Assembly (NCBI RefSeq): GCF_900117415.1
Contig: NZ_FPEI01000004.1
Coordinates: forward strand, 682,001-746,000
DNA length: 64,000 bases
Source of the DNA: Hyphomicrobium sp. CS1BSMeth3
GTDB taxonomy: Bacteria; Pseudomonadota; Alphaproteobacteria; Rhizobiales; Hyphomicrobiaceae
Direction: 5' to 3'
Shown: piece after piece, positions 1-64,000 of the stretch
How the letters are laid out: each line of letters begins with the position of its first letter
Numbering within the stretch: position 1 is the stretch's first letter
Translations under genes and position numbers: made by a program
Notes under the pieces: model-generated
What the model was told of the DNA's origin: nothing
The model's input: only the letters and a program-made list of their open reading frames with translations
Database searches by the model: none

Positions 1-191
1 CTGAAACAAGAGCCGAATTCAACCCCCGCGGCCGGGCATGGTGCTGGCATGGTTTGGATACCGGCACGCGGAACCTCGCGGGCCGGCCGGCGAATATGCG
101 CCGGGTCCCGCGATCGGGGGAGCGCCGCCGGAGCATGTCACAACCGCGCCCGGCGCGCGGCCGGCCGGGGCGGTCTGGGGCCTCCCAAAGC

Positions 192-217
192 GAATGGGCG
201 CCCTGGGGCGCCCATTC
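192..217 (-). terminator. Candidate terminator hairpin downstream of ahcY
   Basis: A perfect 11-bp inverted repeat (GAATGGGCGCC / GGCGCCCATTC, 4-nt loop) lies 38 nt past the ahcY stop codon. Read in the direction of ahcY it is followed by only a short T run (GCTTTGGG), so it is a weak match to an intrinsic terminator and could also act as a 3-prime stabiliser. Nothing else was recognised in the 1-254 stretch. Confidence 0.45.
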
Positions 218-254
218 TGGTCTCTCGGCCTGCTGCAGCCTCAGGGCGCAGCCC

Positions 255-1664
255 TCAATAGCGATAGTGATCGCCCTTGAACGGGCCTGCCTGCGTGACG
301 CCGATATAGTCGGCCTGCTCCTTCGAGAGCTTGGTCAGCTTCGCGCCCACCTTGGCGAGGTGGAGCATGGCGACCTTCTCGTCGAGGTGCTTCGGCAGCA
401 CGTACACTTCCTTCTTGTACTTGCCGTCCTTGTTGTTGGCGAAGAGCTCGATCTGGGCGAGCGTCTGGTTGGTGAACGAGGCCGACATCACGAACGAGGG
501 ATGGCCCATCGCGTTGCCGAGGTTCACGAGACGGCCCTGGCTCAGCAGGATGATGCGGTTGCCGTTCGGGAACGCGATCTCGTCGACCTGATCCTTGATG
601 TTCGTCCACTTGAAGTTCTTGAGGCCCGCGACCTGGATCTCATTGTCGAAGTGGCCGATGTTGCAGACGATCGCGCGATCCTTCATCGCGCGCATGTGCT
701 CGAGGGTGATGATGTCCTTGTTGCCGGTCGCGGTGACGTAGATGTCGGCGCGCGAGAGCGCATCCTCGATCGTCACGACCTCGTAGCCTTCCATCGCCGC
801 CTGCAGGGCGCAGATCGGATCGATCTCGGAAACGAGGACGCGGCAGCCGGCCTGGCGCAGCGATGCCGCCGAACCCTTGCCGACGTCACCGTAGCCCGCG
901 ACGAACGCGACCTTGCCCGACATCATCACGTCGGTGCCGCGGCGAATGCCGTCGACCAGCGACTCGCGGCAACCGTAGAGATTGTCGAACTTCGATTTCG
1001 TGACGCTGTCATTGACGTTGATCGCCGGCCACAGCAGCGTCCCAGCCTTCTGCATCTCGTAGAGGCGATGAACGCCCGTGGTCGTCTCCTCGGAAACGCC
1101 CTTGATGGATTTCGCGATCTCGCCGAACCAGCCCTTCGGCTTCTCCTTGAGGCAGCGATTGATCAGCGCGAACAGGATCTCTTCTTCCTCGGATCCGGCC
1201 TTGCTCAAAAAGGCGGTGTCGCCCTTCTCGGCCCGCACGCCGAGATGAATGAACAGCGTCGCGTCGCCGCCGTCATCGAGGATCATGTTCGGATAGCCGC
1301 CGCCGTGCCAGTCGAACAGCTTGGCGGTGTAGTCCCAGTACTCGACCAGCGTCTCGCCCTTAACGGCGAAGACCGGGGTGCCAGCGGCAGCGATCGCGGC
1401 AGCGGCATGGTCCTGCGTCGAATAGATGTTGCAGGAGACCCAGCGCACGTCGGCGCCAAGCGCCTTCAGCGTCTCGATGAGGACGCCCGTCTGGATGGTC
1501 ATGTGCAGCGAGCCGGCAATGCGCGCGCCCTTGAGCGGCTGCTTGGGGCCGTACTCCGCGCGCGTCGCCATCAGGCCCGGCATTTCGCTCTCGGCGATGG
1601 AGAGCTCCTTGCGGCCGAAATCTGCGAGGGCAATATCCTTGACGATGTAGTCCTTGGTGCTCAT
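255..1664 (-). CDS. ahcY: Adenosylhomocysteinase (S-adenosyl-L-homocysteine hydrolase)
   Basis: This NAD-dependent cytosolic enzyme reversibly hydrolyses S-adenosylhomocysteine to adenosine and homocysteine, removing the inhibitory product of SAM-dependent methylation. The 469-residue product has the family length. It shows the substrate-domain signature around [11 protein letters not shown] (about residues 218-228), the NAD-binding GYGDVGKG loop (about 257-264), and the C-terminal KGDHYRY ending. The ATG at 1664 gives [10 protein letters not shown] and is preceded by GAAAGG at good spacing. An in-frame upstream extension has no comparable ribosome site. It is divergent from the metallophosphoesterase-like gene. 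I saw no convincing SAH or SAM riboswitch upstream, but I did not fold the leader. Confidence 0.97.
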
Positions 1665-1882
1665 GGGGCGCCTTTCTCGGCTGAGGATGGCCTGCAGACC
1701 CGGCACGGCGGCCGCACGTCAATGGCGCGGACGCGGCCTCGCGGGCATGAATGGACCGGCGTTGTATAGCGGCAGAGCCGCAGCGCCGCAAGGCGGATAT
1801 AAAGAAATCTTTATGTCTTTCTGCGGACGCTTGACGCACGCTGCGGCACGCGCCAGCCTGCTCGCCTCCCATGGAGGCCCCA

Positions 1883-2761
1883 GTGAAGCCCGAGGCGATC
1901 TCCTTCGACACGGCAAAGCCCCTCCTCGTCTTCGGGGGGCCATACTCGAACCTCGAGGCGACCGAGGCCCTGCGCCGGCGGGCCGACGTGCTCGGCATTC
2001 CGCCCGGCAATGTCATCTGCACGGGTGACATCGTCGCATACTGCGCTAGCCCCGAGGAAACAGCGCGCCTCGTGGCCGATTGGGGCTGCCACGTCATTCA
2101 AGGGAACTGCGAGCAGCAGCTTGCCGTCGCGGCGGAGGACTGCGCCTGCAATTTCGAGGACGGCACCGAATGCGCGGCCCTCGCCAAGGGCTGGTATCCC
2201 TATGCCAACACCCGCATGAGCGACCACATGCGTGCGTGGATGGGCGGCCTTCCAGGAACCCTGCATTTCGACTACGCCGGCCGCTCCTTCCGCGTCGTCC
2301 ATGGCGGCACGGCGATCGTCAATCGCTGGGTCTTCCAGTCGGAGCGCGACGTGCTCGCCGAAGAGGTTGTTCTGAGCGGAGCCGACATAACGATCGCCGG
2401 CCACTCGGGCCTCCCGTATATCGCGCGCGTCGGCCGCCGCGTCTGGTTCAATCCGGGTGTCATCGGAATGCCCGCCAACGACGGCACGGCCGAGGTCTGG
2501 TACGGCCTGATCCGCGCGATCGACGGCGGCGTTCTGCTCTCGACGCACCGCCTCGCCTACGACCACCACACGGCGGCCGCCGCCATGCGCCGCTCGGGCC
2601 ACGCGAATGGCTATGCGCGCACGCTCATTACGGGCCTCTGGCCGAGCCTCGACATCCTGCCGCCCGCCGAGCGCGAGACGACCGGCCAGCGTATTCGCCA
2701 GCGCACGATGCGCCTTGGACCACGCGCCGAAGCGTCTGCTGAGGCGGCCGCAGTCTCCTAG
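1883..2761 (+). CDS. Metallophosphoesterase-fold protein with altered metal-site motifs
   Basis: The overall layout is that of the calcineurin-like YfcE/diadenosine tetraphosphatase group: an N-terminal strand leading into SNLEA, then CTGDIVAY, QGNCEQ, VVHGG and AGHSGLP. Known members carry DxH before SNLEA and GNHD/GNHE later. Here the corresponding residues are GPY (about 19-21) and GNC, so three usual metal ligands are replaced, while GD, HGG and GH remain. It may bind fewer metals, act on another substrate or be non-catalytic. The start is chosen as GTG 1883 because GGAGG lies just upstream; the ATG at 1871 overlaps that ribosome site. Product about 292 aa, transcribed away from ahcY. Confidence 0.8.
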   Translation: MKPEAISFDTAKPLLVFGGPYSNLEATEALRRRADVLGIPPGNVICTGDIVAYCASPEETARLVADWGCHVIQGNCEQQLAVAAEDCACNFEDGTECAALAKGWYPYANTRMSDHMRAWMGGLPGTLHFDYAGRSFRVVHGGTAIVNRWVFQSERDVLAEEVVLSGADITIAGHSGLPYIARVGRRVWFNPGVIGMPANDGTAEVWYGLIRAIDGGVLLSTHRLAYDHHTAAAAMRRSGHANGYARTLITGLWPSLDILPPAERETTGQRIRQRTMRLGPRAEASAEAAAVS

Positions 2762-2793
2762 CTCGTTTCATGCTCCGTATGCTCCGGCAGCGG

Positions 2794-3390
2794 CTATTTC
2801 TTGCCCTTTGCCTTGGCCTTCTTTGCCGCCGGCTTGCGCTCGGGCAGAGCCGAAGCGATCGACGCCGTTGAGATCGGGTTCGCCACCTCCAGCTCACCGC
2901 ACTCCACCGAGCCCGTCTTGGCCCAGCGGGCGACGTCGGCGCGCATGGTGGGCGCCAGCGTCTCGGGTATGCGACGGTTCTCGGCGGCGAGGCTCGTGCC
3001 CCCGCCATCCCTGGTGATCGAGACGATGAAGACCTTGCCGCCGCGCGGGCTCGGCTGATCCGGCGTGCGGATGTGGACGGCGACCTCGGCGGCACCGCCT
3101 TCGCTCTCGGGCTCGAGCTTGCCTTCGAAGACGTAGGATTTTTCGAGCGGCTTGCCCGGGCCGAACCAGCAGGCCTTGGCCCCGCGAGCGACGCGCGAGT
3201 AGATCTCGTGCGTGGGCTCTGAATGGTTGCTGGTGTAGTTCCCGATCGAAACCGCGGTCGGCAGGCTCACCGACGATTGCAGGCTTTCCGTCTTGAGAAC
3301 GCTCGTGCCTTCGCAGCCAGCGAGCGCGACGAGGCCGAGGCCCGCGAGTGCCCCCTGCAGCACGCCAGCATTCCGCGCCCTACGCCTCAC
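2794..3390 (-). CDS. Predicted lipoprotein of unknown function
   Basis: The 198-residue product starts with an arginine-rich n-region and hydrophobic core ending in LAGC, a lipobox that makes Cys26 the likely lipidated residue. The mature part has no motif I recognise. The C terminus is lysine and alanine rich (AKKAKAKGKK), perhaps for contact with peptidoglycan, DNA or anionic surfaces. It is convergent with the preceding metallophosphoesterase-like gene (33 bp apart) and divergent from the acuI-like gene. Confidence 0.75.
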   Translation of the reverse strand: MRRRARNAGVLQGALAGLGLVALAGCEGTSVLKTESLQSSVSLPTAVSIGNYTSNHSEPTHEIYSRVARGAKACWFGPGKPLEKSYVFEGKLEPESEGGAAEVAVHIRTPDQPSPRGGKVFIVSITRDGGGTSLAAENRRIPETLAPTMRADVARWAKTGSVECGELEVANPISTASIASALPERKPAAKKAKAKGKK

Positions 3391-3600
3391 GGCGTCACCT
3401 CGCCCATCATCCGGCCGGCCTGAAATCCGGGACGACGATCCCAGAGCCGCCGCAGCCTGACAAGTGCGTCAATGCCGCTGTAGAAAACACATTTCAGGCC
3501 CTGCGGCGACCTGCAAGGCCCCGGCGTGACACAAGCTCGACAGGCGCCCGCCCGTGGCGTAAAGCCGGGGCAAGCAGAGGTCCGCGCCAGGGAGGCAGAT

Positions 3601-4587
3601 ATGTCATCGTTCAAAGGCTTGCTGTTGACGAAGGGCGATGCCGGTCCTCATGCCGCGTGGACCGAGCTGACCGATGCCGACCTCATGGACGGCGATGTGA
3701 CGGTCCGCGTGTCGCACTCCACGATCAACTACAAGGACGGCCTCGCCATTACGGGCAGGGCCCCGGTCGTGCGCCGCTGGCCGATGATCCCCGGCATCGA
3801 TTTCGCGGGCGAAGTGATCGCTTCCGGCAATCCCGCCTTCAAAGCCGGCGACAGCGTCGTATTGAACGGCTGGGGCGTCGGCGAGACGCACCTCGGCGGC
3901 TATGCGGAGCGCGCGCGTGTCAAAGCGGACTGGCTGGTGCCGCTGCCGCCCGCGTTCACGCCGGCGCAGGCCATGGCCATCGGCACGGCCGGCTACACCG
4001 CGATGCTTTGCGTGCTGGCGCTCGAGCGCAATGGCATCACGCCCGACCGCGGTCCTGTTCTCGTGACGGGTGCGGCAGGCGGCGTCGGCTCGGTGGCGAT
4101 CGCGCTCCTCGGCAAGCTCGGCTACACGGTCATCGCCTCGACGGGTCGCGCTTCGGAGGCCGAGTATCTGAAGGGCCTCGGCGCGAGCGAGGTCATCGAT
4201 CGCGCGGAGCTCTCCGGTCCCGCGCGGCCGCTCGGCAAGGAGCGATGGGCAGGCGCCGTCGACTCGGTCGGCTCGAACACGCTCGCCAATGCAATTGCCA
4301 TGACGAAGTACGATGGCTGCGTCGCCGCCTGTGGGCTCGCGCAGGGCATGGATCTGCCGTCATCCGTTGCGCCGTTCATCCTGCGCGGCGTCACGCTCGC
4401 CGGCGTCGACAGTGTCATGGCGCCGCACGCGCGCCGCCTCGATGCCTGGACACGGCTCGCGCGCGACCTCGACATCGACAAGCTCGATCAGATGGCGGTC
4501 AAGCGGCCGATCAGCGACGTGATCACCCTCGCGCCAGAGATCCTCGCCGGCAAGATCCGGGGCCGCGTGGTGCTCGAGATCGGCTAA
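3601..4587 (+). CDS. acuI: MDR-family NADPH-dependent oxidoreductase, acrylyl-CoA reductase (AcuI/YhdH) type
   Basis: A 328-residue zinc-independent medium-chain dehydrogenase/reductase. It has the N-terminal GroES-like domain with NYKDGLA (about 43-49), GIDFAGEV (about 65-72) and GYAERARV, then a Rossmann domain with TGAAGGVGS (156-164). AcuI enzymes reduce acryloyl-CoA to propionyl-CoA with NADPH, and that is the closest family by motif. A related quinone-reductase-like substrate cannot be excluded. ATG 3601 follows GGGAGG; an in-frame extension to 3526 has no better signal. The gene stands alone and is convergent with the membrane protein that follows. Confidence 0.85.
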
Positions 4588-4598
4588 GCGCGCGTCGC

Positions 4599-5915
4599 TC
4601 AGGAGCCCGCGATGCGGGTCCAGACGGCTGCCCAGCCGTCGGGCCCGACCATGAAGCCGGCGTTCGTCACGAAGAGCAGAACGCACAGCACGGCGAGCAC
4701 TGCTCGCTTCGCCGGAAAGTTCGACGCCGCGAATGGCACAAGCACGAACAGCCAGTGCGGAACCGTCACCGCAGGGCTGAACAGCAGCGATTCATTCGGA
4801 ATGAATATGACGAAGAATATCGCTCGCACGATCGCGTAGGCCGCAAGCGGCAACAGAAGGCCGTTCGCAGCGCCGAAGGAGGCTCCCCGCATGCCGGGCA
4901 GGAATGGCGCCACGATCAGAAGGCCGATGACGAGCATCGTCACCATCGCGATCGGCGACCAGCGGTAGGCCGCTACGCTTGGCTCGAAGTAGCCACCGAA
5001 CTGAGACCACCACAGGGCGTGCGGCGTCGGCGCAACGAGATTGAAGAAAAACCAGCTCGCGATGAAATCATGAATCTTGTCCGGGCCGTAGTTGAACCTC
5101 AGGACGTAGTCGATGAACAAAGCGAAGTGCGACTGCTCCGCCCGGCTCGTGCTTTCCGGAACAATCCAGCCATTGACGAAAATCTCGAGCACGAGCAGCG
5201 CGGCCAGGGTGACAGCCACCTGCACTGCGATCCAGCGCATCCGTGACCAAACCATCCCGCGCAGCCACGCGTCGACGGCGGGTATGGCGATGAGAAAGCC
5301 CGCAACGATCTCGTTGAAGCAGGCAACCGCCAGGATGGCGTTCAGCCCGATTGTGCGCCGTGCATTCCAGTCGTCCCGATAGAGCACGTAGACGGCGATG
5401 TACAGCGCGGACAGAGAGGCCGTGAGGATCTTCGATTCCGGTATCGCGGCGAAGTACCAGACGCCGAGCGAGCTCGCGTAAATCATCCCACCGAGCAGAC
5501 CGTAGCCGCGCGGCAGCAGGACCGTGAACGCCACGATAGCCCCTAGAACGCCGAGCGCGCCCACGGCCGCGAACATCGCCTTCAGGAGTATGTGCGGCGC
5601 GATCCAGGCCTCGAGCGGCGAAAAGAGCTTCATCCATCCGAGCCCGAGGACGACCGTCCCTGGATGGAAACGCGCAGCCGTATGGTCGTAGGCGTGGCGT
5701 GCCATCAACTCGTAGTAGTCCGGATCGGCACCGAAATAGGAAGTCCCGTCACGCGTATCGAGATAGAGGGCGGACAGCAGATAAACCACGAATGCCGCAC
5801 CGACGACGAGGAAGGCCCCGAGCGTCAGCACGCCCTGCCTCTCCTCCGTGTGGGCCGATCCGAGCGGACGCGCGGCGCTATAGGACTCGGATGCGTGGGG
5901 CGAGTATTCGCTCAT
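4599..5915 (-). CDS. Polytopic integral membrane protein of unknown function
   Basis: A product of about 438 residues with roughly ten hydrophobic segments, starting near LGAFLVVGAAFVVYLLSALY after a short hydrophilic N terminus. The first periplasmic-type loop contains the acidic and aromatic stretch SYFGADPDYYELMARHAYDH. The layout resembles GT-C-type glycosyltransferase or arabinosyltransferase-like membrane proteins, with an acidic pair in the first loop, but no defined catalytic motif was identified. That comparison is therefore inference. ATG 5915 (MSEYSPHASE) is preferred over the in-frame extension because AGGTAGAAAG precedes it. Confidence 0.7.
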   Translation of the reverse strand: MSEYSPHASESYSAARPLGSAHTEERQGVLTLGAFLVVGAAFVVYLLSALYLDTRDGTSYFGADPDYYELMARHAYDHTAARFHPGTVVLGLGWMKLFSPLEAWIAPHILLKAMFAAVGALGVLGAIVAFTVLLPRGYGLLGGMIYASSLGVWYFAAIPESKILTASLSALYIAVYVLYRDDWNARRTIGLNAILAVACFNEIVAGFLIAIPAVDAWLRGMVWSRMRWIAVQVAVTLAALLVLEIFVNGWIVPESTSRAEQSHFALFIDYVLRFNYGPDKIHDFIASWFFFNLVAPTPHALWWSQFGGYFEPSVAAYRWSPIAMVTMLVIGLLIVAPFLPGMRGASFGAANGLLLPLAAYAIVRAIFFVIFIPNESLLFSPAVTVPHWLFVLVPFAASNFPAKRAVLAVLCVLLFVTNAGFMVGPDGWAAVWTRIAGS

Positions 5916-6249
5916 TCTTTCTACCTGGCGAGTCCGGCCCCGAGGCCTATTCATCTGCGAGCAAAACAGCGCAAGGCCCCGATCGGCAATGCGACAGATG
6001 CATCCGGCACAGCGCAGGATCACCCGCGCTGGATGCACTCTGTCCGCAAAAACATGAATGCGACCCCAATGGCATAGCCAGGCGCATCGCCGCCGCGGCC
6101 CTATCCGGTAAGCCGCGGTTCACTCCTCGGTTGCAGTGACAAAGCAGCAACAGCGCGGCGAGGCCCGCGCAAGCAAAGCACCCCACTGTCACAGCGCGCG
6201 GCACACCCTTTGGGGTCGTGCCGGCAAGAAGGGATGCCGACGCGCCGAC
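5916..6249. other. Intergenic gap of 334 bp without recognised gene
   Basis: This is the divergent spacer between the membrane-protein gene and the lysozyme-domain gene, so both promoters should lie here. I found no confident promoter, RNA gene or repeat. The lysozyme frame stays open upstream to 6136, but that extension is basic and histidine rich, unlike the family, and lacks a ribosome site. Confidence 0.4.
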
Positions 6250-6978
6250 ATGCATCACAGCTATCTCGATGCCATCAAGTCCTTTGAGGGCTTCACCCCC
6301 AAAGCCCAGTGGGACTATGCCCAGTTCAGCAACGGCTATGGGACCAAGGCCCTCTATCCGGGCGAGGCCATTACGCCGGAGGAGGCCGAGAAGCGGTTCG
6401 CCGCCGAGATCGCCGCCGCGCGGAGCATCGTTGAGAAGCACGCTGCCGGCTGGGACGAGGGGACCAAGGCCGCCCTCACCTCGCTGACCTTCAATGCCGG
6501 AAGCCGCTGGATATCGAGCGGCCTCGGCGAGGCGGTGCGCAATCAGGACATCGAAGGCGTCAAGGAGCGCTTCCTTCAGTACACGAAGGCAGGCGGCGAG
6601 GTTCTTCCGGGCCTGCTCCGCCGGCGCCTCGCCGAGCTCGACTGGATCGGCGGCGGCGGCGCGCCATCAGGCGGGCCGGTCAGTCCGGCAGCAGCCACAA
6701 CCGCCCAAGTGTCGCCGCAGGCCTCGCCGGCCCCCACGGCCACCTTCATGGCCACGCGGCTCGACATTCCCCAGACCGAGGCGACCTACCGGACCCAGGC
6801 CGCAGTGACCGAGCGCGATGGGACGGCCGCGACAGGCGAGAGCCCCGAGGCGCGCTCGGCCCAGCTCTCGCTCCTCGTCACGCTGCTCTTCGATCTGCAG
6901 ATGCGCTCAGCGCTCGCCGATCCGCTCAAGTCCGGCGAGACGCGCTCCGAGCGCCAGGATCGCACGACCGCGACCTGA
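6250..6978 (+). CDS. T4-type lysozyme (GH24 muramidase) domain protein
   Basis: Residues 1-140 match the GH24 phage-type lysozyme fold. E13 in SFEGF is the likely catalytic acid and D22 follows nine residues later, as in T4 lysozyme. The NGYGT turn has serine at the place where T4-type enzymes usually have threonine. GWDEGTKAALTSLTFNAG and VLPGLLRRRLAE are typical of the rest of the fold. The C-terminal 100 residues are a proline and alanine-rich tail of unknown role. No signal peptide or N-terminal membrane segment is visible. No phage genes are nearby, and it borders a flagellar cluster whose FlgJ lacks a muramidase domain, so a role in peptidoglycan penetration is possible but unproven. 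Confidence 0.8.
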   Translation: MHHSYLDAIKSFEGFTPKAQWDYAQFSNGYGTKALYPGEAITPEEAEKRFAAEIAAARSIVEKHAAGWDEGTKAALTSLTFNAGSRWISSGLGEAVRNQDIEGVKERFLQYTKAGGEVLPGLLRRRLAELDWIGGGGAPSGGPVSPAAATTAQVSPQASPAPTATFMATRLDIPQTEATYRTQAAVTERDGTAATGESPEARSAQLSLLVTLLFDLQMRSALADPLKSGETRSERQDRTTAT

Positions 6979-7059
6979 GCTGTGCAGGATTAACTCCCGG
7001 CTAACCATGGAATGACAATTACCGCAAACTTAGCGGTTTCTAAGCCGCGGGCCGGCACT

Positions 7060-7314
7060 ATGGCCCGCATGATGGACGAACAGAAATACGAGCGCATACT
7101 TCAGCGCATTGCCCAACTCGGCACCTGGCTCGAGGAGGAGGCGCCATATGCGCTTTCCGATCAGCGCCATCTCGAGCCGCACTCGCCCGAGCAGGCATAC
7201 TGGCACCTCGGCTACCACCGAGGGCTCAGCGACATGCTGTCGTTCCTCAAAGAGAGAGTTGAAGACAGTGGGGGCACTGCCAGTTCGTCCCGCGCGGCCG
7301 GACCGGATGAATGA
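7060..7314 (+). CDS. Small conserved hypothetical protein
   Basis: A hydrophilic protein of about 84 residues rich in Glu, His and Leu (for example EQKYERILQRIAQLGTWLEEE and YWHLGYHRGLSDMLSFLKE), probably all helical. No function is recognised. The start is uncertain: ATG 7060 and ATG 7069 are equally plausible and the frame is also open from 7012. Its 3-prime end overlaps the 3-prime end of the opposite-strand gene by 68 bp. Confidence 0.55.
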   Translation: MARMMDEQKYERILQRIAQLGTWLEEEAPYALSDQRHLEPHSPEQAYWHLGYHRGLSDMLSFLKERVEDSGGTASSSRAAGPDE

Positions 7315-7591
7315 TGGTGGACGGCGGCCTGAGCTGGTGAAAGAGCGCGCACTCCTCCTCGAAGGCCTCGCGCGACCCCGGCATGACTGCAAACTTGAAC
7401 ATGGTGCTTGAGCCGATCAGCTCGCTCAGGCGCGCGCGCACGTCATAGTCGTCGCGACCGACGCTCTGCACCCGAAAACGCCCATCGCTATCCACGTAGC
7501 CGAGCGCAAATATGCCCGTCCGCCCCTTCGGCAGCACGCGCTGAAGCGCGTCGAAGGACAGTGCGTGCGGGCCTTTCAGTGAAATGCTCAT
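7247..7591 (-). CDS. Small GIY-YIG-like conserved hypothetical protein with terminal CxxC
   Basis: A 114-residue product. It has GIFALGY near residue 26, then VGRDD and RARLSELIG, which resembles the GIY...YIG-x-R pattern of the GIY-YIG fold. EECALFH and a C-terminal GTNWQCPHC follow. This arrangement occurs in an uncharacterised bacterial family; I infer a GIY-YIG-like fold and know of no assigned activity. It begins 25 bp after the stop of the fliL-like flagellar gene on the same strand, so it may be cotranscribed with the end of that operon. Confidence 0.6.
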   Translation of the reverse strand: MSISLKGPHALSFDALQRVLPKGRTGIFALGYVDSDGRFRVQSVGRDDYDVRARLSELIGSSTMFKFAVMPGSREAFEEECALFHQLRPPSTIIHPVRPRGTNWQCPHCLQLSL

Positions 7592-7616
7592 CTTCCGGTT
7601 TCCTTCGGGCCGGATA

Positions 7617-8075
7617 CTATTTCGTCTGCTGGCAGCGCACGGCGTCGTGGGCCAGGAAGTTCAAGCTCTCGACATAGATCTGCGAGATCATGGGGCGCGC
7701 GATCCGCGCATTCACCTTGGTGAGGATCCGCTCGATCAGCTTGTCGACCTCGACGATCTTCAGCGCAGCGAAGTCGAGATCCTCCTCGTTGTAGACCGAC
7801 ATGAAGATGGCCTCGCTGACGAACAGGATCAGCGTGTCCTTGTCCTTCCTCACTTCGCTCGCGGGCGCAGAGAAGGCATAGCGGCCGATCACGTAGCCCT
7901 GGATCTTGCCGCCACGGACGACAGGCACCGAGATGGGATCGATCTTCACGATCTCGGTTTTTTCGCTGGGATCTTCCTTGGCTGTCTGCGCGCCTTGGGG
8001 AATTTGCATGGCCGCGTAGCTGCCCCCGAGCGTGGCAATCACGACGACGAGGCCGAGGAGCAGCATTCGGATCAT
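7617..8075 (-). CDS. Conserved membrane-anchored protein of the flagellar operon, possibly FliL-like
   Basis: A 152-residue product with an N-terminal hydrophobic anchor (MLLLGLVVVIATLGGSYAA), a short linker and a periplasmic-type domain of strands and one long helix. The size and single-anchor layout recall FliL, but no FliL signature is clear, and a clearer FliL is encoded at 30763-31293. Its ATG overlaps the stop of the preceding flgN-like gene (ATGA), implying translational coupling and a flagellar or motor role. The C terminus contains a lone cysteine (VRCQQTK). Confidence 0.7.
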   Translation of the reverse strand: MIRMLLLGLVVVIATLGGSYAAMQIPQGAQTAKEDPSEKTEIVKIDPISVPVVRGGKIQGYVIGRYAFSAPASEVRKDKDTLILFVSEAIFMSVYNEEDLDFAALKIVEVDKLIERILTKVNARIARPMISQIYVESLNFLAHDAVRCQQTK

Positions 8076-8497
8076 GGCTGCGATCCCCGGCGGGCGATCT
8101 GGCTCGAGTAGGTGCCGTCGGCGGTCGACTGCTCGATGGCCTCGCCGATCAGCGAGGAGATCTCGTAGACCGCATCCATGTGCCGGCGCAGGAGGCGCTC
8201 ATTGGCGGCAAGTTCCGCCGACAGCGTCGCGAGCCGCTGGCGCACGCGCTCGGTCGGGATTTTGCCCTCGGCCACCTGCATGAGCTTGCCGAGCTCGAGT
8301 GCGAGATGGCTCTTTCGCGCCACAAGCGCGCTGAAATCCCCGCCCTCGGGTCGGGCGATCAGCGCCTTTTCCTCCTGCACGACCTCGCTGATCAGATCAG
8401 CGAGATGCAGGATCGCTTCCATGAGGCGGGCACTTTCGAGCGCGCCGGGATCGGCTGTCGGTGGGCGCATCGTTCTCTGCTGTTCGCGGGCGTGCAT
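8072..8497 (-). CDS. flgN: FlgN-like flagellar export chaperone
   Basis: A 141-residue, almost entirely helical, highly charged protein. Leucine-rich heptads around LMEAILHLADLISEVVQEEKALI and ERVRQRLATLSAELAANERLLRRHMDAV are characteristic of FlgN chaperones, which escort the hook-filament junction proteins FlgK and FlgL to the export gate. Those substrates are encoded earlier in the same transcription direction. The start codon shares its A with the preceding flgJ-like stop (TGATG). Assignment rests on pattern and context; ATG 8470 is an alternative start. Confidence 0.65.
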   Translation of the reverse strand: MHAREQQRTMRPPTADPGALESARLMEAILHLADLISEVVQEEKALIARPEGGDFSALVARKSHLALELGKLMQVAEGKIPTERVRQRLATLSAELAANERLLRRHMDAVYEISSLIGEAIEQSTADGTYSSQIARRGSQP

Positions 8498-8976
8498 CAG
8501 CCTGTCTCTCCGCTCGGTTCTGTCTTGTTGCTATCGGCAGCCGTCTGCGGCGCTGCCGCTGTCTTGGTCTCGTCCGGCAGCAGCCTCAGGCGGCCGCTTG
8601 CTGCAATGTGCTCGGCCAGCTTCTCGGCCATGAGCGATTGCCAGAGCTTGCCCGCCGATCCCGTGCCGAACATCTTGCTGTTCTCCTTCGGCAGCATCGA
8701 GCCGATGAAGACCTGCAACGCGAAAGCCTCGAACGATTTGCGCGCCTTTTCGGCGCCCTTGGCCTTGAAGGCTTCCGCGCCCGGAACCGTGTCCGGTCCC
8801 TTGGCGGCCTGGGCCTGCTCGGCAGCTTTCTGGATCACGGTCTCGAAAGATCCGATCTCGCCGCTGCGCTTCACGGTCGTGACGAAGTCTGCCGCGCCGG
8901 CCGGCGTGGTGGCGCGCGTTGCCCCGACATCGGCGATGCCGGCGAGCCGCGCAATTCCCTGCAGGTCTATTCCCAT
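8497..8976 (-). CDS. flgJ: FlgJ-type rod-binding protein without muramidase domain
   Basis: A 159-residue product. The second half carries the rod-binding/CheL-type pattern: KSFEAFALQVFIGSMLPKE, a glycine-rich turn, then LWQSLMAEKLAEHIAASG. This region of FlgJ caps and helps polymerise the periplasmic rod. The C-terminal muramidase domain of enteric FlgJ is absent, as is usual in alphaproteobacteria, where a separate enzyme opens the cell wall. The start MGIDLQGIARLAG at 8976 is preferred to an upstream in-frame ATG. Confidence 0.75.
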   Translation of the reverse strand: MGIDLQGIARLAGIADVGATRATTPAGAADFVTTVKRSGEIGSFETVIQKAAEQAQAAKGPDTVPGAEAFKAKGAEKARKSFEAFALQVFIGSMLPKENSKMFGTGSAGKLWQSLMAEKLAEHIAASGRLRLLPDETKTAAAPQTAADSNKTEPSGETG

Positions 8977-9060
8977 GCCGTGGAGCCGTCTGCATGTGGC
9001 GGATCCGTCCATCGGACAGAGGCCCGCATTTCTCCTCTGTCCGATAGTGGCCCGGCGACC

Positions 9061-9462
9061 TTATTTCAGGCTTGCGAGCCGGCTGCGCACGAACTGATCA
9101 ATGGCATTCTCGAGCTGAACGGCATCCTGGGCCTGAACTTCCTCGGCAACTTCCCGGTCGAGCTTGTTCGTGAGGCCCTTCACGCGCCCCCGTGCCGCCG
9201 CCACGGCCTCGATCTGGTGCTCGACCTCGACGCCGAGCTCGCCGGCGCGCCGTTCGAGCTTTACCGCACGAGCGCTGACGAGTTCGGGGAAGACCGTGCC
9301 AACGAGGTTGTCGTGATCGAGGTACGCCCGCGTCACCGCCGCAGCCTTCGCCGCATCGTCGCGCGCGCGCTTCAGCTCCTCGGCGGCGCGCACTTCCTTC
9401 TCGTAGAGATGCTCGGTGAGGCGAACCAGCCGCTTGAGACGAGCAATCCTGCGCCGCTTCAT
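9061..9462 (-). CDS. fliJ: FliJ-like flagellar export protein
   Basis: A 133-residue, strongly basic and acidic helical protein predicted to form a long antiparallel coiled coil (RLKRLVRLTEHLYEKEVRAAEELKRARDDAA, and a matching C-terminal helix). That is the FliJ architecture. FliJ links the FliI ATPase to FlhA. It starts 10 bp after fliR, so it is in the same transcript as flhA. Sequence similarity is weak in this family, so the call rests on shape and context. Confidence 0.65.
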   Translation of the reverse strand: MKRRRIARLKRLVRLTEHLYEKEVRAAEELKRARDDAAKAAAVTRAYLDHDNLVGTVFPELVSARAVKLERRAGELGVEVEHQIEAVAAARGRVKGLTNKLDREVAEEVQAQDAVQLENAIDQFVRSRLASLK

Positions 9463-9472
9463 GGCCTGGGCC

Positions 9473-10216
9473 TCAGAGATTGGTCAGAGTTGTATTGAAA
9501 GCATCGAAGTAGATCTGCAGCATCTCCGGCACCATGAGATAGAGGAAGAACAGGCCACCCATGAGCAGGAAGGGGATCGAGACGAAGTACGACGGCACCT
9601 GCGGAATGAGCTTGCCGAGGATGCCGAACAGCACGTTCACGAGGATGGCATAGACGATGAACGGCCCGGTCACCTGAAGGCTCATCGTGAAGGAAACATT
9701 GAGCGTCTGAGCCAGCAGCCGCAGCCCGAACTCCGGCTCCGCCATCACGCCGAGCGGAATACGCCCGTACGAATCGAGCACGGTCTTGATCAGGACATGG
9801 TGGAAATCCAGGAGCAGGATCAGCAGCGTTGCTGAAAGCGTGATCATCGTCGCGAGTGTCGGCGCCGGCTCGTCGTGCTCGACGCCGCCGGAAAGACCGT
9901 TCAAGCCGATGTAGTTCGAGACCGCGCTCATCATGAATTCGAGTGCCGCGATGTAGATGCGGACCACAAGACCGATCACGGCACCGACAATGCACTCCGC
10001 CATGACAAAGCCGAGCAGCAGGCCGCCTTGCGCAGTTTTCAGCGTCCCCCCGTCGAGCACGCTCGGTGCCGCCGCCAGTGATAGGGCGAGCGCCAGGTAG
10101 AGGCGGACGCGCGCCGGCACGCGCGCCGTTCCAAAACCAGGCGACAGCATGAGCGTCGTCCCGATCCGGCAGAGGATGAGGATGACCCCCGTGGCGAACT
10201 CATCCAGTTCGAGCAT
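9473..10216 (-). CDS. fliR: Flagellar export apparatus membrane protein FliR
   Basis: A 247-residue polytopic inner-membrane protein of the type III export gate, assembled with FliP and FliQ. Motifs include CRIGTTLMLSPGFG near the N terminus, GLVVRIYIAALEFMMSAVSNYIGLN in the middle and PSYFVSIPFLLMGGLFFLYL near the end. The start ATG at 10216 shares its A with the last base of the flhA stop (TAATG), a strong sign of coupling. In-frame sequence upstream lies inside flhA. Confidence 0.95.
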   Translation of the reverse strand: MLELDEFATGVILILCRIGTTLMLSPGFGTARVPARVRLYLALALSLAAAPSVLDGGTLKTAQGGLLLGFVMAECIVGAVIGLVVRIYIAALEFMMSAVSNYIGLNGLSGGVEHDEPAPTLATMITLSATLLILLLDFHHVLIKTVLDSYGRIPLGVMAEPEFGLRLLAQTLNVSFTMSLQVTGPFIVYAILVNVLFGILGKLIPQVPSYFVSIPFLLMGGLFFLYLMVPEMLQIYFDAFNTTLTNL

Positions 10217-12309
10217 TATCCCGCAATGCTGCCGAGCGCCTTCACTTGAATTCCCCGCGCGATCTCGGCGTGCGACAGCACCGGCAGCGTCGGGAAGAGC
10301 CGTTCGATGACCATGCGCACGAAGGGTCGCGCTTCGACCGAGGTCACGAGGACGAACTGCTCGCCCTTCTCGGTGTGGCTGGAGATCACGCGCGAGGCAT
10401 CCTTGCTGAAGTCCTCGATCAATCGCGGATCGATGTCGAACTCGATAACCTCTCCACGCTGGTCGCGCTTCAGGCTCTCGTGGAAAGCGAGATCCCACCG
10501 GCTGCCTAGGCGCAATACCGCGAGCGTGCCATCCTTGGCGAGATCGCCGCAGATCTGCTGTGCCATGCGCTGGCGGACATGCTCCGCAACCTGCTCCGAG
10601 CGCCGTGTGTGTGGCGCGATCTCCGCGATCGCCTCGAGAATGAGCTGCACGTTACGAATGGAAACGCGCTCGGCAAGCAGCATCTTGAGGACGGCCTGGA
10701 TGCCGGAAAAGGAAATGTGCGCCGGCCGGATCTCGTCGAGGAGCCGCTTGTACTCCGGCGGCAAGCCGTCGATCAGCGCCTGCATATCGCGATAGGAGAA
10801 GAGCTGGGCGAGGTTGTTGCGGACCGCCTCGCTCAAGTGCGTGAGCAGCACCGTCATGATATCGACGGTCGCGAAGCCCTCGCGCTTCACCTCCTTCGCG
10901 TAGGCCTCGGGGATCCAGATCGCCTTGAGCCCGAACGCCGGCTCGACGGTGTCGACGCCCGAAATCGTCGGCTTCGGACCATCGCCGACGATGACGAGGA
11001 CATCGCCGATCGGCAGCTCGTGACTGCCGACCGTCGCCCCGTGAATACGGATCTGGTAGCCGCGCGCCGGCAGCGAGAAGTCATCCGAGAGATTGATCTC
11101 GGGCACGACGAAACCGTACTGCTTGGCGAATTTGCGCCGGAGCTTGGCCACGCGTTGCGCGAGCTCCTCGTGCTTGCGGATGAACTCCGCCGAAAGGCGC
11201 TGGCCGAAAACGATCTCGATCTCGCTGACCTTGAGCGCGCCCTTGATCGAGTGGCGTGCCTCTTCCTCGGCCACCTGCGTCGCCTCGCGGACCTTGGCGT
11301 CCTCAGCGAGCTTCTCCTGGGCCCATCGTCGCGGAATGGCGTAGCCGGCGATCGCTGCGATACCACCGAGGATGGCAAAGGGGAGAAGCGGCAGGCCAGG
11401 ACCGAGCGCGAGCAGGCCCATGGCCACCGCGGTCATCAGCAGCGCCTTGGGATGGTTGCCGACCTGCCCGACGACCGTCTTCTCGACCGAGCCGTGCGTG
11501 CCGCCCTTGGCGACCACGAGGCCTGCCGCGAGCGAGATGATGAGCGCCGGGATCTGCGTGACGAGACCGTCGCCGACCGAGAGCTTCGTGAACACATCGG
11601 CGGCTTCGGCAATCGGCATTCCATGCCGGAAGGCCGCGATCAGGATACCGCCGAAGACGTTGACGGCGGTGATGATGAGACCTGCGATCGCGTCGCCGCG
11701 CACGAACTTCGAGGCACCGTCCATGGCACCGAAGAACGAGCTTTCCTCGTCGAGCTCGCGACGGCGGTGCTGCGCCTCACGCTCGTCGATGAGACCTGCG
11801 GAAAGGTCGGCATCGATCGCCATCTGCTTGCCGGGAATACCATCGAGGGCAAATCGCGCGCCGACCTCGGCGATGCGCGAGGCGCCCTTGGTGATAACGA
11901 TGAAGTTCACGGTCAGGAGGATGACGAAGACGACTACGCCGATGACGAAGTCGCCGCCCATGACGAGCTTCGAGAAGCCGGCAATGACGTAGCCGGCGGA
12001 ATGCTCGCCGTTGGCGCCCTCGGTCAGGATGATTCGCGTCGTCGCCACGTTGAAGGCGAGCCGCAGCATCGTCACGATGAGCAGGATCGTCGGGAAGGAC
12101 GAGAACTCGAGCGGCCGCTTCACCCACAGTGCCACCATGAGGATCAGCACCGCGGCCGCGATCGAGAAGGCGAGGCCCGCATCGATCAGCAGGGGCGGCA
12201 GCGGCAGGAACAGCACCGCCAGGATCAGCACGATCCCGGCCGCAAAACCCATGTCCGTCAGTCCCGCCAGCCGATTGAGCGGCAGACCTCCACTGGTCGT
12301 TTGCGACAC
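10216..12309 (-). CDS. flhA: Flagellar export apparatus protein FlhA
   Basis: The large export-gate subunit forms the nonameric cytosolic docking ring and the transmembrane proton-driven channel. About 697 residues: eight hydrophobic segments in the first half, the conserved FHIPEP-region sequence around [24 protein letters not shown], then a long cytoplasmic domain. The start is uncertain. A GTG at 12309 (VSQTTSGG) follows GAGGGGG at normal spacing and gives the usual length for this order. An ATG at 12378 would add a basic 23-residue extension without a comparable ribosome site. Confidence 0.95.
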
Positions 12310-12435
12310 CCTGAACCCCCTCGACTGAATGCAATGGCCGCGCGGAATCGCAGCGAGCGCACGGCTCCGTGCGCTCATCCTCGCAAGCTATGCTGATGGG
12401 GAGCTGACCAACGGCGCGCGGCGCACGCCGCGGCC

Positions 12436-12702
12436 TCAGAATCCCTTCTCGACGTGCAAAAAGGTCATCTGCGCGAAGGCAAAGACATTCGCGCCCATGA
12501 AGTGGGCGGAAAACATCGCGACGAGGAAGATCGCCATGATCTTCGGCACGAACGTGAGCGTAATTTCCTGCACCTGCGTCAGGGCCTGCAGCAACGCGAT
12601 GGTGATGCCGACGACCATGGCGGCAAGCACGCACGGGCCCGCAACCATGATCACGGTCCAGATTGCAGCCTGGACCAGCTCCATGGCATCAGCTTCGTTC
12701 AC
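12436..12702 (-). CDS. fliQ: Flagellar export apparatus protein FliQ
   Basis: An 88-residue protein with two hydrophobic helices joined by a short cytoplasmic loop (ALTQVQEITLTFVPKI), the standard FliQ pattern. It packs around FliP and FliR in the export gate. The start overlaps the flgD stop (ATGA-type, 4 bp), and flhA follows about 125 bp later. Confidence 0.95.
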   Translation of the reverse strand: MNEADAMELVQAAIWTVIMVAGPCVLAAMVVGITIALLQALTQVQEITLTFVPKIMAIFLVAMFSAHFMGANVFAFAQMTFLHVEKGF

Positions 12703-13172
12703 GCGGGGGTCTCGTCGCCACCGCTGCTGTCGCCGCCGGTATCGGCCGGGGGCGGCGTTGCCTTCTCGCCGATGATGAGGCCGGGGCCGACCATGAACTC
12801 CTGACCGTTGTCGAGGAGGACCATCACGCCATTGGACAGGACCTTGGCCGCAACGACGACGCCGCCGGTCTTGTTCTCGTCGGAGATGACCATCTTGCCG
12901 ACGAGGTTTTCCGCAAGCTGCAGATTGCTCGTGTTCAGCAGCGAGGCAATGCGCTCGTTGGTCTGAATGGTCTTCTCGACCTGAGAGAAGGTCGCAAGCT
13001 GCGCGACATAGTCGCTCGACTTCATCGGCTCCATCGGGTCCTGATTGCGCATTTGCGCGATCAGCAGATGGAGAAAGGCGTTGTAGTCGAGCGTCGGCGC
13101 TGCAGTCGCCGACTGCGTCTCGGGCGTCGTCTGCGTCGTCTTGGTCGTATTCAGGATACTCGCGACGTCCAT
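12699..13172 (-). CDS. flgD: Flagellar hook capping protein FlgD
   Basis: FlgD forms the temporary cap under which FlgE polymerises into the hook. The N-terminal export and capping region is clear: TLDYNAFLHLLIAQMRNQDPMEPMKSSDYVAQLATFSQVEK (residues about 27-67). The protein is short (157 aa) and ends in a Gly/Ser/Asp-rich tail rather than the full Tudor/fibronectin hook-binding module of enteric FlgD, as is common in this order. Confidence 0.93.
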   Translation of the reverse strand: MDVASILNTTKTTQTTPETQSATAAPTLDYNAFLHLLIAQMRNQDPMEPMKSSDYVAQLATFSQVEKTIQTNERIASLLNTSNLQLAENLVGKMVISDENKTGGVVVAAKVLSNGVMVLLDNGQEFMVGPGLIIGEKATPPPADTGGDSSGGDETPA

Positions 13173-13202
13173 GTCAGCCTCAACCTCTGTTAGACGCGCG
13201 CA

Positions 13203-13649
13203 CTAGGCGACCGATTTCTTCACCGGCTCTGCAAGCAACTTCGCTGCGCCGCGGTCGCGTGATTTGAGAATTTCATCCTCGAGCGGGAAGAGCGCTCTGA
13301 TCTTCCGCAGAGTCTCGAACGTGCGCCCGCGCTCCATGAGCGCCTTGACCTCGACGAGGCCGTCCAGCACGTCCTGATTCTTGAACGTCATGAGGAGCGC
13401 CTGATGCGACTGCTCATACATTTGCCGCGCGATCCGCTCGCTCTTCGGCTCCATGAGCATCGTCTGCACGATGAAATAGAGCTGCCGCAGCGGCGTCGTC
13501 GCCTGCTCCTCCTGCAGGATATGCCCCTCGAGCAGAAAGACGACCTCGTTCATCAGCTCGAGGGTCACCTTGCGGTCGACCCTGATCACGCCGCCGTTGA
13601 TATAGACGCGCTCATTCGGCTTCAGGTGGACCTTGAGGTGCCCTGTCAC
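13203..13649 (-). CDS. flbT: Flagellin post-transcriptional regulator FlbT
   Basis: A 148-residue product with the family N terminus LKPNERVYINGGVIRVDR and LEGHILQEEQATTPLRQLYFIVQTMLM. In Caulobacter, FlbT binds the flagellin mRNA leader and couples flagellin synthesis to hook completion, working with FlaF. Here it overlaps the flaF stop by 4 bp in the same order. A small hairpin in the flagellin leader of this window (29832-29850) is a candidate target. Confidence 0.95.
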   Translation of the reverse strand: MTGHLKVHLKPNERVYINGGVIRVDRKVTLELMNEVVFLLEGHILQEEQATTPLRQLYFIVQTMLMEPKSERIARQMYEQSHQALLMTFKNQDVLDGLVEVKALMERGRTFETLRKIRALFPLEDEILKSRDRGAAKLLAEPVKKSVA

Positions 13650-13993
13650 GTGAGCCCATCCCGGATTGCTTTGGAAACGACGATCACGTCCTCAAAGCCC
13701 TTCGCGTCGTCGGTGCGCGCCGACTCGAGCTCGCGCAGGATCCAGATGCCGATCGACACGAGCTGCGCTTTCAGCGCCTTGGGAAGACCGTTCTCCGGGC
13801 TCGCGAGGTCCTCGACCAGCACACCCCAGAGCTTACTGGTGAAGGCGATGGCCTCGGCCGACGCCGACACCGGCGCGCCTGGCGTAACGGCCTGCTCCAG
13901 GAGCAGGATGGACTGGTCGAGCGCGACGCGCTCGCGTTCGCGCGCCGCCTGCTGGTCATCCTCGAGGAGATCGCCGTACTGTATGCGCTGCAT
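13646..13993 (-). CDS. flaF: Flagellin regulator/chaperone FlaF
   Basis: A 115-residue helical protein beginning MQRIQYGDLLEDDQQAARERER. FlaF is required for flagellin production and secretion in alphaproteobacteria and acts as the partner of FlbT, whose gene overlaps its end. The ribosome site is GGAGAAGG just before ATG. A 63-bp remnant of the long palindromic repeat begins 20 nt upstream of this ATG and therefore forms part of the flgL-flaF spacer. Confidence 0.93.
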   Translation of the reverse strand: MQRIQYGDLLEDDQQAARERERVALDQSILLLEQAVTPGAPVSASAEAIAFTSKLWGVLVEDLASPENGLPKALKAQLVSIGIWILRELESARTDDAKGFEDVIVVSKAIRDGLT

Positions 13994-14012
13994 TACCTTC
14001 TCCGTGCCGCAC

Positions 14013-14075
14013 TAGCGTGCCTTATGATTCCGAAGTTCGCCGGGATGCGGCGAATTCCTCGATCATCACACGAGC
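14013..14075. repeat. Internally deleted copy of the flagellar-leader palindromic repeat
   Basis: The left end (CTAGCGT, then GATTCCGAAGTTCGCC) matches the first half of the 167-bp elements at 16635 and 31298. The right end (GCGAATTCCTCGATCATCACACGAG) matches their second half. About 104 bp are missing between the inner arms, so the left arm of palindrome 1 is joined to the right arm of palindrome 2. It begins 20 nt upstream of the flaF ATG. Confidence 0.75.
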
Positions 14076-14090
14076 GTCCCGTGCCCCGCC

Positions 14091-15140
14091 TCACAGGTAG
14101 TTGAGCAGCGTGAGCTGCTGCATCCGCGCCGTGATCTTGTAGGACGCCTCGATCCGCGCCGTCAGCGCGCTGAGCCGGTCCGCCACTTCGAAGGGGTCGA
14201 CCCCCTCCAACTTACCGATGCGGCCCTCGAGCGCCTGCTTCTCGATGGCAATACGCTCGTTTGCTTGCGCAAGGCGTTCCTGAGCGACGCCCACGCGCGC
14301 CTGCGTGGCGACGACACTGTAGCCGCCTTCGCTCGACGTGTTTGCGATTCGCGCGGCCAACACACTGAACGTCTCGGCGTTCAGATTCTCGGTGCCCCCA
14401 TCGATCGCGAGCGTCAGCGCGAAGTAGAGCTGGCGAATGCCGCGGTCGTTCGCCGTCGACGAGGTGTTGATCTCCTCGTGCTGAGAGATGCGGTCGCGCA
14501 TCACCTCGTCGGTCGCGTGGGAGAAGTTCGCGCTCCACTGCGGCTCCTCGAAGAGCGCCGCGAACGGCCCATCCATATAAGCCGTCATCTGAGCCGGCGT
14601 AATCGTCACGGCCTGAGGATCGTCCGGCGGGAAGCCGAATGCGGCCGTGAACGTCGAGATCACCGCCGTACGCGCAGGACTCGGCGGCTCGCTCAGATAG
14701 TCGTCGACCGGCGGGACCGAGATGTTGAGGCCCGAAAATGCATAAACGCCGTTCGAGCTGGTTCTAAGGACATCCGAGAGCGTTTCCATACGCGACTTCG
14801 CATCGGCGACGAGAAGGCCGCGATCGCCGCCCGCTTTGTAGATGCCGAGCGTCGACTCACTGAAGGTCTGCCCCAGATCGCGCATCGCACCAAACGCCGA
14901 TTGCAGGAACTTCATGCGCTGCTCGACGACCGCATTCGTGCTCGTGAGCCCCTCGAGATCGCCGACGATATGGCGCATGTCGAGCACGCCGCCCACCCGG
15001 CCGCCGAGAGTCTTGCCAACGTCGGCGAGGCGACCGCTGCTGAATTCCTTGAGGGTATCAGCGAGATTGGCCTGATTTCTCGCATTGGCCGTGCGCAGGA
15101 TCTCGCGAGAAACGAGCGTCGAGATGGTATCGGCTTTCAT
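14091..15140 (-). CDS. flgL: Flagellar hook-filament junction protein FlgL
   Basis: A 349-residue flagellin-like protein that forms the second junction ring (HAP3) between hook and filament. It has the flagellin-type N-terminal helix (STLVSREILRTANARNQANLADTLKEFSSGRLADVGKTLGG) and C-terminal helix (RIEASYKITARMQQLTLLNYL) around a variable middle. It starts 3 bp after the flgK stop and is presumably cotranscribed and escorted by the FlgN-like chaperone. Confidence 0.92.
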   Translation of the reverse strand: MKADTISTLVSREILRTANARNQANLADTLKEFSSGRLADVGKTLGGRVGGVLDMRHIVGDLEGLTSTNAVVEQRMKFLQSAFGAMRDLGQTFSESTLGIYKAGGDRGLLVADAKSRMETLSDVLRTSSNGVYAFSGLNISVPPVDDYLSEPPSPARTAVISTFTAAFGFPPDDPQAVTITPAQMTAYMDGPFAALFEEPQWSANFSHATDEVMRDRISQHEEINTSSTANDRGIRQLYFALTLAIDGGTENLNAETFSVLAARIANTSSEGGYSVVATQARVGVAQERLAQANERIAIEKQALEGRIGKLEGVDPFEVADRLSALTARIEASYKITARMQQLTLLNYL

Positions 15141-15143
15141 GCG

Positions 15144-16616
15144 CTACAGCGCTCCCGTGGCTCTTAGGATGGACTGGAACATCTGATCGACGGTCGATAT
15201 GAGCCGAGCCGTCGCCTGATAGGAGCGCTCGATCGCCATCAGGCTGGTCATCTCCTCGTCGAGGCTGATGCCGACCTGGCCCTGCCAGGCATTGAGCGCA
15301 CGCTCGCCGAGCACCTCGCGGTCGGCCAGGCGTTCACTCGTGTTGCTGCGGCGGGCCTCGATCCAGCCGCCACTTTCGGTAGCGAGCGCGAGCAGGCTCT
15401 TCGAGCTGCTGAGACCCGTCGCCGGATCGAATGCCTGCGTCTCCGACATCGCAGCCGCGAGATCACGCAGCCTCTGGCTGAAACCCGCGCCACCACCGGC
15501 GTTGTACACATAATCGGGCTCGCTCGGATCGCCGATGCCGCCGTCACGGATGCGCGCCAGGACGCCGCCCTGTGACGGGTCGGCATTCGGATTGACCTGG
15601 ATCGACATGGCGATGCCGTCCAGAACCGTGCCGCCGGGCGGCAGCGTCGGACCACCGGCCCACGTGAAGAGGCCCGCGATGCTCGGCAGCGTCGGCGTAC
15701 CCGACTGATCGCTCTCAGCGAAGGCCGTGATCAGGCCGCGCGCGATCTCGTCGATCTGGCGGCCGAAGGAGATCGAGACGTCGTCACGAATTTGCAGGAG
15801 GCCGCCGATCTTCCCGCCGATACGCGTCGCCGCAGCGCCCGAGTAGGGCACGCCGTCGATCGTCAACAGGCCACCCGGCTGACCGGGCGAGAGCGGCGCA
15901 TTGTCGAACGTGATCGCCCGCGGCACCGTCTCGAACAGGGTCGTCCCGTTCGCGGTGAACAGGACCATGTCGTTGTTGCTGCGCGTGGTCGGGTGAATGT
16001 CGATAAGGCCCGAGATCTCGCGCAGCAGCATGTTGCGCCGATCGATCTGATCGGTCACGTCCCGGCCGATAACCGTGCCGGATACGATCGCGTTATTGGT
16101 GTCCTCGAAATCCTTGAGGAGCGATCCGAGCTGACGCGTCGCCTCAGCAAGATCGGTGTTGGCTTCCTTGCGCACCTGCGCGACGAGCTTCGCCGCATCC
16201 TGCAACGTGTAGGCGACGTTGTTTGCGGCGGAAACGACGTTGCGCAGGAGGGATTCGTTGCTCGGATCGGCAGCCGCGGCATAGAGCGCCTTCTGCATCT
16301 CCGTCAGCATTGCTGCCGGGCTGACGCCGAGCTCCGGATCGTTGACCACGGCGCCCAGCCGCTCGAGCGCGGCGGACATGCTCGACAGCTCGCTATGCTT
16401 GGCGGAGCTGCTGAGCACGCTCTCGAGTAGCCGCGTCGATACGGCATTGCTGATCGTGCCGAGGCGGACACCGATTTCCGAGCTGATGGTGTGCGCGTAC
16501 TTACGAGCGGCGTTTGGGTTGTCGACGTTGGAGATGTTACGCGAAACCAGAGAGGACTGCGTGGCATTGGCGAGCAGCCCACCGCGGGCAATCTCATGAG
16601 CGAGCGTAAGTGACAT
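15144..16616 (-). CDS. flgK: Flagellar hook-associated protein FlgK
   Basis: The first hook-filament junction protein (HAP1), 490 residues. The N terminus carries the axial motif SLVSRNISNVDNPNAARKYAH (about 23-43), and the C terminus has ISLDEEMTSLMAIERSYQATARLISTVDQMFQSIL. The ribosome site GGGGGAGG lies 4 nt from ATG. A complete 167-bp palindromic repeat begins 18 nt upstream of the ATG, so the flgE-flgK spacer is almost entirely repeat. Confidence 0.95.
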   Translation of the reverse strand: MSLTLAHEIARGGLLANATQSSLVSRNISNVDNPNAARKYAHTISSEIGVRLGTISNAVSTRLLESVLSSSAKHSELSSMSAALERLGAVVNDPELGVSPAAMLTEMQKALYAAAADPSNESLLRNVVSAANNVAYTLQDAAKLVAQVRKEANTDLAEATRQLGSLLKDFEDTNNAIVSGTVIGRDVTDQIDRRNMLLREISGLIDIHPTTRSNNDMVLFTANGTTLFETVPRAITFDNAPLSPGQPGGLLTIDGVPYSGAAATRIGGKIGGLLQIRDDVSISFGRQIDEIARGLITAFAESDQSGTPTLPSIAGLFTWAGGPTLPPGGTVLDGIAMSIQVNPNADPSQGGVLARIRDGGIGDPSEPDYVYNAGGGAGFSQRLRDLAAAMSETQAFDPATGLSSSKSLLALATESGGWIEARRSNTSERLADREVLGERALNAWQGQVGISLDEEMTSLMAIERSYQATARLISTVDQMFQSILRATGAL

Positions 16617-16634
16617 CGACCTCCCCCGACCCGG

Positions 16635-16801
16635 CTAGTGTCCCGATGCCGAAGTTCGCTTGACCTCGATGCTGGCGTCCCGAGCGAACTTCGGCATAAA
16701 AAAGGACACTAGAAACATAGATTTGCCAGCGTGATTCAGATCGAGGAATTCGCTCGGCACAGCGCCGCGAGATCTGGCGAATTTCTCGATCATCACACTA
16801 G
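16635..16801. repeat. 167-bp nested palindromic element, copy upstream of flgK
   Basis: Termini are CTAGTGT and ACACTAG. Palindrome 1 has outer arms 16635-16643 / 16704-16712 (9 bp, perfect), inner arms 16646-16660 / 16683-16697 (15 bp, perfect) and a 22-nt spacer. Palindrome 2 has outer arms 16731-16735 / 16792-16796, a 3-nt left bulge, inner arms 16739-16753 / 16777-16791 (15 bp, one wobble) and a 23-nt spacer. It is the best-preserved copy and lies in the flgE-flgK spacer. Confidence 0.9.
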
Positions 16802-16813
16802 ACCCAACCAGGC

Positions 16814-18073
16814 CTACCGCTTCAAGTTGACCACCAATTCCATGAGCTCCGAGCCCGTCTGGAAGACGCGCGAGTTCGCCGTGTAATTGCGCTGCGCCTC
16901 GATCATGTCGGCAAGCTCGGTGGCGAGATCGACCGTCGAGCTTTCAAGCGCGCCGGAGCGTATGTCGCCAAACCCTGCGCTCCCGGCAATGCCCACGCGG
17001 AGATCGCCGGAGTTGTTCGACGGCAGGAAGATATTTCCCGCCTTGGGCGTGAGACGGTCGGGGCTAGCGACCGTGGCCAGCGGAATGAGATAGGTCGCAA
17101 AGCGCGAGCCGTTCTCGTAGACCTCGTAGAGCCTGCCGTCCGTATCGATCTCGATGCTCTGAACCCGGCTCGGCGCGTTGCCATTGGTATTGATCAGATC
17201 CACCGAGTAGTCGCCGGCGGTCTGCGTCATGGACGCAAGATCCATCACCATGGTCGCGCCGCCAGGAATCGGCACGGAGAGCGACTGCGCGCTGCTCGGA
17301 TCGAGCTGGCCAACACCATCGAACTGCAGCGTCGTGGTCGCCAGCGCCGCGCCCGCATAGGGGAAGCCACCGGTCGGGCCGCGACCAGCCGCGTCGTAAA
17401 CGGTCATCTCCCAGTCGCCCGTCGACAACTTGGCGAAGTGGACGTCGAGCATGATTTCCTCGCCAAGATTGCCGATGACGAGGACGGATGAGCGCGCCGT
17501 CGAGACGGCACCCGCGGCGTTGGTCGACGGCAAGTTCGCCGGGAGCACGTCGTCCGCCATAGCGGGAAGGTTGGCGATGATGCTTCCGATGGTCGTCGGC
17601 GTCGCCCGCATGCCGCCGGCCGTCACATTCACCGGAACGAGCCCCGCCGTGCCGTTGATGACCGGAGGCCCTGAGGCGTTCTCCGGGAGCGGATAGCCCA
17701 TGAGGGTATAGCCGGCCGAATTGATCAGGCGCCCCTCGCCATCCGGGACGAAGGCACCCGCGCGGGTGAGCGCCAGACTTCCGTCCGGCGCCGAAACGAT
17801 CATGAAACCGGCACCGCGAATTGCCATATCGAAGGGCGATGTCGACGGCGCCAGAACCCCCTGCTGGGAGATACCGTAGCGGACGTCCGTTTCCACGCCG
17901 CCCGAATTATATGACGTGGTGGTATCGTTCAGCAAAAGCGAGGAGAATTGCGTACTCGCCCGCTTATAACCGACCGTCGAAGCATTCGCGATATTGTCGG
18001 CGATCGTGCCCAGCCGATTGGACTGCGCATTCATTCCCGATGCGCCTGTGCGCATCAGCCCATAAACACTCAT
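16814..18073 (-). CDS. flgE: Flagellar hook protein FlgE
   Basis: A 419-residue structural subunit of the hook. It has the axial N-terminal motif NRLGTIADNIANASTVGYKRASTQFSSLL (about 20-48), a central variable domain with PDGEGRLINSAGYTLMGYPLP, and the C-terminal axial helix ELADMIEAQRNYTANSRVFQTGSELMELVVNLKR. The length and the extra central domain distinguish it from FlgF and FlgG. It is the first gene of the flgE-to-fliR transcription unit and follows rem by 74 bp. Confidence 0.95.
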   Translation of the reverse strand: MSVYGLMRTGASGMNAQSNRLGTIADNIANASTVGYKRASTQFSSLLLNDTTTSYNSGGVETDVRYGISQQGVLAPSTSPFDMAIRGAGFMIVSAPDGSLALTRAGAFVPDGEGRLINSAGYTLMGYPLPENASGPPVINGTAGLVPVNVTAGGMRATPTTIGSIIANLPAMADDVLPANLPSTNAAGAVSTARSSVLVIGNLGEEIMLDVHFAKLSTGDWEMTVYDAAGRGPTGGFPYAGAALATTTLQFDGVGQLDPSSAQSLSVPIPGGATMVMDLASMTQTAGDYSVDLINTNGNAPSRVQSIEIDTDGRLYEVYENGSRFATYLIPLATVASPDRLTPKAGNIFLPSNNSGDLRVGIAGSAGFGDIRSGALESSTVDLATELADMIEAQRNYTANSRVFQTGSELMELVVNLKR

Positions 18074-18147
18074 GAGATAGCCCCCAGACGGATCGGATTT
18101 CGCAGCTTAGAATACGGCCGCACACCTTGCGCCAGGCTGTCGGACCG

Positions 18148-18867
18148 TCAGACCGCCGCCGCAAGCTCGCTCATTGCCCCCTCGGCATCCGACCTCGAGG
18201 TCCCGACGAGGCGGTATCCGAGATGGCGCTTGGAGTCGATCGGGTCATAGCCGAGCCGGCCACGCAGGCGCCGGCGCAGCTTGGAGATGTGGCTCTCGAT
18301 CACGTTCTCGTCGATCTCCTGGTCGAAGAGGCCGTAGACCGAGTTGAAGATCTGCGACTTGGTCACCCGCCGCGACTGGTTGGCGACGAGAAACTCGAGA
18401 ATTCTCAATTCCCTGCGCGGCAGCGGCAGGGCCTCGCCGCAGACCAGCGGATCCCGGCCATCGCGAAAGATGCGGATCGCCGTCTCGTCCTGCGGGGCGC
18501 GCTCGATGCCCGAGCGGCGCGAGATCGCCTCGATCCGCGCCAGGATCTCCCGCACGTGGCAGGGCTTGGAGATCACATCGTCGACGCCGACCGCGAAAAG
18601 CTCGAGCGTGCTCGCGAGCGTCTTGTGATCCTTCATGGCGATGATGGCGGCAGCGGTCCGGCGTTTGATGACCCGCGCCAGGATATCGGGCCGGCTGCAT
18701 TGGCCGATCAGAAAGGCATTGATCGCCATAACGTCTTCATTGGCGGCCGCTTCGACCCATCCCTCGAAATCGCCCCCGGAAAAACCAGCCGCCGGAATTC
18801 CTTCCCGATCGAAAGATGACCGAAACGCTTCGGTCACGAGATTACGGTCGTCGACGATGACGATCAT
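18148..18867 (-). CDS. rem: Rem-like OmpR-family regulator of flagellar genes
   Basis: A 239-residue protein with a receiver-like domain (1-120) and a winged-helix OmpR/PhoB DNA-binding domain (about 135-225, LPRRELRILEFLVANQSRRVTKSQIFNSVYG and VESHISKLRRRL). In Sinorhizobium, Rem activates flagellar and motility genes. The N terminus MIVIVDDRNLV keeps an acidic pair, but the strand where the phospho-accepting Asp normally sits reads DVMAINAFLIGQC with no Asp at the expected position. It probably works without phosphorylation. No histidine kinase gene is nearby. It stands directly upstream of flgE. Confidence 0.9.
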   Translation of the reverse strand: MIVIVDDRNLVTEAFRSSFDREGIPAAGFSGGDFEGWVEAAANEDVMAINAFLIGQCSRPDILARVIKRRTAAAIIAMKDHKTLASTLELFAVGVDDVISKPCHVREILARIEAISRRSGIERAPQDETAIRIFRDGRDPLVCGEALPLPRRELRILEFLVANQSRRVTKSQIFNSVYGLFDQEIDENVIESHISKLRRRLRGRLGYDPIDSKRHLGYRLVGTSRSDAEGAMSELAAAV

Positions 18868-18989
18868 TTAGCTGCCCCCTGACGAATCAATTTCTTGCCC
18901 CAAGAATTTATTAACGTGAATTAACAGGTTTACAAATGGGGGGCCGTCCGTTCTCGTATCACTGCGCCGCAAGGGCAACGGCACTCAGG

Positions 18990-18995
18990 AGTATA
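18990..18995 (-). promoter_or_regulatory. Weak candidate -10 element for rem
   Basis: The 252-bp spacer upstream of rem is much richer in A and T than its surroundings. On the minus strand TATACT occurs about 120 nt before the rem start, without a convincing -35. The same spacer holds a TTAAC-N5-TTAAC direct repeat (about 18913-18927) that could bind an activator such as VisNR. These are visual matches only. Confidence 0.25.
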
Positions 18996-19119
18996 TAGAA
19001 TAAACTATAGAGTAATTTCGCGGGGCCTTTCTCACGGCAATCGGTGCGCTTGATCTCGACGGGTGTCGGGCCCGCACCCACTCTGCCTGGCGCACCACAC
19101 AGGGGAATATCTATTGTGC

Positions 19120-19674
19120 TCAGGCGGCCGCGCGAGCATCACCCACGCTCGTGAGCGCACGCCCCTTGGTCAGAAGGCCGCCCAACCAGCCCGCGCGGCG
19201 GCGCGAGACAGGCGCGCGCTCGCTATCGCCGCTGAGTGCACGTTCGAATGCCGTGATCGCCGAGGTGCAGGAAACGCTCGCCGAGCCGAGCGTGCTCGAT
19301 GAGGCGAAAGCCAGAGCCTCGGAGCCCTGCCGGAACTTTTCCCTGAGTTCGCGCGCGAAGAGCGAATCGACGAGCCGGCCCGTTTCATCGAGGCTCTTGC
19401 GCGTCTCTGCGCTCAGTCCGCCATCACCAAGACCACGGTAATCGGCCGTCAGGCGCGCTTCGGCCAGCGCCTCATGAAGCACGGCGACAGCGCGGCTCGC
19501 GGCCTCGCGACGCAGAAGATCGAGGAACTCGCGCCTTCCCGGCGGCTCTGCGCGGGCCTTGACCGCCGCGGCCGCAGGCTGGTTCCAGCGCGCGGAGAAC
19601 CGGATCGCGAGCCAATAGAGCGGCAAGAAGCTCGCGGCTGTTCCAACAGTGAAGACGATCAGCGTAGAATTCAC
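19120..19674 (-). CDS. Unknown single-span membrane protein of the fliF operon
   Basis: About 184 residues: an N-terminal hydrophobic segment (TLIVFTVGTAASFLPLYWLAI), then a basic, proline-containing linker and a mostly helical cytoplasmic-type region. The start is set at GTG 19674 because GGAGG lies five bases before it; the in-frame ATG at 19686 forms part of that ribosome site. It follows fliM by 75 bp on the same strand and ends the fliF-led operon. I recognise no domain, and position suggests a motility-related function. Confidence 0.65.
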   Translation of the reverse strand: MNSTLIVFTVGTAASFLPLYWLAIRFSARWNQPAAAAVKARAEPPGRREFLDLLRREAASRAVAVLHEALAEARLTADYRGLGDGGLSAETRKSLDETGRLVDSLFARELREKFRQGSEALAFASSSTLGSASVSCTSAITAFERALSGDSERAPVSRRRAGWLGGLLTKGRALTSVGDARAAA

Positions 19675-19749
19675 GTGCCCCTCCATGCGATGGTCGCACC
19701 AGAAGACACAAAGAAGCGGAAGTAGCTTGCGCCAGCCTTGATCAGGCGC

Positions 19750-20688
19750 CTACGCGCGGCGGCGCACCGGCGGCACATGGGCCTCGTCGGCGCCCGGCAC
19801 GACCGGCGTCTCGAGGCAGATGCTGAAGTAACCCTTCTGCTGGCCGAGCTGGCCTTCGAAGATCGCCTCGCCGTCGCTCTCGATGCGCACGTGCTCGAGC
19901 TGGTCGGCATCGAATTCGACAAGCGATCCAGGGCGTAATGCAGCGACATCGCCAAGGGACATGGACGGCCCCACCGCGACAGCGACGAGCTCGACTTCGG
20001 TCCGGCCGATGCTCTGTGCGAGATTGCGGCCCCAGTTCGGATCGAGCTCGACTGGCGCTTCTTCCACCGGCGCGCTGATCTGGTCGCGCACGAGCTCGAG
20101 CCCACGTGCCGGAAGTGCAACAACGATTCGCTCGTCGAAAGCTTCGAGAAGAAGCTGCACGAGCACCAGCTCCGACTTTTCCTTGCCGAAGGGCTCGGCA
20201 TCGAACGCGCGCTCGACGCGCTCGAGATCGCAGCCGAAGGCCACGTAGGGCGCAAGCCGCGCCTGGATCTGGCCGACCACGACGCGTGCGATCTGATCGG
20301 CGATCGATTGCTCCAGCGCGCTCAGGCCTCGCGCCGGCACCTCGCCGAGGTTCCGTCCGTCACCGCCGTACATGGTATCGAGCGCGCGAAAGAGCAGCAT
20401 GGCGTCGAACGCCACGACGGCGCGCGCATTCCACTCGGCAATGGAATAGACGGTCCCGATCATTCCCGAGCACGGCCCCAGGGCCTCGTACGCCCCCTGC
20501 TGCACGGTCCGCTCGAGCACGGCCTCGACGCGGAGCCCGAACGCCTCGCGAAGCGCCGCCGAGCAGTCCTGGACGCTGGCCTCCAGCAACGCGCGCAGCA
20601 TCGGCAGCTCGACGATCGGCGCGATCGTACTGTGGAAGATCTCGGTGATCTCCATCCGCTTGAGCTGATCTTCGTCCGCCGTGTCCAT
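19750..20688 (-). CDS. fliM: Flagellar motor switch protein FliM
   Basis: A 312-residue C-ring subunit between FliG and FliN. The middle domain contains MYGGDGRNLGEVPARGLSALEQSIADQIARVVVGQIQ, typical of the FliG-contacting FliM core, and the C terminus is a SpoA-like domain (VELVAVAVGPSMSLGDVAALRPGSLVEF). The N terminus MDTADEDQLKRMEITEIF lacks the recognisable LSQxEIDALL CheY-P binding peptide of enteric FliM, so the signalling contact may differ. It follows fliG by 24 bp. Confidence 0.92.
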   Translation of the reverse strand: MDTADEDQLKRMEITEIFHSTIAPIVELPMLRALLEASVQDCSAALREAFGLRVEAVLERTVQQGAYEALGPCSGMIGTVYSIAEWNARAVVAFDAMLLFRALDTMYGGDGRNLGEVPARGLSALEQSIADQIARVVVGQIQARLAPYVAFGCDLERVERAFDAEPFGKEKSELVLVQLLLEAFDERIVVALPARGLELVRDQISAPVEEAPVELDPNWGRNLAQSIGRTEVELVAVAVGPSMSLGDVAALRPGSLVEFDADQLEHVRIESDGEAIFEGQLGQQKGYFSICLETPVVPGADEAHVPPVRRRA

Positions 20689-20712
20689 CCTGCCATCCTG
20701 CTCGCACGGGCC

Positions 20713-21753
20713 TTACGCGCCCGGCGCCACACCCTCCGGCCTCAATTTGATCAGCGACCGCTCTGCCATGCTCAGTGCGAGAACGGCGATCCAGCGCCGC
20801 GCCTCGCTGATCGCTTGCGGCGCGACGCGGGTGTCCGTCGCAAGCTCGGCCTCGACGATGCGCCGCGAACGCGGCGAAAGAGTCTGAAGAATGAGATCGA
20901 CGAGGGCCGGATCGGCATCGCGCAGCGCCATCACGACCCGCTCCGCAGGCACGTCGTCCATGAGCCGCGCGCGATCCTCGGTATCCATTCCGACAATGTC
21001 GTCGAACGTGAAGACATAGTCCTTGACGCGCTCCGCCTCGAGCGGATCGACCTCACTGATGCTCGTCAGGATCTCGTCGATCTGGTGACGCTCGAGCTTG
21101 TTGAGGATCGCGGCGAGCTTGGCGTGCTTGTTTTCCTCGCTCCCCGTTTCCTCCTCGGCAAAGAGGGCCTGGCGCAGACGCTCGGCAACGAGTTGCATGG
21201 CCGCGTCCGTGATCGGCCTCAGCGTCAGCAGGCGCCGGCTCAGCTCCGCACGCTGCTCGCCGCTCAGCTTCTCCATCACGCTCGCGGCCTTGCTCGAATC
21301 GAGGCGCGAGAGAATGACGGTCGCAACCTGGGGCTGTTCTCCGGCAAGGAATGCAGCAATGCGATCGTCCCTCACGTCGGCCAGCTTGCCCCAGACGAGC
21401 TCCGAGGCATTGCCGGAGACCTCGGCCATGATCTCGGAAATCTGGTCGTCGCTGACCACGCCCGAGAAAAGCTGCTGGACCCCGCTCGCCGAGCCGACCA
21501 GCCCCTCCGACTCCTCCAGCGCCTCATACAGCTCGTCGATGATCTTTTCGATGACATCATCGGAAACGGGCGGCAGCGCCGAGACCGAATGACCGACGAG
21601 ACGAATTTCCTGGTTGTCGAACTTCTTGATGATGACGTCGGCAGACGGCTTGCTCATGGTGAGGAGCAGCGCCGTCACTTTGTCGACAGCCGTCAGGGGC
21701 GCGTTCTCGTCGCGCAGCACCGGCAGCGTCTTGCTCATGTTCTTGGCGTTCAT
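20713..21753 (-). CDS. fliG: Flagellar motor switch protein FliG
   Basis: A 346-residue rotor protein that binds FliF with its N-terminal domain and interacts with the MotA stator via charged residues in its C-terminal domain. Visible motifs are DKVTALLLTMSKPSADVIIKKFDNQEIRLV, SRLDSSKAASVMEKLSGEQRAEL, and the torque helix region DDIVGMDTEDRARLMDDVPAERVVMALRDADPALVDLIL. ATG 21753 (MNAKNMSK) follows AGGTACGGG; the longer form would need a TTG start. Confidence 0.94.
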   Translation of the reverse strand: MNAKNMSKTLPVLRDENAPLTAVDKVTALLLTMSKPSADVIIKKFDNQEIRLVGHSVSALPPVSDDVIEKIIDELYEALEESEGLVGSASGVQQLFSGVVSDDQISEIMAEVSGNASELVWGKLADVRDDRIAAFLAGEQPQVATVILSRLDSSKAASVMEKLSGEQRAELSRRLLTLRPITDAAMQLVAERLRQALFAEEETGSEENKHAKLAAILNKLERHQIDEILTSISEVDPLEAERVKDYVFTFDDIVGMDTEDRARLMDDVPAERVVMALRDADPALVDLILQTLSPRSRRIVEAELATDTRVAPQAISEARRWIAVLALSMAERSLIKLRPEGVAPGA

Positions 21754-21889
21754 CCCGTACCTGACCAATGCCAGCCGGTGGGCTTTCGCTTGATGTGCAT
21801 TCCTGCCACACCGACCTTACGGCTGACTGACAGGTAGATGCGCCCCGCCACCTCTGGCAGGTTCGCACCATAAACAGATTCGCGCGATC

Positions 21890-23302
21890 TCAGACGGGGC
21901 GGAAACGTCCCGCGTACGAAACTCCGGCGACGACGGGCGCGGCGGCCGCACTTCCCGATGCCCCGGCGGGCACATCGGCACTGGACTGGTGACCGCCCCG
22001 ACCGGCGTGCTGGCCGCCGAACTGCCCGCCTCCCTCACGTGAGGCATTCCCGGCGAACTGCTCTTGCGTGCTCCCCTGGCGAGCCCCCTGATCCCGCGCA
22101 TCGCTGTCCGTGCCCTGCCCTCCGAGTCGCGCGACGGAGATCTCCGTCACGGAGTATCCGGCCCCATTCAGCCGCGCGGCGAGCGCGCCACGGTCGTTGT
22201 CGACCTTGGTCACCGTATCGGCAAGCTCTGCCGCAAGCTCGATGCGCAGCCCATCGTCGTTCCCCGAGAGCACGATCGTCACGGTGCCAAGCGACGCCGG
22301 ATTGAGCTGCAGCTTGAGGATACGGATCGCCGGCGCGAAGACCTGACGCGATTCCGTATCGTGGACCGCGCCAGCAGGCGGCGAGGACGCAGCCGTCTCG
22401 GAGGGCTTGCCCAAGGCCTCCTGCACGCGATCGGCAATCTGGACGCCGACCGTGCCCGGCATAACTTCGCCGGTCGCCGACGTCGGTTGGGCAACCTGTA
22501 CCGCCGGCTCGGCAGCACGCGCCTGAGCCGCCGCGATGGCCACCCGATCACGCGCCGCGGCCTCGGGCTGGACGAGCTTCGGATCCGCGGCGGGCATCGC
22601 CGTGCCTTGCGCGCCTTCGGCAGCACTCTGCGCGCCCTGCCAGCGCTGCATCTCGACGCCGGCCGGCTTGAAATGTCTCTCCTGCTGCACCACGCGAACC
22701 GTGAGGATTTCCGCTTCGCTCTCGTCGCCGAGATCAGGTTCGCGCGCGCCCCCCGCGCGGTGCGCATCCATGTCGATGCCACGCATACCCGCAACCAGCC
22801 GCAGGGAAGCGCCGAACTCCGACCCCGCCACCATCCGCTCCGGCCGGGCCGCCATGTCCACGCCGAGCACGGCAAGAACTTCGCGGGCCGCATCCCCCGA
22901 CACCACTGGTTCGGGCCGGTTCGCGACAGCAAGATCCTCGGCCAAGTCGGCCGCCTCTGCCTTTGTCGGCGCCTTGTCCTCGGATCGGCGCACGCCTTTG
23001 GTGCGAGGCTCTGCAGCCACTTCCTGATTCGCGCCGGCGCGCGGCATCGCCGCTTCGCCATTGTGAGGCTCGCGCGCGCCTCGCGCCGCGAGACGGCGCA
23101 CTGCGCGCAGGAGACGAGCCGCATCGTCGGCGGTCTCCGCTCGGGCGTCCTGCCCCTTAGCCTCGTCACCGCTGTCGCCGGCAGTCTCGGCCAGGGCCGC
23201 AGCAAAATCACCATCGGGCATCTCGCGCCGGGCGTGGTGCCCATCGCCCGCACCTGTCGGGCCATGGGTCCCGGCCGGGGCCGAGGGGAGCAGCAGGCTC
23301 AT
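21890..23302 (-). CDS. fliK: Flagellar hook-length control protein FliK
   Basis: A 470-residue protein with a long low-complexity Ala/Glu/Arg-rich N-terminal ruler and a C-terminal FliK_C domain around IRILKLQLNPASLGTVTIVLSGNDDGLRIELAAE (about 335-368). FliK measures the growing hook and switches the export gate, through FlhB, from hook to filament substrates. It ends with a Gly/His-rich low-complexity tail. The start overlaps the motC stop by 4 bp. Confidence 0.9.
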   Translation of the reverse strand: MSLLLPSAPAGTHGPTGAGDGHHARREMPDGDFAAALAETAGDSGDEAKGQDARAETADDAARLLRAVRRLAARGAREPHNGEAAMPRAGANQEVAAEPRTKGVRRSEDKAPTKAEAADLAEDLAVANRPEPVVSGDAAREVLAVLGVDMAARPERMVAGSEFGASLRLVAGMRGIDMDAHRAGGAREPDLGDESEAEILTVRVVQQERHFKPAGVEMQRWQGAQSAAEGAQGTAMPAADPKLVQPEAAARDRVAIAAAQARAAEPAVQVAQPTSATGEVMPGTVGVQIADRVQEALGKPSETAASSPPAGAVHDTESRQVFAPAIRILKLQLNPASLGTVTIVLSGNDDGLRIELAAELADTVTKVDNDRGALAARLNGAGYSVTEISVARLGGQGTDSDARDQGARQGSTQEQFAGNASREGGGQFGGQHAGRGGHQSSADVPAGASGSAAAAPVVAGVSYAGRFRPV

Positions 23303-24597
23303 TGCTCAATGTCCTTAAGCATCTGGTCGATCTGGGCAATACGAGCTTGAATCTTGACTGCCGCCGGATACTGGTCGGCCGGCGCAGGCGTAGGCGATCC
23401 GGCAGCGTCCGCCCGCGCTTTTTGCGGCGTTGGCGCGGCAGCCGGTTTCTCGGCCGCGGCTACCGGCAATGACGGCGGCGGCGAGCGGATGAGATGCGAA
23501 ATCGCACGTGCCCCGGCAATGAGCTCGCCCACCGTTTCTGGAACGCCCGAGGCCTCGGCGGCATTCAAAAGAGCGAGGCCTTCCTCGGGCGCAAGGCCGA
23601 TGACGAGCGCTGCCCCTTCGTAGGCCTGCGTCCAGGCGTACTCGGGCGAGCCATCCCGCGCATACTTCCGGGCCATACGCGTCGCATTGATCGTCGTCGC
23701 CAGCTTGGCATCGCGCAACCCGATCTCCGCGAGAACGGCGTAGAACTGCACGAGCTTCTGGGGATCGAGATAGTGCACGACGCTGTGCACCCAGCGTGCT
23801 CCCTCGGGCTTCTCCGCGTAGTCGTTCTCGACCATCGCCACCGCGACCGGCCGGATCACCACGCCGAGATAGGGCGAACGCGGGAAACGCCGGAAATAGC
23901 GCGAGGCGAGCGCCTCGAACTTCTCGCGATTGCTTTGCGCGATCGCCGCCTCCATGGCGAGGCGAAGCGCCGTCTCCTCGACGAGCGTGCCCGGCGACAG
24001 CAGCCGCGCCTCGTCACTGAGGCGGATAACACGCCCCAGATCCGAGTTCGCGAGCACGAGCGCCTTTACCAGGGCGACATGCCCCGCGAGGCTCGGCGGC
24101 AGCGTGAAGACGTTGACGCGTTCGAGAAGCCGCAGCGCGAGATTGCGCTGCCCTTCGGCATAGGCGAGCGCGCCTTCTGCGAGCGGCCGCTCGGCATCCG
24201 TGAAGAGCTTTTGCGCATGGACGGCGCGGAGCCGTTCGGGGTCGCCGCCGCTCAGCGCGTACTTGATCAATGCCAGGCGATTGCGCGGCTCGCGCCAGAC
24301 GGAAGGCGGAAACGTCTTCAGCTCGTCGGCAATCTCCTGAACGACCTCCTTTTGCATGGCAAAGGCGGTCTCGTCGCCCTGCGCGACGCGCTCCTGCAGC
24401 AGGCTGAGCGTGCGCACGGCATGATACGGCTGGCGCACCACATCGACCACGGGCACTCGCTCGCCGGTGCCACCGGCGGCAATCGGCTGCGCGGCAAGCG
24501 ATGTCGTCGCAAGGCTCGATGCAAGTCCCGCAATGAGGAGCGCTGGCAGCGCGCCTCTCCGTGGGAACCAGCACATGAGCATTGCGGCGCGCATCAT
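23299..24597 (-). CDS. motC: Periplasmic motility protein MotC
   Basis: A 432-residue protein with an export signal (LPALLIAGLASSLATTSLAAQ) and a helical repeat-like mature domain. Characteristic segments are VVDVVRQPYHAVRTLSLLQERVAQGDETAF and KTFPPSVWREPRNRLALIKYALSGGDPERL. MotC is a Rhizobiales-specific periplasmic partner of MotB needed for motor rotation. Its ATGATG start overlaps the motB stop. The C terminus is a Pro/Ala-rich stretch followed by a short coiled coil. Confidence 0.93.
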   Translation of the reverse strand: MMRAAMLMCWFPRRGALPALLIAGLASSLATTSLAAQPIAAGGTGERVPVVDVVRQPYHAVRTLSLLQERVAQGDETAFAMQKEVVQEIADELKTFPPSVWREPRNRLALIKYALSGGDPERLRAVHAQKLFTDAERPLAEGALAYAEGQRNLALRLLERVNVFTLPPSLAGHVALVKALVLANSDLGRVIRLSDEARLLSPGTLVEETALRLAMEAAIAQSNREKFEALASRYFRRFPRSPYLGVVIRPVAVAMVENDYAEKPEGARWVHSVVHYLDPQKLVQFYAVLAEIGLRDAKLATTINATRMARKYARDGSPEYAWTQAYEGAALVIGLAPEEGLALLNAAEASGVPETVGELIAGARAISHLIRSPPPSLPVAAAEKPAAAPTPQKARADAAGSPTPAPADQYPAAVKIQARIAQIDQMLKDIEQ

Positions 24598-26084
24598 TCA
24601 TCCACCTGCTGGAGCAGGATCTCGATGCGCCGGTTGGCTGCGGCCTCCGAGTCGTTCGGGATCCTGAGCTTGCGGTCGGCATAGCCCTCGATCCGCGTGA
24701 AGCGCGCTTCATCCACGCCGGAGCGCACCAGCATTGCGTAGGCAGCCTCCGCGCGCGTCATGGAAAGACGCCAGTTGTTGTTGCGGTCCGTGCGGTAGGC
24801 GCGGCTGTCGGTGTGCCCGCGCACGACGATGCGTTTGCTATTTGCGACGAGCACCGGCGCGATGCGCGCGATCAGCTCGATCGTCTGCTGGCTCGGATCC
24901 GACGAACCGATCGCGAACATGCCGAACGTGCTCGTGTCGGTCAGGCTCAGCACGATGCCATTGCCCTCGATCGTGACCTCGATGCCGGGTCCGCCGGAAC
25001 CGGCGATCGGCTTCGCCGCCTGCTGGATGTCGCGCAACACCTCGGCCGCTGCGGTTTCCAGCGTCTTCGTGCCTGCCGCTGCCGGCGCATCGGGTCGCTT
25101 CCCCGCCACCGCCTGCTTCTGCCCTGGTGCTGCGGACGGACGAGACTCGGCATCCGCCTTCGCAGCATCAGCAGCTTTCTCCGCAGCCCCGTCCGGCCCA
25201 TGCGTCATCTGGCGCGCGACATCGGCGAGGCCCGGTAGCCGCAGGCTCTGCGATTCCCCGCTTGGTCCCGGACGCTGGCTGCTCGCCTGCTCACCGTCTG
25301 CCTTGGCCAGACGCCCGCCTTGAGCCTCGCCCTGAGGCCCCGTGCGCCGCGTCGCCTTCTGCGCATCATCATCCGGGCCAGGTCGGCGATCACCTGCTGC
25401 CGCCATGCGCCCCGTGGCAGGTTGAGTTCCAGCATCAGCCGGTGGCGGCGCCGCATCGCGCTCGGCGCGCGCTGCCGTTGACGGCGCTCTTTCCCCGCCC
25501 GCAGCCGGCATTCCGGCGACGCGCCCCTGTGCAAGCTCCTTGTCGCCGCCTTCCTTGGACATGAGCTGTCCCGGTGCGAACGGGTTGAATGGATCGCGGA
25601 AAGCGCGCCCTGCCTCGCTCGCGCGCCCCGCATTCACTGCGTGGCCATCGCGCCCCAGTGGCTCATCGGTCGGCTCGGGTGCGGCGGCCTTGCCGTGCTG
25701 ATCCTCGACTCCGAGATCGCCGGCATCGCCCGGCTGCATGCGCTTGCCGTCCTTGACCTTGCTCTCGGACATGCCCGGCGTCTTGTTGTCGCGCGCCTGC
25801 GCCTTCTCGTCGGCATTGGCCTTGCCGTCGACGTCGAGCAGGCCCTTCTTGCGGATCACCGTGTCGGAAAGCTTGATCGGGTTGAAGTAGCTCGCGACCG
25901 ACGACTTCATCTCCGTATTGGCGGCATTGACCAGCCACATGACGAGGAAGAACGCCATCATGGCCGTCATGAAATCGGCATAGGCGATCTTCCACACGCC
26001 GCCGTGGTGGCCCTCGTCCTCGTCATGGCGACGGCGGACGATGACCTGGATCGGTTCTGCCGGGGCGTCAGTGGGCTGTGACAT
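24594..26084 (-). CDS. motB: Flagellar motor stator protein MotB
   Basis: A 496-residue stator subunit. One transmembrane helix begins at VWKIAYADFMTAMMAFFLVMWLVNAAN; D37 in YADFMT is the expected proton-accepting residue. A very long, low-complexity periplasmic linker (about 150-330) precedes the OmpA-like peptidoglycan-binding domain with RIVVRGHTDSRAYR and NRRIEILLQQ. The linker is much longer than in enteric MotB, as in rhizobia, where MotC binds MotB. It is coupled to fliH (TGATG). Confidence 0.95.
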   Translation of the reverse strand: MSQPTDAPAEPIQVIVRRRHDEDEGHHGGVWKIAYADFMTAMMAFFLVMWLVNAANTEMKSSVASYFNPIKLSDTVIRKKGLLDVDGKANADEKAQARDNKTPGMSESKVKDGKRMQPGDAGDLGVEDQHGKAAAPEPTDEPLGRDGHAVNAGRASEAGRAFRDPFNPFAPGQLMSKEGGDKELAQGRVAGMPAAGGERAPSTAARAERDAAPPPADAGTQPATGRMAAAGDRRPGPDDDAQKATRRTGPQGEAQGGRLAKADGEQASSQRPGPSGESQSLRLPGLADVARQMTHGPDGAAEKAADAAKADAESRPSAAPGQKQAVAGKRPDAPAAAGTKTLETAAAEVLRDIQQAAKPIAGSGGPGIEVTIEGNGIVLSLTDTSTFGMFAIGSSDPSQQTIELIARIAPVLVANSKRIVVRGHTDSRAYRTDRNNNWRLSMTRAEAAYAMLVRSGVDEARFTRIEGYADRKLRIPNDSEAAANRRIEILLQQVDE

Positions 26085-26740
26085 CAGCGCAGCACTCCCT
26101 CAAGACGCGCGAGCCAGTCCGAAAGGCGCGTCTCGATCACTGTCTCGTTGAGCGTGACGCGAATGTCGGGCGTATCGCCAGGAACGCAGCGCACGCTGCC
26201 GGCCGGCGCGCCGCGCCGCGCCATCGCCTCCCCCAGGCGCTCGCGCACGTCATCGACGATCTCCCTCGGGCATGAAACCTCGATCACCAGCCCCTCGGTC
26301 GTGTCGATGATGTCACCGAGCTCCTTGACGAAGCTTTCGATCGCCGCCCGCGTGAGACCATCACGCAGGAAGGGAACAAGCGCCGCCGCGGCGTGCGTCG
26401 AGATGCGTGCGCTTGCCGCTTCGATGCCGGCGCGCAGCTCGGCCGCCAGCGTATCGGCAAGCGTCGTAGAAAAAGTGCCGCGTGTCTCGTCGAGCCGCCG
26501 ATCGAAATCGACGGCGAGCTCGCCCGCCTGCGCCTCGGCAGCCTCGCGCTCGAGCGCACGGCCTGCCGCGAGGCCCTGCTGATAGGCCTCCTGGATCCGC
26601 AGTGCCGTCAGGTCGGGCGCCGGCGCCTCCGGCAGCGCTTCGGCGAGAGCTGCCGGAGGCTTCGGCATGGGCGGCTGGAAGGGCGGCGTATCGGCGCTTC
26701 CGAACTCCTTCAGGAAATGGTGGATGGGTCGGGCCATCAT
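26084..26740 (-). CDS. fliH: FliH-like flagellar assembly protein
   Basis: A 218-residue protein with a proline-rich N terminus, a central helical region (AYQQGLAAGRALEREAAEAQAGELAVDFDRRLDE) and a C-terminal domain with IEVSCPREIVDDVRERLGEAMARRG. These match FliH/YscL-type stator proteins that hold and regulate the FliI ATPase. It overlaps fliF by 4 bp and precedes motB. Sequence conservation is low in this family, so context carries weight. Confidence 0.8.
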   Translation of the reverse strand: MMARPIHHFLKEFGSADTPPFQPPMPKPPAALAEALPEAPAPDLTALRIQEAYQQGLAAGRALEREAAEAQAGELAVDFDRRLDETRGTFSTTLADTLAAELRAGIEAASARISTHAAAALVPFLRDGLTRAAIESFVKELGDIIDTTEGLVIEVSCPREIVDDVRERLGEAMARRGAPAGSVRCVPGDTPDIRVTLNETVIETRLSDWLARLEGVLR

Positions 26741-28404
26741 GTGGTCTTCGCGCTCTGCATCCAGCCCTTGAGCACCTTCGTGACCTCGGCTGAATCAGCT
26801 TCGACAAGCGCCTCGAGCTTCTCGCGCATCGCCGCATTGTTCTTGCGCCGCGGCAGTTGCGGGGTGCCCGATTCATACGAGTGGGCCGCCACGAGGCTCG
26901 TGATCTCGCCTTGTGGACCGGCAATGGCCGGCGCTCCCGTTGCACCGCCGGCCTGGCTTGCGAGCGCAGGGCTCGCCGCTCCTTCGAGAGCAATTGCGGG
27001 CTGCGGCTCGCCGAGTATGCGCGTCACCGGCCGCAGGCCGAACCACACGACGAGGAAGACTACGCCGAGCATGGCCGCCGCATTCATTGCCGTGCCGGCA
27101 TTCATGAGAAGATAGTCGCGAATGCTCGGCCCGGGCACGGGCGCGAGCGCCCCATCGCCAGCCGAGAAATCGACGGCCGCGATCTCGACAAGGTCCTCGC
27201 GCTCGGCGCTGGCGCCGGTCGCAGCCGAGACGAGACGTTTCAGCTCCGTGAGACGCGCTTCCTGTGCCTCGGGCGTCGCGCCCCCACCCAGCGACTCGGC
27301 GAGGTGCTTGCGGCTGATCACGACCGCGATCGCCTGACGCTTCACGCGATAGCCTTCGCGAACGGTCTGCGTCGTCTTGGTGTTGAGCTCGTAGTTGACC
27401 AGCTCCTCGCGCCGATCCTCCTTCTGGCGGCGCTTCTCGCCTTCCGCCTGCGAGCTCTCCTCCTTGGGCAGGTTGGCCACCACGCCGACGGCCGGCTTGG
27501 TGCCGCTGTCCTCGGACTGGCCGGATTGCTTCACGGTCCTGACGGAGCGCTCGATGCGCGACTTCGGATCGAACACCGTCTCGTTGGTCTGCTGGCGATC
27601 CACATCGAGGCGCACGGTCGCGCTGACCTGGTAGTTGCCGGGCCCGAGAATGGCCGAGAGCGTACGGCTCGCGCGCTGCTCGAGCTCGAGCGCCATCGAC
27701 CGCTCCATCTCGGCGTGCTTGGCTGTGCCGAGCGTCAACTCGTCACCGCCGGAGGCGAGCAGGCGGCCGTCCGTTGCAGCGACATTGACCTGCTCGACCT
27801 TCATGCCGGGAACGGCAGCCGCAACAATGTGCCGCACGGCCTGGGCTGATGAGTTCTGCCAGCGCTCGCCGATCCTGAGTAGCACGGAGGCCGAGGGATC
27901 GCGACGCTCGCGACGGAAGGATCCCGGATCCGCGAGGACAAGGTGCACGCGCGCTGCCGCCACACCGTCGAGCGCCTGGATGGTGCGTGCGATCTCGCCT
28001 TCGAGCGCGCGCACACGCGTCACTTCCTGCATGAAGGACGTGAGGCCGATCGAGCCGAGCTGATCGAACAGCTCGTAGCCCGCGCGCGAGCTGTTCGGCA
28101 GACCCTTCTGCGCAAGCAGCGATCGCGCCCGTGCGGTCTGCCCGAAGGGCACCATCACGGCGCTGCGCTGCTCGTTGACGTCGAACGTGATCCCGGCCTC
28201 GGAGAGCGCGCCCGTGATGCGCGTCACATCCTGAGCCGAGAGGCCCGTGTAGATGGGCTGCATGGCAGGTCGGCCAAGATACATGGCCGCGGTCGCCACC
28301 GCCGCCATCACGGAGAGGCCGACCAGCCCGAGAAGCACGAGGCGGCGCGTGCCGAGCCCCGCTAGGCCCGACAAGAGGCGGGAGAGTTGATCACTGCTGG
28401 GCAT
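26737..28404 (-). CDS. fliF: Flagellar MS-ring protein FliF
   Basis: A 555-residue base of the flagellum in the inner membrane. Transmembrane helices are near residues 20-45 (LVLLGLVGLSVMAAVATAAMYLG) and about 430-460 (MNAAAMLGVVFLVVWFGLRPV). Between them are the ring-building motifs and SRAGYELFDQLGSIGLTSFMQEVTRVRALEGEIARTI. The extreme C terminus (RKNNAAMREKLEALVEADSAEVTKVLKGWM) is the FliG-binding end. ATG 28404 is used; two GTG codons precede it. It is the first gene of a long operon. Confidence 0.95.
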   Translation of the reverse strand: MPSSDQLSRLLSGLAGLGTRRLVLLGLVGLSVMAAVATAAMYLGRPAMQPIYTGLSAQDVTRITGALSEAGITFDVNEQRSAVMVPFGQTARARSLLAQKGLPNSSRAGYELFDQLGSIGLTSFMQEVTRVRALEGEIARTIQALDGVAAARVHLVLADPGSFRRERRDPSASVLLRIGERWQNSSAQAVRHIVAAAVPGMKVEQVNVAATDGRLLASGGDELTLGTAKHAEMERSMALELEQRASRTLSAILGPGNYQVSATVRLDVDRQQTNETVFDPKSRIERSVRTVKQSGQSEDSGTKPAVGVVANLPKEESSQAEGEKRRQKEDRREELVNYELNTKTTQTVREGYRVKRQAIAVVISRKHLAESLGGGATPEAQEARLTELKRLVSAATGASAEREDLVEIAAVDFSAGDGALAPVPGPSIRDYLLMNAGTAMNAAAMLGVVFLVVWFGLRPVTRILGEPQPAIALEGAASPALASQAGGATGAPAIAGPQGEITSLVAAHSYESGTPQLPRRKNNAAMREKLEALVEADSAEVTKVLKGWMQSAKTT

Positions 28405-28437
28405 CACCACACATGCGCATGAGGAATGGCTCGATGG

Positions 28438-28600
28438 CTAAAGCAACGGACTTGAAATTCGCCTCACCTCGACGCGGGCAGGGAGCGAATTTCAAGTCCA
28501 AAGTTGCTTTAGAAAAATTGAGTCTAAAGCGTCGTTAGACCTCAAATGCGACTCTGAGCCCGGTACGAACCGTAGGTCGCATTTGAGGTCCGACGCTTTA
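28438..28600. repeat. 163-bp double palindromic element, copy upstream of fliF
   Basis: Palindrome 1: outer arms 28438-28447 / 28503-28512 (10 bp, perfect), inner arms 28448-28462 / 28485-28499 (15 bp, perfect), 22-nt spacer, 3-nt AAA bulge on the right. Palindrome 2: outer arms 28525-28534 / 28591-28600 (10 bp, perfect), inner arms 28538-28552 / 28576-28590 (15 bp, perfect), 23-nt spacer, 3-nt TTA bulge on the left. Dimensions match the flgK copy although most arm bases differ. Confidence 0.9.
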
Positions 28601-28696
28601 CCATCGGCCAGTAACCTTGCGCGAAGTTGTCGGGATGACGGCGCATGACGCCGGGAGCAGCGGGCGTTGCGCCGCTGCCATGGCCTGCGAACGGCC

Positions 28697-28737
28697 AAAA
28701 AGAAAACGCGCGGGCTCCGATCAGCGGAGCCCGCGCG
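28697..28737 (-). terminator. Intrinsic terminator of the flagellin gene
   Basis: A perfect 13-bp GC-rich stem (28707-28719 / 28725-28737) with a 5-nt loop starts 12 bp past the flagellin stop. On the minus strand it is followed directly by TTTTCTTTTT. This is a classic rho-independent terminator that isolates the flagellin transcript from fliF. Confidence 0.92.
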
Positions 28738-28749
28738 CCTTCAAGTCGC

Positions 28750-29796
28750 TTAGCGGAAGAGCGAGAGGATGCTCTGGCCGTTGGCGTTGGCGATCGACAG
28801 CGCCTGGATGCCGAGCTGCTGCTGAACCTGCAGCGCCTGGAGACGGGTCGACTCAGCGTTCATGTCGGCGTCGACGAGCGTCGAGATGCCACGATCGAGA
28901 GCATCCATCAGGCTGGACACGAAGTCCTTCTGGATGTCGATGCGCTTCTTCGTGGAACCCATGATCGTCGCAGCGGTCGTCATCTCCGTGAGCGCGGCAT
29001 CGACGGCCTGGATGTAGTCCTCGATGTCCTCGTCAGAGGCGTTCGTGATGTCGATCTCGGCTTCACCAACCGTGGAGTTGTCGGGATCGTAGTTCACGAT
29101 CACGATGGTGCCGGCCGCATCGATGGAGCCACGCGCAACGCCAGCCGTATCGGCATCAGCGCGCGTCAGGCGGTTCGAGCCGAGGATACCGAGCGCATCG
29201 GCAGTCGCGCTGCCCGAGTCGGCCGCCGCACCCGCCGTGCCATCCGTGTTGGCATCGAGCAGGAACATGTCCTTGACGTCGATCTTCAGGGTGCCGACCG
29301 TGACTTCCGAGCCGTTCTCGCCGTTGCTGCGGGCGAACGAGGAGACGACCGACTGCTCGTCGAGATAGCTCGCGGAGCCCGAGTCGACGCCGAGCCAGTT
29401 CTGGCCACCGAACGAAGCCGACTTGGCGATCGTGCGGAGCTGGTTCTGGATCTCGTCGATTTCGGTCTGGATCTTCGCCTTGTCGACGCCCGGCTGGCGG
29501 GCCGAAACGAGCAGCTTGCCCATTTCCTTGACGGACTCGATCGCGCTGTTCATCGCCGTGTAGGCGACGTCGATCGTCGCAGCGCCGATCCCGAGCGCGT
29601 CATTGACGGCCGAGAGCGACTTGTTGTCGGCGCGCATGGAGGTCGCGAGGGACCAGTAGGCGGCGCTGTCCTGAGCCGTCGCGACGCGGAAGCCGGTCGA
29701 GATCCGGTTCTGCGTGATGCTGAGGTTCTTGTTGGTCTGGCTGAGGCTCTGGAGAGCGGTCTGCGCGGCGAAATTGGTATTGATGCTGTTGGCCAT
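28750..29796 (-). CDS. fliC: Flagellin
   Basis: The 348-residue filament subunit and the only flagellin in the window. The N-terminal D0/D1 domain is NTNFAAQTALQSLSQTNKNLSITQNRISTGFRVATAQDSAAYWSLATSMRAD, and the C-terminal D1/D0 domain ends LQALQVQQQLGIQALSIANANGQSILSLF. The middle (about 135-230) is short, acidic and variable. It is monocistronic: a 214-bp leader region with a hairpin lies upstream and a strong terminator downstream. It is the expected target of FlbT/FlaF control. Confidence 0.96.
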   Translation of the reverse strand: MANSINTNFAAQTALQSLSQTNKNLSITQNRISTGFRVATAQDSAAYWSLATSMRADNKSLSAVNDALGIGAATIDVAYTAMNSAIESVKEMGKLLVSARQPGVDKAKIQTEIDEIQNQLRTIAKSASFGGQNWLGVDSGSASYLDEQSVVSSFARSNGENGSEVTVGTLKIDVKDMFLLDANTDGTAGAAADSGSATADALGILGSNRLTRADADTAGVARGSIDAAGTIVIVNYDPDNSTVGEAEIDITNASDEDIEDYIQAVDAALTEMTTAATIMGSTKKRIDIQKDFVSSLMDALDRGISTLVDADMNAESTRLQALQVQQQLGIQALSIANANGQSILSLFR

Positions 29797-29831
29797 TCGT
29801 ATGCCCCGTAAGGAGAAGTACTGTCTGGGAC

Positions 29832-29850
29832 ATACCGGGTTGTCCGGTAT
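29832..29850 (-). promoter_or_regulatory. Hairpin in the flagellin leader
   Basis: A perfect 7-bp inverted repeat (ATACCGG / CCGGTAT, 5-nt loop) lies 36-54 nt upstream of the flagellin ATG. It is probably in the untranslated leader and is a candidate site for FlbT or another post-transcriptional regulator. No transcription start was located. Confidence 0.4.
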
Positions 29851-30010
29851 AGCGGAGCGGCATCATGCCCCCGGCGTACATCCCTCAGGATGGCCCCCCC
29901 GGCCCGCTATAAACGCCACTAGTACCGACGATGTACTAAACCCGAGTTAACTCTGTTCGTGCAATTAGCCAATCCTTATCTGCATCGGCTTTAGGAATTT
30001 TTTCGCATCG

Positions 30011-30766
30011 TTATCCGAACGATCGCACGAGCCCGCCGACGAGCAGATTCCAGCCGTCGATCAACACGAAGAACAGCACCTTGAACGGCAGCGAGATCGC
30101 GGTCGGCGGCAGCATCATCATGCCCATCGACATCACGAGCGTCGCGACGATCAGGTCGATGACGAGAAACGGCAGGATGATCAGAAAGCCGATCTCGAAT
30201 CCGCGTCTCAACTCCGAGATCATGAAGGCCGGCACCAGCACGCGCATGTCGACTTCCGCAGGCTGTCCCGATGCATTCGGCGTCGCGGGCGGCGTGCGGC
30301 TGCGCGAGATGCTCTCGAAGAGCTGGATGTCCTTTTCGCGCACGTTCGCCTGCATGAACTCGCGCAGCGGCCGCGTCATGCGCTGGTAGGCTTCGCGCTC
30401 GTTGAGCCGGTTCTCCATGAGCGGCTGGACGCCTTCCGCCCACATGCGGTCGAACACCGGCGCCATCACGAAAAACGTCATGAAAAGCGCAAGGCTGACC
30501 AGCACGATGTTCGATGGCGTCGAAGGCAGGCCGACGCCCGAGCGCAGGAACGAGAGCGCAATGATGAAGCGCGTGAAGCAGGTGACCGTGACGAGCAGGC
30601 CCGGCGCAATCGACAGCACCGAGATGAGCGTGATGAGCTGGAGGATGCGCGCGCTCGTCGAGCCCTGCCCCTCGGGGATGAGGTCCTGAAGATTGATCGT
30701 CTGCGCGATCGCGACGCCCGGCACCAGGATCAGCGCCAGTGCGGCAATGACAGCGAGCCGCCTCAT
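30011..30766 (-). CDS. fliP: Flagellar export apparatus protein FliP
   Basis: The main pore subunit of the export gate, 251 residues, with a cleavable signal peptide (LAVIAALALILVPGVAIAQ). Conserved segments are VTCFTRFIIALSFLRSGVGLPSTPSNIVLVSLALFMTFFVMAP (about 61-103) and FLIILPFLVIDLIVATLVMSMGMMMLPP near the end. It overlaps the fliL stop by 4 bp and is the last gene of the flgB-fliP unit. No fliO lies next to it. Confidence 0.96.
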   Translation of the reverse strand: MRRLAVIAALALILVPGVAIAQTINLQDLIPEGQGSTSARILQLITLISVLSIAPGLLVTVTCFTRFIIALSFLRSGVGLPSTPSNIVLVSLALFMTFFVMAPVFDRMWAEGVQPLMENRLNEREAYQRMTRPLREFMQANVREKDIQLFESISRSRTPPATPNASGQPAEVDMRVLVPAFMISELRRGFEIGFLIILPFLVIDLIVATLVMSMGMMMLPPTAISLPFKVLFFVLIDGWNLLVGGLVRSFG

Positions 30767-31293
30767 TCGACCACCAGCGAGCGCAGGATGATGTTGCGCG
30801 CCCGTCCCTTCGAGCGCAATCGTGCGATCTCTTGGATGTCCTCGCGCAGGTACTCGACGCCGGCGGCGCTCTCGACGTGGACGAGTGGCACGGTCCGCAT
30901 GAAGCTCATGATGTCTTCGGTCATGGACTTGAGCAGCACGGCGTCGTCGGGTGTGGTCGGTCCATCGAGGATGACCCCGAGCTCGAGCCGCGCCCAGCTC
31001 CTCTGCGGCCCGGCCAGCGTGACGAGAATGGGATCGAGGCTCGCAACCTGGATCTTGCTCGCCTCGCCGGCTGCGCCCTTGGAGCTGCCCCCGTCGCCGC
31101 TTCTTGCTCCCGCCTTCCCGATCTGCACCTCGCGCTTGCCCGAGCCGGCCTCGTGTGCCGGCGTGCCGGCATTGAGGAACATGAGGCTGAAGCCCGCCCC
31201 GGCGCCGGCCCCGATGACGGCAAGCAGCACCAGCGCAATGACGAAGCCGCCCTTGCCGCCGCCCGCTGCCTTGCCTTCGGTTTCCTCTGCCAT
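30763..31293 (-). CDS. fliL: Flagellar basal body-associated protein FliL
   Basis: A 176-residue single-pass protein: a glycine-rich cytoplasmic start, a transmembrane helix (GGFVIALVLLAVIGAGAGAGFSLMFL), then a periplasmic domain. The FliL end is recognisable in LLKSMTEDIMSFMRTVPLVHVESAAGVEYLREDIQEIARLRSKGRARNIILRSLVVE. FliL forms a ring around the stator. ATG 31293 gives MAEETEGK; an in-frame upstream extension runs into the 167-bp repeat, which begins 4 nt upstream of this ATG and so supplies the sequence around its ribosome site. Confidence 0.93.
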   Translation of the reverse strand: MAEETEGKAAGGGKGGFVIALVLLAVIGAGAGAGFSLMFLNAGTPAHEAGSGKREVQIGKAGARSGDGGSSKGAAGEASKIQVASLDPILVTLAGPQRSWARLELGVILDGPTTPDDAVLLKSMTEDIMSFMRTVPLVHVESAAGVEYLREDIQEIARLRSKGRARNIILRSLVVE

Positions 31294-31297
31294 GCGC

Positions 31298-31464
31298 CTA
31301 GCGTCCCGATTCCAAAGTTCGCCTGATCTCGATGCTGGTGTCCCGAGCGAACTTCGCAATCAGAAGGGACACTAGAAGCATTGTCTTGCTCGTGTGATTC
31401 AGATCGAGAAATTCACTCCCAACCGAGCCGTTTGATATGGCGATTTTCTCGATCATCACACGAG
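31298..31464. repeat. 167-bp nested palindromic element, copy upstream of fliL
   Basis: Exactly the same length as the flgK copy and alignable with it over its whole length. Ends are CTAGCGT and ACACGAG, with the shared spacer CTCGATGCTGGTGTCCCG. Palindrome 1 inner arms are 31309-31323 / 31346-31360 with 12 of 15 positions paired; palindrome 2 spans about 31394-31460. Arms are partly decayed. It fills nearly all of the flgH-fliL spacer. Confidence 0.9.
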
Positions 31465-31466
31465 CC

Positions 31467-32267
31467 TCAGAACGGGCTGTACTTGTCGAGGAGCTGCTGG
31501 CCCCAGGCCGGCTGCTGCACTTCCATCGAGCGCCCGCGGCCGCCATAGGAGATCCGCGCCTCGGCAATGCGCTCGTAGGGGATGGTGTTGTCCGAGCGGA
31601 TGTCCGTGATGTTGACGACGCCGGTGAACGTCAGCACGCGCAGCTCGAAGTTGACGCGCACTTCCTGCGAGCCCTGGATGAGCAAGTTTCCGTTCGGCAG
31701 CACTTCGGTAACGACGGCCGCGAGCCTCAGGTCGATATTTTCAGAGCGCTCGATCTCGCCCTTGCCGTCTGTCGCCGTATTGGATTTCAGCCCCGAGTTG
31801 ACCGCAGCCTTGCCTTCGCTTTTCAGGCCGAACGTGTCGATGCCATGCGACCAATCGAGCCCGAAGCCGTGCGCGGAATCGCGCGAGCGCTTCGAGCGAT
31901 TGTCCATGATGGCCTTGTCCTTCATGGAGATCGTGACCGTCAGAATGTCTCCCGTACGGCGCGCGCGGCGGTCGCGGAAGAGGTCGGCGCCACGCGGCGT
32001 CCAGAGCGACGAGCTGTTGTGTCCGACCGGCTTCAGGTAGGCCGCACGGTTCATGCTGTCGTATGTCGCGGGCGCCACCGGCTTCTGCTCGATGCCCGCG
32101 CCCACCGGGCTCATCGATGGCTCCGTGCCGATCTGGTCCGGCTTCACGGAGCAGCCGACAGCGACCGTCGCCACCACTGCGAGCACGCCGATGCGCGCGC
32201 GCCAGAGCCGCACGGGCACGTCGCGCAAGCGCACTGTTGGGCCTGAACTCTCAGAAGGTGTGCTCAC
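31467..32267 (-). CDS. flgH: Flagellar L-ring lipoprotein FlgH
   Basis: The outer-membrane ring subunit, 266 residues. The N-terminal signal ends in VAVGC, making Cys39 the lipidated residue. The long basic n-region suggests the true start could lie a little downstream. Conserved FlgH sequence appears in LFRDRRARRTGDILTVTISMKDKA, LAAVVTEVLPNGNLLIQGSQEVRVNFELRVLTFTGVVNITDIRSDNTIPYERIAEARISYGGRG. It overlaps the motE stop by 4 bp. Confidence 0.95.
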   Translation of the reverse strand: MSTPSESSGPTVRLRDVPVRLWRARIGVLAVVATVAVGCSVKPDQIGTEPSMSPVGAGIEQKPVAPATYDSMNRAAYLKPVGHNSSSLWTPRGADLFRDRRARRTGDILTVTISMKDKAIMDNRSKRSRDSAHGFGLDWSHGIDTFGLKSEGKAAVNSGLKSNTATDGKGEIERSENIDLRLAAVVTEVLPNGNLLIQGSQEVRVNFELRVLTFTGVVNITDIRSDNTIPYERIAEARISYGGRGRSMEVQQPAWGQQLLDKYSPF

Positions 32268-32908
32268 GAACCGCCCCCCGGATCGGTCTTGCGCGACGCC
32301 CCCATGAGAATCATGGCGAGGCGCGCGGCCCTATCGGGCGGCATGTCATTGAGGATCTGGCTGGCGACACGGGGCGCAAGTTTGCTCAGAATGGCCGCCG
32401 CCGTGCTCTCCTCGATCTTCGCGAGCTGCTCCGAAGCTGCCTCCGGCCGCATCCCGGAATAGATCGTGACGAGCTGATCGCTCGTCCGGTTGGCGAAGTC
32501 CTCGCGTCGCGCCACCCACTCCTTGAGCTCGGCGATGCGGGCCTCGATCTTGACCATGCGGTCGTCGAGGGCGCGGCTCAGCGCCTGCAATTCGGCCGTC
32601 TGATAAGCGTAGCGCGCCTCGCGCGCCGGATCGAGCACAGCCCGGCAGTACTGCTCGGCAACCGAGAGCGAACGATCGGGCTCGCGCGGCACGGTGCGCT
32701 TCGGCGGCTCGGGAAGGATCGGAACCATGCGCGGCGTGGACTGCGCCGATCGGGGCCCTGCCTTGGGCACCGGCCTCGCCGCTTCCTTCGCTGCGGGTGC
32801 CTGGGCCATCGCCCCGTCGGGCAGAACGCCAAAGGCCAGCAGCAGGGCGATCGCCGCCGCCGCGCGTTCGAGCCTCCTCTTCTGCCCTGCCTCCATAGCT
32901 GTCTCCAC
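32264..32908 (-). CDS. motE: MotE-family periplasmic motility protein
   Basis: A 214-residue exported protein: signal peptide ending near DGAMAQAPA, a proline-rich linker, a coiled coil (LQALSRALDDRMVKIEARIAELKEWVARRE) and an MgtE-N-like tail (KIEESTAAAILSKLAPRVASQILNDMPPDRAARLAMILMGASRK). In Sinorhizobium, MotE acts as a chaperone for the folding and stability of MotC. The position between flgI and flgH is conserved there. An alternative start is at 32896. Confidence 0.92.
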   Translation of the reverse strand: METAMEAGQKRRLERAAAAIALLLAFGVLPDGAMAQAPAAKEAARPVPKAGPRSAQSTPRMVPILPEPPKRTVPREPDRSLSVAEQYCRAVLDPAREARYAYQTAELQALSRALDDRMVKIEARIAELKEWVARREDFANRTSDQLVTIYSGMRPEAASEQLAKIEESTAAAILSKLAPRVASQILNDMPPDRAARLAMILMGASRKTDPGGGS

Positions 32909-32918
32909 GCGTCTCGTA

Positions 32919-34031
32919 TTACTGGACCACGAGGTCGGCCTGCAGCGCGCCGGCCGACTTGATCGCCTGCAGGATCGCGATGATCCCGAGCGGCTTGAGG
33001 CCCATGCGATTGAGGCCGGTCACCAGGCTCTGCAGATCGACACCATCGACGATCGCGAAGTTGCCATTCTCCTGATGCGCCGAGATCTCCGTCGTCGAGG
33101 TCACGACCGTCTGCCCCTTCGAGAAGGGAGCCGGCTGCGAAACGGCCGGCGTCTCGACCACCCGCACCGTCAGATTGCCGTGCGTGACCGCGACGCGGCT
33201 GACCTTCACATTGCGGCTGATCACGATCGTGCCCGTGCGCTCGTCGATGATGATGCGCGCCGGCACATCGGGCTCGACCTTGAGCTGGCCAATGCTCGCG
33301 AGAAAGCGCGCAGCGGTCGTGCCCTGCGGCACCTCGACGGCCAGCGAGCTCGGCCCGGCTTCCTTCGCCAGCCGGCGCTTCGTCGTCTGCACGGTGTAGC
33401 TATTGATCGCATCGACGATCGCGACGGCGGTGCCGAAGTCGGGGTTCTTCAGCTCGAGAAAGAGCGTGCGCGACGAGGCGAGAAGATCCGGCGCATCGCG
33501 CTCAACGAGGGCACCGCCTGCAATGCGGCCCGAAGTCGGCACGCCGTGCGTGAGGGTCTCGCTCTGTCCTTGAGCCTGGAAGCCCGCCACGACGACCGAT
33601 CCCTGCGCCACCGCATAGACCTGCCCGTCGGCCGCCTGGAGTGGCGTCATCACGAGAGTGCCACCAGCCAGCGAGGTTGCATCGGCGAGCGAGGCCACGG
33701 AGATGTCGATGCGGTTGCCGCCCACGGCGAAGGCCGGCAGCTCCGCCGTGACGAGGACGGCGGCGACGTTCTTCGTGCGCATGTCGAGGCCGCGGACGTT
33801 GACGCCGAGCCTCTCCAGCATCGCGTTCATCGACTGCTCGGTGAAAGGCGAGTTGCGCAGGCTGTCGCCCGTCCCCTTGAGGCCCGTCACGAGGCCGTAA
33901 CCGACGAGCTGGTTCGGGCGCACGCCGCGCACGGTGGTGATGTCCTTGACGCGCACCTCGGCCCACACGTCGCTCGCGATCAGCGTGAGCGACAGAGCGG
34001 CCAGGACCAGCGCGTGCAACAGGGACAGCAT
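32919..34031 (-). CDS. flgI: Flagellar P-ring protein FlgI
   Basis: A 370-residue periplasmic ring protein with an N-terminal signal peptide (LSLLHALVLAALSLTLIASDVWA). It has the family sequence VRVKDITTVRGVRPNQLVGYGLVTGLKGTGDSLRNSPFTEQSMNAMLERLGVNVR and the C-terminal LQSLVTGLNRMGLKPLGIIAILQAIKSAGALQADLVVQ. FlgI surrounds the rod in the peptidoglycan layer and is assembled with help from FlgA, encoded 4 bp upstream. Confidence 0.96.
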   Translation of the reverse strand: MLSLLHALVLAALSLTLIASDVWAEVRVKDITTVRGVRPNQLVGYGLVTGLKGTGDSLRNSPFTEQSMNAMLERLGVNVRGLDMRTKNVAAVLVTAELPAFAVGGNRIDISVASLADATSLAGGTLVMTPLQAADGQVYAVAQGSVVVAGFQAQGQSETLTHGVPTSGRIAGGALVERDAPDLLASSRTLFLELKNPDFGTAVAIVDAINSYTVQTTKRRLAKEAGPSSLAVEVPQGTTAARFLASIGQLKVEPDVPARIIIDERTGTIVISRNVKVSRVAVTHGNLTVRVVETPAVSQPAPFSKGQTVVTSTTEISAHQENGNFAIVDGVDLQSLVTGLNRMGLKPLGIIAILQAIKSAGALQADLVVQ

Positions 34032-34035
34032 CCCC

Positions 34036-34500
34036 TCAATCCCCTCCGACTTGAACGCGACCGCTTACCTGCACGACACCGCGAACGATGATGCCCGTGT
34101 CCGCATTGCGCACGCTGATGAGCTTGCCTGCGACACCGGGCTCGAGTGCGATGCCGGTCGCCTCGATGCTGAGCCCACCCGTGGTGAACAGGATCGGCAC
34201 GCGATCGCCTTCCTTGAAAACCCAGGGATCGCGCAGCGCATTGACCGGAATGGCGTGACCGGCCTGCAGCACGCGCCGCGCCACCTTGCCGACCACGGCC
34301 TCGCGAGCCGTATGGAACCCCTGCACCTGACGCGCATTGACGAGGAAGCGCTGCTCGCCGACCAGCTCGTCGGCCAGGACATCGCCCTGCAGAATGGTCA
34401 CGGTCGGTACGGGCAACGCCATTCCGCTGCCCTGCGCCGCGGCGGAATGCGCGAAGCAAACCGCGAGACAGGCCGCAGCCGCTTGCAGAATGCGTCGCAT
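34036..34500 (-). CDS. flgA: Flagellar P-ring assembly chaperone FlgA
   Basis: A 154-residue periplasmic protein with a signal peptide (RILQAAAACLAVCFAHSAAAQ) and a SAF-like C-terminal domain (VLQAGHAIPVNALRDPWVFKEGDRVPILFTTGGLSIEATGIALEPG), ending in IIVRGVVQVSGRVQVGG. It lacks the longer N-terminal half found in some FlgA proteins. ATG 34500 follows GAGGGGAGCT; the upstream extension overlaps flgG and lacks such a site. Confidence 0.92.
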   Translation of the reverse strand: MRRILQAAAACLAVCFAHSAAAQGSGMALPVPTVTILQGDVLADELVGEQRFLVNARQVQGFHTAREAVVGKVARRVLQAGHAIPVNALRDPWVFKEGDRVPILFTTGGLSIEATGIALEPGVAGKLISVRNADTGIIVRGVVQVSGRVQVGGD

Positions 34501-34550
34501 AGCTCCCCTCTGACGGTTCACGGCCTCATACCGTGGACGGCCGTCGTGCC

Positions 34551-35339
34551 TCACCGGAGGCCCTTCGTCACGACACCCATCATGTCGTCGGACGCCTGGA
34601 TGATCTTGGAGTTCATCTCGTACGCGCGCTGCGCCGAGATCAGCTCGGTGATCTCCTTGACCGGATCGACGTTGGAGCCTTCGAGATAACCCTGCTTGAT
34701 CCGGCCAAGACCGTTCTCACCCGGAATGCCGACGACGGCCGCACCCGACGCCATCGTCTCGCGCCAGAGATTTCCGCCGAGCGGCTCGAGGCCGACCTCA
34801 TTGACGAAGCTCGCGACCGAAAGCTGGCCGAGAAGGCGCGGCTGCACCTCGGTTGGGATGGTGGCGTAGACCTGCCCCTGCTCGTTGACCGTGATCGCCG
34901 TCGCCTCGGGCGGCACAGTCATCTGCGGCTGCACGAGATAGCCTTCGGCCGTCACGATCCGGCCCGTCGCGTCCTTGTTGAAAGCAGCGGCGCGCGTATA
35001 GAGCGTCTCGCCTTCAGGTCCGGTCACGCGGAAGAAGCCGCGGCCCATCATCGCGAGATCGAGCGAGTTGCCCGTCTGGGCGAGCGCGCCCTGCTGATGC
35101 AGATTGCGGATGGCCGACGCGCGCACGCCAAGCCCGACGCGCGCGCCCTCGGGAATGACCTCGATGCCGCCCGCAGCCGGCGTGCCTGCCGCGAGCTGGG
35201 TCTGGTAGAGCAGATCGACGAACTCCGCGCGCGAGCGCTTGAAACTCGTCGTGTTGATGTTCGCAACGTTGTGGGCGATGACCTCAACGTTGAGCTGCTG
35301 CGCCGTCATGCCGGTCGCGGCGATGGAAAGTGCCCGCAT
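34551..35339 (-). CDS. flgG: Flagellar distal rod protein FlgG
   Basis: A 262-residue distal rod subunit. It has the axial N-terminal motif [40 protein letters not shown], the family sequence [27 protein letters not shown], and the C-terminal helix [29 protein letters not shown]. The 262-residue length and the [12 protein letters not shown] form separate it from FlgF in the plus-strand operon. It is downstream of fliE. Confidence 0.96.
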
Positions 35340-35357
35340 TGCCTGCTCCCGCTCCCG

Positions 35358-35714
35358 TCAGATCGCCATTCTGCTGATTTCTTGGTAGGCCGAGATGACC
35401 TTGTCGCGCACTGCGATCACGGCCTGGAGGCTCTGCTCGGCCGACATCACGTGCTCGACGACATCCTGCAGCGCCGCCGTTCCCTTCACGCCGCCGATCG
35501 ACACGGCCTCGGCATTGCGCATCTTCTGTCCGAACTCGCTGATGGCATTTCCGAGCAGCGTTGCGAAGTCGTGGTCGGGCTGGGCAATCGAGGCCGCACC
35601 GGACACGGTTGGCGTCATTTTCGGCGTCGCGACGGATGACGAAGGCGCCATCCCGTCGACAGATCCGGCCGGCAATGCGCGCCCGCCCACTCCTGAAATC
35701 GAGTCGATCATCAC
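35358..35714 (-). CDS. fliE: Flagellar MS-ring/rod adaptor FliE
   Basis: A 118-residue protein with a Ser/Pro-rich N terminus and the conserved FliE C-terminal helices (GTAALQDVVEHVMSAEQSLQAVIAVRDKVISAYQEISRMAI). FliE links the FliF ring to the proximal rod and is the first substrate of the export gate. Its start overlaps the flgC stop by 4 bp. Confidence 0.95.
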   Translation of the reverse strand: MMIDSISGVGGRALPAGSVDGMAPSSSVATPKMTPTVSGAASIAQPDHDFATLLGNAISEFGQKMRNAEAVSIGGVKGTAALQDVVEHVMSAEQSLQAVIAVRDKVISAYQEISRMAI

Positions 35715-36130
35715 TTGCCTTTCAACAGGTCGATCAGGTCGCCGATCATCTCGCGGGCCTGACGCACCATCTGCAGGTTGGCTTCATAAGAGCGGTGCGC
35801 CTCGCGCATGTCCGAAAGCTCGACCAGCGGATTGACGTTGGCGAGCTTCACGTATCCCTTCGAGTCGGCCGCCGGATGCCCCGGCATGTGTTGAGCCGGA
35901 TAAGGCGCCGGATCGCGGCCGATCGAATTCACGCGGACGGTGTTGACGCCATTGGCGCGGTCGAGCTCCTGCGCGAAGCTGATCGTCTTGCGCGCGTAAG
36001 GATCGCCGCCGGGCACGGTCGCCGTCGCGCTGGCGTTGGCGAGGTTCTCCGAGACGATGCGAATGCGCGTCGACTGAGCGCGAAGGCCCGATGCGGAGGA
36101 GATGATCGCGGCTTTGAGCTCGTCGGCCAT
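35711..36130 (-). CDS. flgC: Flagellar proximal rod protein FlgC
   Basis: A 139-residue rod subunit with the axial motif SGLRAQSTRIRIVSENLANASAT (about 13-35), the proximal-rod segment GDPYARKTISFAQELDR and the C-terminal motif NVNPLVELSDMREAHRSYEANLQMVRQAREMIGDLIDLLKG. It starts 3 bp after flgB and overlaps fliE. Confidence 0.95.
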   Translation of the reverse strand: MADELKAAIISSASGLRAQSTRIRIVSENLANASATATVPGGDPYARKTISFAQELDRANGVNTVRVNSIGRDPAPYPAQHMPGHPAADSKGYVKLANVNPLVELSDMREAHRSYEANLQMVRQAREMIGDLIDLLKGK

Positions 36131-36133
36131 CGA

Positions 36134-36514
36134 CTACCCCTTCGAGCTCGAAAGAAGCATACGGTGGAAAGCGCCGAGTATGCCCGAGACGAGCGAATGC
36201 TGAGACCGCGTTTCGCCGAGGTTCGCGAGCTCCGTCTCCAGGCTCACCGTGTTGCCGGAGTGCTTCGGCACCTCGCCCGGCCGATTGACGAGATCGAATG
36301 TGCGGGCACCGAACTGGGTCGGCGCCAGGTGATTGCCATTCGTGCGCAGCATGGCGACGTTGGCCGAGCTGAGCGCCGCCTCGAAGGTCGGCACGTCGCG
36401 CGCCTTGAACCCGGGCGTATCGGCGTTGGCGATATTGTCCGCGAGCGCCGCGCTGCGCGTCGCAAGCCAGCGGTTGCGGTCGCTTCCGATCGAGAAGAGA
36501 GCAAGATCGTCCAT
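36134..36514 (-). CDS. flgB: Flagellar proximal rod protein FlgB
   Basis: A 126-residue rod subunit with the axial motif RSAALADNIANADTPGFKARDVPTFEAAL (about 19-47) and the C-terminal end LANLGETRSQHSLVSGILGAFHRMLLSSSKG. It is the first gene of the flgB-flgC-fliE-flgG-flgA-flgI-motE-flgH-fliL-fliP unit, whose order is conserved in rhizobia. Confidence 0.95.
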   Translation of the reverse strand: MDDLALFSIGSDRNRWLATRSAALADNIANADTPGFKARDVPTFEAALSSANVAMLRTNGNHLAPTQFGARTFDLVNRPGEVPKHSGNTVSLETELANLGETRSQHSLVSGILGAFHRMLLSSSKG

Positions 36515-36535
36515 CAGGCGGAGTCCTCGGTTCTG

Positions 36536-37009
36536 CTATCCCTGATAGCCGACGTCTCTTGCCTGAAGCTGGCCGCTGCCCCACGACTGCCGCTCGGCAC
36601 GCGCCGCGCCGAGCGCCTGCCCGAGCCGCCGGCACCGCACGTCTGGGCTCGTCTCCGGCGGCTCGAAGCGGATGAGATCGAGTTGCACATGAGCGTCGGA
36701 CGCCTCGAGCGTCAGGCGGTAGTAGAGCTCGACGCCCTGGCTGCGGAACGACATGGCCAAGCGGACGGACGGCGGCGCGCGCCAATCGACCATCGCCTCG
36801 GCATGGCCGCCGAACCGCATGGTGCCCGGCTTGAAGAACATCTCGCATTCGCCGTCGAGCAGGCTCTGCAGCGTCGCCGTGCGCTCGAGCCTGATCAGTG
36901 CCACGAGATCCGCGACGTCGTGATTGCGGAACTCGGTGGTCAGCTCCGCAATGCTGGCGGCCAGCAGCGCCTCCAATCGTATGGTGAGGTCGCTGAGTTC
37001 GGGCTGCAT
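36536..37009 (-). CDS. Unknown protein encoded between flhB and flgB
   Basis: A 157-residue soluble protein: an N-terminal helical region (SDLTIRLEALLAASIAELTTEFRNHDVADLVALIRLERTATLQSLLDGE) followed by a predicted beta-rich domain (MRFGGHAEAMVDWRAPPSVRLAMSF, VELYYRLTLEASDAHVQLDLIRFEPPE). I recognise no family. It starts directly after the flhB stop (1 bp apart) and ends 21 bp before flgB, so it is embedded in the flagellar operon and probably serves the motor or export apparatus. Confidence 0.8.
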   Translation of the reverse strand: MQPELSDLTIRLEALLAASIAELTTEFRNHDVADLVALIRLERTATLQSLLDGECEMFFKPGTMRFGGHAEAMVDWRAPPSVRLAMSFRSQGVELYYRLTLEASDAHVQLDLIRFEPPETSPDVRCRRLGQALGAARAERQSWGSGQLQARDVGYQG

Positions 37010-38104
37010 TTATGCACCTCGCGGCAAGGGAGCGATTGGGGCTGCGGAACGCGACATGAGGTAGAGGATGATCTCGGCAACTGCCTTGTAGAATTCGGGC
37101 GGAATCGGGCGGTCGAGCGAGACGGCGGCATAGAGGCTGCGCGCCAGTGCCTTGTCCTCGATCACCGGAATGTCGTTCGCCTCGGCGATCTCGCGAATCT
37201 TGAGCGCGATGTTGTCGAGCCCCTTGGCGACGACCATCGGCGCTCCCGAATCACCGCTGATGTAGCGGAGCGCCACGGCGTAGTGGGTCGGATTGGCGAT
37301 GACCAAGGTGGCTTTCGGCACGGCGGTGAGCATCCGTCGGCGCGCGCGGTCTCGCGCGAGCGACAGGCGCTTGGCCCTGACGAGCGGATCGCCCTCGTTC
37401 TGTTTGTGCTCGTCCTTGACCTCCTGCTTGCTCATGCGCAGGTCCATCCGCCACTTGATGCGGCTCCACACGAGGTCGGCAGCGACGATGCCGGCGAGAC
37501 TGATCCCGACAGCTATCAGCACGTTCAGCATCTGGCCCGCGAGCGCCTGCGGCAGCGCAGCGGGCTCGAGCAGGATCGCATTGACGAGATCGCTCTTGTG
37601 TTTGAGCAGGAAGTAGATGGCGCACGTCGAGAGAATGGTGAGCTTGAAGCAGGACTTGAGGAACTCGACGCGCCCCTGCGTGCCGAATATGCGGGTAAAC
37701 CCCTTGGTCGGCGAAAGCCGCGAGGCCTGCGGCTTGATGCGCTCGCCGACCATGCGCAACGGGTTCTGCAGCACCGACACGGCAATGCCGAAGATCATGA
37801 GCACGGCGAGCGGGAGTGCCAGGACCGCGGTCGCCGCCGACCCGACGGTCGCCAGCAGGAGCACCGCATCGGCTCCGGCACTGAGCCGGAAATCATAAGG
37901 ACGCTCCAGCAGAGCCGTGAGGCTCGCGAGGAGGTTCGCGCCGAAGGCGTGCGCGACGATCGGAACGCAGGCGGCAATGGCAAGGATGGAAGCAAACTGG
38001 GCAACCTCGCGCGAGACCGGCGTATTGCCCTTTTGGATCGCGTCCTCGATGCGGCGCGGCGTTGCCTCCTCGGTTTTTGACTCCTTGTCGGGCTGCTCGG
38101 CCAT
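37010..38104 (-). CDS. flhB: Flagellar export switch protein FlhB
   Basis: A 364-residue export-gate protein: four transmembrane segments in the first 220 residues, then a cytosolic domain with the self-cleaving NPTH motif at 271-274, inside ATLVIANPTHYAVALRY. Cleavage at N-P and interaction with FliK change export specificity from rod and hook to filament subunits. The N terminus EATPRRIEDAIQKGNTPVSREV is typical. It follows fliN by 85 bp. Confidence 0.96.
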   Translation of the reverse strand: MAEQPDKESKTEEATPRRIEDAIQKGNTPVSREVAQFASILAIAACVPIVAHAFGANLLASLTALLERPYDFRLSAGADAVLLLATVGSAATAVLALPLAVLMIFGIAVSVLQNPLRMVGERIKPQASRLSPTKGFTRIFGTQGRVEFLKSCFKLTILSTCAIYFLLKHKSDLVNAILLEPAALPQALAGQMLNVLIAVGISLAGIVAADLVWSRIKWRMDLRMSKQEVKDEHKQNEGDPLVRAKRLSLARDRARRRMLTAVPKATLVIANPTHYAVALRYISGDSGAPMVVAKGLDNIALKIREIAEANDIPVIEDKALARSLYAAVSLDRPIPPEFYKAVAEIILYLMSRSAAPIAPLPRGA

Positions 38105-38189
38105 GGCGCACGCGGCTTGAGATCAGGAATGACGTGCAGAGACCAGGCTCGGCACTGCGAGAAGGCTTGAAAACCGGCTGCGAGGGACG

Positions 38190-38573
38190 CTACTCGCCGC
38201 CCGGCTGCGTCACCTCGCGCACCGAGATGCCGAAGCGCGTTGCCTCCTCGTCGAGCGCAACGATCTCGCCGCGCGCCACGACCTGATCGTTCACCACGAT
38301 GTCGATCAGATCGCCGACCTTGCGATCGAGCGGAATGATCGCGCCGCGCGTCAGGCTCATGAGCTTTGCGACGGGCATCCGCGTCGCGCCAAGCACGAAG
38401 CGGACGGATACCGGGATGCGCATCACCGCGTCGTGGCCGCGCACACCCCAACCTTCAGCGGTTTTTCCTTCCTGCCCGCCCGCAGTCGATACATGCGTCA
38501 AGTCGGACCTCCAATCGCCCTGCTGACGACCACGCGGATCGCCGGCGGCACCGCCACTCTCGAAATTATTCAT
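38190..38573 (-). CDS. fliN: Flagellar motor switch protein FliN
   Basis: A 127-residue C-ring protein. The C-terminal SpoA domain reads DAVMRIPVSVRFVLGATRMPVAKLMSLTRGAIIPLDRKVGDLIDIVVNDQVVARGEIVALDEEATRFGISVREV. The N-terminal 48 residues are Gly/Ser/Arg rich and variable. It starts 24 bp after motA and is separated from fliG and fliM, which are in the fliF operon. Confidence 0.94.
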   Translation of the reverse strand: MNNFESGGAAGDPRGRQQGDWRSDLTHVSTAGGQEGKTAEGWGVRGHDAVMRIPVSVRFVLGATRMPVAKLMSLTRGAIIPLDRKVGDLIDIVVNDQVVARGEIVALDEEATRFGISVREVTQPGGE

Positions 38574-38597
38574 GCGCCTTCTCCTGCCGCCGGCCCG

Positions 38598-39488
38598 CTA
38601 CGCGGCCTTCTTCTCTGCACCGCCAGCCCCGGCATTGCCGGTGGCCAGCGTTGCATTCTCGAGTTCGTCGACCGACGGACGGTCCGCGGCGGAGATGGCT
38701 TTGCGCCCGTGCTCCACCGCGATCTGCGGCATGGCACCGTTCATGAGCGCGAGCAGTGTCTGCTTGATCACGATGTACTGGCGCATCTGCTTCTCGCGTA
38801 CGATCTTGACCTGCGTCGCGATCGGCGTGACGACGGCATAGGAAAAGAAGATACCTGCGAAAGTACCGACGAGAGCGGCGCCGATGTAGGCACCGAGCAC
38901 CTCGGGCGGCTGATCGAGCGCGCTCATGGCCTTGATGACGCCGAGCACGGCCGCCACGATGCCGAGCGCCGGAAGCCCCTCCGACATGGCGACGAGCGAG
39001 TGATAGCACTTGAGCTTGTCGCCGCGCATCGTGGCGATCTCTTCGTCCATCAGCGCCTCGATTTCATGGGTGCGTGCATTGCCCATGAGGATGAGGCGGA
39101 AGTAGTCACAGACGAACGTCAGCATCTTCTCGTCGTTCAGCACCTTCGGATAGGCCGCGAAGATCGCCGACTCGGAAGGGTTGTCGATGTGCTTCTCGAC
39201 CTCGGCGCGCGACTTCGACTTCAGCTCGCGAATCAGACTGAAGAGGCACGTGAGGATGACGAGATAGTCCTCCTTCTTGGGGATCGTATTCTTCATGGCC
39301 TCCATGACGCCGGCGCCGCTGTCCTTGATCGTCTTCATCGGATTGGCGACGATAAAGGTGCCGACCGAGGCACCGAGGATGATCACGTACTCCCACGGCT
39401 GCCAGATGACGGAGATCTTGCCGCCCATGGCCGCAAAGCCGCCGAACATGCACACGAGCGTAACGACTAGGCCAAGCGGTATTGTCAT
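38598..39488 (-). CDS. motA: Flagellar motor stator protein MotA
   Basis: A 296-residue four-helix stator subunit. Conserved regions are GGFAAMGGKISVIWQPWEYVIILGASVGTFIVANP near the N terminus and GLPALGIVAAVLGVIKAM and LGAYIGAALVGTFAGIFFSYAVVTPI in the transmembrane pair that carries the conserved prolines. The cytoplasmic loop between them contains the charged RELKSKSRAEVEKH region that faces FliG. It is divergent from the DUF1217 gene; the 180-bp spacer should hold both promoters. Confidence 0.95.
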   Translation of the reverse strand: MTIPLGLVVTLVCMFGGFAAMGGKISVIWQPWEYVIILGASVGTFIVANPMKTIKDSGAGVMEAMKNTIPKKEDYLVILTCLFSLIRELKSKSRAEVEKHIDNPSESAIFAAYPKVLNDEKMLTFVCDYFRLILMGNARTHEIEALMDEEIATMRGDKLKCYHSLVAMSEGLPALGIVAAVLGVIKAMSALDQPPEVLGAYIGAALVGTFAGIFFSYAVVTPIATQVKIVREKQMRQYIVIKQTLLALMNGAMPQIAVEHGRKAISAADRPSVDELENATLATGNAGAGGAEKKAA

Positions 39489-39668
39489 TCGCGTTCTGCG
39501 CTCACGGATCGGTTCAGATTGACGTCCGACGATGCGGCCAATGCCTTGCGCGAGGCTGTAGCAGCCGCTGCGGGAGCGCGATGAGCCGTTCCGAGACGAT
39601 CACGCCAGCTTCGTGCAAGTCCCGCGTGCGCTTCTTGAGGCTCGCCCGCTTCGCGAGGATGGCCAGGA

Positions 39669-40445
39669 ATGCTCAGCACACCGCTCGGTTACAAGCTCAT
39701 TGCCTCGGATTTGACCGCTGCGATCAAGCGCACCGCCGATCAGCCCATCGTCAAGCGCGAGACCGAGTATTATCTGGCCACGATCCCGACCATCAAAACG
39801 GTCGACGATTTCATCAAGAACGATCGCGTGTTCAAGTACGCGATGAAGGCCTTCGGCCTCGAGGACATGGACTACGCCAAGGCTTTCATGCGCAAGGTCC
39901 TTGCCGAGGGCATCGACGATAGCAAGAGCTTCGCCAACAAGCTCAGCGACCGGAAGTACTACGAGTTCGCCGAGACCTTCAATTTTGCCCGCTACGAAGG
40001 CGCCGCTACCATCTTCGAGCGCGCCCGCCAGGGCACCGTCGACCGCTACCTCCGCCAGTCGCTCGAGATCGATGCCGGCCAGACGAACGAAGGCGTCCGG
40101 CTCGCGCTCTACTTCCAGCGCAAGGCGGCGAGCGTCGAGACCCCCTTCCACCTGATGGCCGACCGCGCGCTCCTCAAGGTCACGCAGATCGCACTCGGCA
40201 TTCCAGAGGCAGCCGGCACGATGGACATCGATCGGCAGGCCGATCTGATCTCCAAGAAGCTCGACGTCGCCGACCTCAAGGAACCCGAGAAGCTCGAGAA
40301 GTTCCTCCAGCGCTTCACCGCGCTCTGGGAGATCGACAATCCCTCGACACCGCCACTGGCCGGCGTCACCCAGCTCTTCGAGAGCTACGACGCCAACATC
40401 AGCTACGACCTGCTCAGTCAAATGCAGCGCGTCAGGAAGGTGTGA
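39669..40445 (+). CDS. DUF1217 family flagellar-cluster protein
   Basis: A 258-residue protein of the DUF1217 family. It is alpha-helical, with segments DDFIKNDRVFKYAMKAFGLEDMDYAKAFMRKVLAEGIDDSKSFANKLSDRKYYEFAETFNF and ALYFQRKAASVE. In rhizobia a member lies between motA and flgF, as here, but its biochemical role is unknown to me. It ends 3 bp before flgF and starts the plus-strand operon. Confidence 0.88.
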   Translation: MLSTPLGYKLIASDLTAAIKRTADQPIVKRETEYYLATIPTIKTVDDFIKNDRVFKYAMKAFGLEDMDYAKAFMRKVLAEGIDDSKSFANKLSDRKYYEFAETFNFARYEGAATIFERARQGTVDRYLRQSLEIDAGQTNEGVRLALYFQRKAASVETPFHLMADRALLKVTQIALGIPEAAGTMDIDRQADLISKKLDVADLKEPEKLEKFLQRFTALWEIDNPSTPPLAGVTQLFESYDANISYDLLSQMQRVRKV

Positions 40446-40448
40446 GAC

Positions 40449-41174
40449 ATGGAACCCAGTATCTATGTAGCGACCTCCGGCCAGCTTGCGCTGCAGCGGC
40501 GCCTCGACACCATCGCCAATAACGTCGCCAACAGCACGACGCCCGGCTTTCGTGCCGAGAACGTCACCTTCCAGACCGTTCTGTCGCAGACCTCGCGCTC
40601 GTCGGTCGCCTATTCGGGCACGGGCGAGAGCACGTTCTCGCGCACGACCGGCCCGATCGTGCAGACGGGCAATCCGCTCGACGTCGCCATTCAGGGCGAT
40701 GCCTTCCTGAGCATCAACAGCGCGAACGGCCCGGTCTACACGCGTGATGGCAGGATGCGCATTGCGATAACCGGCGATCTCGAAAACATGAGCGGGCAGC
40801 AGGTCCTGGATCAGTCCGGCAGCCCGATCCAGATCAACCCCAATCGTGGCCCGGTCCAGATCTCGCGCGACGGCACCATCAGCCAGAACGGCCAGCGCGT
40901 CGGCCGGCTCGGCATCTTCCAGATCCCGCCCGCCGCCAAGCTCGTCCGGCACGAGGGCGCGGCTGTCGTCCCCGACCTGCCGGCCCAGCCCGTCATCGAC
41001 TTCGTGAGAAACGGACTCGCGCAAGGCTACATCGAGAAGGCCAACGTCAATCCCGTCATGGAGATGACGCGCCTCATTTCCGTGACACGCGCCTTCGAGG
41101 CCATGTCGGCTGCGGGCGAGCAGTCCGACCGCAAGTTGACCGACGCCATCAAGGCGCTCGGCAGCGGACGCTAG
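40449..41174 (+). CDS. flgF: Flagellar rod protein FlgF
   Basis: A 241-residue proximal rod subunit with the axial N-terminal motif QLALQRRLDTIANNVANSTTPGFRAENVTFQTVL, PLDVAIQGDAFLSINSANGPVYTRDG in the middle, and the C-terminal helix NPVMEMTRLISVTRAFEAMSAAGEQSDRKLTDAIKALG. It lies between the DUF1217 gene and fliI. The 70-bp spacer to fliI contains a decayed fragment of the second repeat family. Confidence 0.94.
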   Translation: MEPSIYVATSGQLALQRRLDTIANNVANSTTPGFRAENVTFQTVLSQTSRSSVAYSGTGESTFSRTTGPIVQTGNPLDVAIQGDAFLSINSANGPVYTRDGRMRIAITGDLENMSGQQVLDQSGSPIQINPNRGPVQISRDGTISQNGQRVGRLGIFQIPPAAKLVRHEGAAVVPDLPAQPVIDFVRNGLAQGYIEKANVNPVMEMTRLISVTRAFEAMSAAGEQSDRKLTDAIKALGSGR

Positions 41175-41177
41175 CCT

Positions 41178-41198
41178 CCCTCTCCCCGTTCTTACGGG
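41178..41198. repeat. Fragment of the GC-rich palindromic repeat, flgF-fliI spacer
   Basis: CCCTCTCCCCGTTCTTACGGG matches the left hairpin of the repeats at 53821 and 59255, but the right arm is broken off (GTAGTGGG instead of GAGAGGG). It is a decayed remnant, 46 nt upstream of the fliI ATG. Confidence 0.5.
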
Positions 41199-41244
41199 TA
41201 GTGGGTGAAGTACTTCGAGCACGACCATCCGAAGGCGCACGAGC

Positions 41245-42687
41245 ATGGCCGCATCCGAGATCAGCAATCCCGCGCCGCTTCCGCCTTCCTCGGCCAAGCA
41301 CGGCGATCCGCTCGAGCAGCTCGCCCGCCTTTTCGCGGGCCATCCCGGCGGACCACCGCTGGTACGCTACGGGGGACGCGTCGCGGAGGTAGCGCCGAGC
41401 CACGTGCTCGTGCGCGGCATCGAGCGCCGGGTCGAGCTCGGCACGTCGGTCGAAGTCGAAGGCGGCGGCGCGCGCTGGCTCGGCGAAGTGATCGGCATCG
41501 AGGCCGACTGCGCCAACGTGAAGCTCTTCTCTTCCTCCCCGCGCCTCGGCCTCGGCGCGCCGGTCTGGGTGCGCGACAGCCTCGAGATCTGCCCTGATGC
41601 GAGCTGGCTCGGCCGCGTGATCAACGCACTCGGCCAGCCGATCGACAACCAGGGTCCGCTGACGAGCGGCTCGCTCCCCTACTCCCTCGATCACGAGCCC
41701 ATTCCGCCCATGGCGCTCGACCGCATTCGCCGGCCGATCATCACGGGCGTGAAGGCCATCGACCTTTTCACGCCGATCTGCGCCGGCCAGCGCATCGGCA
41801 TCTTCGCCGGCTCCGGCGTCGGCAAGTCCACTCTCGTCTCGATGCTCGCGCGCACGAACGGCTTTAACACGATCGTCATCGCGCTGGTCGCCGAGCGCGG
41901 CCGCGAGGTGCGCGAGTTCCTCGAGGACGTCGTGAAGCCGCACGCACCCCGCGCCGTCACCGTCGTCGCGTCGAGCTCCGAAGGCGCCATGATGCGCAAG
42001 AACGCGGCCAAGACTGCCATGGCGGTTGCCGAATACTTCCGCGACCGCGGCGACAACGTCCTCCTCGTCGTCGACTCGATAACGCGCTTTGCCCACGCCC
42101 TGCGCGAGGTTGCGCTCGCGGCCGGCGAGCCGCCCGTCGCGCGTGGCTATGCGCCTTCGGTCTTCGCCGAGCTGCCGCGCCTCCTCGAGCGGGCAGGTCC
42201 CGGCAAACCGGGCTCGGGCTCCATCACGGGCGTGTTCTCGGTGCTGCTCGACGGCGAAGACTCCAACGAGCCCGTCGCGGATACCGTCCGCGGCATTCTG
42301 GACGGACACATCGTGCTCGACCGCGCGATCGCCGACCAGGGACGCTATCCGGCCATCAACCCGCTCACCTCGATCTCGCGTCTTGCGCCGCTCGCCTGGA
42401 GCAAGGAGGAAGCCGAGCTGGTCCGGCGCCTGAGGACGATCGTCGCGCGCTACGAGGAAACGCGCGACCTGCGCGCAGTCGGCGCCTACAAGGCCGAAGC
42501 CGACTTCGAGCTCGACCAGGCTGTCCTGCTCACGCCCATACTCTACCGCTTTCTCACGCAGCTCCCTGATGACCCGGCCTGTCCCGGCGTCTTCAGCGAG
42601 CTTGCCGCCGTCCTCTCCGAAATGCGCAACGGTGGACAGGCAAGAGAAGCTGCAGGCACGCAGGTCGCCACGCGAGCGCCGGCCTGA
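41245..42687 (+). CDS. fliI: Flagellum-specific ATPase FliI
   Basis: A 480-residue hexameric ATPase of the flagellar export apparatus, related to the F1 beta subunit. The P-loop GSGVGKST is at about 189-196, with RGREVREFLEDVV, the Walker B region NVLLVVDSITR and VARGYAPSVFAELPRLLERAG. Its N-terminal 40 residues are short and proline containing. It is the last gene of the DUF1217-flgF-fliI unit. Its partners FliH and FliJ are encoded in other blocks. Confidence 0.96.
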   Translation: MAASEISNPAPLPPSSAKHGDPLEQLARLFAGHPGGPPLVRYGGRVAEVAPSHVLVRGIERRVELGTSVEVEGGGARWLGEVIGIEADCANVKLFSSSPRLGLGAPVWVRDSLEICPDASWLGRVINALGQPIDNQGPLTSGSLPYSLDHEPIPPMALDRIRRPIITGVKAIDLFTPICAGQRIGIFAGSGVGKSTLVSMLARTNGFNTIVIALVAERGREVREFLEDVVKPHAPRAVTVVASSSEGAMMRKNAAKTAMAVAEYFRDRGDNVLLVVDSITRFAHALREVALAAGEPPVARGYAPSVFAELPRLLERAGPGKPGSGSITGVFSVLLDGEDSNEPVADTVRGILDGHIVLDRAIADQGRYPAINPLTSISRLAPLAWSKEEAELVRRLRTIVARYEETRDLRAVGAYKAEADFELDQAVLLTPILYRFLTQLPDDPACPGVFSELAAVLSEMRNGGQAREAAGTQVATRAPA

Positions 42688-42702
42688 GGCTGAGGCTGCT
42701 GC

Positions 42703-43488
42703 TTACTGGCTTGCCATCACCGCGAGATCATCATCGAAGGCGATGAGCTGCTCGGAAATCTCGAGCGGCGTGTCCTTGGCATCGAAGGCCGTGCGCACGC
42801 AGCGCATGACTGTGACTTCGCGGCCTGCCCTGAGCTCGGCACCACGCGCATCGCTCTCCGCGAGCGGCCGCATCGTCCAAGCCGTACGATCCACGGCAGC
42901 GTGGTACTTCTCAGCATAGACGGGAAAGAGCGCCTCGGTCGAGGGATCGATCTCGAACTGGAGATTGGGGAAGCGGGCCGCATCCACGCTGATCGTCTCG
43001 GCGACGATGAGCCTGCCCTCGCTCCGCCACTCGCGGCGGAGCCTGAGCGCGCGCGGCACGATCGAGGCCGGCCTCAACATCCGCAGCGCCGAGACCTCTC
43101 CCGCCGTGGCCACCACGTAGTCCGTCGCGATCAGGGCAATGTCCAGCTCGATGGGCTCACCGTTCGCGCGGCAGAGGCGCAGCCCCGCTTCCGTGCGCCA
43201 GGCGCCGCCATGCTTGACGAACGTCCCGCGTCCGCGCTCGCGCACCAGGATGCGGTCCCGCGCGAGTTGGTCCAGCGCCTTGCGGACCGTCCCGATGCTG
43301 ACGCCGAACGCGCTCGCGAGTTGTACTTCCGGCGGGATCGGCGTGCCGGCCGGCCAATCGCCTCTCTCGATCCTGCAGAGGATCAGTCCGCGCACCTGCT
43401 CGTGCAGCGGCCCCGAGAAATTATGCAGCTCGAACAGCCCGGCGCGCACCTCTTGTGCCGCTGCGCCGAAGCGACCACGGTTCGACAT
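42703..43488 (-). CDS. GntR-family transcriptional regulator with UTRA domain
   Basis: About 261 residues. The N-terminal winged helix (PLHEQVRGLILCRIERGDWPAGTPIPPEVQLASAFGVSIGTVRKALDQLARDRILVRERGRGTFV) is followed by a UTRA ligand domain ending MRCVRTAFDAKDTPLEISEQLIAFDDDLAV, the HutC/FarR subfamily layout. It is convergent with fliI and divergent from the exopolysaccharide pair, separated by a 516-bp spacer. Its ligand and targets are unknown. ATG 43488 (MSNRGRF) is preferred to an upstream in-frame ATG at 43542. Confidence 0.9.
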   Translation of the reverse strand: MSNRGRFGAAAQEVRAGLFELHNFSGPLHEQVRGLILCRIERGDWPAGTPIPPEVQLASAFGVSIGTVRKALDQLARDRILVRERGRGTFVKHGGAWRTEAGLRLCRANGEPIELDIALIATDYVVATAGEVSALRMLRPASIVPRALRLRREWRSEGRLIVAETISVDAARFPNLQFEIDPSTEALFPVYAEKYHAAVDRTAWTMRPLAESDARGAELRAGREVTVMRCVRTAFDAKDTPLEISEQLIAFDDDLAVMASQ

Positions 43489-44004
43489 CGAATTTTCCAG
43501 CCCCGCATCGTCCTCCGCACATCGCGGCGCACCACACCACAACTAGCGCGCACCAGCCCCGGTGCGACGGCAATGCATGGCAATGGATTGGAACGCCGAC
43601 GAGATGCGGCGGCACAAACATGGCGACAACGCCGAATCTCTCTGCCGACAACGATAGGTTGATTCCGCGACGGAGAAACTTCGTTCATTCCTCCGAAACT
43701 GGCGAAGCTTCAGTTACGCGGCTTTTCTGCAACAATTCTTCGTCCACGGATCGCAAAATGTACCCGTCTGATATTCCTACATCTTTTTGTGCGCGAGCCA
43801 GAATACCACACGCGCAATAATTGCATCTTTGCATTACACAATCCTAGATTGTACTCATCTCGAATTTCTCTCGCTCATGCCCTCGCAAAAGCCGCTCCGG
43901 TTAACGCTAAAGCAAATCTCGAAACCTACGATTGCATATCGGCCGGCAGATCGGGCCGTACCCGCCGGGCATCATCGGAATTCTTAAGGGCCTTGGAGCT
44001 CAAA
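43489..44004. other. 516-bp AT-richer spacer between a GntR gene and the glucan-synthase pair
   Basis: No convincing gene. The plus-strand frame of the HlyD-like gene stays open upstream to 43789, but that part lacks protein-like composition. The region is clearly richer in A and T than the rest of the window. It contains TTGCAT (43821-43826) spaced 18 nt from TAGATT (43845-43850), a weak promoter-like pair, overlapped by a short palindrome. Confidence 0.45.
43838..43852. promoter_or_regulatory. Candidate operator palindrome upstream of the glucan-synthase pair
   Basis: ACAATC-CTA-GATTGT is a perfect 6-bp inverted repeat with a 3-nt centre. It overlaps a weak -10-like TAGATT (43845-43850). 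It lies about 150 nt upstream of the HlyD-like start and could bind a dimeric regulator. Evidence is visual only. Confidence 0.3.
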
Positions 44005-45438
44005 ATGAGTCGTTCATCGAGTTTGCCGACGCACGAGCGCCACGAGGATAACATCGCCTCCGTTCGGCCGGCGCGAGACACGTCCGCGCCCGCGTCCGCA
44101 AAAGCCGACGCGCCGGCATCGGGCCAGCCGCTCGCGGACCTCGATGCACTCGGCCGCCTCGCAGCCCTCGATAAAGCGTTCGCATCCCCGCAGCCGACCG
44201 ATCCAGCGCCCGAAGCCAAGCCGGAACCGAGCAGCGCCAAGGCGCCCGCGCCGAAGAAGGGGCGGCCGCAGCTCCGCGCCATCGACCGGCGCATCCTGAA
44301 AACGATTGCCGGTGTCGTCCTCGTCGCGGTCGCGGGCTGGATGCCCCTCCAAACGCTCATGCAGACGACCAGCACCGAGGCGATCATCAACGCCCGCCTC
44401 ATCACGCTGCGCGCGCCTATCGAAGGCCAGATCGCCTGGGTCGGCAACGTCGCCGTCGGCACGGAGCTCAAGCCCGGCGCCGAAGTGCTGAGCATCGTCA
44501 ATCCGCGCGCCGAGCGCGGCAGGCTCGACTCCGTCGCCCAGCTCGTCGGCGAGCTCGAAGGTGAGATCAAGGCGCTCGGCGGCCGCCGCGACGGCCTGCA
44601 GACGCTGCACGACGAGCACACGGCCAATGCCGAGGCCTTCCGGGCCGGGCGCATTGCTCAGCTCGAGTCGCGCATGGCCGAAACACGCAGCGAGATCTCC
44701 GCCTCGACCGCCCGGCACGAGGAGGCCCAGCAGGCGCTGGAGCGCGCGCAGGCTCTTGCCGACGCAGGCACCGGCACTGTCGTCACCCTCGAGCGCGCCC
44801 GGCGCGATGCGACGGTCGCCGCGCAGTCCCTCGAAGCCCTCGGCCATCGCCGCAACACCCTCGACGTCGAGCTCTCCGCGCTGCGCCGCGGCGTCTACGT
44901 CGGTGACAGCTACAACGACCGCCCGCAGTCCCTCCAGCGCGCCGACGAGATCACGCTCCGCCTGAAGGAGATCACGGCCGACGTCGCCCAGCGCGAGGCG
45001 CGCCTCGCCAATCTGCGCACCGAGCTTGCCGCCGAGAACATGCGCTATGCCCAGCGTTCGGCTGCCGGGCTCGTCGCGCCAGTCAGCGGCAGCATCTGGG
45101 AGGTCATGACGGCGCCCGGCGAGTCGGTCGTGCGCGGCCAGGATCTCGCGCGCCTCCTCGACTGCTCCGGCCTGGTCGTGACCGCAACCGTCGGCGAAGC
45201 GGCCTACAACAAGCTCCGCGTCGGCGAGCCGGCCCGCTTCCGCTTTCGCGGCGAGAGCACCGACTACGAGGGCCGCATCGTCAGCCTCACCGGCGTCGCA
45301 ACCGCACCAGCCAATCTCGCCATTCAGCCGGCGGCGCTCGCCAAGGAGCCCTACCGCGTGACCGTATCGCTCCCCGCGATGACCACCACCGGCCGGTGCA
45401 GCGTCGGGCGCACGGGCCGCGTCACCTTCGGCAGTTGA
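44005..45438 (+). CDS. HlyD-type membrane fusion protein of an exopolysaccharide synthase pair
   Basis: A 477-residue protein: a Ser/Ala/Pro-rich cytoplasmic N terminus, one transmembrane helix (ILKTIAGVVLVAVAGWMPLQTL, about 98-119), a biotinyl-like segment (LRAPIEGQIAWVGNVAVGTELKPGAEVLSIVNP), a long coiled coil (about 170-345) and the second half of the lipoyl/barrel domain (LVAPVSGSIWEVMTAPGESVVRGQDLARLLDC). ATG 44005 follows TTGGAG. It ends 18 bp before the synthase gene. The pair resembles Sinorhizobium bgsB-bgsA, whose membrane-fusion partner is thought to guide the glucan through the periplasm. Confidence 0.85.
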   Translation: MSRSSSLPTHERHEDNIASVRPARDTSAPASAKADAPASGQPLADLDALGRLAALDKAFASPQPTDPAPEAKPEPSSAKAPAPKKGRPQLRAIDRRILKTIAGVVLVAVAGWMPLQTLMQTTSTEAIINARLITLRAPIEGQIAWVGNVAVGTELKPGAEVLSIVNPRAERGRLDSVAQLVGELEGEIKALGGRRDGLQTLHDEHTANAEAFRAGRIAQLESRMAETRSEISASTARHEEAQQALERAQALADAGTGTVVTLERARRDATVAAQSLEALGHRRNTLDVELSALRRGVYVGDSYNDRPQSLQRADEITLRLKEITADVAQREARLANLRTELAAENMRYAQRSAAGLVAPVSGSIWEVMTAPGESVVRGQDLARLLDCSGLVVTATVGEAAYNKLRVGEPARFRFRGESTDYEGRIVSLTGVATAPANLAIQPAALAKEPYRVTVSLPAMTTTGRCSVGRTGRVTFGS

Positions 45439-45456
45439 TCCTCTGAGGCTCCTGCC

Positions 45457-47409
45457 ATGCTGCTCTTCGAGGCTCTAGCGCCCGGCTTTCTCGTCCTGGG
45501 CTTTGCCTGGACGGTCCTGCCTTGGCTCAAGGCCGAGGACGAGCGCGCCCGCGCGGCCATGGTCGCGGTCATGCTGGTGCTCATGTGGCGCTACATGGCC
45601 TGGCGCTGGATCGTGACGCTGCCTCCCATCGGCCTCAGCGTCGACTTCCTCGTCGGGCTCATCTTCGTCACGGTCGAGACCCTCGTCGTCATGGGCGCCA
45701 CGATCAGCCTCTCATTCCTCGTCCGTCTCACCAACCGCTCGCCGGATGCCGATCGCAACGAGCCTTGGCTCATGACCCAGCCGCGCCTGCCGCTCGTCGA
45801 TGTCTTCATCTGCACCTATAACGAGGAAGAGGCCATCCTCGAGCGCACGATCGTCGGCGCGCTCGCGCTCGACTATCCGCGCTATCGCGTGTGGGTCCTC
45901 GACGACGGCCGCCGCCCCTGGCTCGAGGCGCTTACTGCCCGCCTCGGCGCGAACTATCTGACGCGCCCCGACAACGCCCACGCCAAGGCCGGCAACATCA
46001 ACAACGGGCTGCGCCACGTCGCAACCCTGCCCGAGCGGCCCGACTTCATCAGCATCCTCGATGCCGACTTCGTGCCGGCACCGCATTTCCTGCGCCGCGC
46101 GCTGAGCCTCTTCCGCGAGGAGGACGTCGGCATCGTCCAGACGCCGCAGCACTTCATCAATCCAGACCCGCTGCAGAGCAATCTCTCGCTCGCCCGCGTG
46201 TGGCCGGACGAGCAACGCTACTTCTTCGATGTGGTCATGGCGGCGAAGGATGCCTGGGGCGCCTCCTTCTGCTGCGGCACGTCCTCGGTCATCCGCTTCC
46301 CGATCCTCCAGCAGATCGGCGGCTTCCCGACGGAATCCGTGACCGAGGACTACCTCGTCACGCTGAAAATGAAGGTCGCGGGCTACCGCACGGTCTATCT
46401 CAATGAGCGCCTTTCGCTCGGCCTCGCACCCGAAGGCCTCAAGGAGTACGTGACGCAAAGGAGCCGCTGGGCGCTCGGCTTCGTGCAGATCTGCCGCGGC
46501 GCGCTCGGCCCGCTCCGCCCGAAGAATGGCCTCACGCTCATCGACCGCATCAGCCTCACGGAGACGTTCCTCTACTGGTCGGCCGGCCACACCTTCCGCC
46601 TGTTCGGCATCGTCATCCCGATCCTCTATCTGATCTTCAACGTGCACGCCGTGCAGGCCGATGTGATGGACACGCTCGGCTACTACCTCCCCTACTTCAT
46701 CTCGCAGATCACCATCATGGGCTGGATGGCGCGCGGGCGCGTCATGCCCATCATGTCGGACGTGACGCAGCTCCTCGCCGCCTCGCAGATCAGTCGCGCG
46801 GTGGTCCATGGCATCATCAAGCCCAAGGGGCACAAGTTCCAAGTGACGGCCAAAGGCGGCGACCGCAGCAAGCGCTTCATCCAATGGCCGCTCATGCGCA
46901 TTTTCCTGATCTATCTTGCACTGACCATCGGCGGGCTCGTGTGGGCCTTTGTGTTCGAGGATGGCAGCAAGCTGCGCGACTCCGCCGCCCTCTGCCTCTT
47001 CTGGAGCTGGTACAATATCGTCGTGCTCACCATCGCCTGCATGGTGTGCATCGAGCAGCCGCGTCTGCGCGCCTCCGAGCGCCTCAACGCACGCGGCATG
47101 GCGCTCGTTGAGGTCGATGGCGACATCTCCGAAGCGCGCGTCCTCGATGTATCCCTCGGCGGCGCCCGGCTCGCCGGCGCATCGCCGGCATTTCAGGGCA
47201 AGAGCGTGACGCTCGTTCTCGACGGCTTGAGCATAAGAGGCACCGTCCTGCGTGTCGCCTCGCAAGAGTTCGTCGTGCGCTTCGAGGAAACGGCCGAGAC
47301 AAAAGCCAAGCTCATCCGCTTCATTTATTCGGGCCGCTTCTCAGCCGACGTACCGCGCATCATCCCCGCGCGCGTCGCAGCCGCAACGCTCGGCCGCGTG
47401 ATGCGCTGA
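45457..47409 (+). CDS. Family-2 glycan synthase with C-terminal PilZ domain (cellulose/mixed-linkage glucan synthase type)
   Basis: A 650-residue inner-membrane processive glycosyltransferase. Catalytic motifs: DDG (149-151), DAD (202-204), TED (296-298) and QRSRW (334-338). The gating-loop-like FQVTAKGG is at about 461-468. Transmembrane helices flank the GT domain (about 5-90 and 370-530). The C terminus carries a PilZ domain with RASER (538-542) and DVSLGG (564-569), the c-di-GMP-binding pair, so activity is probably c-di-GMP dependent. No bcsB, bcsC or bcsZ is present, arguing against a standard cellulose operon. Candidate products are cellulose-like, curdlan-like or mixed-linkage beta-glucan; the sequence alone does not decide. 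Confidence 0.9.
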   Translation: MLLFEALAPGFLVLGFAWTVLPWLKAEDERARAAMVAVMLVLMWRYMAWRWIVTLPPIGLSVDFLVGLIFVTVETLVVMGATISLSFLVRLTNRSPDADRNEPWLMTQPRLPLVDVFICTYNEEEAILERTIVGALALDYPRYRVWVLDDGRRPWLEALTARLGANYLTRPDNAHAKAGNINNGLRHVATLPERPDFISILDADFVPAPHFLRRALSLFREEDVGIVQTPQHFINPDPLQSNLSLARVWPDEQRYFFDVVMAAKDAWGASFCCGTSSVIRFPILQQIGGFPTESVTEDYLVTLKMKVAGYRTVYLNERLSLGLAPEGLKEYVTQRSRWALGFVQICRGALGPLRPKNGLTLIDRISLTETFLYWSAGHTFRLFGIVIPILYLIFNVHAVQADVMDTLGYYLPYFISQITIMGWMARGRVMPIMSDVTQLLAASQISRAVVHGIIKPKGHKFQVTAKGGDRSKRFIQWPLMRIFLIYLALTIGGLVWAFVFEDGSKLRDSAALCLFWSWYNIVVLTIACMVCIEQPRLRASERLNARGMALVEVDGDISEARVLDVSLGGARLAGASPAFQGKSVTLVLDGLSIRGTVLRVASQEFVVRFEETAETKAKLIRFIYSGRFSADVPRIIPARVAAATLGRVMR

Positions 47410-47650
47410 GCGCGTCCTGCACTGCAACAGCCGACAATCACGCGCAGGTGATCGACGCGCCGCGCGTCCCAGCTTTTCGACCTTCCGGAAAGTCCTTACG
47501 ATCCGATCGCGGACCACGCGCGCCGTCGGTCGAAGCACTTCTACAAATCAGAAAGGAGCGAGCTGGCAAGCGGCACGGAAGGGTTCGCGAAACGAGAGAC
47601 GTCAAAGTCCACGAACAAACGTTCGCATTCGCATACCGGGAGGAAGCACC

Positions 47651-48262
47651 GTGACACGTTCATTTTTGCGAGCCCCGCTCTTCGGGCTCATTGCCTTCGC
47701 ATTTGCAGCCGTCCACCTGCCATCACCCGCCTGGAGCCAAACTGGCGAAGGATGGATCCAGCTCTTCGACGGAAAGAACCTGGGCGACTGGAACAAGGTC
47801 GGCGAAACCAACTGGCGCGTCGAGGATGGCGCCATCGTCGCCGACAAGGTGACGAGCAAGACCGCTGCGCATCTCGTCAGCAAGGACAAGTACAAGGACT
47901 TCATGGTCTACGTGGAGTTCTGGGCCAGTGACGACGCCAACAGCGGCATCTTCCTGCGCTGCCAGGACCCGACCACGATCACGGATCGCAACTGCTACGA
48001 GGTCAATATCTTCGACCAGCGCAAGGATCCGACCTACGGGACCGGCGGCATCGTGAACTTCACCGAGGTCAATCCGATGCCCAAAGCCGGCGGCAAATGG
48101 AACACCTTCGAGATCACGGCCAAGGGACGCCAGATCACCGTCATGCTCAACGGGCAGAAGACCGCCGAGCTGCACAATGGCCTGTTCATCGAGGGCTATC
48201 TCACGCTGCAGCACGGCTCTGGCGTGATCAAGTTCCGCAAAGTAGCGATCAAGCCGCTCTGA
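47651..48262 (+). CDS. Secreted DUF1080 (3-keto-disaccharide hydrolase-type) protein
   Basis: A 203-residue exported protein: signal peptide (LFGLIAFAFAAVHLPSPAWSQ), then a single DUF1080 beta-sandwich domain with WIQLFDGKNLGDWNKVG, WRVEDGAIVAD, NSGIFLRC and LTLQHGSGVIKFRKVAIKPL. The family is concanavalin-like and some members hydrolyse 3-keto-glycosides; for this protein activity is inference. GTG 47651 follows GGGAGGAAG. It lies 241 bp after the glycan synthase, so a link to glucan metabolism is possible but not shown. Confidence 0.88.
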   Translation: MTRSFLRAPLFGLIAFAFAAVHLPSPAWSQTGEGWIQLFDGKNLGDWNKVGETNWRVEDGAIVADKVTSKTAAHLVSKDKYKDFMVYVEFWASDDANSGIFLRCQDPTTITDRNCYEVNIFDQRKDPTYGTGGIVNFTEVNPMPKAGGKWNTFEITAKGRQITVMLNGQKTAELHNGLFIEGYLTLQHGSGVIKFRKVAIKPL

Positions 48263-48281
48263 CGCATTCGCACGCGCAATC

Positions 48282-48309
48282 GCCGGCGCGAGCACCCGCT
48301 CGCGCCGGC
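48282..48309. terminator. Candidate bidirectional terminator hairpin
   Basis: A perfect 11-bp GC stem (GCCGGCGCGAG / CTCGCGCCGGC) with a 6-nt loop sits between two convergent genes. Neither side has a real T run, so it may be a weak or factor-assisted terminator. Confidence 0.5.
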
Positions 48310-48313
48310 ATAT

Positions 48314-49444
48314 TCATGCCACGCGGAACCGCGCGATCGTCTCGCGATCAATCTCGATGCCGAGCCCCGGCCCCGTCGGGATTTCGACGCGACCGTTCTC
48401 ATGCTCGATCGGCGTCTTCAGCACGGCCTGGCGGAAGGGATGCTCCGAACGGTCGAACTCGAGGATGGGCGGGCGCGGCGTGTGGCGCGGCGGCACATCC
48501 GGCAGCGCGGCGAGAAGTTGCAGCGACGCCGCGAGCCCGATACCCGTCCCCCACACGTGCGGCACGTACCGCACGCCGAAGGCCGCTGCCATGTCGGCGA
48601 TCTTCTTGCACTCGGAGAGCCCGCCCGCCGCGCACGTATCCGGCTGGACGATGTCGATCGCCCTGCGCATGAACACCTCGCGGAAGCCCCAGCGCGTGAA
48701 CTCGCACTCCCCGCCCGCAACCGGGATCGGCTGGCCGCGGCGCACCTCGACATAGCTGTCGAGATCATCCGGCACGACCGGCTCCTCGAACCAGCCGATG
48801 TCGAGATCGGCAACCGCGCGGCCGAGCGCAATGGCCTCCAGCGCATCGAAGCCATGGTTCGCATCGAGCATAAGACCGATCTTCGGCCCGACCGCCTTGC
48901 GCACGGCGCGAATGAGCGCAGCATCCTCCTCGACGCCGAAGCCGATCTTGAGCTTGACCGCCTTGAAGCCCTCGCGGACATAGCCCTTCACCTCCTCGAC
49001 CACATAGTCGAGCGGATCGCCCTTGCTAAGCCGGTAGGTCCCCGTCGCATAGGCATCGACGGACGTCCGGTTCGCGCCGCCGAGCAGCATCGAGGCCGGC
49101 ACATTGAAGTGGCGCCCCTTGAGATCGAAGAGCGCGATGTCGATGCCGCTGATCGCCGAAATCACCACGCCCTTCTGACCGTAGTCGCGGAAGTGGTTGT
49201 AGAGATCCATCCAGATGACATCGGTCGCGCGTGGATCGCGGCCGATCAGGCGGCCCTTCAGCGCCTCGATGACCGCCGCGTTGATGCGCGCGGGTCCATA
49301 GCACTCGCCCCAGCCGGTCGTCCCCGTGTCCGACGTGATCTCGACAAGGCAGCTCGCGCGAACAGCCGTCGAGGAGAATGACCACCCGAAGGGCTCGGAA
49401 AGCGGCGCTTCGAGTACATGCGTGCGGACTTCGGTAATCTTCAC
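48314..49444 (-). CDS. Mandelate racemase/muconate lactonizing enzyme family protein
   Basis: A 376-residue enolase-superfamily enzyme that abstracts the alpha-proton of a carboxylate, probably a sugar-acid dehydratase or a racemase. A KxK motif at K164/K166 and metal ligands D194 (LDAN), E220 (FEEP) and E246 (GGECE) are visible. H296 (VPHVWGT) with D269 suggests the His-Asp dyad of the mandelate racemase subgroup. The barrel and the N-terminal capping domain are complete. GTG 49444 follows GGGAGG; the longer form would need TTG. It is divergent from the ABC importer, which could supply its substrate. Confidence 0.9.
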   Translation of the reverse strand: MKITEVRTHVLEAPLSEPFGWSFSSTAVRASCLVEITSDTGTTGWGECYGPARINAAVIEALKGRLIGRDPRATDVIWMDLYNHFRDYGQKGVVISAISGIDIALFDLKGRHFNVPASMLLGGANRTSVDAYATGTYRLSKGDPLDYVVEEVKGYVREGFKAVKLKIGFGVEEDAALIRAVRKAVGPKIGLMLDANHGFDALEAIALGRAVADLDIGWFEEPVVPDDLDSYVEVRRGQPIPVAGGECEFTRWGFREVFMRRAIDIVQPDTCAAGGLSECKKIADMAAAFGVRYVPHVWGTGIGLAASLQLLAALPDVPPRHTPRPPILEFDRSEHPFRQAVLKTPIEHENGRVEIPTGPGLGIEIDRETIARFRVA

Positions 49445-49623
49445 GAAACGACCTCCCGGCAAAATGTCGCGCTTGGCGCGCTTCGGCGCGGACTAGATTA
49501 GACGTCATGCGCGCCGACGCCGCAACGGATGGCGTTGCAGCATTGACGAGGATCAAAGACGCACACGTTGTTCACGCTGCGTCTTGCAGAATGTGCAATC
49601 CTTTCTCTCGAAGGAGGCTCGAC

Positions 49624-49896
49624 ATGGACTGGCCGATGTATCGCCGTGTCGAACGCCAAGCCGTACGCATGCACGAAATGATGGACCGGCTCGGCGTGGA
49701 CCCGATCGCCTTTGCACGCCTGCGACAGGGCGAGACCTATGCGGAGGCACGCGCCAACTGCCTCTTCTGCGTGAACGCGGACGCATGTCTCCGCTGGCTC
49801 GAAAACGAAACGATCCCTCAGGAAGCGCCGACTTTCTGCGCGAACTTCAAATTGTTCGAGACCTGCCCGAAGCGGTGCACCACCCCGCAATCGTGA
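49624..49896 (+). CDS. Small cysteine-rich DUF6455-like protein
   Basis: A 90-residue soluble protein with ARANCLFCVNADACLRWLE and APTFCANFKLFETC, a spaced set of five cysteines. This matches a small alphaproteobacterial family (DUF6455-like) of unknown function; the cysteines may bind metal or form disulfides. ATG 49624 follows GAAGGAGG. It lies between the enolase-superfamily gene and the ABC importer, without obvious functional connection. Confidence 0.7.
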   Translation: MDWPMYRRVERQAVRMHEMMDRLGVDPIAFARLRQGETYAEARANCLFCVNADACLRWLENETIPQEAPTFCANFKLFETCPKRCTTPQS

Positions 49897-50065
49897 GCAC
49901 ATCGCCTGCATCCACCGACGGCAGAGCTTGGTGCAGTGCAAAAGAAGTCGTACGCAAATCGTACGCAGAGAGGCCTTGAACACCCTCGGGCGATCGCGGA
50001 CAATAGTCCGGACTTAGTCATGGCTGCGCCGGCACGCGCCAGCCCTGGATAGGCTTGGGGGCCAC

Positions 50066-52144
<2,079 letters not shown>

Positions 52145-52214
52145 CCGGCACCCAGAACGACGCAAAACAATAAGCGTCGCAATTCGCGAATGAACGAAGT
52201 GGAGGAAACTGAAG

Positions 52215-53795
52215 ATGAGACGCACGACAAGTATCGCCTTGGCGTTGACCGCCGCGGCGCTGGTGGCCGCTCCGGCGGCTGCCCAAACTCCCAAGAAGGG
52301 CGGCATTCTGAAGTTCGCCTCGGTCGCCGAGCCGCCGACCACGGACTGCCACGGCACGACGACCTTCGCCATGATCCATCCGGTCGTGCCGCAGTACTCG
52401 ACGCTGCTCAAGCTCGTCGGCCCGCACGACAAGACGCGGACCGAAGGCGACCTCGCGGAGTCGTGGGAGATCTCGCCGGACGGCCTGACCTATACCTTCA
52501 AGCTGCGCCGCGGCGTGAAGTGGCACGACGGCTCGCCGTTCTCGTCCGCCGACATCAAGGCGACCTACGAGCGCATCGTGAACCCGCCGGAGGGCGTCGT
52601 CTCCTCGCGCAAGGCCGTCCATCAGGACATCCAGCAGATCACGACGCCCGATGACTACACGGTGGTCTTCAAGCTGAAGCAGCCGAACGCATCGATGATC
52701 CTGCACTTCGCCTCGCCCTTCAACTGCGTCTACAATGCCGCCAAGCTCGCCAAGGATCCCACCTATCCCTCCAAGGAGGTCATGGGCACGGGCGCCTTCA
52801 AGTTCGTCGAGTACGTGAAGGGCTCGCACTGGGTCGCAACGCGCTTCGAGGACTACTGGGACAAGCCGCGGCCCTATCTCGACGGCTATCGTCTCTTCTT
52901 CGTGCGCGGCACCGCGGTCGTCGCAGGCATGCAGGGTGGCCAGTTCGATGCCGAGTTCCGCGGCCGCACCCCGCAGGAGCGCGACCAGCTCGTCGCCGCC
53001 ATGAAGGACAAGGTCACGGTGCTGGAAGGGCCGTGGACCACCAACATCCTGCTCTCCTTCAACACCGAGAAGAAGCCCTTCGACGACGTCCGCGTGCGCC
53101 AGGCCTTGACCATGGCCATCGATCGCTGGGGCGGCTCGGAAAGCCTCGGCAAGGTCTCGCTGATCAAGGGCGTGAGCGGCGTCTTCCGTCCGGGCTCTCC
53201 CTACTCCATCTCCGACGAGGAGCTGAAGAAGATCCCGGGCTTCTGGCCGGACATCAACAAGTCGCGCGAGGAAGCCAAGCGCCTGCTGAAGGAAGCGGGC
53301 GTCAGCAACCTCAAAGTCAAGCTGCTCAACCGCACGATCGCGCAGCCCTTCACGCCGGCCGGCATCTTCGCCATCGACCAGTGGCGGCGCATCGGCGTCG
53401 AGACCGAGCACGTGCAGGTCGAGACCAAGCTCTGGTACGACGGCATGGAGAGCGGCAACTTCGATGTGTGCGTGCAGAACATCTCGGACTTCACCGATGA
53501 CCCGAATGCCCAGTTCAACACGCTGCTGAGCAAGAAGGTCTCGGCGATCGCCTACTCGCGGCACACCGATAGCAAGATCGACGACATGTACACCCTGCAG
53601 TCGGGCACGGTCGATCCGACGGCCCGCTTGAAGATCGTGAACGATCTCGAGAAGTACGTCCTGACGCAGGCCTACAACATTCCCCTGCTCTGGTATCAGC
53701 GGATCGTCGTCAACAATGCGAAGATAAAGGGCTGGGATCTGACGCCCAGCCACTTCACCGGCCAGCAGCTCACGCACGTCTGGCTCGACGAGTAG
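52215..53795 (+). CDS. Periplasmic substrate-binding protein of a peptide-type ABC importer
   Basis: A 526-residue family-5 solute-binding protein. The signal peptide (MRRTTSIALALTAAALVAAPAAAQ) is followed by GGILKFASVAEPPTTDC, then LAESWEISPDGLTYTFKLRRGVKWHDGSPFSSADIKATYERI, the family signature. The substrate is not determined; dipeptides, opines, nickel chelates or sugar acids are possible. ATG 52215 follows GGAGGAAACTGAAG. A palindromic repeat separates it from the permease genes. Confidence 0.93.
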   Translation: MRRTTSIALALTAAALVAAPAAAQTPKKGGILKFASVAEPPTTDCHGTTTFAMIHPVVPQYSTLLKLVGPHDKTRTEGDLAESWEISPDGLTYTFKLRRGVKWHDGSPFSSADIKATYERIVNPPEGVVSSRKAVHQDIQQITTPDDYTVVFKLKQPNASMILHFASPFNCVYNAAKLAKDPTYPSKEVMGTGAFKFVEYVKGSHWVATRFEDYWDKPRPYLDGYRLFFVRGTAVVAGMQGGQFDAEFRGRTPQERDQLVAAMKDKVTVLEGPWTTNILLSFNTEKKPFDDVRVRQALTMAIDRWGGSESLGKVSLIKGVSGVFRPGSPYSISDEELKKIPGFWPDINKSREEAKRLLKEAGVSNLKVKLLNRTIAQPFTPAGIFAIDQWRRIGVETEHVQVETKLWYDGMESGNFDVCVQNISDFTDDPNAQFNTLLSKKVSAIAYSRHTDSKIDDMYTLQSGTVDPTARLKIVNDLEKYVLTQAYNIPLLWYQRIVVNNAKIKGWDLTPSHFTGQQLTHVWLDE

Positions 53796-53820
53796 GCCGC
53801 AAGAGCGGCGACCATTTTTC

Positions 53821-53961
53821 CCCTCTCCCCGTGCTTACGGGGAGAGGGTTAGGGTGAGGGGCGGCGACACACGCTGACGTTGGTAAGTGCCGCCGCCCCT
53901 CATCCCGACCTTCTCGTCGCGCTGAAAGCGCGCCTCTGGCGCGACAAGCACGGGGAGAAGG
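53821..53961. repeat. GC-rich palindromic intergenic repeat, copy 1
   Basis: Three hairpins in a row. First arms are 53821-53831 / 53838-53848 (CCCTCTCCCCG / CGGGGAGAGGG). Central arms are 53856-53866 / 53891-53901 (GAGGGGCGGCG / CGCCGCCCCTC). The last arms are CCTTCTC / GAGAAGG (53909-53915 / 53955-53961), enclosing a smaller GTCGCGC / GCGCGAC stem. It fills the spacer between the binding-protein and permease genes and may reduce or protect the downstream message. Confidence 0.85.
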
Positions 53962-53995
53962 AGAAGTTCGCTCCTTACTGCGACATCGGACACCC

Positions 53996-54949
53996 ATGAC
54001 CGGCTACATCATCAGGCGCCTGCTCCTCGTTATTCCCTCGCTGATCGGGGTGGCTGTCGCCGTCTTCTTTCTCATCCGCGTCATGCCGGGTGATGTGGTC
54101 GTCGTGAAGCTGCGCGCTGACGGCGTTGCGGTCAGCGAGGACGCCATCATCGCCGAGCGCAAGCGCCTCGGCCTCGACAAGTCGATCGGCCACCAGTTCG
54201 TCGACTACATGTGGGGGCTGAGCCGCCTCGATCTCGGCAAGTCGCTCTGGACTGGCGAGCGCGTCGTCGACGAAATCATGCTGCGTTTTCCGGTGTCCCT
54301 GCAGATCGCCATCATGGCGACCCTCATCGCGGTCTTCATCGCGATACCCTTGGGCACGCTATCCGCGCTCTACCGAGATACCTGGATAGACTACACCGTG
54401 CGCGTCGTTGCCGTGTCCGGCCTCGCCATCCCGAGCTTCTGGCTCGGCATGATCATCGTGCTGGGCCTGATCACCGTATTCGGGTGGCTGCCGCAGATCG
54501 GCTATGTCTCGATCTTCGAGAACCCGTGGGCCAATCTCGCCGCGCTCTTCTGGCCGGCGTTGTCGGTCGGCTACCGCTACGCGGCCGTCGCGACGCGCAT
54601 GATGCGCTCAGCCCTGCTCGAAGTCATGCGTGAGGACTACATCCGCACGGCGCGCGCGAAGGGCGTCTTCCGCCGCATCATCACGCGCCGCCACGCCATG
54701 CGCAATGCCATGCTGCCCGTCGTCACCGTCATCGGGCTCGAGTTCGCCTTCCTGATCGGCGGCCTCGTCGTCACCGAGCAGGTCTTCAACATCAACGGCA
54801 TCGGCAAGCTCTTCGTCGACGCGACCACCCGCGGCGACTTCACGCTCATACAAGGTCTCGTGCTGCTGATCGCGGTGACCTTCATCCTCGTCAATCTTGT
54901 GGTCGACCTGCTCTATGCTTGGCTCGACCCGCGCATCCGCCTGAGCTGA
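53996..54949 (+). CDS. Peptide-type ABC importer permease (DppB type)
   Basis: A 317-residue integral membrane protein with six transmembrane segments. It starts MTGYIIRRLLLVIPSLIGVAVAVFFLIRVMPGD, the conserved start of DppB-type permeases. The EAA-like loop contains MMRSALLEVMREDYIRTARAKGVF and the segment MRNAMLPVVTVIGLEFAFLIGGLVVTEQVF follows. It is paired with the next gene, which starts 14 bp later, to form the membrane channel. Confidence 0.94.
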   Translation: MTGYIIRRLLLVIPSLIGVAVAVFFLIRVMPGDVVVVKLRADGVAVSEDAIIAERKRLGLDKSIGHQFVDYMWGLSRLDLGKSLWTGERVVDEIMLRFPVSLQIAIMATLIAVFIAIPLGTLSALYRDTWIDYTVRVVAVSGLAIPSFWLGMIIVLGLITVFGWLPQIGYVSIFENPWANLAALFWPALSVGYRYAAVATRMMRSALLEVMREDYIRTARAKGVFRRIITRRHAMRNAMLPVVTVIGLEFAFLIGGLVVTEQVFNINGIGKLFVDATTRGDFTLIQGLVLLIAVTFILVNLVVDLLYAWLDPRIRLS

Positions 54950-54963
54950 GCGGGAGACACACT

Positions 54964-55866
54964 ATGGCCGACGTCACGTTCTCTCCCTCGTCCGCAGCCC
55001 TGGCGCGACCCAAGCGGCCGAACCCTGTGCTGCACTTCATCCGCAAGCAGCCGCTCGGCTTCATCGGCTTCCTCATCATCCTCATCTATTTCGGCCTTGC
55101 ATTCGGCGCCTACTGGATCTCGCCCTTCCACCCCGAGGAGATCGACTTCGCCGCCATGCTCGCCGCGCCGAGCCGCGAGCATCCCATGGGCACGGATCAG
55201 TACGGGCGCGACGTCTTCTCGCGCCTCGTGTATGGCGCCCGCACGGCCATGGCCGTCGGCATTCTCTCGGCCCTGCTCGGCTGCACGGCCGGCGCGCTGA
55301 TCGGCGCCACGTCCGGCTACTTCGGCGGCCGCATCGACAACATCATCCAGCGCGTCGTCGACATCATGCTGGCCTTTCCGATCATCGTTCTCGCGATGGT
55401 CGTCGTCGCCGTGCTCGGCAAGAACCTGCTGTTCGGCGTCGACATGAACCTGATCATCGCCATCGCGCTCCCCATGGTGCCCAAGATGGCCCGCATTGCG
55501 CGTTCCTCGACGCTGTCGATCGCCCAGATGCCCTACATCGACGCCGCGCGCGCCGCCGGCTATGGCCACACGCGCATCATCCTCCGCCACATCACGCCGA
55601 ACATCGTCGCCCCCTACCTCGTCATGGTGACGGCGTTCATTGCCCAGGCCATCCTGCTCGAGGCGAGCCTCTCCTTCCTCGGCCTCGGCGTCACCGAGCC
55701 GACACCCGCCTGGGGTCTCATGCTCTCCGGCGCCTCGGCGGACTTCTACAAGGCAGCACCCTGGATGATCATGTTCCCGGGCCTTGCCATCACGCTCGCC
55801 GTGTTCGCCTTCAACCTTTTCGGCGACAGCCTGCGCGACTGGCTCGACCCCAAGATGAAGGGCTGA
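54964..55866 (+). CDS. Peptide-type ABC importer permease (DppC type)
   Basis: A 300-residue integral membrane permease. It has the DppC landmarks HPMGTDQYGRDVFSRLVYGAR (about 76-96), RVVDIMLAFPIIVLAMVVVAVLG, the EAA-like loop AQMPYIDAARAAGYGHTRIILRHITPNI, and the C terminus GDSLRDWLDPKMKG. ATG 54964 follows GGGAGA. It completes the importer (fused ATPase, binding protein, two permeases). Confidence 0.94.
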   Translation: MADVTFSPSSAALARPKRPNPVLHFIRKQPLGFIGFLIILIYFGLAFGAYWISPFHPEEIDFAAMLAAPSREHPMGTDQYGRDVFSRLVYGARTAMAVGILSALLGCTAGALIGATSGYFGGRIDNIIQRVVDIMLAFPIIVLAMVVVAVLGKNLLFGVDMNLIIAIALPMVPKMARIARSSTLSIAQMPYIDAARAAGYGHTRIILRHITPNIVAPYLVMVTAFIAQAILLEASLSFLGLGVTEPTPAWGLMLSGASADFYKAAPWMIMFPGLAITLAVFAFNLFGDSLRDWLDPKMKG

Positions 55867-55921
55867 CCAGCCCGCCGTTCGCCGCAGGTGTCGTACACAT
55901 GACCGTGCTAAGCTCGCGGCC

Positions 55922-58504
55922 ATGCGTGCGCGTTCCAAATCCAGCCCTCTGAGCACCGCACGGCCGCGGACCAAGGCCGCGCCGGCCGTCGTGCTGCCCG
56001 AGCCGTTCGCCGGCTGGTTCGCACAGAAGGGCTGGCAGCCGCGCGCGCACCAGCTCGCGCTCCTTGCCCAGGCCGAGGCGCGCCGCTCGACCCTCCTCAT
56101 TGCCCCGACCGGCGCCGGCAAGACGCTCGCCGGCTTCCTACCGAGCCTTGTTGCCCTGCACGCCAACCGCGACCAGCCCGCCAAGACTTCCGGCCTGCGC
56201 ACGCTCTATATCTCGCCGCTGAAGGCGCTCGCGGTCGACATCGCGCGTAACCTGCTGACCCCGATCGAGGACATGGGCCTCGACATCCGTGTCGAGACAC
56301 GCACCGGCGATACGCCCGCGAGCAAACGCCAGCGCCAGCGGTTGCGCCCGCCCGAAATCCTGCTGACGACGCCCGAGCAGCTCGCGCTCCTGCTCGCGAG
56401 CCCGGATGCCGCCTACATCTTCGGCGATCTCGACACGCTCATCCTCGACGAGTTGCACGCGCTCGCGCCCTCGAAGCGCGGCGACCTCCTCGCGCTCGAC
56501 GTCGCCCGCCTCCGCGCGCTCGCGCCGAGCCTCATGTCGATCGGCCTCTCCGCGACGGTCGCCCAGCCGAGCGAGCTCCGCGCCTGGCTCACGCCGCAGA
56601 GGACGCCGGACACGACCATCCGGCTCGCCGATGTCGTGACCGTCGACGGCGGTGCCAAGCCGCAGATCATGATCCTCGAAACCGAAGGCGGCATGCCGAT
56701 CGCGAGCCACACCGCGCGCTATGCCGTGCCGGACGTACTCGCGGCCATTGCCCGCCATCGCCTCGCGCTCATCTTCGTCAACACGCGCATGCAGGCCGAG
56801 CTCATGTTCCAGGAGCTCTGGAAGGCAAACACGGAAAGCCTGCCCATTGCCCTCCACCACGGCTCGCTCGATGTGGGCCAGCGGCGCAAGGTCGAAGCGG
56901 CCATGTCGCGCGGCGCGCTGCGCGCCGTCGTCGCTACCTCCACGCTCGACCTCGGCATCGACTGGGGCGATGTCGATCTCGTCATCCACCTCGGCGCGCC
57001 GAAGGGCGCTTCCCGCCTCATCCAGCGCATTGGCCGCGCCAATCACCGCCTCGACGAGCCGTCGAATGCCATTCTCGTGCCGGCCAACCGCTTCGAGGTT
57101 CTCGAATGTCGCGCGGCGCTCGAAGCCGCGCTCGCCGGCGAGCAGGATGCCGTCATCCACCGCAAGGGCACCATGGACGTGCTCGCGCAGCACGTGCTCG
57201 GCATGGCCTGTGCCGGTCCCTTTCACGTCGACGTTCTCTACGAGGAAGTGCGCGCCGCATTGCCCTACACAGGCCTCTCACGCACCGACTTCGACCGTGT
57301 CGTCGATTTCGTTGCGACCGGCGGCTATGCACTGCGCCAATACGAGCGCTTCGCCCGCCTCAAGCCCGACGCCGAAGGCCGCTGGCGCCTGACGCATCCG
57401 AGCTTTGCCCAGCAGTACCGCATGAACGTCGGCACTATTGTCGAGAAGCCGCTGCTCAAGGTCCGCATGATCAGTGCGCGTCGCCGACGCCCCGGCTCGG
57501 CGCAGGGCCTCATGGGCGGACGGATGCTCGGCGAGATCGACGACGAGTTCGCCGCCGAGCTGAGCCCCGACGACACCTTCATGTTTGCGGGCCAGATCCT
57601 GCGCATGGAAGGCCTCACGGACGAGGAGCTGCTCGTCTCGCGCTCCAATGCCAAAGACCCGAAGGTGCCGAGCTACCCGGGCGGGCGCTTCCCGCTCTCG
57701 ACGCACCTCGCCGCGCGCGTCAGGCAGATGCTCGCCGATCCGGCACACTGGCAGAGCCTGCCACCTTCCGTCGCCCACTGGCTCGAAATCCAGCAGCGCG
57801 TCTCGATGATCCCCGCCGCCGACGAAGTCCTCGTCGAGACCTTTCCGCGCAACCAGCGCCACTATCTCGCGATCTATCCCTTCGAGGGCCGCATCGCGCA
57901 CCAGACGCTCGGGATGCTGCTCACGCGCCGCCTGCACCGTGCCGGCGCCTTGCCCCTCGGCTTCGTCGCCAATGACTACGCCCTCTCGGTCTGGGCTGCC
58001 CGCGACATCGGACGCATGCTCGCAGACGGCGAGCTCGATCTCGCCGATCTCTTCGACGAGGACATGCTCGGCGATGATCTCGAAGCCTGGCTCGCCGAGA
58101 CGAGCCTCATGCGCCGCACGTTCCGCACCTGCGCCGTGATCGCCGGCCTCGTCGAGCGGCGCGCGCCCCGCCACAAGAAGAACAGCCGCCAGCTCTCCAT
58201 CTCGACCAACCTCATTTATGACGTATTGCGCCGGCACGACCCGCACCACATTCTCCTCGAAGCGGCCTATCAGGACGCGGCAACGGGTCTCCTGGATATC
58301 CAGCGCCTCGCCGGCTTCCTGGCGCGAATCAAAGGGAGAATCAGGCATAGTGCGCTCGATCGCGTATCGCCTCTCGCGGTGCCGCTGATCGTCGAGCTCG
58401 GCCGCGAATCAGTTCACGGCGCCTCTGCCGAGGAACTGCTCAGAGAAGCGGCCGAAGAGCTCATCGCCGAAGCCGCAGAACCCGGAAGCCTGGAGGCCCG
58501 ATGA
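55922..58504 (+). CDS. Lhr-like DEXH-box helicase (ligase-associated DNA damage response type)
   Basis: An 860-residue superfamily-2 helicase. The P-loop APTGAGKT is at 61-68; motif II is DELH (about 178-181) rather than DEVH; motif III is GLSATVAQP; motif VI is QRIGRANHR. The long Lhr-type core follows, with NQRHYLAIYPFEGR and LLTRRLHRAGALPLGF. The family is found with a DNA ligase, a metallo-beta-lactamase exonuclease and PdeM. Only PdeM is encoded here, immediately downstream with a 4-bp overlap. Its role in damage tolerance is inferred from the family. Confidence 0.93.
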   Translation: MRARSKSSPLSTARPRTKAAPAVVLPEPFAGWFAQKGWQPRAHQLALLAQAEARRSTLLIAPTGAGKTLAGFLPSLVALHANRDQPAKTSGLRTLYISPLKALAVDIARNLLTPIEDMGLDIRVETRTGDTPASKRQRQRLRPPEILLTTPEQLALLLASPDAAYIFGDLDTLILDELHALAPSKRGDLLALDVARLRALAPSLMSIGLSATVAQPSELRAWLTPQRTPDTTIRLADVVTVDGGAKPQIMILETEGGMPIASHTARYAVPDVLAAIARHRLALIFVNTRMQAELMFQELWKANTESLPIALHHGSLDVGQRRKVEAAMSRGALRAVVATSTLDLGIDWGDVDLVIHLGAPKGASRLIQRIGRANHRLDEPSNAILVPANRFEVLECRAALEAALAGEQDAVIHRKGTMDVLAQHVLGMACAGPFHVDVLYEEVRAALPYTGLSRTDFDRVVDFVATGGYALRQYERFARLKPDAEGRWRLTHPSFAQQYRMNVGTIVEKPLLKVRMISARRRRPGSAQGLMGGRMLGEIDDEFAAELSPDDTFMFAGQILRMEGLTDEELLVSRSNAKDPKVPSYPGGRFPLSTHLAARVRQMLADPAHWQSLPPSVAHWLEIQQRVSMIPAADEVLVETFPRNQRHYLAIYPFEGRIAHQTLGMLLTRRLHRAGALPLGFVANDYALSVWAARDIGRMLADGELDLADLFDEDMLGDDLEAWLAETSLMRRTFRTCAVIAGLVERRAPRHKKNSRQLSISTNLIYDVLRRHDPHHILLEAAYQDAATGLLDIQRLAGFLARIKGRIRHSALDRVSPLAVPLIVELGRESVHGASAEELLREAAEELIAEAAEPGSLEAR

Positions 58505-59229
58505 ACGTTTTTGCGTTGAGCCCCGAGCGAGACCGCATGAGCGATAGCGCCAGCCAGCCGCTCGCGATCTGCGGCAAGCAGCTCCTCGCCGATATGTCCG
58601 GCGCGCTCTACTGGCCGGGCGAGCGCGCGCTCATCGTTGCCGACCTCCACCTGGAAAAAGCCTCGGCGCACGCCGAGCGCGGCACGCTGCTGCCACCTTA
58701 CGACACGCGCGAGACGCTCGAACGCCTCGCGACCGTCATCGAGCGGTACGATCCCGAGGTCGTCATCTCGCTCGGCGACAGCCTGCACGATCGCGGCGCT
58801 GCGAAGCGCATTTCGTCCGGCGATCTCGCCGCGCTGCGCATTCTGCAGGAGGATCGCCGCTGGATCTGGATCACCGGCAACCACGATCCCGAGATCGGTC
58901 ACCAGCTCGGCGGCGAGGTCGTGGATGGGCTCGCCGTCGGCGGCCTGCGCCTCGTCCACTTGCCGACCGAAGGGCACGCGACCCACGAAATTGCCGGCCA
59001 TCTGCATCCGGCCGCCCGCCTCTCGCTCTACGGCCACACGCTGAGGCGCCCCTGCTTCATCGGCAACCGCCTCCGGCTCGTGCTGCCCGCATTCGGCACG
59101 TTCACAGGCGGCCTCAATGTGCTCGATCCGGCCTTCCTGCCGCTTTTCGGCAATGATGGCTTCGGAGTGTGGATGCTCGGGCAGGAAGGCGTCTATCCTG
59201 TTGCCACGCGCCAGCTCTACGGCGACTGA
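58501..59229 (+). CDS. pdeM: Ligase-associated DNA damage response metallophosphoesterase PdeM
   Basis: A 242-residue calcineurin-like enzyme with all metal-site motifs: ADLHLEK, SLGDSLHD, TGNHDPE, GHLHP and GHTLRRPCF. The family comprises phosphodiesterases/endonucleases coupled to Lhr-like helicases. The start ATG overlaps the helicase stop (ATGA), indicating coupled translation. It contrasts with the incomplete metal site of the related protein at 1883-2761. An alternative start at ATG 58537 would remove 12 residues. Confidence 0.93.
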   Translation: MNVFALSPERDRMSDSASQPLAICGKQLLADMSGALYWPGERALIVADLHLEKASAHAERGTLLPPYDTRETLERLATVIERYDPEVVISLGDSLHDRGAAKRISSGDLAALRILQEDRRWIWITGNHDPEIGHQLGGEVVDGLAVGGLRLVHLPTEGHATHEIAGHLHPAARLSLYGHTLRRPCFIGNRLRLVLPAFGTFTGGLNVLDPAFLPLFGNDGFGVWMLGQEGVYPVATRQLYGD

Positions 59230-59254
59230 CACCGGGGCGTGCCGCGCTTCTTCC

Positions 59255-59368
59255 CCTTCTCCCCGTTCTTACGGGGAGAAGGTCGGGATGAGGGGCGGCG
59301 ACATACGCATACGTCGGCAGTTGCCGCCGCCCCTCACCCTGGCCCTCTCCCCGCGCGCGGGGAGAGGG
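59255..59368. repeat. GC-rich palindromic intergenic repeat, copy 2
   Basis: Hairpins are 59255-59265 / 59272-59282 (CCTTCTCCCCG / CGGGGAGAAGG), 59290-59300 / 59325-59335 (GAGGGGCGGCG / CGCCGCCCCTC) and 59343-59353 / 59358-59368. Its reverse complement aligns with copy 1 along most of the length, so it is inverted. It ends 18 nt upstream of the PIF1-like helicase start. Confidence 0.88.
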
Positions 59369-59386
59369 GAATAGAGGAACACACTC

Positions 59387-60715
59387 TTGGCGCAGGAACT
59401 GTCAGCCAGACCAATCGCACGAAAGTGGCCCACCACTCTCGCACCGACGCCCGAGTACGAGGCCGCGCTCGACTATCTGAGCGAGGATGGCGGACATCTC
59501 TTCATCACGGGCCGCGCCGGCACCGGAAAATCGACGCTGCTGCGCGCGCTCTGCGACATGATGGAGGACGAGCACGTCGTCGTCGCGCCAACAGGGCTCG
59601 CCGCGGTCAATGTCGGCGGTCAGACGATCCATTCTTTCTTCGGCCTGCCGCCGCGCCTCATCCGCCCCGAGGACATCCGCCGCAGCCGCAATGGCGCCGT
59701 CATGCGCAAGCTGAAGCTGCTGGTGATCGACGAGGTCTCCATGGTCCGCTCGGACCTCATGTGGGCCATCGACCAGTCCTTGCGCATCAACCGCGGCCGC
59801 CCGCGCGAGCCCTTCGGCGGCGTGCGCCTCGTGCTCTTCGGCGACCTGCACCAGCTCCCACCCGTCGTGCAGGAGGCCGAGGTCGCGGCCCATCTCGAAG
59901 AAACGCACGGCGGCCCGTTCTTCTTCAGCATCTCGGCCCTGCGCGAGGGCGTCGGCACGTACCTGCTCGAGCTCTCGCACGTCTTCCGCCAGAGCGATGA
60001 GGCGCTCATCGACGTGCTGACGCGCGTGCGCGGCGGCGATGTCGAGGCCGAGCATCTCGAGCTGCTGAACTCGCGCGTCGCGCCTATCCGCACGCTCGCC
60101 GAGGGCGAGCCCTATGTCATTCTGACGCCGACCAATGCCGCCGCCAACCGCATCAACATGGCCTACCTCGATGCGCTTCCCGCGGCGCCCATCGCATTCT
60201 CCGCGACGACGACCGGCGAATTCTCGCAAGGCGCCCACCCGACCGACGAGACGCTCGTGCTGAAGGTCGGCGCCAAGGTCATGCTGCTGCGCAACGACTC
60301 CGAGCGCCGCTGGGTCAATGGCACGATCGCGCGCATCTCCCGCCTGGACGAAAAGCGCGTCTGGATCGAGGTCGACGGCAAGGAGCACGAAGTCGAAGCC
60401 GTCACGTGGGAGGCGCGCCGCTATGCCTACGACACCACGGCGCAAAAAATTGTCGAGAGCGTCGCCGGCACCTTCAAGCAGTTTCCCGTGCGCCTAGCCT
60501 GGGCTCTGACGATCCACAAATCACAGGGTCTGACGCTCGACCGCGTCTATATCGACCTTGGACGCGGAACGTTCGCCCACGGACAGGCTTACGTGGCCCT
60601 CTCTCGCTGCCGGTCGCTCGAAGGGTTGGCCCTCGCTCGACCACTCCGGCCGAGCGATATCCTTTTCGACCCCGCCGCCATGGGTTATCGGGAGATTTTT
60701 CCCACACTGACTTGA
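59387..60715 (+). CDS. PIF1-like ATP-dependent DNA helicase
   Basis: A 442-residue superfamily-1B helicase. The P-loop TGRAGTGKST is at 41-50, followed by APTGLAAVNVGGQTIHSFFG, the Walker B region VIDEVSMVR and GDLHQLPPV. The C-terminal 2B/UvrD-like region contains LTIHKSQGLTLDRVYID and AYVALSRC. PIF1 relatives unwind G-quadruplexes and stalled forks. TTG 59387 follows AGAGGAA at good spacing. No nuclease domain is present. Confidence 0.9.
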   Translation: MAQELSARPIARKWPTTLAPTPEYEAALDYLSEDGGHLFITGRAGTGKSTLLRALCDMMEDEHVVVAPTGLAAVNVGGQTIHSFFGLPPRLIRPEDIRRSRNGAVMRKLKLLVIDEVSMVRSDLMWAIDQSLRINRGRPREPFGGVRLVLFGDLHQLPPVVQEAEVAAHLEETHGGPFFFSISALREGVGTYLLELSHVFRQSDEALIDVLTRVRGGDVEAEHLELLNSRVAPIRTLAEGEPYVILTPTNAAANRINMAYLDALPAAPIAFSATTTGEFSQGAHPTDETLVLKVGAKVMLLRNDSERRWVNGTIARISRLDEKRVWIEVDGKEHEVEAVTWEARRYAYDTTAQKIVESVAGTFKQFPVRLAWALTIHKSQGLTLDRVYIDLGRGTFAHGQAYVALSRCRSLEGLALARPLRPSDILFDPAAMGYREIFPTLT

Positions 60716-60858
60716 ACTTAGCGCTCGGCTTCGGTGCTACACGACGCTCGTCGTTTACCTTGCAGTCAATAGGCGATACAGCCATGCCTATGACTTTTGA
60801 GTGATGTGCCGACGGCCAAGAGCGGTTAGGGTATTTGGAGAATTCATTTGAGTTGGCC

Positions 60859-61698
60859 ATGCCTATGGACGAATTCGAGGCGGACGACGTCGCCCCACCG
60901 GGCAGCGAGGTGACTTCGTCGGGCACGCCCCGGCGACAGCCTCTCTATGTCCAGATCGCTGCGACGCTGGCGGCACAGATTGCCCATGGCAATCACCCGG
61001 TCGGCTCGCTCCTCCCGACCGAGGCTGAGCTGCAGCAGCAGTTCCACGTCTCGCGCTACGTCGTGCGCCAGGCCATCCAGCACCTGCGCTCCATGGGACT
61101 GGTCACGGCCCGCAAAGGCGTCGGCACGCGCGTCGAGGCGCGCCAGGCCGCGGCCCGCTTCCTCCTCACCATGCACTCCGTCGGCGACATTCGACAGTAC
61201 GCGACAGGCATGCGCCTCGAGATCCAGGAAGTCGACGAAACCGTCCTGCGCGGCAGCAAGGCGGCGCTCATCGGCTCGCGCCCTGGCCGGCGCTTCCTGC
61301 GGATCACCGGCGTTCGCCGCCGCGATCGCGACAACAAGCCGATCAGCCATGCCGAGATTTTCGTCGATGACGCCTTCAGCGCCATCAAGTCCGAGATCCC
61401 GACCGTCGGCATCGCCATCTGGGAAATGATCGAGCGTCGCTCAGGCGAGACCCTGGTCGAGGTCGAGCAGCAGATCGATGCCGTCACTCTGGACCGCGAG
61501 CACGCACACCTCCTCGAGGTCGCCGAGGGCACGCCTGCACTGCGCGTCATCCGCCGCTACTACGTCACGGGCCGCCGTCTGGTCGAGCTCTCGATCAACC
61601 TCCATCCGGCCAATCGCTTTTCCTACAACATGCGCATCAAGCGGGATGTCGGCGAAGCCGTACCTCTCACGCGCAATCCGCGCTCGGGCAAGAAGTAG
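60859..61698 (+). CDS. GntR-family transcriptional regulator with UTRA domain (second copy)
   Basis: About 279 residues: a winged helix (PLYVQIAATLAAQIAHGNHPVGSLLPTEAELQQQFHVSRYVVRQAIQHLRSMGLVTARKGVGTRVEARQ) and a UTRA domain ending RVIRRYYVTGRRLVELSINLHPANRFSYNMRI. The start is uncertain (60835 TTG, 60853 TTG, 60859 ATG or 60865 ATG). A near-copy of the start sequence, GCCATGCCTATGAC, lies 76 bp upstream. Target genes are not obvious; msrA follows convergently 23 bp away. Confidence 0.88.
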   Translation: MPMDEFEADDVAPPGSEVTSSGTPRRQPLYVQIAATLAAQIAHGNHPVGSLLPTEAELQQQFHVSRYVVRQAIQHLRSMGLVTARKGVGTRVEARQAAARFLLTMHSVGDIRQYATGMRLEIQEVDETVLRGSKAALIGSRPGRRFLRITGVRRRDRDNKPISHAEIFVDDAFSAIKSEIPTVGIAIWEMIERRSGETLVEVEQQIDAVTLDREHAHLLEVAEGTPALRVIRRYYVTGRRLVELSINLHPANRFSYNMRIKRDVGEAVPLTRNPRSGKK

Positions 61699-61721
61699 GC
61701 AGCCCCGCGATCCGCGGCCGA

Positions 61722-62369
61722 TCACTGCGTCGGCTTGCCCCAGATGGCTTCGAGCCGGTCATCGCGTCCGCAACGATAGCGGTAGTACTTATAGCGCAGC
61801 GGATTCTTGACGTAGTAGTTCTGGTGATAGTCCTCAGCTGGCGTGAACGGTCCCGCATCACGCACGACCGTCGCGATCGGCTGCTTGAATGGGCCTGATA
61901 CCGCAAGCGCCGCCTTCGAGGCCTCGGCCAGCTTCTTCTGCTCCGGCGTATGGGTAAAGATCGCAGTCGTATAGGACTCGCCGCGATCACAGAACTGGCC
62001 ACCCGCGTCATAAGGATCGACATTCCGCCAGTACACGTCGAGCAGCTTCTCGTAGGTGACCTTTGTCGGGTCATAGAGGACCTGCACGACCTCGATATGG
62101 CCCGTGCCGCCGGCCGTCACCTGCTGGTAGGTCGGATTGGGCGTCGTGCCTCCCATGAAGCCCGAGGTCGTCGAGACCACGCCATCCAGCGCGTCGTAGG
62201 GCGGCTCCATGCACCAGAAACAGCCGCCCGCGAAGGTGGCGACGACAAGCTTCGCGGATTTCTCGGCTTCCGAGGACGGCGCCTGCGCGAGGACGGCAGC
62301 CGTCATAAAAAAAGCTGCCGCGAGGAGGCCTGCAACGAACGAAGCGATCTTTCCTGAGGATGTACGCAT
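61722..62369 (-). CDS. msrA: Exported peptide methionine sulfoxide reductase MsrA
   Basis: A 215-residue enzyme reducing methionine-S-sulfoxide in proteins. The catalytic motif GCFWCMEPPY is near residues 49-58, and GGTTPNPTYQQVTAGGTGHIEVVQVLYDP is present. The C-terminal Cys in YRYRCGRD can resolve the disulfide. An N-terminal signal segment (ASFVAGLLAAAFFMTAAVLAQA) directs it to the periplasm, which is less common than cytosolic MsrA. No MsrB is next to it. Confidence 0.95.
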   Translation of the reverse strand: MRTSSGKIASFVAGLLAAAFFMTAAVLAQAPSSEAEKSAKLVVATFAGGCFWCMEPPYDALDGVVSTTSGFMGGTTPNPTYQQVTAGGTGHIEVVQVLYDPTKVTYEKLLDVYWRNVDPYDAGGQFCDRGESYTTAIFTHTPEQKKLAEASKAALAVSGPFKQPIATVVRDAGPFTPAEDYHQNYYVKNPLRYKYYRYRCGRDDRLEAIWGKPTQ

Positions 62370-62471
62370 CGGACTTCCTCAACTCGGCACGCACTACGGC
62401 CTACGAGAATGGCCTCAGCGTACGGCGAGAGCAATCGGGCGGCAAGGCGCTCGCTGAAGGTCGCGAGCTGC

Positions 62472-63410
62472 TCAGGGCAGAAAGCCCTTCTCCAGGCTCA
62501 GGTCCTGGGAAAGGCGCTGCTTGCCCTTGGCCGTGCGCACGCGGAAGCTCCAGGCGAGATCCGTCCCGCCTTCCTCCGATGAGTGCGAGCGCACCTGGAC
62601 GGCGAGCGTTTCCCCCGCCTTCAGTTCCATAGGCTCGAGCGCCGGCAGAAAGAGCTGCTCCCAGTGCGTCGGCGCGGCGAGCGGCGATGTCGAGAGCACG
62701 ACGCCCGGCACCAGCTCCGCCACCCACCAGACGGCAAGACCGTGCACGGTGACCGGAGCCGCGATTGGCCACTCCGCCGTCCCCTTGCGCGCAAAGCGAT
62801 TGCGCGCGTGGAAGTCGAGGCGATCCCAGGTAACGGCCGTGCGCCCCTTGTCCAACAGCTCGGCCGGCGGGAACACGCGCACATAGGCATTATTGAGGCT
62901 CATGGTATTGGCCGGGCCGAAGTTCAGCCCGCGACCAATGCGCTCCCAGGCCACGAGCTCATCGCGGCAGCGCGACGCGATCACCGGCGCGACCATCTGC
63001 TCGAGCCCGCCCGGAATGAGCACGCCGCCAGGCTTCAAATGCCGCGCCTTGGCATCGTTCATGGTCTCGACGAGAAATTCCTCGAGCGCGTAGTTGCCGA
63101 GCGTCTCGGTGACCACGACGTCGGCGCGCTCGGGCTCGATGATCTCGGTCGAGCGCATGGGAATGAGCTCGATGTTGCGCAGCTTGTTCAGCTTGACCAG
63201 ACGCTCGGCGAGCGCGCCGATCTCCGCGAACTCGTACGCGATCACTTTCCGCGCACCGAGCTTGGCCGCGATCATGGCGAGAACGCCACTGCCCGTGCCG
63301 ATGTCGGCAACGACCGTCTCACCCTTGCGGATGACTTTGGCGAGGGCGCGCTCGAACGCCGCGAGGCGGCCGATGTCGGCAATGAGCGAGCGATGATACT
63401 CGATGCGCAT
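62472..63410 (-). CDS. PRMT-like class I SAM-dependent methyltransferase
   Basis: A 312-residue protein with SAM motif I (VVADIGTGSGVLAMIAAKLGA), the double-E loop ETLGNYALEEFLVE (about 100-113) and a late THW motif (APTHWEQLFLPAL) with a C-terminal beta-barrel. This is the layout of eukaryotic protein arginine methyltransferases and their rarer bacterial relatives. A protein arginine or small-molecule substrate cannot be decided. No partner gene is obvious. Confidence 0.88.
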   Translation of the reverse strand: MRIEYHRSLIADIGRLAAFERALAKVIRKGETVVADIGTGSGVLAMIAAKLGARKVIAYEFAEIGALAERLVKLNKLRNIELIPMRSTEIIEPERADVVVTETLGNYALEEFLVETMNDAKARHLKPGGVLIPGGLEQMVAPVIASRCRDELVAWERIGRGLNFGPANTMSLNNAYVRVFPPAELLDKGRTAVTWDRLDFHARNRFARKGTAEWPIAAPVTVHGLAVWWVAELVPGVVLSTSPLAAPTHWEQLFLPALEPMELKAGETLAVQVRSHSSEEGGTDLAWSFRVRTAKGKQRLSQDLSLEKGFLP

Positions 63411-63472
63411 ATGTTGGGGTCACCTGGGGCTGGCGCCGGCTTATGCTCGGATCATCGGGCCAGCAGCAGGAC

Positions 63473-63545
63473 GAGGGGCGACGCATAATATCGGCACCAT
63501 ACGCCGCCCCTCGCCGTGGTCCTCTCTCCGCGAGCGCGAAGAGGG
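63473..63545. repeat. GC-rich palindromic intergenic repeat, truncated copy 3
   Basis: The central arms are partly kept (GAGGGGCG / CGCCGCCCCTC, 63473-63480 / 63502-63512), and the last hairpin is reduced to CCTCT / AGAGG. The orientation matches copy 2, and the first hairpin is missing. It lies between the methyltransferase gene and the NTF2-fold gene. Confidence 0.75.
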
Positions 63546-63587
63546 ATGCCATAAGTCGATCAGAAAAGTCCAAACAATCACTGAAGA

Positions 63588-63971
63588 TCAGCCGATGGTC
63601 TTCCAGTACGTGTCCTTCTTGGTCACATAGCCGTCGCGGAACTCCCAGAGGTCGCAGCCCACGAGATCGATCGGCGCGCCGCCGTTCTTCGGTGTACCGC
63701 GCACGATCCATTCCGAGATGGCCTTCGACTGATCGACAATCCAGTGACGTATCTCTTCCCAGCGCATGTCCGGGATGTCGCGGTAGCGCGCACTCAGAAC
63801 CTCGCCGATCGCGGCCTTGCCGATAAGACGACGGCCTTCGGGCGCATTCGGACCGCGCGCCATGACCCATTCGCAGTCGTCGGCGAAGTGCGACAGGATC
63901 GCATCGACATCCTGCTTGTTGAAGCCATCCTGGATCTCGTCCAGCAGGGCAATCGTGACCTGTCGTGCCAT
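63588..63971 (-). CDS. NTF2-fold (SnoaL-like) protein
   Basis: A 127-residue cystatin/NTF2-like protein: an N-terminal helix followed by NKQDVDAILSHFADDCEWVMARGPNAPEGRRLIGKAAIGEVLSARYRDIPDMRWE, then a hydrophobic pocket region with VGCDLWEFRDGYVTKKDTYWKTI. The family includes polyketide cyclases, dehydratases and many small-molecule binders. Substrate unknown. The gene is complete, starting 29 bases before the window end. Confidence 0.88.
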   Translation of the reverse strand: MARQVTIALLDEIQDGFNKQDVDAILSHFADDCEWVMARGPNAPEGRRLIGKAAIGEVLSARYRDIPDMRWEEIRHWIVDQSKAISEWIVRGTPKNGGAPIDLVGCDLWEFRDGYVTKKDTYWKTIG

Positions 63972-64000
63972 GATCTTTGCGTCCTTCCCTTACTCGTGAT

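Follow-up and report, generated by a model that had tools for sequence, protein, structure and literature searches.

Palindromic MITEs of the ERIC, YPAL and Correia types are intergenic palindromes of about 100–170 bp that carry no gene. The ends of IS200/IS605 elements are marked by left and right hairpins, and their guide and cleavage tetranucleotides pair with one another. For REPINs and REPs, the available parts of two papers (PMC3116915 and PMC8266576) describe a mobile unit made of two paired hairpins, with bulges in the stems, a foot tetranucleotide and compensatory changes. The accessible portion of PMC3733652 treats GTAG and CGTC repeats, the CGTC-tagged REPs being found mostly in alpha-Proteobacteria, and gives the CGTC repeats stems of 8–9 bp, loops of 4–5 nt, short tails and no dedicated transposase gene. 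A review of MITEs, available in part (PMC10969869), was also among the sources for the comparison with known kinds.

Here we describe a 167-bp double hairpin with CTAG ends, for which no recognised description was found in the open-licence literature searched. It occurs twice in a flagellar gene cluster within the window, that is, the whole stretch of 64,000 nucleotides from Hyphomicrobium sp. CS1BSMeth3 that was analysed. An earlier note on this DNA had offered three options for the element, of which a mobile miniature element is the right one. We consider it likely that we are dealing with a mobile repeat of the REPIN/ERIC/MITE kind that is non-autonomous and depends on an enzyme encoded elsewhere, acting in trans.

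The flagellar copies and the geometry of the element

Both elements are 167 bp long and lie on the + strand at positions 16635–16801 (copy 1, hairpin A first) and 31298–31464 (copy 2), in agreement with the lengths and coordinates of the earlier note. Copy 1 is flanked by a FlgE-type gene (16814–18073, − strand) and flgK (15144–16616, −), and copy 2 by flgH (31467–32267, −) and a FliL-like gene (30763–31293, −); the distances to the downstream start codon, 18 nt for the flgK copy and 4 nt for the fliL copy, are those that the note had given. The end-to-end alignment of the two copies that it reported was reproduced without gaps, with 81% identity over a 175-nt extension, and the CTAGYGT/ACACKAG termini, the two palindromes, the 15-bp inner arms and the asymmetric bulges were all found, with loops of 23–24 nt. 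Pfam supports the neighbours as FlgK, FlgE-type, FlgH, FliF, FlaF and flagellin-domain proteins, and the match to FliL is sub-threshold (E 0.0012, 19.7 bits vs a cut-off of 24.6). The cluster encodes two proteins with both N- and C-terminal flagellin domains (28750–29796 and 14091–15140), the latter adjoining FlaF.

Hairpin A of copy 1 (16635–16712, +), supported by its fold and by covariation, has a 10-bp stem of the CTAGTGTCCC type, a 15-bp inner stem, a 24-nt loop and a bulge on the inner (3′) arm. A 13-nt linker (16713–16725, +), delimited from the alignments, leads to hairpin B (16726–16801, +; fold and alignments), which comprises a 10-bp stem, a TCA bulge on the inner (5′) arm, a 15-bp stem and a 23-nt loop; in this copy it has CCAG as its inner tetranucleotide and CTAG at its end. 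Folded with short flanks, copy 1 gave z = −6.7 as DNA and −6.9 as RNA, and none of 200 shuffles was as stable. Two related features of the window had been omitted by the earlier note. A 63-bp single-hairpin derivative (14012–14074, +) lies between a flagellin-domain gene and flaF and is absent at this site in the congeners G002 and G004; it consists of the A outer arm fused to the B outer arm, both inner arms being gone. The other is a near-full copy of a second family, found by profile search between fliF and a flagellin-domain gene (28438–28599, +).

The geometry of each hairpin is fixed, with a 10-bp stem, a 3–4-nt bulge on the inner arm, a 15-bp stem and a 23–24-nt loop, and hairpins A and B are joined by 13 nt of linker. 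Read from A to B, the consensus of hairpin A is CTAGTGTCCC, a 15-bp stem, a 24-nt loop, the returning 15 bp, an AAAA bulge and GGGACACTAG, and that of hairpin B is CTAGTGTGAT, a TCA bulge, a 15-bp stem, a 23-nt loop, the returning 15 bp and ATCACACTAG. The full-length copies seen are two-hairpin units with fixed ends and a length of about 164–168 bp. The element thus has the two inverted palindromes as replicative unit by which a REPIN is recognised, together with the terminal inverted repeats (CTAGTGT...ACACTAG) and the absence of coding capacity, in a unit of only 167 bp, by which a MITE is recognised.

Variation was assessed in 52 copies from the same genome; all are distinct and 150 bp or longer, and for contig C5 a score above 100 bits was also required, which leaves out the three copies of a variant subfamily. 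Per-site variation is 1.4–7.5% in the arms and about 18% in the loops and linker; it is 12.5% in the A bulge and 1.9% in the B bulge. Base pairing itself has been maintained by compensation, in that 10 pairs are changed on both sides among 35 copies with exactly 167 positions (25 from the own genome, out of the 31 at loci L001–L031, and 10 from relatives), vs a mean of 1.7 for shuffled alignments, none of 500 of which reached that number, and at most 3 double-changed pairs when the structure was slid along the alignment. Stem mismatches comprise 21 G–T vs 28 A–C in the 52 own copies and 19 vs 19 in 30 others; given this lack of strand bias, nothing here favours selection as RNA or a process confined to one strand. 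Decay of the copies is best explained by small deletions and the clean loss of one hairpin. In some variant elements (contig C5 297262, 669631 and 1007558; loci L040 and L057) the linker appeared by eye to run in the reverse direction with respect to the two hairpins.

At each end of the element the last four letters pair with the foot of the inner arm, in the combinations CTAG/CTAG, CTCG/CGAG, CTGG/CCAG, CCAG/CTGG, GTAG/CTAC and CTAA/TTAG. End and inner tetranucleotide are complementary in 64 of 93 usable copies for hairpin B (permuted maximum 53) and in 79 of 93 for hairpin A (permuted maximum 76), counts that were taken from 94 copies, one with gaps being dropped, and that are inflated by shared descent. 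Many copies have CGAG at the B-end, where it pairs with an inner CTCG, and the A-end mostly remains CTAG. A polarity in which the A-end derives from the target and the B-end from the element is suggested, not significantly, by the non-CTAG ends at A vs B (Fisher p = 0.09).

The geometry recurs in the second family, whose ends read CTAAAG: a stem of 10 bp, a 3-nt inner-arm bulge, a further stem of 15 bp, a loop of about 20–24 nt and a linker of about 11–13 nt. Its end and stem sequences differ from those of the CTAG family save for a common GAAATTCGC core. A profile built from four copies gave 12 matches on the contig, 6 of them near full length and two weak ones being cross-matches in CTAG-type copies. 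The occurrence of one geometry in two families suggests that the mobilising machinery reads shape, and a distant common origin of both families is equally possible. An unrelated dispersed palindromic repeat of the CCCCTCTCCCCG...CGGGGAGAGGG type is also present, at 53817–53922 and 59251–59356 of the window and around positions 330040, 330870 and 768330 of contig C5, with many matches in G003.

Dispersal, empty sites and a probable CTAG target

Within its own genome the element has at least 41 matches that span at least 164 of the 167 positions at 84–100% identity, among the best 40 of 154 candidates, which were the ones scored; since only these were scored, the genome-wide total is probably higher. 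A profile search of the complete 1.06-Mb contig that contains the window found 46 places, 30 of which span at least 150 bp (27 scoring above 100 bits and three representing the variant subfamily), a density of about 28 near-full copies per Mb. The closest pair among the 52 own copies is 96% identical and the median identity is 86%. Among 60 genomes searched, matches were found in 18, all within the same family (18 of 36, the own genome included; G009 and G030 only weakly, near the threshold) and in none of the 24 from other families of the order. A 57-nt exact pattern also matched MAGs of a Hyphomicrobium sp. and of a member of the Hyphomicrobiales. Searches of plasmid and phage collections with copy 1, and of viral contigs with two exact patterns, gave no match.

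The relative G006 shows a recent burst of amplification, 40 of its 40 scored copies being at least 97% identical (best 40 of 111 candidates, the query copy included). Young elements at two of its loci (L207 and L219) both abut one particular end of a palindromic repeat about 60 bp long, with opposite orientations; this common flank was considered as a cargo gene and turned out to be another small repeat. Several contigs of G029 (for example C49:71135–71260) carry matches of nearly equal score to only the final 125 or so positions of the element, which are possibly a second, shorter amplified subfamily. In G011 (C2:894925–895253) two tandem elements overlap by exactly 4 bp, as though the CTAG end of one had been the insertion site for the other.

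Orthologous junctions were recovered for 17 copies, namely 12 full copies of the own genome, four of G004 and one of G006. For none of the 12 own copies was a full element present at the orthologous site in the congeners examined. No element occupies the flgK site in G002, G003 or G004, or the fliL site in G002 or G004; the gap at the fliL site is about 15 bp shorter in the own genome than in the relatives. Short remnants were seen by eye at two own sites (777016 in G002 and 786914 in G004), and at one further site the own genome has hairpin A alone, G004 the full element and G003 neither.

An exact CTAG stands at three of the 17 empty sites, where adjacent stretches of the same size predict 0.15 (own 333782 in G003, the G006 copy in G064 and G004 188511 in G002), with one flank aligning less well at each of the three, and it is absent at the other 14. 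The CTAG corresponds to the A-end and not the B-end at 333782 and G004 188511, and at the G006-copy site both ends are CTAG. Letters one change from CTAG occur at nine more empty sites, including CTTG at 771611, CTAC at 71411, CTCG at 1007558 and CCAG at 777016; near-CTAG letters were rejected as support for the target, 12 of 17 sites lying within one change vs 10.7 expected by chance. At 771611 the empty site has exactly four letters between flush flanks (CTTG in G003, GTTG in G002 and G004), and the nearly flush empty-site letters at 776318 are not CTAG-like. Target duplication of three or more letters beyond CTAG was found in none of 30 young copies, and duplication of four or more in none of the 52 own copies, three of which have three letters duplicated vs 0.8 expected; the terminal four letters themselves may be either duplicated target or part of the element. 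Insertion seems to take place at CTAG, and precise excision could also leave a single CTAG.

The contig contains 501 CTAGs vs 3460 expected from base composition. Of these, 75 lie inside near-full copies, and 205 of the other 426 lie in non-coding DNA, which makes up 15% of the contig. Since CTAG is both rare and enriched in non-coding DNA, an element that sought it would settle between genes, and such targeting would place insertions also in the stop–start gaps within operons, those of the flagellar genes among them. If confirmed, CTAG targeting would account in a simple way for the intergenic location of repeats of this sort.

Some IS families have CTAG-like targets, and the same observations bear on a rival explanation, in which the element is an ordinary MITE whose double-stranded terminal inverted repeats (TGTCCC.../TGTGAT...) are acted on by a DDE transposase with a 4-bp duplication of CTAG, the palindromes being kept perfect by hairpin-templated correction during replication. 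A duplication of this kind predicts CTAG at both ends, as is seen in 29 of the 30 young copies, and is consistent with the single exact CTAG at three empty sites, with stem mismatches that lack strand bias, and with the mixed outcome, judged by eye, as to which end matches the empty-site letters. Many B-ends are CGAG, however, where the A-end is mostly CTAG, and in such copies the ends do not form direct repeats. Nor did the places inspected on contig C5 show a longer element that has these ends and encodes a transposase: the genes beside the end fragments at 170205 and 128101 and those between the close element pairs 332906–333782, 776484–777016 and 1005063–1011701 looked ordinary by eye, with neither a parental IS nor a transposase gene among them. 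We regard the ordinary MITE as a possible explanation, though one that we hold to be somewhat doubtful.

The putative mobilising enzyme and the flagellar context

The view that the element is a non-autonomous repeat moved in trans raises the identity of the enzyme. A true REPIN would be moved by a RAYT or IS200-type Y1 transposase, which could since have been lost or be too divergent for the Pfam model, and the paired mobile hairpins, bulged stems, foot tetranucleotide and compensation match what the available parts of PMC3116915 and PMC8266576 describe. However, Y1_Tnp (PF01797) was not found above the cut-off in any of ten element-rich genomes searched to E = 10 (G000–G004, G006, G010, G011, G018 and G029), the only sub-threshold matches being two in G002 (E 0.71 and 0.99), whereas the positive controls, E. 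coli and Caulobacter, were detected. PF01797 is present in five of the 36 family genomes, of which G007 alone carries the element, and there the match has an internal stop. RAYT mobilisation was thus rejected on two negative PF01797 searches, which included the genome with the recent burst, G006. The hairpins, moreover, measure 76–78 nt and not 20–40 bp, with CTAG inside the stem and not GTAG 5′ of it, and a true REPIN whose transposase has escaped the model is in our judgement unlikely.

We therefore return to a mobile repeat served by an enzyme encoded elsewhere, which would recognise the two folded hairpins and insert the element at CTAG. The pairing between the inner tetranucleotide of each hairpin and the corresponding end would then resemble that of guide and cleavage site in IS200/IS605 elements. 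A bolder extension, which we put forward as speculative and rather improbable, is that the geometry itself (10-bp stem, 3–4-nt inner bulge and 15-bp stem, twice) defines a class of double hairpins in the alphaproteobacterial family of the host, moved by a non-Y1 enzyme that reads folded DNA, with the inner tetranucleotide picking the target by base pairing so that its change would retarget the element; the natural pairs CTGG with CCAG, CTCG with CGAG and GTAG with CTAC are cited for this reading. That two families with different end and stem sequences share a hairpin geometry, and that one of them was recently amplified in a genome where no Y1 transposase was detected, hints at mobilising machinery that may recognise DNA shape; the fresh copies in G006 make that genome a concrete starting point for finding it.

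The gene context of the 30 near-full copies was taken from gene calls by a simple ORF scorer, and genes and starts are accordingly predicted ones. Overlap with predicted genes is at most 4 bp for 26 copies, and the other four (180429, 304913, 328298 and 1044382) overlap by 41–161 bp with predictions that may be spurious. Tandem gaps contain 18 copies, divergent gaps 11 and convergent gaps one, where the shares of intergenic length are 56, 28 and 16% (binomial p about 0.04 for avoidance of convergent gaps, by hand calculation); this under-use suggests that the 5′ sides of genes may be favoured or better tolerated. The earlier note had held that hundreds of copies across the genome with no preference for gene starts would mark a plain mobile repeat, and the dispersal stands, with 30 near-full copies in 1.06 Mb, while the lack of preference is not clean, as convergent gaps are under-used. 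Several copies lie 0–18 nt upstream of predicted start codons, and those at 239799, 216066, 713298 and 786914 of contig C5 are 0–6 nt upstream; elements this close perhaps displace the native ribosome-binding region, and a putative local effect of such copies on translation or mRNA is possible.

The flagellar link that the earlier note had entertained is not borne out, since the window holds two copies vs 1.8 expected, the A-to-B orientation between tandem genes runs with transcription in nine cases and against it in nine, and both flagellar sites are empty in congeners. No Rfam family was matched in the window at the gathering threshold, the best weaker match around copy 1 scoring 18.5 bits vs a gathering score of 103. 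A structured mRNA leader or a regulatory element that groups flagellar operons could draw on very stable hairpins, on the placement of the full window copies 4 and 18 nt before start codons, on element ends 0–6 nt from the predicted start at some genes and on the under-used convergent gaps (1 of 30), but it is highly improbable in view of the density of copies, a window count that matches expectation, random orientation, the empty flgK and fliL sites, the lack of a G–U excess in the stems and the Rfam result; a conserved flagellar leader as such is ruled out by the empty orthologous sites and the genome-wide dispersal. The presence of the element near flagellar genes is best explained as incidental, by chance, and its strong hairpins may have a putative secondary effect on transcripts. 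A supposed flagellar regulatory motif hence becomes a mobile repeat, and a false functional annotation is avoided.

Comparison with known systems

By description, which for ERIC and Correia follows the available part of the review, the element resembles ERIC, YPAL and Correia repeats in being a gene-less intergenic palindromic element, and differs from them in its two separate hairpins with fixed bulges and its CTAG ends. With the ends of IS200/IS605 elements it shares two end hairpins, a probable insertion at a tetranucleotide and an internal tetranucleotide that pairs with the end; unlike them it has no transposase, the paired letters belong to one long uninterrupted stem, and the guide role is putative. 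The CTAG-ended unit is far larger than the CGTC-tagged REPs, which, as far as the accessible part of PMC3733652 describes them, provide a precedent for palindromic repeats without a dedicated transposase gene.

The element differs from REPs of 20–40 bp in its length of 167 bp and its 25-bp arms (10 + 15), and in a CTAG that is paired inside the 25-bp stem, in contrast to a GTAG 5′ of the stem or a CGTC tag; unlike for REPINs, a RAYT gene was not found in the ten element-rich genomes. Like the REPIN/REP (BIME) systems with their RAYT (TnpA-REP), it is a short, dispersed, non-coding repeat with two palindromes as the mobile unit, and it shares with them the bulge in the stem (seen in some REPs), the tetranucleotide tag, the conservation of arms over spacer and the occurrence of single units as remnants. 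In the way it works, the closest match, on the available descriptions, is the REPIN, in which two palindromes in inverted arrangement are moved as a unit and show compensatory changes.
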